Part shown: piece after piece, positions 1 to 37,550 of the stretch
How positions within the stretch are numbered: the stretch's first letter is position 1
How the letters are laid out: each line of letters opens with the position of its first letter
Assembly: GCA_019359315.1 (NCBI GenBank)
Contig: JAHHHO010000050.1
Span: 1-37,550, forward strand
Origin: Myxacorys californica WJT36-NPBG1
GTDB taxonomy: Bacteria > Cyanobacteriota > Cyanobacteriia > Leptolyngbyales > Leptolyngbyaceae
Reading direction: 5' to 3'
Length of the DNA stretch: 37,550 nucleotides
The notes under the pieces: generated by a model
Database searches by the model: none
Seen by the model: the letters and a program-made list of their open reading frames with translations, nothing else
Told to the model about the DNA's origin: nothing
Program-made: the position numbers and the translations under genes

Positions 1-60
1 TGGAAACTGCTTGTGGACTGCATAATTTTCGCTTGAAGCATCGTCAGTTAGCAACTGCTT

Positions 61-453
61 AGGTTGGACAGATGAAAGCCTCTTGTTGTCTGGCTTCGAC
101 TACTGCCTATTTCCGATTAAGTCTACTATGTAGAAAATCGCTGGCAGCAGACCCATGACATCTGGCATGTCATTACCGGGTTTGATACGAGCGAAATCGG
201 TGAAATCGGCTTGCAAACTTTCTATCTGGCACAGTTTCAGCTTCCCCTGTCAAGCCTGCTGATTGCCAATGCGCTAATTAGTGCAACGCTGTTTCGGCCG
301 GAGGCACTCTCTCCTATGCTGGCAGCGATCGTACAGGGTTGGGAAATGGGAAGGCTTGCCAAACCGCTGATTGCCCAGAAATGGGAAGAGGCGTGGGAGA
401 AGCCTGTTGCAAGGTGGCGTACAGAATTGAATGTCCAACCTATTAACGCTTGA
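61..453 (+). pseudogene. Coq4-family protein remnant (C-terminal half, frameshifted)
   Basis: From 121 to 453 one frame reads continuously and contains a QQTHDIWHVITGF-type stretch with the H-D-x-x-H-V pattern typical of Coq4-family proteins, followed by EIGEIGLQ, an Ala/Leu-rich helix and an AKPLIAQKWEEAWEKPV ending. The frame is closed by a TAA at 118-120. A GFDYCLF-like piece that fits the preceding part of the family lies in another frame at about 90-125. Coq4 proteins act in ubiquinone synthesis in mitochondria and proteobacteria; cyanobacteria make plastoquinone, so the role of their Coq4 homologues is unclear. The intact protein is normally over 200 residues, and here at most about 130 can be recognised with at least one frame change. 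The remnant therefore looks decayed. The first ATG-like start in the intact part is a TTG at 211, which would give only 80 residues and would miss the His motif. Confidence 0.62.
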
Positions 454-696
454 GCAAAAATGTCCTGCAAACTTTTCTGGCGCGTGGTTCGCCTCACTTA
501 TCCCTGGTTGCCGTTGGTGATGACCCTTTGGCGTATAGCGGGTTCAACAGACATTCACCGTCAGCGTGCCCAAGTTCGATTCTGGATACTCTTTAGCCGA
601 ATCAAATTTGCAAACTTACTTGCGATCGCCATCGACCTGATCCAACCCGAATATTGGGTCTGACGCTGAACGACTGGACACGGGTCTAGGACATTA
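454..696. other. Unassigned decayed stretch after the Coq4 remnant
   Basis: No convincing gene is seen here. A plus-strand frame at 460-663 stays open for 67 codons, but its translation (rich in Trp and Arg) resembles nothing I recognise. Short protein-like pieces appear in different frames, such as VAVGDDPLAY near 510 and TVSVPKFDSGYSLAESN near 560-610. Together with the neighbouring broken gene this suggests a second decayed coding region of unknown identity. Confidence 0.35.
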
Positions 697-813
697 TTAA
701 TTGGGTTTACTGACGACGATTCGCCATGCCACAAATAGGGTGAACGCGACAAAACTCCAAACTACAACGGCATCTTGCCAATTTTCTAAAAAGCCAACGC
801 GATCGTCAATCAT
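697..813 (-). CDS. Possible 38-residue single-span membrane peptide
   Basis: On the minus strand an ATG at 813-811 opens a frame of 38 codons ending in TAA at 699-697. The peptide begins MIDDRVGFLENWQDAV, has one hydrophobic segment (VVVWSFVAFTLFVAW, about residues 16-30) and ends in the basic tail RIVVSKPN. This is the size and layout of the small thylakoid membrane subunits common in cyanobacteria, such as Psb, Psa, Pet and Ndh small subunits. I cannot match it to a specific one. A GAG eight bases upstream of the ATG is a weak ribosome-binding site. The protein is too short for most gene callers. The acidic N-terminus and basic C-terminus around a single span argue for a real peptide, but the surrounding DNA is decayed, so it could be chance. 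Confidence 0.35.
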   Translation of the reverse strand: MIDDRVGFLENWQDAVVVWSFVAFTLFVAWRIVVSKPN

Positions 814-914
814 ATTACATCTCAACTTCGGCAAGGCTGATGCGCTCTCCGAAACAACCTTCTGTTCTCTAGTGCTTTGTCAAACAAGGGACGCCTGCGG
901 CAACGCTTTACGAA

Positions 915-948
915 GAGGGATGAAAAAGTAAGAACGACTTCATCCCTC
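915..948. terminator. Stem-loop GAGGGATGAA / TTCATCCCTC
   Basis: A perfect 10-bp inverted repeat (915-924 with 939-948) encloses a 14-base loop, about 20 bases past the carB stop codon. There is no clear T-run on either strand, so it may be a weak terminator or an mRNA 3' stabiliser for carB. Two similar hairpins occur after chlP (19538) and after the dienelactone hydrolase gene (20729). Confidence 0.45.
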
Positions 949-968
949 ATTCTCAAATCAACAGATCA

Positions 969-3900
969 CTAGCTTAGATATTCTTGCAGCGATCGCACCG
1001 TTAGGGGTTGGGACTGTAACGACTGAATCGCTGCCGCTGTTGCTTTGGCTCCTGCGATCGTGGTGATCATCGGAATTTTGTACATTAGTGCAGTTCGACG
1101 AATCAAGCGATCGTCTTCGTGCGCTTCTTGACCAGAGGGCGTGTTGATGATCAGCTGAATTTGTTCGTTTTTAATTGAATCCAACACGTGGGGTCTGCCC
1201 TCGTGTAGTTTCAGGACGAGCTTCACATCTAAACCGTGCTCCATCAGGGTTTTGCGAGTGCCTTCAGTCGCGATCGCACTAAAGCCAAGCTCGATTAAGT
1301 CTTTGATCACAGGCACAACCGCCGTTTTCTCGCGATCATTCATCGACACAAAGACCGTACCTTTGAGCGGCAACCGTTGACTGGCGGCGAGTTCGGCTTT
1401 TGAATAGGATCTGCCAAAATCAACATCAATGCCCATCACTTCACCTGTCGATCGCATCTCAGGCCCCAAAATCGTGTCGGTTCCCGGAAATTTATCAAAG
1501 GGCAGCACCGCTTCTTTTACAGAAACGTGACGTGGAACCACCTCTTGAGTAAAGTTCAATTGCTCCAAGGTTTTGCCAGACATAATTCGAGCCGCCATTT
1601 TTGCAAGCGGAACGCCGATCGCTTTCGAGACAAACGGAACCGTTCGAGAGGCGCGAGGATTGGCTTCGATGATGTACACCTGATCGCCTTGTACAGCAAA
1701 TTGAATGTTCATCAAGCCAACGACTTTGAGTGCTTTTGCCAGTTGAGTTGTCCAAGTACGAATGCGATCGAGAGCTTCGGGCTTTAGGGTCATGGTGGGA
1801 ATCGAGCAAGCAGAATCGCCAGAGTGAATGCCTGCTTGTTCAATATGTTCCATGATGCCGCCGATCACCACGTTTCCACCTGCATCTGCGATCGCATCGA
1901 CATCCACTTCGATCGCATTTTCTAAAAATCGATCGACCAAAATTGGATGATCGGGTTCAACGAGAACGGCATATCGCATGTAGCGTTCGAGATCCGTGTC
2001 TGAGTAGACGATCTCCATCGCTCGTCCACCTAAAACGTAACTCGGACGAACCACGACCGGGTAGCCAATGTCTCTCGCGACTTTTTTGGCTTCTGAATAG
2101 CTCCGCGCCATGCCGTTCGGCGGTTGTCTGATGTCGAGTTCTCGCAAAATTCGCTCAAAGCGTTCTCGATCTTCCGCAGTGTCGATCGAGTCGGGAGAGG
2201 TTCCCCAAATCTGCGTTTCTGTGTCTGTTTCCGTTAAGTACTTATCTAACGGAACGGCCAGTTTGAGGGGCGTTTGTCCGCCAAATTGAATAATAATGCC
2301 TTTCGGATTCTCGGCTTCGATGATGTTGAGGACATCTTCTTTTGTAAGCGGCTCAAAATATAAGCGATCGCTCGTGTCATAATCCGTCGAAACCGTTTCT
2401 GGATTGGAATTCACCATGATCGTTTCGTAGCCGTCTTCGCGCAAGGCAAATGCCGCATGACAGCAACAGTAATCAAATTCGATGCCTTGACCAATGCGGT
2501 TTGGTCCGCCGCCCAAAATCATTACTTTTGGCTTGTCGGAGGGCAACACCTCGCTTTCTTCTTCGTAAGCCGAATAGTAGTAAGGCGTGAAGGCTTCAAA
2601 CTCTGCCGCACAGGTATCCACCGTTTTGTAGACCGGAATCACGCCGAGGGATTTGCGGTACGAGCGGACGGCATCTTCAGTTGTTTTAGTCGCGTAGGCA
2701 AGCTGGCGATCGCTAAATCCTTTTCGCTTGATCGCATACATCTCATCTTTGCTGATCTTCTCTAGCGCGGTCTGCTTCAAGAATTTCTCTGTTTGCAGTA
2801 AGTCGGCGAGTTTATCGAGAAACCACGGATCGATGCTGGTAAGTTCAAAGATCTCCTCGACGCTCATGCCCATTTTCATGGCGTGATAGACAGTAAAGAT
2901 GCGATCGGGATTGGGAGTTCTCAGTCCTGCCCGAATTTGCTCTAGACTCGGCAATTTTTCATCGCGATCACATCCCCATCCAGCGCGTCCCGTTTCCAGC
3001 GATCGCAAGGCTTTCTGAAACGATTCTTGAAAGGTGCGTCCGATCGCCATCGCTTCCCCAACCGATTTCATCTGCGTCGTCAGATAAGGCTTTGATCCCG
3101 GAAACTTCTCGAATGCAAAGCGAGGAATTTTGGTGACGACATAATCGATCGTCGGCTCAAAACTGGCAGGCGTTTTCTTCGTAATGTCGTTTGGAATTTC
3201 ATCTAGCGAATAGCCAACCGCGAGTTTCGCCGCCATCTTTGCGATCGGAAATCCGGTTGCCTTCGAGGCTAACGCCGAACTCCTCGACACCCGAGGATTC
3301 ATTTCGATCACAATCACATCACCCGTAACGGGGTTGACGGCAAACTGAATGTTCGATCCGCCTGTCTCGACGCCGATTTCGCGAATGATCTTAATCGACG
3401 CATCCCGCAGGCGTTGATATTCTTTATCCGTCAAGGTTTGGGCCGGGGCAACGGTAATTGAATCTCCCGTGTGAATGCCCATTGGATCAAGGTTCTCAAT
3501 CGAGCAGATGATCACGACGTTATCTGCCAAGTCGCGCATCACTTCGAGTTCATATTCCTTCCAACCCAGCAGAGATTGCTCAATCAGAATTTGAGAAACG
3601 GGACTCGCATCTAGACCCGATTGGCAAATCTCTTCAAATTCCTGCTGATTGTAAGCAATTCCGCCACCGCTGCCGCCCATCGTAAAGGCAGGACGAATAA
3701 TCAATGGATACGACCCAATTTCTTGCCCAATTTCTTTGGCTTCCGCCATTGTTTCAGCTAGACCCGATGGGCAGACTCCAACCCCAATTCGCTGCATCGC
3801 TTCTTTAAACAGTTTGCGATCTTCCGCCATCTCGATCGCGGGTAGCTTTGCGCCAATGAGTTCGACGTTGTATTTATCCAACGTGCCATTTTTAGCAAGG

Positions 3901-4202
3901 GCAACAGCCAAGTTGAGCGCCGTTTGTCCGCCCATCGTCGGCAGAATGGCGTCCGGTCGCTCTTTTGAAATAATCGTTTCCAGAATCTCAGGCGTCAGCG
4001 GTTCGATATAGGTGCGATCGGCGGTTTCAGGGTCGGTCATGATGGTCGCTGGATTAGAGTTCACCAGCACTACCTCATAACCTTCATCACGCAGCGCTTT
4101 ACAGGCTTGGGTTCCAGAATAGTCGAATTCGCAGGCTTGACCAATCACAATCGGTCCAGAGCCAATCAACAAAATCTTGTGGAGGTCGTTGCGACGAGGC
4201 AT
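969..4202 (-). CDS. carB: Carbamoyl-phosphate synthase large subunit
   Basis: CarB makes carbamoyl phosphate from bicarbonate, two ATP and ammonia; the ammonia comes from glutamine through the CarA subunit. The product feeds arginine and pyrimidine synthesis in the cytoplasm. The 1077 residues match the usual length. Two homologous halves are visible. The first opens with [20 protein letters not shown] and [13 protein letters not shown] near residues 9-60. The second opens with [20 protein letters not shown] and [20 protein letters not shown] from about residue 555. Each half carries an ATP-grasp domain (for example [13 protein letters not shown] and [13 protein letters not shown]) with the N-x-R metal-site motif ([36 protein letters not shown]). 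The last 130 residues form the methylglyoxal-synthase-like allosteric domain ([14 protein letters not shown] onward). No carA is present in the window, as is common in cyanobacteria. The ATG at 4202 begins the expected [10 protein letters not shown] sequence. Confidence 0.98.
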
Positions 4203-4273
4203 GATAGGTCTACCATCTCATGGGTGAAATCCAGTTCATTGTAGAAGGTTTCCTATTCAGATTTGTTACCGCT

Positions 4274-5608
4274 TTATCTATTTTGCGAGATTGATGCGAA
4301 TGAAGAGGGCAACGGTAGGGTCACTGTCACTGTTGTGCCTTGCCCTAATTCACTCTCAACTTGAATCTCTCCCCCATGCAGTTTGACGCACTGATGCACG
4401 ATCGCGAGTCCCAATCCTGTACCCGGAATAGTATCAACATTTTTGGCGCGGTGAAACGACTCAAACAAGCGGGGCATGTCCTCGGCGGGAATCCCGATGC
4501 CATGATCTTGCACGCGAAACAACACCCATGCTGAAGTGTCTTTAGCCGAGATAAAATCAACGGCTAACCGCACCTCATCTCCATTCGGAGAGTATTTAAT
4601 CGCATTACTAAGCAGATTCATAAGAATCAAACCTAGTAGATCTGGATCGAGTTCGACCTGAGTGCGACTAGCTTTATCAGCGTCTATAGAATGGCGGTCA
4701 TAGTCCAACACGAGCGATCGCTGCCGATGACCAACAGTTCCAAGCGGCTTTGAAAAATCGACTTGCAAATCGGATAAGAGACTGTGACAAAACTTTTCCA
4801 AATCAAACGAGGTCGGGTGAAACTCTAACGTGCTAGCGCTGGCTTTGCCTAAGGTCAGCAGATCTGTGAGAATAGCCGTCATTGAGCGCACCGCCTCTCG
4901 AATTTTTGAGAAGTAGCGCGATCGCCGTTCTTCTGTACAGTCTGTTCCTAACCGCTCTAGCAATTCAGCAGAAGTCAATACAATCGAAAGCGGTGTCCGA
5001 AACTCATGCGATGCGGTTGTGATGAAGCGTGACTTCAACTCATTCAATTCCCGCTCTTTCTCTAGGGCTTGCAGGGCGTCAGCTTCTGCCCGTTGTCGTT
5101 CTATGATCTCAGTTTGCAACCGTTGGTTGGCCAGTTCCAATTCTTGTGTCCGTTCTTGAACACGACGTTCGAGAACAGCGTTGAGCGCCTGAAGCGTGGT
5201 TTGAGCGTGGTGATGATCGAGGGCAATGTTGATCGCCGTGTAGAGTTCCGTCGGTTCAAACGGCTTCAGCAGATAGCCATAGGGGGAGGTCTGTTTTAAC
5301 TGTTGCAGCGTCGCGTCATCTGTGTAGCCTGTTAAGTAAATAACTGGAATATTCCAGCGTTCTTGAATGGTCTCAGCAACTTGAATGCCCGTCTGACTCC
5401 CTTTAAGCCGAATATCCATCAGAACTAGATCAGGTAGAGTCTCAGCGATCAGGGCGATCGCAGATTTGCCTGAGTCTGCTACTCCTGCCACGCAGAACTG
5501 AGCCGATTCTAGGCGCAGCCGAATGTTGAGAGCAACAACGCTCTCATCTTCAACAATGACAATTCTCTCTCCTACCATTGCGGAGTTTCCTGCTGAGTTG
5601 CGGTGCAT
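4274..5608 (-). CDS. Response-regulator/histidine-kinase fusion (REC-HisKA-HATPase)
   Basis: This is a soluble two-component signalling protein with the receiver at the N-terminus. Residues 15-130 form the receiver domain: acidic pocket E20/D21, phospho-acceptor D65 in LVLMDIRL, and K115 in GYLLKPFEP. A coiled coil of about residues 135-190 (RVQERTQELELANQRLQTEI) leads to a HisKA domain with H201 in TTASHEFRTPLS. The ATP-binding domain follows, with N-box MNLLSNAIKYSPNG (330-343), G1 box DHGIGIP (368-374) and G2 box GTGLGLAI (396-403). No membrane span or sensor domain is visible, so the receiver presumably takes phosphate from a separate kinase and tunes this one. The start is uncertain: ATG codons at 5608 and 5578 (MVGERIVIVED) both keep the receiver intact, and the second begins close to its first strand. 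No partner regulator lies beside it. Confidence 0.93.
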   Translation of the reverse strand: MHRNSAGNSAMVGERIVIVEDESVVALNIRLRLESAQFCVAGVADSGKSAIALIAETLPDLVLMDIRLKGSQTGIQVAETIQERWNIPVIYLTGYTDDATLQQLKQTSPYGYLLKPFEPTELYTAINIALDHHHAQTTLQALNAVLERRVQERTQELELANQRLQTEIIERQRAEADALQALEKERELNELKSRFITTASHEFRTPLSIVLTSAELLERLGTDCTEERRSRYFSKIREAVRSMTAILTDLLTLGKASASTLEFHPTSFDLEKFCHSLLSDLQVDFSKPLGTVGHRQRSLVLDYDRHSIDADKASRTQVELDPDLLGLILMNLLSNAIKYSPNGDEVRLAVDFISAKDTSAWVLFRVQDHGIGIPAEDMPRLFESFHRAKNVDTIPGTGLGLAIVHQCVKLHGGEIQVESELGQGTTVTVTLPLPSSFASISQNR

Positions 5609-5964
5609 TAAGACTCGGTATTCCTAGAAACCAAGACTAGCTTTTAAAGAAGCGACAGATCGATCTCGGTTACACATCAACTTCTGCAAGGTCACGAGTC
5701 GATGCTTGCATTAGGCAAAGCATAGCTCACAGGTAGTTGCGATTGGCTCTGCAAAATCTAAAGGATATCGCAAGGGGAAGTCCTTTGAGCCACTAAACGA
5801 GATGGTGAATATGTTGCACTCTTGATGTTTCTGAATGTCTTTGATATTTCTGGTTTAACCGTTGTTTACAAAGTCACGCATGATCATGCCTGATCGGGAG
5901 GTTAAAGTGATCTTCCCTCGGAGTAGTGAATGTGACATAAATCCTATCACTCTGGACACAGGAA
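5609..5964. other. Intergenic region, no gene seen
   Basis: This region lies between the start of the kinase gene and the end of the DUF1643 gene, both on the minus strand. It probably holds the kinase promoter on its left side. A 12-bp palindrome GCATGATCATGC sits at about 5878-5889. A short open frame from 5862 gives 60 residues without a recognisable pattern and runs into the opposite-strand gene. Confidence 0.5.
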
Positions 5965-6492
5965 TTACGATGTTTGAGGGTATCCGCGGCGGCTTGGTGG
6001 GGGCGCTTGCATGTGTGCAGACGTTGAAAATAGGCTTAAGCTAGAATCTTGCCTTAAGTACAGTGGATGCTTGGGCTGTCCTAGCTTTGTTAGTCCCAAT
6101 GTGTAGAGATCAGATTGGGGTGTAAGAAGAGAGAGAAGCGCGCGATCTCGTCCATCTAATCTGCCCCAGTTTCCCCAGGCCAACACGACTTTTTCAACAC
6201 GTTGATTTAGTGTCGATAAATATAGATCGTTTTCTGCGCCAATCGGATCGTTGACGTGTTTAAGCATACTAGGCGTCTTCGCTCGGTACGCAAATAGATT
6301 CACGACTTCTAACCGCCCAAATTCCCAAGCTTTGGCAAAGCCAATACAGCGACGAATGGTTGGATCGTTGATTGTGGCATCGGCGCAATTCGGATTTAAC
6401 ATTACAAATCCAATAGACGGCGCATCGCTCCACTGTCGCCATAAGCGATAGCGATAGGCTTGAGTCGCGTCGAAAATAGCACCTCCAATCAT
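5965..6492 (-). CDS. DUF1643 domain protein
   Basis: The 175-residue protein matches the DUF1643 family, whose biochemical function is unknown. Typical pieces are YRYRLWRQW near residue 13, the conserved block FVMLNPNCADATINDPTIRRC (29-49) followed by FAKAWEFGRLEVVNLFAYRA (52-71), VVLAWGNWG (102-110), and GLTKLGQPKHPLYLR near residue 133-147. Charged and aromatic residues in these blocks suggest an enzyme, but no reaction is established. The last 25 or so residues (LSLFSTSAHMQAPPPSRRGYPQTS) are low in pattern and may be a variable tail. The ATG at 6492 directly follows the TAA of the upstream gene (TAAATG, no spacer). The two are therefore surely co-transcribed and probably translationally coupled. 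Confidence 0.85.
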   Translation of the reverse strand: MIGGAIFDATQAYRYRLWRQWSDAPSIGFVMLNPNCADATINDPTIRRCIGFAKAWEFGRLEVVNLFAYRAKTPSMLKHVNDPIGAENDLYLSTLNQRVEKVVLAWGNWGRLDGRDRALLSLLTPQSDLYTLGLTKLGQPKHPLYLRQDSSLSLFSTSAHMQAPPPSRRGYPQTS

Positions 6493-7107
6493 TTATCCAA
6501 TCGGTGTTTTCCCAGGTTGAACAGCGTGGACGTATTCACTTCCAGAGTCTGGAAAGCCGCGTCGATACACGGCTTCTTCTGGCTTGCCCCAACCGAGTTG
6601 CAAAATGATTTCCAAGTTTTCGGCTTTTCCTTGTGGCGTCAAGCTTGCCCATTCAGAGCGCTTGAGGATTCGATCGAAGTCAGATTTGGAGATGGGGCGA
6701 TAAATTTTGCCGCTGTTGAGCCCCAGATATAAGTCCATTGTTGCGGTGATGTCGTTCCAGAAATGGATGACAGTGGCTTTGTGCGATCGCAGCACTTTCA
6801 AATCGTCTGGTAAGCTCACAAGTTGATCATCGACTTTGGGATAGCGTAATGATTTACCGTTGACGCGGATCTCCTCCCAGACTAAACCAGAAATCTGATG
6901 TTCTTTCTGATAGCGATGAATGGTTTGCCGAAAATCGTTGTAAGCCGTGAATCGCTGAATTCCATCGGCATTGACAAAGCGATCGATCAGCGGATTCACG
7001 CCGGATGGAATCGCTGCTAGATTCAACCGTTGCCCAGCGATACAGGCTTGCCGCTCTTGCGCCAGAATCCTGAGCAGATCTTGAGTGCTGTAGGTTCGCG
7101 ACATCAT
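6493..7107 (-). CDS. Conserved-looking protein of unknown function, coupled to DUF1643 gene
   Basis: I do not recognise this 204-residue soluble protein. It is rich in charged residues, with no membrane span, signal peptide or Cys motif. Visible features are an N-terminal helix (TYSTQDLLRILAQERQACI), the segment FRQTIHRYQKEH near residue 60, a V-W-E-E-I-R-V-N-G-K-S-L-R-Y-P block near residues 75-89, and HFWNDITATMDLYLGLNSGKIYRP in the middle. The C-terminus is EYVHAVQPGKTPIG. The start is uncertain: TTG 7110, ATG 7107 and ATG 7104 are consecutive codons with no Shine-Dalgarno sequence before them; I chose the first ATG. Its stop codon touches the start codon of the DUF1643 gene, so the pair forms a two-gene unit. 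The function could be linked to DUF1643, but this is inference from position only. Confidence 0.75.
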   Translation of the reverse strand: MMSRTYSTQDLLRILAQERQACIAGQRLNLAAIPSGVNPLIDRFVNADGIQRFTAYNDFRQTIHRYQKEHQISGLVWEEIRVNGKSLRYPKVDDQLVSLPDDLKVLRSHKATVIHFWNDITATMDLYLGLNSGKIYRPISKSDFDRILKRSEWASLTPQGKAENLEIILQLGWGKPEEAVYRRGFPDSGSEYVHAVQPGKTPIG

Positions 7108-7305
7108 CAAGGGGGAGGCAGGGGGACAAGAAACACGGATGCTCTTATTCGCATCTTAGCGGTAGATCGAGGAGGAGACTGTATTTCTCACGCTCTTTTT
7201 AATGATTTTTCCGTTCTACTGTCGAAGAAGTTAGGCTCACCCCCTGTTGAATGGCTGTTTTACACTATTCGATAAACTATTCATAATGCCTTCAGGTTCT
7301 ATGAG

Positions 7306-8586
7306 ATGAAGCTAGTGACTATATGGCAGACCAGATTAATGCAGATGGTGAAGAAAAATTGGGGCTATTTTGTAGGAGTGTTAAGTCTAGCTTTCTTAGT
7401 GTGCACCTTTGCTGAGATATTGCAGAATTATGTCGATCTAAAAAACAATTCGTCTGCTGAAGCAAAGCAACGATTAGATGCTTCACTGGAAATTCTAAAA
7501 TTGATTGTTTCAGGAATAGGAACTGTTGCAACTGCTGCTGGTGGCTTTATACTATACCTGAACTTTAAAGTTGCTGAGAGGAATGTAAAACTTACGCAAG
7601 CAAAGTTAAGACAAGAGTCTCGAAAAGCTATTAAAGATTCTGCATTAGCACAGTCACGTTTGATTACAGATCGATTTTCAAAAGCAGTCGAACAATTGGG
7701 AGATACTAAACTAGCAATTCAACTAGGTGGTATTTATTCTCTAGAACGGATTGCTAAAGATTCTCCTCAAGACTATTGGACAGTAATGCAAGTGCTAACC
7801 GCCTTTGTTCGTCAAAATTCAAAATTAGAAGATAGCAATGAAAACTCAACAATGGCGAAATCAAAATCTGCGCCCAAAGCTGAGATTCAAGCTGTGATTG
7901 CTGTAATTGTTAAGCGAAAAGACCCAGAGGGATACAGTGGAAGCATTGACTTGAGGCGCACAAATTTGAGAAAAAGCGATTTCACAAAAGCATCTTTTGT
8001 GAATGCTAGTCTTGGTGGATCAGATTTTAGTAGTGCAGATCTAAGTGGCGCTTTTTTAGATGGTGCAGACCTTAGCTATTGTGACTTAACTGGGACAAAA
8101 TTAAATCAATCAAAGATGTACCAATCATCTTTATCCGTTACTAAGCTATCTTCAACTACGTTAAATGGCGCAGACTTAAGCAAAGTAGAATCATCCAAGG
8201 CAGAATTTTATGGAGCAAGAGGAAACAATGTAATTTTCGATGATGCAAAGCTTTGCGATGCAAAATTCGGTGGTACACAGCTTTTCGCAAGTTTCCGTAA
8301 AGCGGTTCTTACAAAGGCATATTTCGGATTTGCACGTCTTGCGTTTTCGAGGTTTGAAGGTGCAGATTTAAGTGAGGTAGACTTTAGTAAAGCAATTTTA
8401 ACTAATACCCATTTTGAGGGGGCAAACCTCAACAAAGCTATCCTGAATGGCGCTTTTGTAACCGAAGCGGACTTTCGGGGGGCTAAAAATCTAGATATAG
8501 AGCAAATCAAATTAGCTAAAGATTTCAAATCAGCCCATTACGATCCTGATTTGAAAACGCAAATAGAATCATTGCCCGATGAATGA
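7306..8586 (+). CDS. Membrane-anchored pentapeptide-repeat protein
   Basis: The 426-residue protein has two predicted membrane spans (about residues 19-36 and 63-86), then a helical linker and a conserved-looking block, RFSKAVEQLGDTKLAIQLGGIYSLERIAKDS (123-153), that often precedes pentapeptide repeats in bacterial proteins. From about residue 214 to 395 it consists of A(D/N)LxX pentapeptide repeats (IDLRRTNLRKSDFTKASF, ADLSGAFLDGADLSYCDL, ADLSEVDFSKAILTNTHFEGANLNKAIL). Such repeats fold into a right-handed four-sided beta helix. The likely layout is a membrane anchor with the helix in the cytoplasm; the binding partner is unknown. Codon use is AT-rich (many AAA, TTA, GAA), and no GCGATCGC is seen across the gene, unlike most neighbours, which suggests transfer. 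No strong Shine-Dalgarno sequence precedes the ATG. Confidence 0.9.
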   Translation: MKLVTIWQTRLMQMVKKNWGYFVGVLSLAFLVCTFAEILQNYVDLKNNSSAEAKQRLDASLEILKLIVSGIGTVATAAGGFILYLNFKVAERNVKLTQAKLRQESRKAIKDSALAQSRLITDRFSKAVEQLGDTKLAIQLGGIYSLERIAKDSPQDYWTVMQVLTAFVRQNSKLEDSNENSTMAKSKSAPKAEIQAVIAVIVKRKDPEGYSGSIDLRRTNLRKSDFTKASFVNASLGGSDFSSADLSGAFLDGADLSYCDLTGTKLNQSKMYQSSLSVTKLSSTTLNGADLSKVESSKAEFYGARGNNVIFDDAKLCDAKFGGTQLFASFRKAVLTKAYFGFARLAFSRFEGADLSEVDFSKAILTNTHFEGANLNKAILNGAFVTEADFRGAKNLDIEQIKLAKDFKSAHYDPDLKTQIESLPDE

Positions 8587-8641
8587 AAATTCTAACCCAA
8601 TGCTTTAGCCATTTTGCTACTCAGAAAATCTCCCAAGCATA

Positions 8642-8673
8642 AAAATGATCGTCCATGAATATTCACGGACGAT
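8642..8673 (-). terminator. Near-perfect 26-bp palindrome between convergent genes
   Basis: The sequence from 8648 to 8673 (ATCGTCC...GGACGAT around TGAATATTCA) is an inverted repeat with a single G-T type mismatch. On the minus strand it is followed by a run of T (CATTTTT), so it can end transcripts of the minus-strand gene that stops at 8710. It also lies 60 bases past the pentapeptide-repeat gene and may serve both. Confidence 0.6.
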
Positions 8674-8709
8674 TAAAGATAAAGTAGGGAATCTCACTCC
8701 GAAGTAACG

Positions 8710-9087
8710 CTAACCAACTAATGATTCTGCTGTAGATTGTGCGTCTCGGCGTTTGGGACGCTTACGATCGCTGCGACGAGTTCCGCCTGCCATCTGATAT
8801 TCCTCACTGTCTTTGCCGTATTGGTAAGCAACCGCAATTAGCATTCGCTCTGTCCATTCAGCAATCACTTTTTCGGCATCGCTCATGGCACTATAGGACT
8901 GATCCACAACCGATAGCGCGGTGTTGTAATTTTCTAGCTTCTGACGCGCTTCTTCGATCAGTTGACTATACGCTTGTACCGTTAGCCCATTGCCCAGATC
9001 TAGAGTGGATCGGATGGACTTTAACGCCGCTAAACGAGTCTGAGCCTTTTCTAGGGTTGTAGAGGCATACTTCTTTTTACGAGACAT
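8710..9087 (-). CDS. Small basic coiled-coil protein of unknown function
   Basis: This is a 125-residue soluble protein. The frame is open for 11 more codons upstream, but AAGGAG at 9095-9100 (minus strand) stands seven bases before the ATG at 9087 and fixes that start (MSRKKKYAS). The protein is mostly helical: a first helix (TLEKAQTRLAALKSIRS), a second with regular hydrophobic spacing (QLIEEARQKLENYNTALSVVDQ), and a third (SDAEKVIAEWTERMLIAVAYQYG). The C-terminal tail is very basic (RRSDRKRPKRRDAQ), which suggests nucleic-acid binding, but there is no known DNA-binding motif. I do not recognise the family. The upstream region carries two pairs of direct repeats with 21-bp spacing that could be operator sites. 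Confidence 0.8.
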   Translation of the reverse strand: MSRKKKYASTTLEKAQTRLAALKSIRSTLDLGNGLTVQAYSQLIEEARQKLENYNTALSVVDQSYSAMSDAEKVIAEWTERMLIAVAYQYGKDSEEYQMAGGTRRSDRKRPKRRDAQSTAESLVG

Positions 9088-9446
9088 CACCCGACTCCTT
9101 AATTGGTTAAAAATGTCCACTTCAAGGTAGCCAAGCTGTCTGATGAGCAGTAACCGTAATCTCTATGAAACAAAGCGCGATTTTTATGGGGCACGCGATC
9201 TCTTCAGTAGTTTTTCTGAACTTGTTTCAAGTTGTTCAGATGATCTAATTTCGTTTGAGAGTATTTAGAAAGCCAGAAATCGAAATTAATAAACTAGAAC
9301 TCATAATTAATAAACGTTTATGGTTAATTGGATTTCGCTTAAACGAAACTTATCTACCAGTTGGCAAAATCAAATAACGACAACTGCTAATCAAATAATG
9401 GGAACTGCTAATCAATATTGCAGCTCTCGAAATCAAGTTTAGAGAT
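9088..9446. promoter_or_regulatory. AT-rich upstream region with two pairs of 21-bp-phased direct repeats
   Basis: AATTAATAAAC occurs at 9284-9294 and again at 9305-9315. AACTGCTAATCAA occurs at 9382-9394 and 9403-9415, with a degenerate third copy near 9365. Both pairs have a 21-base period, two turns of the helix, as expected for side-by-side protein sites. The region lies upstream of the small gene starting at 9087 on the minus strand and after a terminator of the next gene, so any promoter here should serve the small gene. No gene is seen in it. Confidence 0.45.
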
Positions 9447-9487
9447 TAAAAAAAGAGTTCCCCAACTTCTCTGGGAGTCGGGGAACT
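9447..9487 (-). terminator. Rho-independent terminator of the thioredoxin-like gene
   Basis: The inverted repeat AGTTCCCC (9456-9463) with GGGGAACT (9480-9487) forms an 8-bp GC-rich stem. On the minus strand it is followed by a T-run (CTCTTTTTTT, 9448-9455). It lies 40 bases past the stop codon of the minus-strand gene at 9527. Confidence 0.85.
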
Positions 9488-9526
9488 GGGCGAGATAAAA
9501 CCTCATGAGCCGTCAATTAGAGTCTT

Positions 9527-10102
9527 TTACTCTTGCACAAGCTCGGTGTTGACTTCATTTACAGATCGCCGCTTGAGCGTGACCGACTCCGATCGCGGCA
9601 ACAAATCAAACACCTTCCGAAAAACATCGTCGATCTGCTCAAAAGAAATTATCCCCGTCTCGTTGAGAACCACCTTGCCCGACTGATCGAACACGACCGT
9701 TTGAGGCACAAAGCCTTTGTAGTAATAGCCTTCCTCGGTTGGACTAAACTTATCCTTCACGGGCAACGAATCCACCCGAACCGCCAAAATATCGATCACG
9801 CGACCGTAGGAACCTTGAATGCGAGAAACATTCGTCGAGAAAACTTTACAGTCGCGGCTGTCGTCGGTATAAAACACGAGCAGCGCTGGTTTACCTTGCT
9901 TTAGTGAGGTTGCTAACTTTACCTTTGGCGGAACAAGGGAACCGTTTCCAGCATAAAGCGCGAAGATGTCACCATCAAAACGATCGTCTTCTATCCCTGC
10001 TCGCGCCGAAGGAGTGAGAGAAAGAAGGGTTGCGATCGCAATTAAACTACAAGCAGCAAAAATCATCATTCGCCGCTTCCAAGCGTTCAGCCAAACATTC
10101 AT
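9527..10102 (-). CDS. Thioredoxin-fold protein, thylakoid photosystem I accumulation-factor family
   Basis: The 191-residue protein has an N-terminal signal or anchor segment (basic WKRR, then MMIFAACSLIAIATLLSL) with a likely cleavage site after SARA at residue 35. The rest has a thioredoxin-like fold: LLVFYTDDSRDCKVFS (74-89), ILAVRVDSLPVKDKFSPTEEGYYYKGFVPQTVVFDQSGKVV (105-145), and a final DDVFRKVFDLLPRSESVTLKRRS. The pattern agrees with the cyanobacterial family annotated as thylakoid membrane photosystem I accumulation factor, as far as I recall it. Only one Cys (C85) stands where thioredoxins have C-x-x-C, so a dithiol reaction is unlikely. It probably acts on the lumenal or periplasmic side. 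The frame is open to 10234, but that extension would overlap the next gene upstream, so I place the start at the ATG at 10102; no clear Shine-Dalgarno sequence supports it. Confidence 0.82.
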   Translation of the reverse strand: MNVWLNAWKRRMMIFAACSLIAIATLLSLTPSARAGIEDDRFDGDIFALYAGNGSLVPPKVKLATSLKQGKPALLVFYTDDSRDCKVFSTNVSRIQGSYGRVIDILAVRVDSLPVKDKFSPTEEGYYYKGFVPQTVVFDQSGKVVLNETGIISFEQIDDVFRKVFDLLPRSESVTLKRRSVNEVNTELVQE

Positions 10103-10181
10103 AAGGATCGGGATACCATCTTCAACATGCAGCACTTTCCATTGTGAAGCATTATTGTGAACGATTGGCTTCCTATCTCCG

Positions 10182-10496
10182 CTACTTTTCTGGCTGACGA
10201 ATGGTAAACGAAACAGGTTGTGACGATTGCACAATGGGCGAAACCGGCGGCGTTTGGGATGGATTCAGTTCTGAAGTCGGTTTAGAGACAGATGTTTCTG
10301 AAGGTTTAGACAATTCGTTCAGCAAGCTAAAGGGCAATCCGGCGCGTTTGTTGAAATTGGATGCGATCGCTAAAAATGCTCCGCCTAACACAAAAATAGG
10401 TAACGGCAGCGTGAGATGTTGCGCCCACTGAAAAAATTGCGACAATCCAAATAGCAGAATGAAGCACACTATTCCGAACTGAAACGTTGATCCCAT
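10182..10496 (-). CDS. Small membrane protein of unknown function
   Basis: This 104-residue protein has two hydrophobic segments: residues 6-22 (FGIVCFILLFGLSQFFQ) and 30-46 (TLPLPIFVLGGAFLAIA). A Pro/Ser-rich hydrophilic tail follows (SKPSETSVSKPTSELNPSQTPP). I do not recognise a family. It precedes the thioredoxin-like gene on the same strand with about 80 bases between its stop and that gene's chosen start, so the two may form a unit ending at the terminator at 9447-9487. The long Pro/Ser tail probably lies in the cytoplasm. Confidence 0.7.
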   Translation of the reverse strand: MGSTFQFGIVCFILLFGLSQFFQWAQHLTLPLPIFVLGGAFLAIASNFNKRAGLPFSLLNELSKPSETSVSKPTSELNPSQTPPVSPIVQSSQPVSFTIRQPEK

Positions 10497-10958
10497 AACT
10501 GATAAAGCCGTCTCTAACCAACTAGGACAATTTTAGTACATACATCCTGATGTGCCAGCTTACAATAAAACTATCGCTTCATGATGCGTTTCATCTTCGA
10601 TTTTACCCATCGGATTCAGCTATCAACTGTGACGGATTAACAGACTCATAGAACGGTTTGATTTGCCCTCACCCTAGCCCTCTCCCATAAAAGAAGGAAC
10701 AAGAGTTAGATTAACTTCCCTCTCTCGCGGCAGAGGAGTTAGGGGTGAAGGCAGTCCAAATTCGCTCAAGTAGGTTATCAAACACTAACCTTACTGAAGT
10801 CGTGCGTTTACGCCATCCCATTCAGACTAGACAATAGAAAGACTGATTTTAGAAAAATTACTTTTGTAACATCAGTAGCGGATGAGTGATTCCTCTAGCT
10901 CCTAGAGTCTTGAACGATTCCCCTACTCTCATTCCCCGCATTCTAGGAGACCCAAGTT
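10497..10958. other. Divergent intergenic region upstream of putA
   Basis: This region lies between divergently read genes and must contain promoters for both. It includes a dispersed repeat element at 10665-10752, listed separately. No gene is seen. An AGGAG at 10945-10949 is the ribosome-binding site of putA. Confidence 0.6.
10665..10752. repeat. Dispersed CCCTCACCCTAGCCCTCTCCC-type repeat
   Basis: GCCCTCACCCTAGCCCTCTC at 10665-10684 pairs imperfectly with GAGGAGTTAGGGGTGAAGGC at 10733-10752, so the element has inverted ends about 48 bases apart. The sequence type (CCCTCACCC...CCCTCTCCC) is a well-known dispersed short repeat in cyanobacterial genomes. A related copy at 16554-16596 lies inside a protein-coding frame. 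Confidence 0.7.
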
Positions 10959-13931
10959 ATGGTGAGTCAGGCGTTCGATCCTCGCTACGAAGATCAAACT
11001 CAATCGATTGCCCGTCAACTACTCAGCGCAACTCGTGAGTCGCGATCGCTCTTTTCCCGCTTTAAAGATCAGTTGCAATGGGATGACAAAATGCTCGGTT
11101 GGGCAATGAGCAATCCGGGCTTGCGGGTACAGCTTTTTCGCTTCATTGACTGTTTGCCCGCTCTCCGCAGCAAAGCCGAGATTGCTCGACATATGCAGGA
11201 ATATTTGAGCGATGAAACGGTTGAATTGCCGTCTGCCCTCAAGGGGATGCTGAATTTTGCTAATGCAGATTCGATGCCCGGACAAGTGGCAGCGACTACA
11301 GTTTCAACCGCCGTTCAAACTTTGGCGCACAAGTACATTGCAGGAGACGACTTAAAGCAAATTCTGAAAACGGTCGAGCGATTGCGAAAAGAGAAAATGG
11401 CATTCACGGTTGACTTGCTAGGAGAAGCGGTCATTACAGAAGCCGAAGCGCAATCGTACCTCGATCGCTATTTAGACCTGATGGCGCAATTAACGGAAGC
11501 ATCTAAATCTTGGTCAACCGTGCCCGAAATTGATACTGCTGACGGGGAATCGCTTCCCAAGGTACAAGTTTCAGTTAAGCTGACGGCGTTTTATTCGCAG
11601 TTTGATCCATTAGATGCCGAGGGCAGCGAAGCACGAGTGATCGAGCGGAGCCGAACCTTATTGCGTCGAGCCAAAGAACTCGGTGCGGCGGTTCACTTCG
11701 ATATGGAGCAGTACGAATACAAAGATCTGACGCTCTCAATTCTGAAGCAGCTTTTACTGGAAGATGAGTTCCGCGATCGCTCTGATATTGGCGTCACCAT
11801 TCAAGGCTACTTGCGCGATAGTCAAGACGATCTACAAGGCTTAATTGAGTGGGCAAAACAGCGTGGTACTCCGATCACCGTCCGACTTGTGAAAGGCGCG
11901 TACTGGGATCAAGAAACGATCAAAGCGGTACAGAAAGACTGGGAGCAACCTGTTTTTAACGATAAAGCAGCAACCGACGCGAACTACGAAACATTGACGG
12001 AGATGCTGCTAGAGAATCACGAGTATTTGTACGCCGCGATCGGTAGCCACAATGTTCGTTCTCAGGCACACGCGATCGCGATCGTCAAAGCCCTCAACAT
12101 TCCCAAGCGTCGCATCGAGTTTCAAACGCTCTACGGCATGGGTGACAAGCTCGCCAAAGCAATGGTTGAGCAGGGCTATCGAGTCCGCGTCTACTGTCCT
12201 TACGGTGAACTGATTCCGGGCATGTCTTACCTGATCCGTCGTCTGCTGGAAAACACCGCCAACAGTTCTTTCCTCCGCCAAAATCTAGAAGATCGTCCCG
12301 TCGAAGATCTGATTGCCCCGCCCCAACCGCTATCCGTGACCTCTGTGCCCTCTACTGTGACTCAGTTTCACAATGCGCCCGACACGGATTACGCTGAGAC
12401 TGAAGCCCGCGATCGTATCTCCACCACGATTCACTCCGTTCGCCAAACCCTCGGCAAAACCTACCTGCCTCTTATTGATGGTGAATACGTTGAAACTGAA
12501 GAGAAACTGAAATCTGTTAATCCTTCCCGCTCTAGTGAAGTGATTGGCGAGATTGGCATGATTGATGTTGAGCAGGCAGAAACCGCGATCGCGGCTGCTA
12601 AAACTGCCTTTTCCAGTTGGAAGAAAACGCCCGCTAGCGATCGAGTTGCCATTCTTCGCAAAGCTGCTACCCTGACTGCCGAGCGTCGTGACGAACTAAT
12701 CGCTTGGATGGTGCTAGAAACCGGAAAACCTGTTAAAGAGGCCGATGCCGAAGTGTCTGAAGCGATTGATTTCTGCACCTACTATGCAGATGAAATGGAG
12801 CGGCTGGATGCGGGCGTCAGCTACAACTTTCCAGGAGAAACGAATCACTATCACTATCAGCCTCGTGGCATTGTCATCGTCATCTCTCCTTGGAATTTCT
12901 CCCTAGCGATTCCAATGGGCATGACGGTTGCAGCCCTTGTAACCGGAAATTGTGCCTTGCTCAAGCCTGCTGAAACCTCGTCAATTATCGCGGCCAAAAT
13001 TACAGAGATTTTGGTTGAAGCTGGTTTTCCCCGTGGCGTCTTTCAATTTGTGCCAGGGAAAGGTTCGACGGTGGGAGCGCATATGGTGAAGCACAAAGAC
13101 ACTCATATGATCGTCTTCACTGGATCTCAAGCAGTGGGCTGTCAAATCTACGCTGACGCTGCCATTCTGCAACCGGGACAAAAACACCTGAAGCGGGTTG
13201 TCGCCGAAATGGGAGGCAAAAACGCCATTGTGATTGATGAAAGTGCCGATCTCGATCAAGCTGTTCAGGGTGTGGTGCAGTCAGCATTTAGTTATAGCGG
13301 ACAGAAATGTTCTGCCTGTTCGCGAGCGATCGTGCTTGAACCGATTTACGACACCTTTTTGGCAAGACTGGTTGAAGCGACGCGATCGCTCAATGTTGGA
13401 ATTGCTGAAGACCCCAGTACTCGCGTCGGTCCTGTGATTGATGACGAAGCCCAGCAACGGATCAAATCCTATATCGAAAAAGGACGCACTGAAGCTGAGG
13501 TTGCCCTCGAATTGCCTGCCCCAGATGGCGGCTACTTTGTCGGACCTGTCATCTTTGCCAACGTTGCCCCCGACGCCAAAATCGCTCAAGAAGAGATTTT
13601 TGGACCTGTGCTTGCTGTGATGAAAGCCAAAACCTTCGGTGAGGCATTAGATCTGGCAAACAGCACACCTTACGCGCTAACTGGAGGGCTGTATTCGCGC
13701 ACGCCCTCTCATATTGAGCACGCCCAAACCGAATTTGAGGTTGGCAATCTCTATATCAACCGAGGCATTACCGGTGCGATCGTCGCTCGTCAACCGTTCG
13801 GCGGCTTCAAACTCTCTGGTGTCGGCTCCAAAGCAGGTGGACCTGATTATCTACTGCAATTCCTCGAACCAAGAGTCATTACCGAGAACGTCCAACGGCA
13901 GGGCTTTGCCCCGATTGAAGGAGCCGATTAA
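10959..13931 (+). CDS. putA: Bifunctional proline dehydrogenase / glutamate-semialdehyde dehydrogenase
   Basis: The enzyme oxidises proline to glutamate in two steps. An FAD-dependent proline dehydrogenase makes pyrroline-5-carboxylate, and an NAD-dependent aldehyde dehydrogenase oxidises its open form. The 990 residues match the short PutA class. The first domain (about 100-450) shows VSVKLTAFYSQFDP (204-217), RLVKGAYWDQE (309-319), LYGMGDKLAKAM (391-402) and the substrate-binding RRLLENTANSSFLR (427-440). The second (about 505-985) shows SPWNFSLAIPMG (643-654), E750 in VAEMGGKNAIV, the catalytic C784 in SGQKCSACSR and QEEIFGPVLAV (877-887). No N-terminal DNA-binding domain is present, so it should not repress its own gene. 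AGGAG nine bases before the ATG supports the start. Proline breakdown supplies nitrogen and electrons, probably at the membrane quinone pool. Confidence 0.97.
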   Translation: MVSQAFDPRYEDQTQSIARQLLSATRESRSLFSRFKDQLQWDDKMLGWAMSNPGLRVQLFRFIDCLPALRSKAEIARHMQEYLSDETVELPSALKGMLNFANADSMPGQVAATTVSTAVQTLAHKYIAGDDLKQILKTVERLRKEKMAFTVDLLGEAVITEAEAQSYLDRYLDLMAQLTEASKSWSTVPEIDTADGESLPKVQVSVKLTAFYSQFDPLDAEGSEARVIERSRTLLRRAKELGAAVHFDMEQYEYKDLTLSILKQLLLEDEFRDRSDIGVTIQGYLRDSQDDLQGLIEWAKQRGTPITVRLVKGAYWDQETIKAVQKDWEQPVFNDKAATDANYETLTEMLLENHEYLYAAIGSHNVRSQAHAIAIVKALNIPKRRIEFQTLYGMGDKLAKAMVEQGYRVRVYCPYGELIPGMSYLIRRLLENTANSSFLRQNLEDRPVEDLIAPPQPLSVTSVPSTVTQFHNAPDTDYAETEARDRISTTIHSVRQTLGKTYLPLIDGEYVETEEKLKSVNPSRSSEVIGEIGMIDVEQAETAIAAAKTAFSSWKKTPASDRVAILRKAATLTAERRDELIAWMVLETGKPVKEADAEVSEAIDFCTYYADEMERLDAGVSYNFPGETNHYHYQPRGIVIVISPWNFSLAIPMGMTVAALVTGNCALLKPAETSSIIAAKITEILVEAGFPRGVFQFVPGKGSTVGAHMVKHKDTHMIVFTGSQAVGCQIYADAAILQPGQKHLKRVVAEMGGKNAIVIDESADLDQAVQGVVQSAFSYSGQKCSACSRAIVLEPIYDTFLARLVEATRSLNVGIAEDPSTRVGPVIDDEAQQRIKSYIEKGRTEAEVALELPAPDGGYFVGPVIFANVAPDAKIAQEEIFGPVLAVMKAKTFGEALDLANSTPYALTGGLYSRTPSHIEHAQTEFEVGNLYINRGITGAIVARQPFGGFKLSGVGSKAGGPDYLLQFLEPRVITENVQRQGFAPIEGAD

Positions 13932-13990
13932 CTGTCTAAAACCCGAGTTTTGAGGTATAAGGTGTGAGTTAGAGAATAGTCCGCAAATCT

Positions 13991-14335
13991 ATGTCCCAAT
14001 CCTCTGTTTCTTCTGAAGATCGGCTCGGTCGCTTAGAAGCGATTGTCTCTGGAATTGGTTTAGTTTTAGATCAAGTTGCCGATTGGCAGCGTGCCACTGC
14101 TCAAGAGCAGCGTGTTACCGCTGAACATCAGCGCAGTACTACCGAACAACTGAACCTAGTTGCCGAACAACTGCGCCTAGTTGCCGAACAGCAACGTACT
14201 AATACCGAGCAAATTGCGTCCAATAGCGAACAGATTGATGCGAACAGCTATCAGATTGCCGCCAATGCCGAAGGGATTGCTGAACTAAAAATTCTGATGA
14301 GAGACTTCTTAGCAAATCAGGGTCGCAATGGCTGA
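13991..14335 (+). CDS. Heptad-repeat coiled-coil protein
   Basis: This 114-residue protein begins with a helix (DRLGRLEAIVSGIGLVLDQVADWQ), then carries about nine seven-residue repeats from residue 36 to 98. These are of the type T-A-E-Q-x-R-x and N-x-E-Q-I-x-x (EQLNLVAEQLRLVAEQQR, NTEQIASNSEQIDANSYQI). The pattern predicts a long coiled coil that oligomerises. The end LMRDFLANQGRNG is a typical cap. Similar repeat proteins are common in cyanobacteria, but no function is established. Its TGA overlaps the ATG of the SGNH hydrolase gene by one base (TGATG), so the two are translationally coupled and the proteins may work together. Repeat number probably varies between strains because the DNA repeat has a 21-base period. 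Confidence 0.85.
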   Translation: MSQSSVSSEDRLGRLEAIVSGIGLVLDQVADWQRATAQEQRVTAEHQRSTTEQLNLVAEQLRLVAEQQRTNTEQIASNSEQIDANSYQIAANAEGIAELKILMRDFLANQGRNG

Positions 14336-15207
14336 TGCGGACTAAACCTTCTCACTCCAACACCCGGCTCAAAACTCGCTCTATCAAACCCGTGTCCAGA
14401 CCTCCTTCTAGTGGGTTTCTCCTGTCTCTCATCGCAAATATTATTTTAGGAGTGACATTACTAGTGTGGTTCTTTGGCGAGCGCTATGTAGACCAGTCAG
14501 ATTCCGCTTTTCCCGAACCAAGTCCTGCTCAAGCGGCTTCAACCCATAAGCCTTCAAGTCAGCGGCTCAACTATGATCAGTGGCTTGAAATTTTGACGAA
14601 AGAAGCAAAAGCAGCGGCGAAGAACAAGCCCGATCGCTTAATGGTTTTAGCGGGCGATTCGTTAAGTCTTTGGTTTCCGTCAAATTTACTGCCCAGTGAA
14701 TACCTTTGGCTCAACCAAGCCATCTCTGGCGAAAACTCGACGGGATTATTAAGACGCTTAAAGATATTTGAAAAGACGAATCCTCAAGCGATCTTCGTCA
14801 TGGTTGGGATTAACGATTTGATGAAAGGAATTTCTGATCAAGAATTGCTCGATCATTATTCACAAATGCTGAAAGACTTGCGGCAAACTCATCCCAACTC
14901 AAAAATTGTGATGCAATCGATTTTGCCCCATGCCGATGAATCGATCGTCACTGCTGAGAGTCGGCAACAGTTGCTCAAAATTTCCAACGATCGCATTCGC
15001 ACGATCAATCAAAAACTGGCAGCAATCACCCAAAGTGCAGGAGCGAGTTATCTCGATTTGCAGCCGATGTTTGCGGGTGAAAAAGGGTTTCTCCGACCAG
15101 AGTTGACGACTGATGGACTACATTTGAGTCAGCAAGGTTATCTCGTCTGGCGTTCTGCTCTTGAAACCTTCAATCAGATAACGGTAGAGACTCGACGCTC
15201 AAAATAG
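14335..15207 (+). CDS. SGNH/GDSL-type esterase with N-terminal membrane anchor
   Basis: The 290-residue protein has a basic N-terminus, one membrane span (about residues 26-47, GFLLSLIANIILGVTLLVWF) and a Ser/Pro-rich linker. An SGNH-hydrolase domain follows from about residue 101. Block I is LAGDSLSLW with nucleophile S109. Gly of block II is in ISGENSTG (131-138). Block III is VGINDLM with N160. Block V is DGLHLSQQGY with D260 and H263. The catalytic domain should face the periplasm or cell surface and may remove acyl groups from lipids, polysaccharide or peptidoglycan; the substrate is not shown by the sequence. It overlaps the heptad-repeat gene by one base. The start is set by that overlap and by the good membrane anchor that follows. 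Confidence 0.92.
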   Translation: MRTKPSHSNTRLKTRSIKPVSRPPSSGFLLSLIANIILGVTLLVWFFGERYVDQSDSAFPEPSPAQAASTHKPSSQRLNYDQWLEILTKEAKAAAKNKPDRLMVLAGDSLSLWFPSNLLPSEYLWLNQAISGENSTGLLRRLKIFEKTNPQAIFVMVGINDLMKGISDQELLDHYSQMLKDLRQTHPNSKIVMQSILPHADESIVTAESRQQLLKISNDRIRTINQKLAAITQSAGASYLDLQPMFAGEKGFLRPELTTDGLHLSQQGYLVWRSALETFNQITVETRRSK

Positions 15208-15285
15208 CTGTAATTTGAAGGAGTCCCTCTCAACGTTTATGATCAGGTTTGAGGGAACGTAGTGTGTTTGAGGGGCAAAGACTGG

Positions 15286-16500
15286 ATGGATACCAAAGCG
15301 TTTAAGCGATCGCTCAATAGTTCTGACCATTATCACCGCAAAGGCTTTGGGCACGACGCCGAGGTCGCCGATGCGATGCAGTCGGAATACCAAAGCAATC
15401 TGGTTCAAGAAATCCGCGACAACAACTACGTTCTTAAACGCGGGGCGGTGACGATTCGGTTAGCCGAGGCGTTTGGCTTCTGCTGGGGCGTAGAACGAGC
15501 CGTAGCAATGGCGTATGAAACACGCCAGCAGTTTCCAACCGAGAAAATTTGGATTACGAACGAAATAATCCACAATCCATCGGTCAATGAACGCCTGCGA
15601 GACATGAATGTGCAGTTCATTGAGGTTGTGAATGGTCAGAAAGACTTTTCGGGCGTTGCAGGCGGAGACGTAGTGATTCTGCCTGCGTTTGGGGCAAGCG
15701 TTCAGGAGATGCAGTTTTTAAGCGATCGCGGCTGCACAATTGTTGATACAACCTGCCCGTGGGTGTCTAAAGTTTGGAATACGGTTGAGAAACACAAGAA
15801 AGGCGATCACACCTCAATTATTCACGGCAAATACAATCACGAAGAAACGATCGCGACGAGTTCGTTTGCTGGAAAATATCTGATTGTTCTGAATCTCGAT
15901 CAAGCTCAGTACGTCGCCGACTATATTCTCAACGGCGGCGACCGAGATGAATTTTTAGCAAAGTTCAAAAAAGCGTATTCTGAGGGATTTGACCCCGATG
16001 TAGACCTCGATCGCATTGGCATCGCCAATCAGACCACGATGCTGAAGGGGGAAACCGAGCAGATTGGCAAACTGTTCGAGCGGACGATGATGCGCAAATA
16101 TGGCACTCACAACCTCAACGAACATTTCCTGAGCTTCAATACAATTTGTGATGCGACGCAAGAACGCCAAGATGCCATGTTTGATCTAGTCAAAGAAAAA
16201 CTAGATTTGATGGTCGTCATCGGTGGCTACAATTCGTCAAATACGACTCATCTACAGGAAATCGCGATCGAGCGAAATATCCCGTCTTTCCATATTGATA
16301 GCGATCAGCGCATTAAAGCAGGCAATCGCATTGAACACAAGCCGCTGCATCGCGACTTAGAAGTGGTTGAAAACTGGCTTCCTGAGGGAGAACTTGTGAT
16401 TGGCATTACGTCTGGAGCCTCGACGCCCGATAAAGTGGTAGAAGCCGTTTTGGAGAAAATTTTTGCTCTCAAAGCTGCATCCCCTGCCCTGCAAGGGTAA
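15286..16500 (+). CDS. ispH: 4-hydroxy-3-methylbut-2-enyl diphosphate reductase
   Basis: IspH is the last enzyme of the MEP pathway. It reduces HMBPP to isopentenyl and dimethylallyl diphosphate with a [4Fe-4S] cluster fed by ferredoxin. The three cluster cysteines are C66 ([11 protein letters not shown]), C157 ([12 protein letters not shown]) and C288 ([14 protein letters not shown]). Substrate-site histidines and Glu appear in [11 protein letters not shown] (H96) and [16 protein letters not shown] (H180, E186/E187), and the C-terminal ITSGASTPD is typical. The 404 residues and the N-terminal [10 protein letters not shown]...HRKGFGH extension agree with the long cyanobacterial/plant form. 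The frame is open from a GTG at 15262, but the ATG at 15286 matches the family start, and AGGGG lies about ten bases upstream. It supplies precursors for carotenoids, plastoquinone and the chlorophyll side chain that the chlP product later reduces. Confidence 0.97.
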
Positions 16501-16506
16501 TGCTGA

Positions 16507-17403
16507 ATGAGTAGAAATGCGTTTCGTTTAAGTGTAGGGGAACTGGAACTCTTGCTCCCCTCTCCCAAGTTTGGGAGAGGGGCAGGGGGTGAGGGCGAAT
16601 TCTCTAACCGCAAAATTTTCTTTCGTTGCATCGTCTTTGCATCTCTGCTATTTCTACTCTGGATGCCTGAGACGCTCGCTGCTCCTTTGAACGATCGCGT
16701 TGCTACCTTCCCAAACTGGCACTCCAAGCCTCCAGTCGAGCGTCCTAACCAAGATCTGAACTATCCCACTTGGATTGCTGGAACTTGGCAGGTTAAAAGC
16801 ACTTTGATTGATCTCGTTGCTCCTCTCGCGCCTGATGTTGTTACACCTGGATTTGAAAACAATCGCGCTTACGTTAATCAACCCATTACCTTTAACGTTC
16901 GCTTTACTGAGCGAAAAGCTTCTACATCCGTCGCAACCATTCTTAAATCTTCCAAAAAAGAACCCGTCATTGTTGCCGATCGCGCTTTCAATGGGTTAAA
17001 TATTGCCCGCGCTTATCTTGGCGATCGCGCGGTTCTTGCCGTTAAAGTTGATCCAACTTCTCCTAACAAGCAAATTACGTTGCTTCGAGATGACTATCAA
17101 CTCACGTCCACCATTACTGGACGCGCCAGCGAAACTCCTAATGCTAAAGAATTTATTACAACTGAAGTCTTTCAGCAGGTCTTTCGCGGAACCGCACAGC
17201 CTTACCTAAATCAGGTCGAGATCACAACCGCATATCAGCATCACGATGAAGCGCCGATGATTGACGCTGATCAAATTACTGCTATCTATCTTTCGCCCCA
17301 AGACTCCGACTATTTTAAGGTAGGAGAAGCGCCTGTTGCGCTTTACCGCTATCGTCTAGAGTTCTATCCGCTTACTGGGTCTACTACCTCTAGCCAGAAA
17401 TAG
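16507..17403 (+). CDS. Exported protein of the DUF6816 type, N-terminus partly repeat-derived
   Basis: The 298-residue protein has a hydrophobic segment at residues 36-58 (IFFRCIVFASLLFLLWMPETLA) ending in a likely cleavage site, so the mature part should be periplasmic or lumenal. The mature part begins APLNDRVATFPNWHSKPP and contains LNYPTWIAGTWQVKSTLIDL, APLAPDVVTPGFENNRAY and VNQPITFNVRFTERK. This fits a family found in cyanobacteria and plastids that I believe is DUF6816; its function is unknown. Before the signal segment, residues 17-31 (LPSPKFGRGAGGEGE) are the translation of a dispersed cyanobacterial repeat at 16554-16596. Either the repeat inserted just before the signal sequence and its frame is now used, or the true start lies downstream at a non-ATG codon. 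The gene begins seven bases after the ispH stop codon, so they may be co-transcribed. Confidence 0.78.
   Translation: MSRNAFRLSVGELELLLPSPKFGRGAGGEGEFSNRKIFFRCIVFASLLFLLWMPETLAAPLNDRVATFPNWHSKPPVERPNQDLNYPTWIAGTWQVKSTLIDLVAPLAPDVVTPGFENNRAYVNQPITFNVRFTERKASTSVATILKSSKKEPVIVADRAFNGLNIARAYLGDRAVLAVKVDPTSPNKQITLLRDDYQLTSTITGRASETPNAKEFITTEVFQQVFRGTAQPYLNQVEITTAYQHHDEAPMIDADQITAIYLSPQDSDYFKVGEAPVALYRYRLEFYPLTGSTTSSQK
16554..16596. repeat. Dispersed repeat with 12-bp perfect stem inside a coding frame
   Basis: CCCCTCTCCCAA (16557-16568) and TTGGGAGAGGGG (16571-16582) form a perfect hairpin with a two-base loop, followed by CAGGGGGTGAGGG. It is the same repeat type as at 10665-10752. It lies within the first 30 codons of the gene starting at 16507, between ispH and the signal sequence. 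Confidence 0.75.
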
Positions 17404-17743
17404 GCTTGCCAAAAGACATAGATTAATCGCAAAAGTAAACTTTGTTATCGTTCAATCGCGATCGCGCTCTTTCATTTGTTATCTTCAATAAATTGGAAAT
17501 TAGTTCACGCTATTCATTCCTAACTAGCCTTGCTCAAGCTGGTGAGAATCCCATGAGTCAGTGCGGCTCTTCTCTCACGAACGGCGAAAGATTTCTCTAG
17601 TCCTTCCAATTTGATCTAAAAGTTTGATCTATCCAAAAGCGGTTTTCGGCTCGTCTGTTGAGAATCGTATCAAAACAGTCTTCGATCAATTAATTCTAGT
17701 CCGCGTTTTCTTTGAACCCACACTTTACGAATTAGGCTAAAGC
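17404..17743. other. Intergenic region with one small stem
   Basis: No gene is seen. GTGAGA near 17541 can pair with TCTCAC near 17573 around a loop that contains CCCATGAGTCAGTGCGG, giving a possible RNA hairpin. A HIP1 site (GCGATCGCG) lies at about 17457. The right part should hold the promoter of the small membrane protein at 17744. Confidence 0.4.
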
Positions 17744-18088
17744 ATGAATCACTACTGCGATCAATGGATTTCTGACTGGTGCGCCGACAATGGCTGGACT
17801 GACTGGTTTCGAGAGCGCTCTAGCTATTGGGCATTTCCTCCCAATGCTGTGATGCCTGTGCCGATTCCAACTCCAGTGCTGCGGACGATTAAGGTCGAGA
17901 AAGGACTCAGTTTTGATGAGCGCATTTGGTGTCTGATGGCGATCGTCGGCGTAATTTTAGGATTGCTCGGAACGTGTCTCCTGTCATCACCTATGCCATT
18001 AGTCTTTGCGTTTGTGTTTGCCGCGATCGCAGTGGCTCGGATGGAAGACGACGAAATGCTTGATGCTCATCAAGAGTTTTGTTCTTAA
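17744..18088 (+). CDS. Small membrane protein of unknown function
   Basis: This 114-residue protein has a Trp- and Asp-rich N-terminus (MNHYCDQWISDWCADNGWTDWF), a Pro-rich stretch (AVMPVPIPTPVL), and KGLSFDERIWCLMAIVG leading into two membrane spans at about residues 62-80 and 84-98. It ends in an acidic tail (RMEDDEMLDAHQEFCS). I do not recognise the family. It is the gene before chlP on the same strand, but a 204-base gap separates them, so they need not be one transcript. Confidence 0.72.
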   Translation: MNHYCDQWISDWCADNGWTDWFRERSSYWAFPPNAVMPVPIPTPVLRTIKVEKGLSFDERIWCLMAIVGVILGLLGTCLLSSPMPLVFAFVFAAIAVARMEDDEMLDAHQEFCS

Positions 18089-18292
18089 TACAATCTTAAG
18101 CATTCTGAAGCATTATCAAATGTATTTAGATTTAATTCTCTTTCTCTCGATTTTGAGCGGTGGGGAATTTGTTTTTTCTGCTGTCAGAAGCGATTTGTTA
18201 AGCTCTGTTTCAACTTCAGGAAAACGCTACCACTTAACCAAAAGCTGCATGGTACGATTCTTTCGTAGCTTTTAATAAATGGGAGAAAACCT

Positions 18293-19516
18293 TTGGCACT
18301 ACGGGTTGCTGTTGTTGGCGGCGGTCCTGCCGGGGCTTCTGCGGCAGAGACATTAGCGAAAGCAGGTATTGAAACTTACCTCATTGAACGCAAGTTAGAT
18401 AACGTCAAACCTTGTGGCGGCGCAATTCCGCTCTGCATGGTGGCAGAGTTTGACTTGCCAGAGAACATCATCGATCGCAAAGTCCGCAAGATGAAGATGA
18501 TTTCTCCGTCTAACGTGGAAGTCAATATCGGTTCGACGCTCAAAGATGACGAATACATCGGCATGTGCCGTCGCGAGATTTTGGATGGCTTTATGCGCGA
18601 TCGCGCGATTTCTCTCGGAGCCAAACTAATCAACGGCACGGTTCACAAGCTAGAAATCCCATCGAACGATACTGGAGCTTACACGCTGCATTACGCCGAT
18701 CACTCGGACGGCAGCTTAGAAGGCAGCGCTCAAACCCTGCAAGTCGATCTCGTGATTGGTGCAGACGGGGCGAATTCTCGCATTGCAAAGGCCATTGATG
18801 CTGGAGATTATCGCTACGCGATCGCCTTCCAAGAGCGCATCAGCCTGCCCGATGACAAGATGGCGTACTACGAAGACTTGGCAGAAATGTATGTCGGTGA
18901 CGACGTTTCGACCGATTTCTACGCCTGGGTTTTCCCAAAATACAACCACGTTGCTGTCGGAACTGGAACCATGTCGCCTAACAAGGCAGACATTAAGAAG
19001 CTCCAGGCGGGCATCCGGGCACGGGCGGCAAAGCGGCTAAGAGGCGGCAAAATCATCCGCGTCGAAGCGCATCCGATTCCTGAGCATCCTAGACCCCGGC
19101 GCGTTGTCGGTCGGGTTGCCCTTGTAGGAGATGCGGCTGGAACCGTTACTAAGTCGTCGGGAGAAGGAATCTATTTCGCGGCGAAGTCTGCTCGCATGTG
19201 TGCAGAAACGATCGTCGAATTCTCCGATCAAGGTCGTCGGATTCCCACGGAAGCGGATCTTAAGGTCTACCTGAAGCGGTGGGATAAGATGTACGGCATC
19301 ACCTATAAGGTGTTAGACATTCTGCAATCGGTGTTTTATCGTTCCGATGCAACCCGTGAGGCGTTTGTTGAAATGTGTGCGGATATCGATGTGCAGAAGC
19401 TGACGTTTGATAGCTATCTGTATAAGACGGTTGTTCCAGCGAATCCGTTGACTCAACTGAAGATTACGGCGAAGACAATTGGTAGCCTGATTCGAGGCAA
19501 TGCGTTAGCGCCCTAG
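18293..19516 (+). CDS. chlP: Geranylgeranyl reductase, TTG start
   Basis: ChlP reduces three double bonds of the geranylgeranyl group with NADPH to give the phytyl chain of chlorophyll and tocopherol; it is associated with the thylakoid membrane. The 407-residue protein opens with the dinucleotide-binding RVAVVGGGPAGASAAETLAKAG and the family signature ERKLDNVKPCGGAIPLCMV. FAD-binding GADGANSR is in the middle, then AHPIPEHPRPRRVVGRVALVGDAAGTVTKSSGEGIYFAAKSA. The C-terminal FDSYLYKTVVPANPLTQLK agrees with the cyanobacterial enzyme. The only suitable start is TTG at 18293: GGGAG lies seven bases before it, the protein then begins (M)ALRVAVVG as expected, and the nearest ATG (18279) is out of frame. 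Two hairpins with T-rich ends follow the gene. Confidence 0.96.
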   Translation: MALRVAVVGGGPAGASAAETLAKAGIETYLIERKLDNVKPCGGAIPLCMVAEFDLPENIIDRKVRKMKMISPSNVEVNIGSTLKDDEYIGMCRREILDGFMRDRAISLGAKLINGTVHKLEIPSNDTGAYTLHYADHSDGSLEGSAQTLQVDLVIGADGANSRIAKAIDAGDYRYAIAFQERISLPDDKMAYYEDLAEMYVGDDVSTDFYAWVFPKYNHVAVGTGTMSPNKADIKKLQAGIRARAAKRLRGGKIIRVEAHPIPEHPRPRRVVGRVALVGDAAGTVTKSSGEGIYFAAKSARMCAETIVEFSDQGRRIPTEADLKVYLKRWDKMYGITYKVLDILQSVFYRSDATREAFVEMCADIDVQKLTFDSYLYKTVVPANPLTQLKITAKTIGSLIRGNALAP

Positions 19517-19537
19517 TGGTCTGTCAATTTGGTTTGG

Positions 19538-19574
19538 GGGATGAAAACGCAACAAGAACGGCTTCATCCCTTTT
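19538..19574 (+). terminator. Terminator hairpin after chlP (GGGATGAA type)
   Basis: GGGATGAA (19538-19545) pairs with TTCATCCC (19563-19570) and is followed by TTTT. It lies 22 bases past the chlP stop codon. Its loop contains AAGAACG, which also occurs in the hairpin at 915-948. Confidence 0.7.
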
Positions 19575-19617
19575 GCCAAAACTCTCGTGAATTAGTAATT
19601 TCTTGAATAGATTATTG

Positions 19618-19650
19618 GCGATCGCATGCGTAAGCTGCGATCGCTTTTTT
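19618..19650 (+). terminator. Second terminator built from two HIP1 sites
   Basis: GCGATCGCA (19618-19626) and TGCGATCGC (19636-19644) form a perfect 9-bp stem with a nine-base loop, followed directly by TTTTTT (19645-19650). Both arms contain the complete HIP1 octamer. Confidence 0.8.
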
Positions 19651-19852
19651 AGCGCTTAGAATTCATCCTTGCTCGCTCCAGAAGGCATCACTAAAATAAG
19701 GAGAGTCACAACCGAAGGCTTTAGCCAAAGCAGTTTGATCAATGTGCGTCACTTAATTTGGATGTGCGGCTGTCTCTTATTCGATCACATATTCGATCAC
19801 AGTTGTCTGACCTCCAAAAAATTTTGTACTCCGAACCTTTGTTTCCACATTT
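19651..19852. other. Upstream region of the dienelactone-hydrolase-like gene
   Basis: Together with the two terminators before it this makes a 336-base stretch without a gene. A short open frame starting at 19669 gives 77 residues with no pattern and runs into the next gene, so it was not called. TTCGATCACA is directly repeated around 19780-19800. Confidence 0.45.
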
Positions 19853-20713
19853 ATGAGCGATCGTCCATTTCTCTCCCGGCTCAGACTTCCCCTGACTCGT
19901 AGGCAACTCGTGACTACAGCCCTAACATCCGGCTTTGCTCTTGCCGTTCAGCCCATTCTTGCGAAAACAATTCAAACCAGTACCCAAGGCTTGACGGCTG
20001 GCCCTGTGAAAATTCCAGTCGCGAATGGTACTATTCCTGCCTACCGAGCCATGCCTGCAACGGGCAGTTCTTTTCCGATCGTCCTGGTGATTCAAGAAAT
20101 TTTTGGCGTGCATGAGCACATGCAGGATGTTTGCCGCCGGTTTGCCAAACTGGGATACCTTGCGATCGCGCCTGAACTGTTTGTGCGCCAAGGAGATGTT
20201 TCCAAGCTCAGTAGTATTGATCAGATTCGCCCGATTGTTGCCAAGGTTCCAGATACTCAAGTGCTATCAGACTTAGATGCAACTGTGACTTGGGCGAAGC
20301 AAACCAGTAAAGGTGACCCGGCCCGTCTAGGAATCACTGGATTTTGCTGGGGTGGGCGGATTACCTGGCTTTATGCAGCTCACAATCCTCAAGTAAAAGC
20401 CGGAGTTGCCTGGTATGGGCGGTTAGTGGGCGACTCTACTCCGCTACAACCGCAGTATCCAGTTGACCTTGCTCCTATGCTCAAAGTCCCTGTTCTTGGA
20501 CTCTACGGCGGTCAAGATAATGGAATTCCGGTGACAACGGTAGAGAGAATGAGAACGGCGCTCAAGCAATCTTCCGCCCGCTCCGAGATTATCGTTTACC
20601 CCGATGCCCCTCATGCATTCTTTGCGGACTACCGCCCTAGCTACCGCCAGCAACCCGCAGAAGACGGTTGGAAACGGTTGCAGGCTTGGTTCAAGCAGAA
20701 CGGCGTAGCTTAG
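19853..20713 (+). CDS. Exported dienelactone-hydrolase-family enzyme
   Basis: The 286-residue protein belongs to the dienelactone hydrolase branch of alpha/beta hydrolases. Visible catalytic positions are E82 in [11 protein letters not shown], nucleophile C165 in GFCWGGR, D222 in YGGQDNGIP and H254 in [11 protein letters not shown]. The N-terminus has a twin Arg ([19 protein letters not shown]16-R17) before a hydrophobic stretch and an ILAKT cleavage-like site. It is therefore probably exported, perhaps by the Tat route, although only part of the Tat consensus is present. Classical family members open lactone rings in aromatic breakdown; the substrate here is unknown. No partner genes of an aromatic pathway lie nearby. 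The ATG at 19853 gives the complete export signal. A hairpin terminator follows at 20729. Confidence 0.9.
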
Positions 20714-20728
20714 CTGAATTTGAGTGAT

Positions 20729-20758
20729 AAGGGATGAAGAATTTGTTTTTCATCCCTT
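20729..20758 (+). terminator. Hairpin AAGGGATGAA / TTCATCCCTT
   Basis: A perfect 10-bp inverted repeat (20729-20738 with 20749-20758) lies 15 bases past the stop codon of the hydrolase gene. A TTTTT run lies in the loop rather than after the stem. It is the third hairpin of the GGGATGAA type in the window. Confidence 0.6.
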
Positions 20759-20954
20759 AGAATTTTCGGTTGGGTCATGCGGTAATCGCTTCTCCTCGAA
20801 TTTTGAAACCCCTTGTTTCGGCATTGTTGAAGAAGCATTAACGACGCATATGTCTGCTCGATCGTAACTGAACATTTGCAGAAGACGATTAGCGCAAAGC
20901 ACAGCTTCAAAGAAAAGGCTCTGCAAACTCTATAGAATCGCAACGTTCGGCAAT

Positions 20955-21143
20955 CTAGTTTCCAGTTCTGCTACTCCTTTGCAACGTCCGTGAACCCGCT
21001 TGCTGGATCTGAGTACTTGTTTGTTGTGTCCGAGTACTTGTTCGTTGTTCTTTCTGTAATAGTTCGACCAATATCTTCAGCGTGACGAATTGCGCCTCGG
21101 ACAATTGCGGTTGTAAACAGGCTTGATAGAATGAAGGCAACAT
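20955..21143 (-). pseudogene. Transposase N-terminal remnant fused to a heptapeptide repeat
   Basis: The first 32 residues (MLPSFYQACLQPQLSEAQF, then LKILVELLQKE) resemble the start of IS4-type transposases common in cyanobacteria, which begin MLP-x-FYQ and continue for several hundred residues. Here the similarity stops at residue 32. It is replaced by four seven-residue repeats, QRTSTRT, QQTSTQI, QQAGSRT and LQRSSRT, and then a stop. In DNA this is a 21-bp tandem repeat at about 20964-21047. The element is broken and no catalytic residues remain. The transposase match is from memory of the family pattern. Confidence 0.5.
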
Positions 21144-21496
21144 TTTTGATCGCAGTGGAGTAAATTTAGTTGTTTCACTCCATTTTTTCTGCTTGTGTGA
21201 CTCGAATCCAGCCTTTCATCTTGGTTCTAAGCCCGTTGCGTTGTCACCCCCTGAACCCTTACGGGTCTAATTCCCCGCCCTGCGTTTGGCAAACACAGCG
21301 TCCGAAGGGTGCTGTTGAGCGAAATCGAGCCGCGAAGCGTGCGAGTGGAGCGAAGTGATACACCGTCCGCTTGCGGCGGTGACATTCACTCAACGATGCA
21401 AGGGATAAGGAATGCCGCAGATCCTGTTACTAAACATTACAGAATAAGCGCTTATCTTTTGGGCAACAAACAACTAAAGTGGCTTCGCTCTAGACT
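21144..21496. repeat. Non-coding, GC-rich stretch with several short inverted repeats
   Basis: No gene is seen. ACCCTTACGGGT (about 21257-21268) is a small palindrome. The region also holds CGTCCGCTTGCGGCGG and repeated GCGAA words (GAGCGAAAT, CCGCGAAGC, GAGCGAAGT) between 21310 and 21360. The composition differs from the AT-rich flanks, which suggests an inserted repeat or element end. The last 60 bases should hold the promoter of the hybrid kinase. Confidence 0.4.
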
Positions 21497-24400
21497 ATGA
21501 ATAGGACTCTCTTCAATCCTGTGGTTGAACTGACACTCACCATGACTCAATACAAGCCAACGGATACTGTACCTCAAGTTATGAAAGAAGCTTTGCACCT
21601 TAAAGCTAGTGTCAATTCTGGACGAACGAGTCAGCAGATTAGGGCGGAAATTGAGGCAACCTTTGGTTTTGTGCCTCCCTTCTTTGACCCCGCAGAGTCC
21701 ACACCGCAGGTGCTAGAGAACCTATGGCAACAGACTCTCACTGCCTATGTTGACAATCCGTTGCCAGCTTTGTTTAAGGAGAAGCTGTCTGCTTATCTCT
21801 CGCGCTTCTGTGCCGTTCCTTACTGCATGATTTGCCATAGCTGCACGCTACGCCCCCTTGGGTTGACAGCACAAGCGGTACTGGAGTTGCTAGAATCTTC
21901 TCCTCCACTAGAGCAAGACATAGAGAAGCACTTTGCAGAGCTTGCCGAACAGCCGAGCCTGCCCGATAATTGGTCAGCATTAAGCTCAGCCCTTGAAGAT
22001 AGTCTTCTCTACTGTGCTATCTTTATCGCCTTAGAACGTGAGCAATCAGAACATTATCGTCATGAGCTACGCCGTCTCTTAGGCGTCGTGAACTATCAAC
22101 ATTTAACTACATTTATCGCTTACGTCAAAACCTGTCATGTTTGGGTAGAAGCTCATTCCGAAGTGGCGTATGAAGCAGATCAGCGGGTCATCGATAATTT
22201 TCAAGCATTGATAGACGACGAACCTGCTTTAGCTGACTTTTTCCGCGATTACCGTAGCAGAGTTAGACGCGAATCTCAAAGTCGCGTCGTACAGCTCGCG
22301 GAGCTTGCCGAACGCAATCGTCACGAGCAGGTGCTGCATCAGCAAATGGCGCAAGAGCGACTTGTGATGGAGATTTCTCAGCGCATCCGGCGATCGCTCG
22401 ATCTAGAAGAAATTCTCAGTACTACGGTTGCTGAAGTCAGACAGTTTCTGGAAGCCGATCGCGTGTTCATCTACCGCTTTGAACCCGATTGGAGCGGCAT
22501 CATCGCGGTAGAATCCGTCATTTCTGAATCTTTGTCGATCGAGGGAACCAAAATCAAGGACACCTTTTTTGTCCAACCTGCGACGCGCGAACTGTATCGC
22601 CAGGGTCGGATTCAAGCAATTTCCGACATCGATACCGAAAACCTATCCGACTGTCACCGGGATTTACTAGCTCGCCTCCAGGTAAGAGCAAATTTAGTTG
22701 TCCCGATTGTGCAAGGCGATCAGCTATGGGGCTTGCTTGTTGCCAACCACTGCTTAGAATCTAGGCAATGGCAAACTTTAGAGCTTAATTTGCTTCAGCA
22801 CCTAGCGACGCAGTTAGCGATCGCCATTCAACAATCTGAACTCTATCACCAAGTCCAAACTGAACTGAGCGAACGCCAGCGTTCGGAAGAGAAAATTCGC
22901 GAACAAGCCGTCCTCCTCGACGTGACAACCGATGCCATTTTGGTTCTCGACCTAAATGGCCAAATCTTGTTTTGGAATAAAAGCGCCGAACACCTATACG
23001 GTTGGTCAACCGCTGAAGCGCTAGCGATGAGTGCGCGGGCTCTGTTAGGGCAGACCCTTCCTCCTCAACTTGAGGAAATTCAGAAAACGGTGGTCGAAAC
23101 GGGTAGATGGCAGGGAGAGTTGCCTCAATTGACGAAAGATGGCAAAGAGATTTTGGTTGAAAGCCGTTGGACAGCCGTGCTGGAAGAGGGACAACTCAAA
23201 TCAATTCTGGTTGTGAATACAGACATTACCCAGAAGAAACAACTTGAACGGCAGTTTCTTCACGCCCAGCGCCTTGAAAGCTTGGGCACTTTGGCGGGCG
23301 GCATTGCCCATGACTTGAACAATATCTTGACGCCAATTCTCGCGATCTCTCAACTGCTACAGCTAAAATTGGGCGACATAGATGAGTCTACGCAACGGTT
23401 TCTGAAGATGCAGGAAACAAACGCTAGACGAGGAGCGGCATTGATCAATCAAGTCTTGTCGTTTGCACGTGGAGCCGAAGGCAAGCGGATCAAACTTCAA
23501 GTTCAACATCTGCTTCAAGAGATCAAGCAGATTATTGAGGGAACCTTTCCAAAATCGATCGATCTCCAGACCAACATCGAACCTAATCTTTGGATTACCT
23601 CAGCTGATGCAACTCAATTGCATCAAGTCCTAATGAATCTTTGCGTCAATGCTCGGGACGCTATGCCCGATGGCGGCACGCTGAGTATTTCTGCCAAAAA
23701 CCTTGTTCTAGATGAAACCTATGCTCAGATGAATCTTGATGCCCAAGCGGGTGCTTATATTGTCATTTCTGTTGCAGATACAGGAATCGGAATGCCTCCT
23801 GAAACCTTGCAGAGAATCTTCGAGCCATTCTTCACGACGAAGGAAGTGGGTAAAGGAACAGGATTAGGGCTTTCAACGGTGATTGGCATTATCAAAAATC
23901 ATGGAGGATTTGTGAATGCCTACAGTGAAGTGGGTCAAGGAACGGAGTTTAAGGTATATTTGCCAGCCATCCAAGGCTCAGAACTGAAACAAGTAGAAAC
24001 CTCCGAATTACCGCTAGGAGCTGGGGAGTTGGTTCTGGTTGTCGATGATGAAGCGACGATTCGTGAAATTACGAAAACATCGTTAGAGACATATAACTAC
24101 AGTGTGTTAGTCGCTAATGATGGAATCGACGCGATCGCAATGTACGCAGAACATAAGGATAACGTTGGCGTTGTATTAATGGACATGATGATGCCCAACA
24201 TGGCAGGTCCCGCCGCAATCAGCATTTTGAAACGGATGAACCCGTCGGTGAAGATTGTCGCTGTGAGCGGGCTGGCCTCGAGTGACAAAGTAAGGGCAGC
24301 GATGGAAGCCGGAGTGAGCGCATTTTTGTCTAAACCCTACACCGCCCAAGAATTATTAAAAACGCTCAACATCGTACTGAATTTAGAAACAGCGCCTTAA
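21497..24400 (+). CDS. Hybrid histidine kinase: AhpD-like domain, bilin-type GAF, PAS, kinase, receiver
   Basis: The 967-residue soluble protein has an unusual domain order. Residues about 40-225 look like an AhpD/carboxymuconolactone-decarboxylase domain with the redox motif C110-x-x-C113-H114 (VPYCMICHSC) and no membrane span. A helical stretch leads to a GAF domain (302-450) with YRFEPDWSGIIAVESV, DTFF at 355-358 and SDCHRDLL (C386-H387), then VRANLVVPI and WGLLVANHC. C-H at this place carries the bilin in cyanobacteriochromes; the second Cys motif (D-x-C-F) is replaced by DTFF. A PAS domain (about 470-580) follows, then HisKA with H605 (GGIAHDLNNI), an ATPase domain (N-box LMNLCVNARDAMPDGG, DTGIGMPP, GKGTGLGL) and a receiver with D896 (VVLMDMMMP) and K946. 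It may sense peroxide or redox state together with light. A second in-frame ATG lies at 21542. Confidence 0.93.
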   Translation: MNRTLFNPVVELTLTMTQYKPTDTVPQVMKEALHLKASVNSGRTSQQIRAEIEATFGFVPPFFDPAESTPQVLENLWQQTLTAYVDNPLPALFKEKLSAYLSRFCAVPYCMICHSCTLRPLGLTAQAVLELLESSPPLEQDIEKHFAELAEQPSLPDNWSALSSALEDSLLYCAIFIALEREQSEHYRHELRRLLGVVNYQHLTTFIAYVKTCHVWVEAHSEVAYEADQRVIDNFQALIDDEPALADFFRDYRSRVRRESQSRVVQLAELAERNRHEQVLHQQMAQERLVMEISQRIRRSLDLEEILSTTVAEVRQFLEADRVFIYRFEPDWSGIIAVESVISESLSIEGTKIKDTFFVQPATRELYRQGRIQAISDIDTENLSDCHRDLLARLQVRANLVVPIVQGDQLWGLLVANHCLESRQWQTLELNLLQHLATQLAIAIQQSELYHQVQTELSERQRSEEKIREQAVLLDVTTDAILVLDLNGQILFWNKSAEHLYGWSTAEALAMSARALLGQTLPPQLEEIQKTVVETGRWQGELPQLTKDGKEILVESRWTAVLEEGQLKSILVVNTDITQKKQLERQFLHAQRLESLGTLAGGIAHDLNNILTPILAISQLLQLKLGDIDESTQRFLKMQETNARRGAALINQVLSFARGAEGKRIKLQVQHLLQEIKQIIEGTFPKSIDLQTNIEPNLWITSADATQLHQVLMNLCVNARDAMPDGGTLSISAKNLVLDETYAQMNLDAQAGAYIVISVADTGIGMPPETLQRIFEPFFTTKEVGKGTGLGLSTVIGIIKNHGGFVNAYSEVGQGTEFKVYLPAIQGSELKQVETSELPLGAGELVLVVDDEATIREITKTSLETYNYSVLVANDGIDAIAMYAEHKDNVGVVLMDMMMPNMAGPAAISILKRMNPSVKIVAVSGLASSDKVRAAMEAGVSAFLSKPYTAQELLKTLNIVLNLETAP

Positions 24401-24474
24401 GAGTGTTTCAGTTTCATCTATTTTCTTGGTGCGATCGCACGACACTCGAGAGGAATTATCTTAGTAAATTCAAT

Positions 24475-24517
24475 AAACGTAGGGGGCATGATTACTGAAT
24501 CATGCCCCCTACGTTTT
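24475..24517. terminator. Bidirectional terminator between the hybrid kinase and chlH
   Basis: A 19-bp inverted repeat (24475-24493 with 24498-24516, core ACGTAGGGGGCATGATT) with a four-base loop is flanked by T on the plus-strand side (GTTTTT) and by A on the other. It stands between two convergent genes and can end both transcripts. Confidence 0.9.
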
Positions 24518-24538
24518 TGGGTCTATCGCAATCTAAAC

Positions 24539-27500
24539 TTACTCAACACCCTCAATTCGATCTTCCACTTCTTGATATAACTCGCGGAGTTTATCAAGAT
24601 TCTCTTCGCTCGTCTCCCAATAGCCACGCCCATTCGCTTCTAGCAAGGTCGTCACCATCTTACGGAACGAGTTCGGATTGAGATCTAACAGACGCTTTTG
24701 CATTTCTTCATCTTTGACAAAGGTTTCATTCGCGTCTTCATAGATCCAGTTATCCACTGCGCCTGCCGTTGCCGACCAGCCCATTGTGTTGACCAATCGC
24801 TTCGAGAGTTCCCGAACGCCTTCGTATCCGTGAGACAACATGCCCTCATACCACTTGGGGTTCAAGAGCTTGGTTCGCGCGTCGAGTCGCACCGTTTCAG
24901 ACAATGTGCGAATTTGAGCGTTTGCTGTTGTCGTGTCTGCCATAAACGAGGCTGGAGTTTTACCGTCATCTCGCAAACTCGCGACGATTTTAGTCGGATC
25001 GGAGTCGTAGTAGTGAGAGACATCGGTGAGCGAGATTTCAGATGAATCCAAATTTTGGAAGGTGACATCTGCGGTCTTCAAGCTTTCGCGGAAGAGCGTC
25101 TCGTTTTGCTCCATCATCCCCGGATTATCAGACGAGAATGCGAACCCCTTGCGCGAGAGATACATGTTTTGCAGTTCCTCTTCGTTTTCCCAAGTGCCGT
25201 TCTCTACCGCCAAATTAACATTCGACGAGTAAGACCCGGATGCGTTGGAAAAAACGCGAGTTGCTGCTTGGCGCAGATTGATTCCCAGTTCATCGGCTTG
25301 CTTCATTGCGTGTTTGCGAACGAAGTTCATCTCTAAAGGCTCATCTGCTTCCGCCGCCATTTTCACAGCGCGATCGAGCAGGGCCATTTGGTTGATAAAC
25401 AAGTCACGAAACACACCAGAGCAGTTGACCACCACATCAATCCGCGGACGCCCTAACTCTTCGAGCGGAATCAGCTCGAGTTTGTTGATGCGTCCTAGCG
25501 AATCGGGTAGAGGTTTGACACCGACCATCCACAAAATTTGGGCGAGAGATTCGCCGTAAGTCTTGATATTGTCGGTTCCCCAAAGCACGCACGCGATCGT
25601 TTCCGGGTACGCGCCGCCGTTTTCGGCACACTGACGCGCAATCAAGCGATCGACCACGATTTTGGCAGATTTGACTGCCGCCGCCGTTGGGATAGACTGC
25701 GGATCAAGCGCATGAATGTTCTTACCAGTCGGCAACACATCCGGGTTCCGAATCGGATCGCCGCCAGGACCTGGTATTGTGTACTGCCCATCTAGCGCCA
25801 TCAGCAACGCGCCGAGTTCGTTATCGGCAACGACTTGCTTGAGACAGAATTGCAAGAATTCGATCAAGGGCTTGAGGAGTTCTTCATCTACTGCCTTGAA
25901 GCCGGACGCGTGAAGGGATTCAACCCAAGGCGCTTTTTTACCACCCAAGTTAAACAAGCTGGTCAGCATCGACATTTTCGATACGCGACCTTCTTCGTCT
26001 ACTTGAGATTGCACCATCGCCGCGACGGCAGCACGAGTGGCTTGAGTCACATCATTGAGAAGCTGAACGTCTGCGAGAACGCCAAGATCACTATTCTGGA
26101 AAATTTCGTCAATGTCGCGACCAATGCTATTGGCAATGATGCGCGGCAAACTGACAATGTTCTCTTCAGCGCGATCGAGACTGGCGATGTTGACGAGGGT
26201 TGCGATCGCTTCTTCCGCTGTCGGTGGTTTGCCAATCACATGCAATCCGCATGGCAATAGCCGCGATTCGATCTCCATCAATTTGATGTAAACCTTACCT
26301 ACGATCGTATCGCGTTCTTCCGACGTCAAATCTTTCGAGTCTTCTGGAAACTCAATGTCTTTGTCCAGATTACAAATTCGCGCCTTATCCATGATCGTGT
26401 CTACGATCTGCACGCCGCGACCCGAATCTTTTAGTGTTTGATAGGAGCCGACCAGTTCACTGAGTTCCTTCAACCCTTTGTAAAGTCCAGCGTTTTCTGC
26501 TGGAGGAGTCAGGTAACTAATGGTTTCTGCGTAAGAGCGACGCTTTGCGATCGTGGCTTCAGATGGATTGTTCGCCGCGTAGTAATACAGGTTGGGAATC
26601 GTACCGATCAAGCTGTCGGGAAAGCAGTCATCTGACATGCCGATCTGCTTACCTGGCATGAACTCCAGCGATCCATGCGTGCCAAAGTGCAGAACAGCGT
26701 CCGCTTTCCAGACCTTTTCTAGGTAGGTGTAGTAAGCGGCGAACCCGTGGTGAGGACTCGCCGATCGCGAGAACAACAAGCGCATCGGATCGCCTTCGTA
26801 GCCAAATGTTGGCTGCACGCCAATAAACACGTTACCGAATGCTTTTCCGTAGACTAAAAGATTTTGACCGTCGGTGTTGAGATGTCCTGGAGCCGGACCC
26901 CAAGATGGAATCAGCTTTTCGTGATAAGGCGTCAGTTCTTCGTACTCTGGAACCGACATTCGATAAGCAATGTTGAGTTCAGGACTGTTGTACTGAGCGC
27001 GGGCATCGTGAAGCACTTCTAGCATTAGCGCTTCTGCTGTTTCTGGCAAATCCTCTACGTCATAGCCGTTTTGCTTGAGTCCTTCCATCACTTTGTAGAT
27101 GGAACCGAACACATCGAGATAAGCCGCCGTTCCAACGTTGCCTTTATCAGGTGGAAAGCTGAAAACGGTAATGGCGACTCGCTTATGAAGTTTGGGCTTG
27201 TGTCGGAGATTTGCCCATTTCAAGGCCCGTTGCGCGATCGCTTCGATTCGATCTTGCAGCGCGACCGCTCTGCCTGTTGCTCCGTCCCGCCCAGACACGA
27301 TGATCGGCTCAATCGCCCCGTCCAACTCTGGCAACGCAATCTGTAGCGCTACTTGAATGGGGTGCAATCCCAGTTCGCTGTCTTGCCATTCCTCGGTTGT
27401 TTGAAACACTAACGGCAACGCCACCATATACGGACGGTTGAGCCGTTTTAGCGATTCAATCGCTTTCGGGTGATCTTGACGCGCTGGACCTCCAACTAGG

Positions 27501-28522
27501 GCAAACCCAGTCAGAGAAACGACGACATCTACGATCGCGGAGTCGGTTGAAATCGGGTCATAGAAAAACGCATCAACAGGCTTCGAGAAATCCAAGCCGC
27601 CTGCAAATACAGGAATGACTCGCGCTCCCATCGCTTCGATTTCTTGCACCATCGCCACATAGTGGGCATCATCCCCAGTCACTAAGTGCGTTCGTTGCAA
27701 GACGAGTCCTACCGTTGGCGCTAACGGATCTTTTAAGTCTGCTGAAATATCTTTTCTAGAATTAAACCAATTGAGATATTCCTTCAAATCTTCAAACATA
27801 CAGGGTGCAAGCGGATGCCAAATGCCTAAATCCGGATAAGTAACCGGATCTTGGTAAGTCTCACTCGCACCAACCTGCCCTTTGTAAACATACTTATCTG
27901 CCAGCATCAGCAGAAAGTTCTCTAGGTTTTCGGAGTTGCCGCCGAGCCAATATTGGAAGCTCAGCATAAAGTTGCGAGCGTCCTGCGCTTTATCCATGGG
28001 CAGATACTTCAGCACCTTGGGCAGCGTGTTGAGCAGCTTCAGCATCGCGTCTTGAAAACTCGACCCCGATTGCTCTTTGCGCTTCTTCATGAATTGCGCG
28101 ATCGCACTCTTCGACTGACCCAACTGAGCCATCGAAAAGCTGCCCATCTTGTTGAGGCGCATCACTTGCGGCATCGATGGAAACACCACCGCAACATCTA
28201 GGTTGTCGCGATGAGGCTCGACCGCCGCAACTAATTTCTCTGCCAAATCTTCTAAAAAGATCAGCGAGGCGATGAAAATGTTTGCTTCAGCCACATCGCG
28301 CTGGAAGTCTTCGTAGTTCTTAGCATCTCGAAGTTCTTCGATTAGATATCCGCTAATTTCAACCGCGATATGAGGGTGCTTTTCGTTAATCGATCGAACG
28401 GCGGCGGACAAAGCGCTTTGATACTGCGGCTCTAGCACGACATAGACCACCTTGAGTAAGGATCGTGCCCCTAGATTGTCAGGTGCAATGTGTCTTATGG
28501 TGGGCTTGACGTGGGTGAACAT
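24539..28522 (-). CDS. chlH: Magnesium chelatase subunit H
   Basis: ChlH is the large porphyrin-binding subunit of magnesium chelatase. With ChlI and ChlD it inserts Mg2+ into protoporphyrin IX, the first step of the chlorophyll branch. The 1327 residues match the usual cyanobacterial length of about 1330. Characteristic pieces are the N-terminal [38 protein letters not shown] near residue 270, [20 protein letters not shown] with its His pair near residue 610-630, [20 protein letters not shown], and [20 protein letters not shown] in the C-terminal third. AAGGAG at 28533-28538 (minus strand) precedes the ATG by ten bases and supports the start. No chlI, chlD or gun4 is in the window. It stands alone with a strong terminator after it. 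Confidence 0.98.
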
Positions 28523-28941
28523 GCGGGTCAGACTCCTTTGAGGCGTGTTCTCTTCTTAAAACTGAGCATCTTTAGGCACTGAGGACTTGCCAAGATGCCC
28601 TCCTCCGAGCTTAGAAAGCCGCTTCCAGAGGAGGAAGATCGCAAGCATCGTAGGCTGGAAGGAGCTTAATAAATTTTTGTTAAGCTCTTTTTCGTACTCC
28701 ACGATTCTTGAAATGAAGTTAGGCTACAACTGTGTTTTTACCAGAAAACGCATACTAGATGAGCATTTCAGCGAATAACTGACACAATTTGATAAAAAAC
28801 CTGAGATATTTGTTTAACTTTCGTTACAAATACCTGAGCAGATACTTCATTCTGCTCTTAATTTTTTGTTTCAAAAAGCTTCAGGAGGCTCTAGAAGTTC
28901 TCGATTCTTACAAAATTGCGTCTTTACGCCAATCGCAAAGC
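28523..28941. other. Upstream region of chlH
   Basis: The region should contain the chlH promoter on the minus strand. It is AT-rich with runs such as TTTGATAAAAAACC. A 63-residue open frame at 28587-28778 on the plus strand has no recognisable pattern and is not called. No RNA gene or repeat is recognised. Confidence 0.5.
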
Positions 28942-29331
28942 TTATTCTGAAACTTCACTGACTTTGACAATCTGCTCAATTAAGCTCTGAATCGAAAGAT
29001 TGCGTCCACCTGCCTCACTCAAAACCGACACTGTAAACCCCAATATCAGCAAACTTGTCAAAATTCCAATAAACCGGGAATGCCTAGAAACGCCAGAATC
29101 TCTCAAAATTCTTGCCAAGGGACGGCTTTGGCGACGCAGCTTTTTCTCATTTACCAACCGTTTCTTAGCAAACGGATCCCGAACATAATGTCCACTGACA
29201 CTAACGACAAAGCGCGATCGACAATGAGGACAGGTCAATAATCCTCGCATCAGCTTGACTGACTGGACACCGCTCATGCGATGGCAAATCGGACAAGGAA
29301 CAGAATAGTGGTCAAAGCTGTAAACATTCAT
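28942..29331 (-). CDS. Zinc-ribbon protein with one membrane span
   Basis: The 129-residue protein has a four-Cys zinc ribbon at the N-terminus (CPIC at residues 13-16 and CPHC at 34-37). A basic linker follows (KKRLVNEKKLRRQSRPLARILRDSG), then one hydrophobic segment at about residues 86-106 (RFIGILTSLLILGFTVSVLSE) and a short tail. The ribbon and linker should be cytoplasmic. I know of no assigned function; such proteins may bind DNA, RNA or a membrane complex. It reads in the same direction as chlH and lies upstream of it, with about 420 bases between them, so a joint transcript is unlikely. Confidence 0.78.
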   Translation of the reverse strand: MNVYSFDHYSVPCPICHRMSGVQSVKLMRGLLTCPHCRSRFVVSVSGHYVRDPFAKKRLVNEKKLRRQSRPLARILRDSGVSRHSRFIGILTSLLILGFTVSVLSEAGGRNLSIQSLIEQIVKVSEVSE

Positions 29332-29758
29332 CGGGCACGGAAGGGGAGGAAATTTGTATAAGTAATTATTTGATCGACTGCAGCAGGTTCACGATTCAAC
29401 CGCAAATTCCTGATCCAATGTAACTGAGAGCGTTCGATGTAATTAGAGGCAACACGCTTTAATACGACCAGTTTACCCAAGTTTTCTCGAATCTTCTTCA
29501 GATCTTTGGCGGAGCTTTAAACACTTCAACATTAAGGAATTTGAAACAGATTTAATCTAGATGACGTTCTGTATCCTTGAGTTTTCGTTCCTCACTAGGT
29601 TCCCATTAAATCTTCTACTATTAAGATTTATGAGGCTTCATCTCACTCAAGCCATAGAGCGGTTTAGAAGAAATTTTCTTGTCTTAGAGATGGAAGATCC
29701 ATCACAATGAGAGACAGCAACAAAATTTAATTTTATTAAAATTTTCCGTTTAAAAGAA
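29332..29758. other. Divergent intergenic region upstream of the ClC gene
   Basis: The region lies between divergently transcribed genes and should hold both promoters. It is AT-rich (for example AATTTAATTTTATTAAAATTTT just before the ClC start). A 50-codon frame beginning near 29560 has no recognisable pattern. Nothing else is seen. Confidence 0.45.
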
Positions 29759-31714
29759 ATGCCATCTGCCCCTCCGCACGTTCTACTATCTGAGCAGCAA
29801 ATTCCGTCTGAGTCCAGACCAAACCGTTTTCTTAGCCGTCTACAGCCCCCTCCTGAAACAATTGTTTTGATGCTGGCAGTTCTGATTGGGGGCGGAGCTG
29901 GGCTAGGCGTTGTTGCATTTCGATACCTAATTGAGATCATTCATCGTTTAATGTTGGAAGACCTAATGGGACACATTGGGCGATTAGGCGCGTGGACACT
30001 AGCCTGTGTGCCTATTTTGGGTGGCGCGATCGTGAGTGTAATGCGATGGAAAATTAAAGACTTTGGAGCAGGTATTTCGGGATTAATTAGCGCTGTCCAG
30101 TCGGGAAAAGAACTGTCGCCGACCCGAGCGATCGGGAAAGCGATTGCCGCTTCTGTTTCGCTCGGTTCTGGCGCGTCGCTTGGACCCGAAGGACCAAGTG
30201 TTGAAATTGGCGCTCACGTCGGCATGTTCTTAGGTCAACTCTTGAAGGTATCTCAAGACCGCCTGCGTTTGCTATTGGGAGCTGGGGCCGCAGCCGGGTT
30301 GGCGGCTGGATTCAATGCCCCGATCGCAGGCGTGTTTTTTGCCTTAGAAGTCGTTTTGGGTACAACGTTTGAAACCTCGGCGGCGAGTGTGGTCGTTCTA
30401 GCAGCAGTAGTCGCCGCTTGGATCAGCCAGATTGGACTGGGAGGACAACCCGCGTTCGATTTGCCTGCTTATGAAGTGCGGAGCCCGTTGGAGTTGCCGT
30501 TGTATTTGGGTCTAGGGCTATTTGCGTGTATTGTATCGATCGCTTATACCAAGTTTTTGAAGGGGACTCAGACAGCATTTCAAGGGCAAGTTTCAGGGTT
30601 TGGATGGTTGACTGAAATTCCGCGAGAAATTCACCCCATCTTGGGCGGACTTTGTGTTGGGATAGTAGCACTACACTTGCCGCAAGTGTTAGGCATTGGC
30701 TACGACACTATCGAAGCGATGTTGCGGAATGCAGAGTTTTCACTTGGGCTACTGCTGACGCTGCTGGTCGTCAAACTGTTGGTCACGGGAATTAGCTTAG
30801 GCAGTGGCTTAGTGGGCGGGGTGTTTGCGCCTGCCATGTACTTAGGTGCGACGCTCGGTACAGCTTACGGGAAGGTTTTGCCGTTTGTGTTTCCTATGTT
30901 TGCTTCTAGCATCGCCGATTCCCCAGCTTATGCAATGGTTGGCATGGCCGCCGTGTTGGCTGCGAGTGTAAATGCCCCGTTAACCGCCGTTCTACTGCTA
31001 TTTGAAATGACTCGTGACTACCGCATTGTTTTACCCCTAATGGCAGCAGTTGGGTTAAGTGTGTGGTTAGCAGAATGGTTGAATCGACCAGTTGCACCGT
31101 CTACGCTTAAACCCGTCGAAGCAAATCCAGAAGTTGATTCTCTGGATTTGCGGTTTGCTAACCAAAATCAAGAAATTCTCAAAAATCTGTCGGTTGCAGA
31201 AGCAATGCAGTCTAATTTTTTGCGATTATCGGCTGATTTGTTGTTACCAGAAGCAGGACTCGCGTTGATCCAATATCAACGTCATAGTGCACTAGTTGTG
31301 AATCAAGACGACCAGCTAATCGGCATCATTACTTTGCAAGACATCAATCGCGCGATCGCGCGCTGGGAAAAAAATCATCATGCGGACGGCATCAACTACT
31401 TGCCAATGACTCAGAACGTCAATGATGTATGCACAACTGACATTCTATATGCTTATAAAGAAGAGCCATTAGTCGAAGCTCTTGATCGGATGACAACTCG
31501 TGGCTTGCATCAATTGCCGGTAATTGATAGTGAAGAAACCCACCAAATTATTGGCTTGCTGGAACAAGAAGGAATTACGCTCGCCTGCAATCTAGCGCTC
31601 ACAAGAGAATCTTTAATTCCGTATTTAACAATTTCATCGCATGCTCAGCAAGCCAAAGCGCCGATAGAAGCAGCTATTGTTCCGTCCCATTTTTCGTTAG
31701 AGACCTCAGTTTGA
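29759..31714 (+). CDS. ClC-family chloride transporter or channel with CBS domains
   Basis: The protein has 651 residues, with about 400 residues of ClC membrane domain followed by a paired-CBS region (about 475-605). ClC signatures are visible: GSGASLGPEGPSVEIGAHVG (136-155) with the gating Glu E144, GLAAGFNAPIAGVFFALE (180-197), and GSGLVGGVFAPAMYLGATLG in the C-terminal half. At the place of the internal proton Glu of antiporter-type ClC proteins (E203 in the E. coli protein) the sequence has Val198, next to E197. Channel-type ClC proteins also have Val here, so this may be a channel or an uncoupled transporter. The CBS pair (SVAEAMQSNFLRLSAD...IITLQDINRAI, VCTTDILYAYKEEPLVEALDRM) probably binds a nucleotide and regulates the pore. 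The first in-frame ATG is used; its Shine-Dalgarno sequence is weak. Confidence 0.93.
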   Translation: MPSAPPHVLLSEQQIPSESRPNRFLSRLQPPPETIVLMLAVLIGGGAGLGVVAFRYLIEIIHRLMLEDLMGHIGRLGAWTLACVPILGGAIVSVMRWKIKDFGAGISGLISAVQSGKELSPTRAIGKAIAASVSLGSGASLGPEGPSVEIGAHVGMFLGQLLKVSQDRLRLLLGAGAAAGLAAGFNAPIAGVFFALEVVLGTTFETSAASVVVLAAVVAAWISQIGLGGQPAFDLPAYEVRSPLELPLYLGLGLFACIVSIAYTKFLKGTQTAFQGQVSGFGWLTEIPREIHPILGGLCVGIVALHLPQVLGIGYDTIEAMLRNAEFSLGLLLTLLVVKLLVTGISLGSGLVGGVFAPAMYLGATLGTAYGKVLPFVFPMFASSIADSPAYAMVGMAAVLAASVNAPLTAVLLLFEMTRDYRIVLPLMAAVGLSVWLAEWLNRPVAPSTLKPVEANPEVDSLDLRFANQNQEILKNLSVAEAMQSNFLRLSADLLLPEAGLALIQYQRHSALVVNQDDQLIGIITLQDINRAIARWEKNHHADGINYLPMTQNVNDVCTTDILYAYKEEPLVEALDRMTTRGLHQLPVIDSEETHQIIGLLEQEGITLACNLALTRESLIPYLTISSHAQQAKAPIEAAIVPSHFSLETSV

Positions 31715-31736
31715 GCCGAAAACGTCATAGAGGATG

Positions 31737-31847
31737 TTATCGCTTTCGACTCGTCCAAATTCCGGTAAACATCATCAAGAATCCACCGAGAAAGATAGCG
31801 ATCGCTGCGCCGGCAGGGATCGCTGTTGTCCAGTCGATATTTTCCAT
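31737..31847 (-). CDS. Possible 36-residue membrane peptide
   Basis: On the minus strand an ATG at 31847 opens 36 codons ending in TAA at 31737. The peptide is MENIDWTTAIPAGAAIAIFL, then GGFLMMFTGIWTSRKR. It has an acidic N-terminus, one Gly/Ala/Leu-rich membrane span (about residues 10-31) and a basic end. This is the typical form of small thylakoid membrane peptides, but I cannot name it. It lies 23 bases downstream of the cyAbrB gene stop on the same strand, so it could be co-transcribed with that gene. The ribosome-binding site is poor. The region is otherwise free of genes, as the ClC gene ends at 31714, and this supports a real peptide. Confidence 0.48.
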   Translation of the reverse strand: MENIDWTTAIPAGAAIAIFLGGFLMMFTGIWTSRKR

Positions 31848-31870
31848 AAAACGTATTTACCCAGTTAAGT

Positions 31871-32266
31871 TTATAAAACTGCTTCCTCGTCTTGGCGATC
31901 GATTTGACGCAGATGAATATGCTTGCGACCGAGAGAAATCTCGAACTCATCCCCTGGCGTAAGCTCCATCTGTTTAGTATAAGCAGCACCAATCAAAAGA
32001 TTACCATTGGACTGCACGCTAATTCGGTAACTAGCGCTGCGACCCCCACGCCCATTGGTTCCCTGTTTACCATCTAATTCAATTCCTTCTGCATCAATCA
32101 ATGCATTGAGAAATTTCATCATATTGACTCGTTCAACACCGTTTTTGGTCACAGTGTAATAGCCGCATTCCCTTGCTTTTTCCTCTTTGTTGAGATCGTC
32201 TAGTTCCTTAACTTTCTTGAGCAAAGCTTCGCCCAGGAGCGGCTCAATTTTCTTCTTCTTAGTCAT
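31871..32266 (-). CDS. cyAbrB-family transcriptional regulator
   Basis: The 131-residue protein belongs to the cyanobacterial AbrB-like regulators. The N-terminal helical part (PLLGEALLKKVKELDDLNKEEKARECGYYTVTKNG) is followed by RVNMMKFLNALIDAEG, GRGGRSASYRISVQSNGNLLIG and the AbrB-like end LTPGDEFEISLGRKHIHLRQID. In cyanobacteria these proteins bind DNA with low sequence specificity and control carbon/nitrogen balance, hydrogenase and stress genes. Which paralogue this is (cyAbrB1 or cyAbrB2) cannot be decided here. The frame also allows a TTG one codon upstream (32269); I use the ATG. The basic MTKKKK start is typical. A tiny membrane peptide may follow in the same transcript. Confidence 0.93.
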   Translation of the reverse strand: MTKKKKIEPLLGEALLKKVKELDDLNKEEKARECGYYTVTKNGVERVNMMKFLNALIDAEGIELDGKQGTNGRGGRSASYRISVQSNGNLLIGAAYTKQMELTPGDEFEISLGRKHIHLRQIDRQDEEAVL

Positions 32267-33265
32267 CAACTTGCGTCTGAACTGATGGATGTTGACTCTA
32301 TTTTACTGGATTTCGCTAACTTAGTTGGACGAAAAACATCGTGTCGAATATTAGCGTTTGAGCGCATATTACCCGAAGATATGTTTTTATTCTCCCAAAG
32401 TTGCTATTAATTTAGTCCAATATGAAGGGGATAGTAAACCCCTAGAATAGAGTACTCCATAAAGAATGATTTGAGATCAACCAAATTTTAATTAGTTTTG
32501 ATCAATAAACATGGTTGTTTAGAAACGGCAAATGGATTGAAAGAACTGTGCTCTTCTAGAAGTAGCTCGATGATTTTGCAAAAATACAAGCCTAAACAAT
32601 CGTTAAATTAGTAAGCCTTTCGTTTTTCTCAGAGATAATCTTGATTGAAGTAAGATTGTCTAGCTTTAGCGATCCTTCCAAGTTTGATAGGGCCAAATTG
32701 GTAGAGCCAATCACAAACAACCTGCGTGGTACATTAACTATAGAGATAAAAAACTACAAAGATAAAAACGAGCGAGCCAACTGTGTGTAGCGTCGCCTCA
32801 GCTTTGTTAAATCGGCATCATCTCAATCAGCCGATCAAAAAGGCTTAACGTCACCACGTACGATCAACTCGCTCTTACCATTCATTCACCTGTAACCATC
32901 ACCGTATCAAGCCTACTTGTCAAAGGTATGTGTTAGACATGAATCTGAAATGACAACGAAATCGTCTAGGAAATGAAATTATTCTTTGGTTTTAGGGAGC
33001 AAACCGAGCCGTTCCTTCGTCAAAGAATGTTAGCGTTCATGCCTGTAAGAACAGGAGAACACTAAAGTAGAATCCACACGATCGCGACCCAAATGACATA
33101 TTTACTTCTTAAACTAGAAACATTCGCCTTATAGAGCAGGATGACGTGTGCATCTCCTCTCAGATGGGTCTGATTTTGGTCGGTGCTGAAGGCAGTGTAA
33201 AACGATGCTTGATTTGCATTCTTGCTTTGTATATAAGGTTTGTCAATAAGGAGAGTTATAGACCG
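32267..33265. other. One-kilobase AT-rich intergenic region
   Basis: No protein gene is supported here. The region lies between divergent genes (cyAbrB on minus, htrA on plus) and must hold both promoters, but it is much longer than needed. AGGGGATAGTAAACCCCT at 32426-32443 is a small hairpin. ATCGGC (32811-32816) pairs with GCCGAT (32830-32835). AAGGAG at 33248-33253 is the probable ribosome-binding site of htrA, 12 bases before its ATG. Length and hairpins leave room for an unrecognised small RNA. A minus-strand frame at 33062-33289 overlaps the htrA start and has no family pattern. Confidence 0.5.
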
Positions 33266-34471
33266 ATGCCGAATCGCAATGCTCAGCATAATCAGAACTG
33301 GAAAAAGTCTGCTGTCTATTTAATGCTGCCTTTAGTGGGAGCTAGTACAGCCCTTGCTGGAAATCGCTTGTTGTCGTCTGATGTGCTACAACCTCCGCCC
33401 GCGATCGCTCAAAGTCGAACGTCTACTATTCTGTCTGGTGCAGACGCTAATTTTATTGCAACGGCGGCTGAGCGAGTGGGCCCTGCTGTGGTGCGGATCG
33501 ACTCTTCGAGGACTGTTCAATCTCGCGTTCCTGCCATTTTTAACGACCCATTTTTCCGCCAGTTCTTTGGTGGGCAGGTTCCAAATGCGCCCTCATCACG
33601 GGTTGAGCGGGGAACGGGGTCAGGCTTTATTATTAATGCAGACGGGTTGATTTTGACGAATGCTCATGTTGTCAACGGGGCCGATTCGGTGAACGTTGTT
33701 CTTAAGGATGGGCGTGAGCTTAGAGGCAAAGTTATAGGACAAGATCCATTGACTGATGTGGCCGTGGTTCGAGTTCAAGCAAGCAATTTGCCTGTTGTGA
33801 CTCTGGGTAATTCAGAAGCGCTAAAGCCAGGGGAATGGGCGATCGCAATTGGCAACCCGTTAGGTTTAGACAATACGGTAACGGCGGGAATCATCAGCGC
33901 GACGGGTCGTTCGAGTGCTGAAGTTCGAGTTGCAGATAAGCGCGTCAGCTTTATTCAAACCGATGCAGCGATTAATCCGGGTAATTCGGGTGGACCGCTC
34001 CTCAATCAACGGGGTGAAGTGATTGGGATGAATACCGCTATTATTGGCGGCGCACAGGGTTTAGGCTTTGCAATTCCAATTAATACGGCTCAAAGAATTT
34101 CTCAACAGTTGATCTCTAAAGGCAGGGTTGATCATCCGTACCTTGGCATTCAAATGCGAACATTGACGCCCGCATTGAAGCAACAGATTAACAGCAGTCG
34201 CGAGGCGGGTTTTCAGGTTCAAGCCGATCGTGGGGTTGTGGTTTTCCGAGCGTTGCCCAATTCTCCCGCTGCGAGGGGAGGATTACGAACAGGGGATGTG
34301 ATTCAGAAAATCAACGGTCAAACGGTGACAACAGACAGTCAAGTTCAACAAATTGTGGAAAGCAGTTCTATTGGCAACAGCCTTCAAGTTGAAGTCAATC
34401 GAGGCGGACGTGCAACGACTGTAGCGATCCAGCCTGGAGCGTTTCCAACTCAAACGGCTCAAACCGAGTAG
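33266..34471 (+). CDS. HtrA/Deg-family serine protease with PDZ domain
   Basis: The 401-residue protein has an N-terminal hydrophobic segment (about residues 15-32, SAVYLMLPLVGASTALAG) for export or anchoring. A trypsin-like protease domain follows, with catalytic H134 (TNAHVVNGAD), D164 (DPLTDVAVVRV) and S241 (INPGNSGGPLL). One PDZ domain lies at about residues 275-385 (GVVVFRALPNSPAARGGLRTGDVIQKINGQTV). Cyanobacteria have three such proteases (HhoA, HhoB, HtrA) that degrade or refold damaged proteins in the periplasm or thylakoid lumen; I cannot decide which one this is. The frame is open from 33146, but the ATG at 33266 gives the expected exported N-terminus and has AAGGAG upstream, whereas the upstream 40 residues look non-coding. 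A perfect 28-bp palindrome follows before the deformylase gene. Confidence 0.95.
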   Translation: MPNRNAQHNQNWKKSAVYLMLPLVGASTALAGNRLLSSDVLQPPPAIAQSRTSTILSGADANFIATAAERVGPAVVRIDSSRTVQSRVPAIFNDPFFRQFFGGQVPNAPSSRVERGTGSGFIINADGLILTNAHVVNGADSVNVVLKDGRELRGKVIGQDPLTDVAVVRVQASNLPVVTLGNSEALKPGEWAIAIGNPLGLDNTVTAGIISATGRSSAEVRVADKRVSFIQTDAAINPGNSGGPLLNQRGEVIGMNTAIIGGAQGLGFAIPINTAQRISQQLISKGRVDHPYLGIQMRTLTPALKQQINSSREAGFQVQADRGVVVFRALPNSPAARGGLRTGDVIQKINGQTVTTDSQVQQIVESSSIGNSLQVEVNRGGRATTVAIQPGAFPTQTAQTE

Positions 34472-34493
34472 GCGGCGGCTAGTAGTTCATGCA

Positions 34494-34521
34494 GTAGGGC
34501 GTCTCAATTGAGACGCCCTAC
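34494..34521. terminator. Perfect 28-bp palindrome between htrA-like gene and def
   Basis: The sequence GTAGGGCGTCTCAA and its exact complement form a 14-bp stem without a loop in DNA, 22 bases past the protease stop codon. There is no T-run directly after it, so it may be a terminator or attenuator, or a processing site between the two genes. Its GTAGGG word is shared with the terminator at 24475. Confidence 0.6.
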
Positions 34522-34555
34522 ACTGTTTATAGAAACCATAATTAGGAGCAACTCG

Positions 34556-35092
34556 ATGGCAGACACTTTAGATATTATTGAACTCGGGCATCCGATTCTT
34601 AGACAAACAGCGCAAGCGATCGCGAGTATTCAAGACGATCAAATTCAAGCACTCATCGACCAGTTACTTGCCACAGTTAAACAATCCAACGGCGTTGGCA
34701 TTGCTGCCCCTCAAGTCGCTCAGTCTTTTCAACTGATGATTGTGGCATCGCGCCCGAATCCCCGTTATCCAAATGCACCGGAAATGGAGCCAACGCCGAT
34801 GATCAATCCTCAAATTTTGTCTCACTCGACAGAAACGGTGAAAGGATGGGAGGGCTGCCTCAGCATTCCAGGAATTCGTGGACTAGTTCCCCGATATCAA
34901 GCCATCGAAATTGAGTACTGCGATCGCAATGGCAATCTTCAAAAAATGCAGTTAACCGATTTTGTTGCCCGCATTTTTCAACACGAATATGACCACTTTA
35001 ATGGCATTGTCTTTCTCGATCGCGTTGAAAGTACCAAAGATTTGATCACTGAGAATGAGTATCAGAAATTATTTAACCGATCAGCGAACTAA
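34556..35092 (+). CDS. def: Peptide deformylase
   Basis: Deformylase removes the N-formyl group from new proteins in the cytoplasm. The 178-residue protein has the three family motifs: GVGIAAPQ (46-53), EGCLSIPG (99-106) with the metal-binding C101, and the HEYDH pair (143-147) with both metal-binding His residues and the catalytic Glu. The frame is open for 16 codons more (from 34508), but this would run into the palindrome. AGGAG at 34544-34548 stands seven bases before the ATG at 34556 and fixes the start (MADTLDIIELGHPILRQ). The 3' end overlaps the convergent TauE/SafE-like gene by 12 bases. It follows a protease gene, and both serve protein maturation. Confidence 0.97.
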   Translation: MADTLDIIELGHPILRQTAQAIASIQDDQIQALIDQLLATVKQSNGVGIAAPQVAQSFQLMIVASRPNPRYPNAPEMEPTPMINPQILSHSTETVKGWEGCLSIPGIRGLVPRYQAIEIEYCDRNGNLQKMQLTDFVARIFQHEYDHFNGIVFLDRVESTKDLITENEYQKLFNRSAN

Positions 35093-35452
35093 GAGATAAC
35101 GCAATCCAATTCCTAGCAGAAACAATCCATAGAGTTTTTTGATCAGGTCACTACTGATGTAGGGTTGATTAGCAAACAATGCACCAAACAAATTACCAAC
35201 GACTAAACCAAGGGCAATCACAAATGCATGTTTGATATTGAGATTTCCACTCCGGTAGTAAACGCCAGCAGCAAGGATACCAATGGGTAGAATTTGCGCG
35301 GCGATTGAGGTTCCAGTTGCAAACTTTTGATCCATTCCCAATAGCAAAACCATTGCCGGAACCATAATCGCTCCGCCTCCAATTCCAAACACTCCTCCCG
35401 CGATCCCGGCGGCTAGACCAATTGCTAAAAGCTGAATAAGAACGATAGACAT
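35081..35452 (-). CDS. Half-size TauE/SafE-family membrane protein
   Basis: The 123-residue protein has about four hydrophobic segments and the family motif GxxGGxxGIGGGxxMVP (residues 12-32: AAGIAGGVFGIGGGAIMVPA), then LLLGMDQKFATGTSIAAQI and a later segment with ALGLVVGNLFGALFANQ. TauE/SafE proteins usually have two such halves and about 250 residues, and are thought to export sulfite or organosulfonates. A half protein must pair with itself or a partner. The frame is open to 35497; I prefer the ATG at 35452, which starts just before the first span. It overlaps the def 3' end by 12 bases (convergent) and lies 47 bases downstream of the argS stop codon, so it may be in the argS transcript. 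The substrate is unknown. Confidence 0.85.
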   Translation of the reverse strand: MSIVLIQLLAIGLAAGIAGGVFGIGGGAIMVPAMVLLLGMDQKFATGTSIAAQILPIGILAAGVYYRSGNLNIKHAFVIALGLVVGNLFGALFANQPYISSDLIKKLYGLFLLGIGLRYLLVR

Positions 35453-35499
35453 TATTCTCAGAGCCTTTTTTATAGGACTACTGGGATAATATCGCATCC

Positions 35500-37257
35500 C
35501 TACATCCGCTCTAGTACTCCGATTCCAAGTAATGACAATCCAAGTTTCAAGGTACGGGCTGTTAAGTCACAGAGAACTAATCGCGATGTTCGGACTGACG
35601 TCTCTGCTTGTAGAACGGGACAGCGATCGTAGAATTGATTGAATTTCTGACTTAGTTCAAACAAGTACTGACACAAGCGATTCGGCATCAAATCTTGGCT
35701 GACTTGATCAATCATTTCATCAAGTTGCAGCAAATGTCTTGCTAAAGCAAATTCGGTTTCTTCCTGTAGCAAAATCTTGAGATCGGAGCCTAAATTGTCA
35801 AAATCAATTTGACCTTTACGACTGATTCCTTGAATTCGAACGTAAGCGTAGAGCATGTAAGGTGCAGTGTTGCCCTGCAACGCCAACATCTTGTCAAAAC
35901 TAAAAATGTAATTGCTGGTTCGGTTTTGGCTCAAGTCAGCATATTTAACCGCACTGATACCCACGATTTGAGAAGTATGAGCAATAAACTCCTCTGATTC
36001 GTGACGGTCTTCTTCTTTCAAACGAGTTTCTAAATCGGCGCGCGATCGCACGATCGCTTCATCCAATAAATCTCGCAGTCGAACCGTGTCACCCGAACGG
36101 GTTTTCAGCCTTTTGCCATCTTCGCCCTGCACCAGACCAAACGGAATGTGAATAATTTCTACCCCTTCAGGAATCCATCCCGCCCGACGTGCCACTTGAA
36201 AAACTTGTGCAAAGTGATTTGCCTGTCCTGCATCGGTGACATAGATCATTCGTTTAGCCTGATCGGTTTGAATCCGATACCGAATCGCAGCTAAATCTGT
36301 TGTTGCATAGTTGTAGCCACCATCCGACTTTTGCACGATTAGCGGTAACGGTTCTCCTTCTCGGTTAGTAAAGCCTTCGAGAAAAACGCACTTTGCACCT
36401 TGATCTTCGACAAGCAATCCTGTTTGCTCCAGATCGTCTATCACTTGCTGCAAAAGCGGATTGTAAAACGACTCTCCCCGTTCAGTTAAACAAATATCTA
36501 GCAAATCATAGATAACTTGAAACTCGCGCCGCGACTGATCGCAAAGTAATTGCCATGTGCGATGACTTTCTGGATTCCCAGACTGCAACTTTACAACTTC
36601 CTGTCGCGACTTCTCTTGAAATTCTGGGTCTTCATCAAACCGTTGTTTTGCTTTTTTATAGAATGCAACTAAATCACCCAAATCTAATGCGTCAGCCGTA
36701 GTTAATGCTTCAGGACACACTTCCTGCAAATAGGTGATCAGCATCCCAAATTGAGTGCCCCAATCTCCAACATGATTTAGTCGTAGAACGTCTTGACCTT
36801 GAAATTCTAAAACTCGCGCGATCGCATCGCCAATAATTGTCGATCGCAAATGCCCTACGTGCATCTCTTTGGCAATGTTAGGGCTAGAGAAATCTACAAT
36901 AACGCGCTTTGGGTTTTTAGCCGCTTCTACTCCCAAACGGCTGCTACCTTGCATTGCCGCTAACTGCGATTGCAAGTACTCTGTTTTCAGCTTGATATTA
37001 ATGAAACCCGGACCTGCAATTTCAAGCGGCTCACAGATGTCTGAGAGATCAAGCTTTTGGATTAGGTCTTGTGCGATCGCTCTTGGTGCTTTGCCCAATC
37101 TTTTTGCCAGCGACATCGACACATTGGATTGATAGTCGCCAAATTGGGGATTGCTCGTTGGCACTAACACCGGATCAACTCCCGCTAGATCATTGCCAAA
37201 GGCGGCAATTAACGCTTGCTCAAAACAGTTCTTCAAATATGCGATCGTCGCGTTCAT
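35500..37257 (-). CDS. argS: Arginyl-tRNA synthetase
   Basis: ArgS charges tRNA-Arg with arginine. The 585 residues fit the class I enzyme. The N-terminal additional domain covers about residues 1-110. The HIGH-type motif is H133-V-G-H136 in [22 protein letters not shown]. Other family pieces are [34 protein letters not shown] (the region replacing a clear KMSKS), and [17 protein letters not shown] in the anticodon-binding part. The C-terminus ends [16 protein letters not shown], as is usual for the family. The ATG at 37257 starts the expected [16 protein letters not shown]. No clear Shine-Dalgarno sequence is visible. Confidence 0.97.
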
Positions 37258-37477
37258 AATTGTTCAGCCTGAAATTGGCGAGAGTCTCTTTTAGGGTAAT
37301 GACTCAGTTTATCTACAAATGAAGTTCAACACTGCATCTAACTTCTGAGCTAACTGACGCTCAGAAACAATTGATCGTGGTCGGGACAAAATTTGATTCT
37401 TATAGTGTCGAGCAGGATCACATTCGCTAGGTTGTGTTGATAATTGTGTGAAGTTGGGCTGAATAAGCTAAAACGCG

Positions 37478-37550
37478 ATGACAACCCCAACAATACTGAG
37501 CGACGACCTCTGGGACAAACTGCTTGAGCTTTTACGCTACCAGCCCAACA
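37478..37550 (+). mobile_element. Start of a putative IS5-type transposase gene, cut by the window edge
   Basis: An ATG at 37478 opens a frame that stays open to the end of the window (MTTPTILSDDLWDKLLELLR, then YQPN). The pattern L-(S/T)-D-x-x-W-x-x-L-x-x-x-L agrees with the N-terminus of IS5-group transposases frequent in cyanobacteria. Only 24 residues can be seen, so the call is tentative. The left end of the element should lie between 37260 and 37478, but I could not identify its inverted repeat without the other end. Confidence 0.5.

Follow-up and report, generated by a model that had tools for sequence, protein, structure and literature searches.

The window analysed here, i.e. the whole stretch of 37,550 nucleotides (Myxacorys californica WJT36-NPBG1, contig JAHHHO010000050.1), belongs to a genome of 5.97 Mb and carries on its plus strand an open reading frame for a multi-domain kinase. 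The GAF, PAS, HisKA, HATPase_c and Response_reg domains of its product all match Pfam above the gathering cut-off, and HisKA, HATPase_c and a receiver, together with H605 and D896, make it a hybrid histidine kinase, as an earlier preliminary description of this DNA had stated for 21497-24400. No Pfam match was found before residue 301 of the kinase, and a search for RNA structure around the start codon gave nothing (z -0.09). The features are as follows.

21497..24400, plus strand: hybrid histidine kinase open reading frame, 967 aa, ATG start (ORF listing and Pfam)
21614..22276, plus strand: predicted AhpD-fold sensory domain, about residues 40-260 (AF2 model, Foldseek, VIA-align, and TIGR01926 in relatives)
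21809..21844, plus strand: C105-x4-C110-x2-C113-H114-x-C116 cluster, with C110 and H114 at the AhpD Cys133 and His137 positions
22013..22015, plus strand: C173, kept in 66/71 representatives
22133..22144, plus strand: C213-H214-x-W216 motif, which ranks with the most conserved parts of the domain (C213 70/71, W216 71/71)
22250..22393, plus strand: residues 252-299, predicted long signalling helix between AhpD-fold domain and GAF (second AF2 model)
22400..22828, plus strand: cyanobacteriochrome-type GAF, residues 302-444 (Pfam and comparison with solved bilin GAFs)
22559..22570, plus strand: D355-T-F-F at the DXCF position, the second Cys being absent (GAF alignment)
22652..22657, plus strand: C386-H387, the canonical bilin-attachment position (GAF alignment)
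22775..22921, plus strand: predicted long helix from the GAF to the PAS, residues 427-475 (second AF2 model)
22913..23239, plus strand: PAS, residues 473-581 (Pfam)
23282..23479, plus strand: HisKA, residues 596-661, with H605 (in AHDLNN) as likely phosphoacceptor (Pfam)
23606..23968, plus strand: HATPase_c catalytic domain, residues 704-824 (Pfam)
24032..24367, plus strand: receiver (Response_reg), residues 846-957, with D896 as likely phosphoacceptor (Pfam)

The second AF2 model, which covers the sensory module, has a pLDDT of 82.7 and a pTM of 0.45, with low confidence at residues 264-266; at this pTM the relative placement of the domains is unreliable, so the helices alone were used.

The region preceding the GAF is poorly covered by family libraries. 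Residues 27-262 matched 0 Pfam families at E<=10 in a single-sequence search, the PHROGs search of the N-terminal region returned no match, and TIGR01926 did not match the window's own sequence at E<=1. This NCBIfam family ('peroxidase-related enzyme') matches 21 of 59 aligned domain members, with a best E of 1.2e-4. Pfam CMD (PF02627) had no match above its cut-off; it appears at E 0.17 in one of the 59 aligned domains and is absent from the 18 families matched by 55 relatives (1e-5).

An AF2 model of residues 36-262 was built from 59 sequences (pLDDT 91.5, pTM 0.89). Such a model had been proposed in the preliminary description, and its best VIA-align matches are AhpD-like as predicted there: 2prr_J (Z 13.1, rmsd 4.0, 171 aligned) and 6k40_B (Z 13.1, rmsd 4.0, 170 aligned) lead, where a Z near 13 among helical proteins may reflect just a common helix arrangement. 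All of the best 12 rows (Z 10.5 to 13.1) are AhpD-like, and the first other entry is a chain of the GATOR2 complex. Six of the 12 are titled AhpD, alkyl hydroperoxide reductase, peroxidase-related or CMD; the remaining six comprise two antioxidant defence proteins, two entries of PA0269 (2o4d, 2ijc) and two of the debrominase Bmp8, which we take to be AhpD-like. The PA0269 structure 2o4d is called AhpD-like in the excerpted text of PMC3141380. Foldseek matched the N-terminal model to AhpD-like proteins with probability 1.00 and a best E of 6.5e-3, and gave no match at E<=0.001. Because helical proteins reach such Z values without kinship and the Foldseek E is 6.5e-3, the sequence links matter. 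The domain is tied to Pfam CMD solely via two bridges, L086, a CMD plus DUF3179 protein (domain profile 6.3e-11, Pfam CMD 9.3e-8), and L008, a 182-aa CMD protein (domain profile 3.5e-11, Pfam CMD 8.7e-16). Membership of the N-terminal domain in the AhpD/CMD superfamily is well supported by the predicted fold and these bridges.

A scan with one genome per species yielded 60 loci, of which 57 are cyanobacterial by title, one is from Archangium and two are from Armatimonadetes; it used six peptide patterns, one of them YCMICHSC, and is biased toward the Cys motif, the profile searches being motif-free. In whole-genome searches, whose counts include the centre genome each time, the domain found matches in 8 of 58 relatives (one match, L008, is the plain CMD protein), 9 of 291 genomes sampled across the phylum (among them the CMD-DUF3179 protein L086 and a degenerate copy, L085), 25 of 145 genomes of the family of Nostoc foliaceum (one a 78-aa fragment), 2 of 146 genomes of the phylum of Archangium (one weak, 6.1e-4) and 5 of 151 genomes from the phylum to which the Armatimonadetes locus L064 belongs (one weak, 5.9e-4). 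Over the 758 aa read, the copy in the same-genus relative G001 and the one in Myxacorys almedinensis (L013) do not differ.

Uncut relatives, i.e. those whose frame does not reach the locus end, number 55 (5 of the 60 plus-strand ORFs were excluded as cut or short), and in these the domain envelope begins no later than residue 51 of the open frame; L071 of this set holds the domain from residue 91 onward, and L053 stops within the kinase. Behind this front Pfam places HisKA in 41, HATPase in 41, a receiver in 30 and a GAF in 26 of them, and as other outputs GGDEF in 10, EAL in 7 and SpoIIE in 2; outputs were tallied by Pfam, and a motif-based tally was set aside, many loci being cut at their ends. 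With one constant front and many outputs the domain behaves as a sensory input domain, modular and undescribed, and is not a one-off protein. The novelty proposed earlier for this kinase holds insofar as, among the papers listed from one open-access library, none describes by its title an architecture joining AhpD/CMD to a kinase, a sensor or a cyanobacteriochrome (prior work is possible); it does not hold for a single protein, the domain forming a family with 55 uncut relatives, 26 of them with a GAF.

Gene neighbours were considered as a clue to the signal and rejected, since neither the 15 orthologous nor the 60 loci showed an informative recurrence; in particular, neither set revealed a redox gene that recurs in the neighbourhood. 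Apart from the kinase, the 15 loci matched proteins of the window only through an argS homologue next to L024, an ORF of L024 with a 29.5% match to the PutA region, and a kinase match of 27.9-31.5% in L030. One neighbour cluster recurs in 22 of the 60 loci and no other in more than five; it probably represents a broad two-component superfamily, its first protein resembling a membrane sensor kinase.

Profile alignment to D. radiodurans AhpD (6k40) sets E95, V107, C110 and H114 in the AhpD register Glu-x11-Cys-x2-Cys-x3-His, with V107 and C110 aligned to the first and second catalytic Cys, respectively, and H114 to the His. The AhpD relay consists of Glu118, Cys130, His132, Cys133 and His137 (excerpted text of PMC3141380); E95, Y109, C110 and H114 take the Glu118, His132, Cys133 and His137 places in the 6k40 alignment, and PA0269 likewise has Tyr at the His132 place (same excerpt). 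Column 107 is never Cys, and holds V, I, A, L, T or R in all rows with a residue there (90 of 91). C113 is an extra Cys relative to this register. Of the earlier assignment of an AhpD-like N-terminus, the fold is thus upheld by the structure match, TIGR01926 in relatives and the two CMD bridges, and the equation of YC-x-x-CH with the AhpD CxxC fails at V107. C110, C113 and H114 are present in the sequence as described, as are C386, H387 and DTFF (D355-F358), but C110 and C113 as an AhpD redox pair are rejected on the register and on column 107, and C113 is moreover replaced in 7/71 representatives. With Val for the first catalytic Cys, standard AhpD peroxidase activity is unlikely; for TTHA0727, which has Ser there, the excerpted PMC3141380 text infers lost peroxidase activity. 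Lacking the relay with both Cys, the N-terminal domain would, as judged from its sequence, fall outside the AhpD peroxidases.

Six of the nine Cys of the protein lie within residues 105-213. Their conservation was counted over 71 representatives that include the query and share less than 80% identity, with rows below 60 bits excluded (L008, L086, L106, L109 and a second ORF in L021); each of the six is found in at least 62 and at most 70 of them. The counts among the 71 are W216 71, C213 70, R103 70, C105 69, H114 68, H214 68, E95 67, C173 66, C110 64, C113 64 and C116 62. A similar pattern is seen in 57 rows from protein and profile searches (C105 54, C110 50, C113 50, C116 47, C213 55), which include one fragment without these Cys residues and share some genes with the pattern-found set. 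C105 and C213, kept in 69/71 and 70/71, are therefore the most constrained thiols. Replacements of C110 (7 representatives), C113 (7), C116 (9) and C173 (5) indicate that not every thiol is essential; L060 has C110L with C113F and L083 has C113V with C116S, both being otherwise well conserved.

We hold at even chances a reading in which the protein is a cysteine-based, probably redox, sensor that signals via helical linkers to the kinase and has an optional red/green light input; the redox chemistry, bilin binding, photoconversion, cytosolic location and signal direction are what we infer. What the analysis shows is the order of the domains, the predicted fold, the conservation, the modularity and the natural occurrence of the kinase with and without the GAF. 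The first module of this presumably cytosolic multi-input hybrid histidine kinase would be a modular sensor on the AhpD fold. It has six conserved Cys (C105, C110, C113, C116, C173, C213) and, from the proton relay of AhpD, E95 and H114, but lacks a counterpart of the first catalytic Cys. Reversible oxidation of the thiol set to a disulfide or sulfenate, with C105 and C213 most constrained, would change the helical bundle, and this change could pass through the long helix 252-299 to the GAF and through helix 427-475 to the PAS and the kinase core, where it would affect H605 autophosphorylation and phosphotransfer to D896. The GAF, with phycocyanobilin at C386 and red/green photoconversion, would add an optional second input, for light. 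Counted against thiol sensing are the replacements of C110, C113 and C116, the absent AhpD catalytic Cys and the absence of a recurring redox neighbour among the loci compared, and it has serious rivals in metal binding and in a Sestrin-like ligand.

As a metal or Fe-S sensor, the domain would bind zinc, iron or an iron-sulfur cluster through C105, C110, C113, C116 and C213 (with H114 and H214), and loss or oxidation of the metal or cluster would be the signal. The closely spaced C-x4-C-x2-C-H-x-C and the distant C-H pair, largely conserved, are consistent with this, but individual putative ligands (C110, C113, C116) are replaced in several otherwise well-conserved relatives (e.g. L060, L083) and we know of no metal-cluster sensor on an AhpD fold, so that we regard it as unlikely. 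Doubtful, too, is a small-molecule receptor, in which the AhpD fold would bind a metabolite as in Sestrin2 and the Cys would be structural or tune the pocket. Sestrin2 is among the structural matches, at a Z of 7.9 that may reflect no more than similar helix packing; of the two AhpD-like domains of Sestrins, one has an antioxidant role and the other binds leucine (excerpted text of PMC11429811), and the strongly conserved residues of the present domain include the non-Cys positions W216, R103, L101 and G57. No ligand is indicated, however, and six conserved thiols would be needless for a plain ligand pocket. An active AhpD-type peroxidase or disulfide reductase fused to the kinase could point to E95, Y109, C110 and H114 in the relay positions of the 6k40 alignment, but is very improbable with a Cys130 place that is never Cys and a C110 replaced in 7/71 representatives. 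Covalent haem at the literal CXXCH string C110-M-I-C113-H114, which would make a haem sensor, is rejected as extremely unlikely, given the AhpD-like predicted fold, the replacement of either Cys in relatives retaining H114, and the attachment of c-type haem outside the cytoplasm.

The GAF is closest in sequence to PPHK (E 1.7e-61) and miRFP670nano (4.7e-43). In the module model it aligns by VIA-align to miRFP670nano with Z 20.9 and 49% identity and to PPHK with Z 19.4-19.6 and 50-54% identity; the best 50 entries (one row each, 1000 chains aligned) are phytochromes, cyanobacteriochromes or derived fluorescent proteins. C386 occupies the canonical attachment position, at a helix start in the module model, and a Cys stands at its place in 24 of 25 other distinct GAF rows (28 GAF rows minus the window copy L001, the duplicate L002 and L040, which is cut before the site), the exception being the weak match Archangium L062; this conservation exceeds chance. 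The second Cys of the DXCF type is missing, the window protein having DTFF, and Phe takes its place in 19 distinct relatives with a V/I-x-D-x-F-F pattern. To our knowledge, cyanobacteriochromes other than the DXCF type do without a second Cys. The residue two before the Asp is Ile353 in the window; 13 of the 19 pattern-bearing relatives likewise have Ile, and the other 6 have Val. According to the excerpted text of PMC11284453, the NpR3784 lineage has no DXCF Cys, a conserved Val two before the Asp and typically red/green photocycles, and the second Cys is also missing in the extended red/green lineage. The V/I-x-D-x-F-F pattern resembles the NpR3784 lineage; a small tree (query, four PDB fragments, 15 family GAFs and own-genome GAF matches of at least 120 residues and at least 40 bits, with some duplicates) groups the GAF with PPHK and miRFP670nano at a support of 0.56, which is not firm.

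The window genome has one Fe_bilin_red gene, Synechococcus elongatus alone having one among 14 control genomes, and 34 matches to the window GAF, some of them incomplete or lying in one and the same protein, so that bilin and further photoreceptors are probably available. Sequence and model class the GAF as cyanobacteriochrome-type with a single Cys, near PPHK and miRFP670nano; it most likely binds phycocyanobilin at C386 and photoconverts between red and green. The cyanobacteriochrome-type GAF with a canonical and no second Cys was thus correctly recognised before (C386 24/25, DTFF), as was, from the domain order, its combination with an AhpD-fold module in one protein. Independently of the rivals above, the GAF might bind no bilin and the protein be no photoreceptor, as the close relatives that do without a GAF could suggest; the 49-54% identity to bilin-bound structures, the Cys at 24/25 C386 places and the exclusively phytochrome, cyanobacteriochrome or derived entries among the best 50 VIA-align matches make this quite improbable.

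In a PAS-kinase-receiver tree of the query and 24 chosen relatives, the GAF-less L015, L017, L019 and L027 are placed among GAF-bearing kinases. L015, L017 and L019 (Calothrix) are shorter by 196 residues than the GAF-bearing L018 (Dulcicalothrix), with which they share 92% identity across the remaining 744; L027 groups with the GAF-bearing L021 (support 0.895). The junction left without a GAF reads VKRE-FSERKK in the three Calothrix kinases and AERRRT-EEKIREQ in L027. The different junctions and the grouping of L027 with L021 suggest at least two losses of the GAF, with support inside the first group of 0.29-0.86. Titles describe the source genomes of L019 and L027 as complete and nearly complete. 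A PAS occupies the GAF place in L047, L061 and L065. The GAF-less kinases among GAF-bearing ones indicate that the kinase retains its AhpD-fold front when the light module goes; the GAF is a replaceable part of the kinase.

The broader proposal, which we judge to be evenly balanced between true and false, is that the N-terminal region represents a family of bacterial sensory domains not described before. An AhpD fold would here have given up its role as an enzyme and become a receptor based on cysteines, a bacterial counterpart of the Sestrins. Kinases, cyclic-di-GMP enzymes and a SpoIIE phosphatase would share it, and in the window kinase it would be joined with a light-sensing domain that evolution has swapped or removed without disturbing the rest. 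If true, the known repertoire of bacterial signalling proteins would gain a new input domain, and thiol (or metal) and light signals would meet in one kinase, a convergence that is sensible in cyanobacteria, where light drives the redox state. Since the Calothrix and Dulcicalothrix kinases, without and with the GAF, share 92% identity outside it, the part played by each input can be tested directly.

Among known systems, the peroxidase-related branch of AhpD/CMD (TIGR01926; 2prr, 2oyo, 6k40) shares with the window domain the all-helical fold and the E-x11-x-x2-C-x3-H register, and PA0269 the Tyr at the His132 place. In contrast to this branch, the window domain has Val/Ile for the first catalytic Cys and five further conserved Cys, is fused before signalling modules in 55 uncut relatives, and lies below Pfam CMD detection. 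Sestrins likewise use the AhpD fold in signalling and not only as an enzyme, but are eukaryotic, possess two AhpD-like halves and act via GATOR2 (excerpted text of PMC11429811), and the likeness here is structural only (Z 7.9). NpR3784-lineage cyanobacteriochromes, the parent of miRFP670nano, agree with the GAF in a single canonical Cys, no DXCF Cys and an aliphatic residue two before the Asp, whereas the window has Ile instead of Val, FF instead of YF and one extra residue before Y367. PPHK, a multidomain kinase of Leptolyngbya sp. JSC-1, absorbs at 562 nm in its green state (excerpted text of PMC11480761). This dual-sensor histidine kinase (6oap, 6oaq, 6ob8) is a multi-input kinase like that of the window, with a GAF 50-54% identical; where the alignment shows a receiver before the GAF of PPHK, the window kinase carries its AhpD-fold domain.

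Among the kinases related to the hybrid histidine kinase of the window, the GAF domain has been naturally lost from three Calothrix-group proteins (L015, L017 and L019), the remainder of which is 92% identical to the Dulcicalothrix kinase L018. A further kinase, L027, also lacks the GAF domain, with a junction unlike that of L015, L017 and L019. These four GAF-less kinases were compared with the GAF-bearing L016, L018 and L021. In L047, L061 and L065, which belong to this kinase lineage, the GAF position is occupied by a PAS domain.

A SpoIIE output was found in 2 of the 55 uncut relatives (Pfam tally). In the Armatimonadetes protein L064 the AhpD-fold domain is followed by PAS domains and a SpoIIE phosphatase. 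Two of the conserved cysteines, C113 and C116, are replaced by serine in L064 and in L067 (Armatimonadetes).

The window contains further large or signalling-related reading frames:
4274-5608 (-), second two-component protein, receiver-HisKA-HATPase, not neighbouring the hybrid kinase at 21497-24400
18293-19516 (+), large ORF resembling a geranylgeranyl reductase (recognised by eye)
24539-28522 (-), large ORF which we take, likewise by eye, to resemble magnesium chelatase subunit H

The Archangium copy (L062) was the one strong hit in a search of 146 genomes from that phylum, suggesting horizontal transfer. The locus L086 encodes, at 1468-2823, a DUF3179 domain fused with a CMD/AhpD domain, and this CMD-DUF3179 protein is a bridge from ordinary CMD proteins to the family of AhpD-fold sensory domains.
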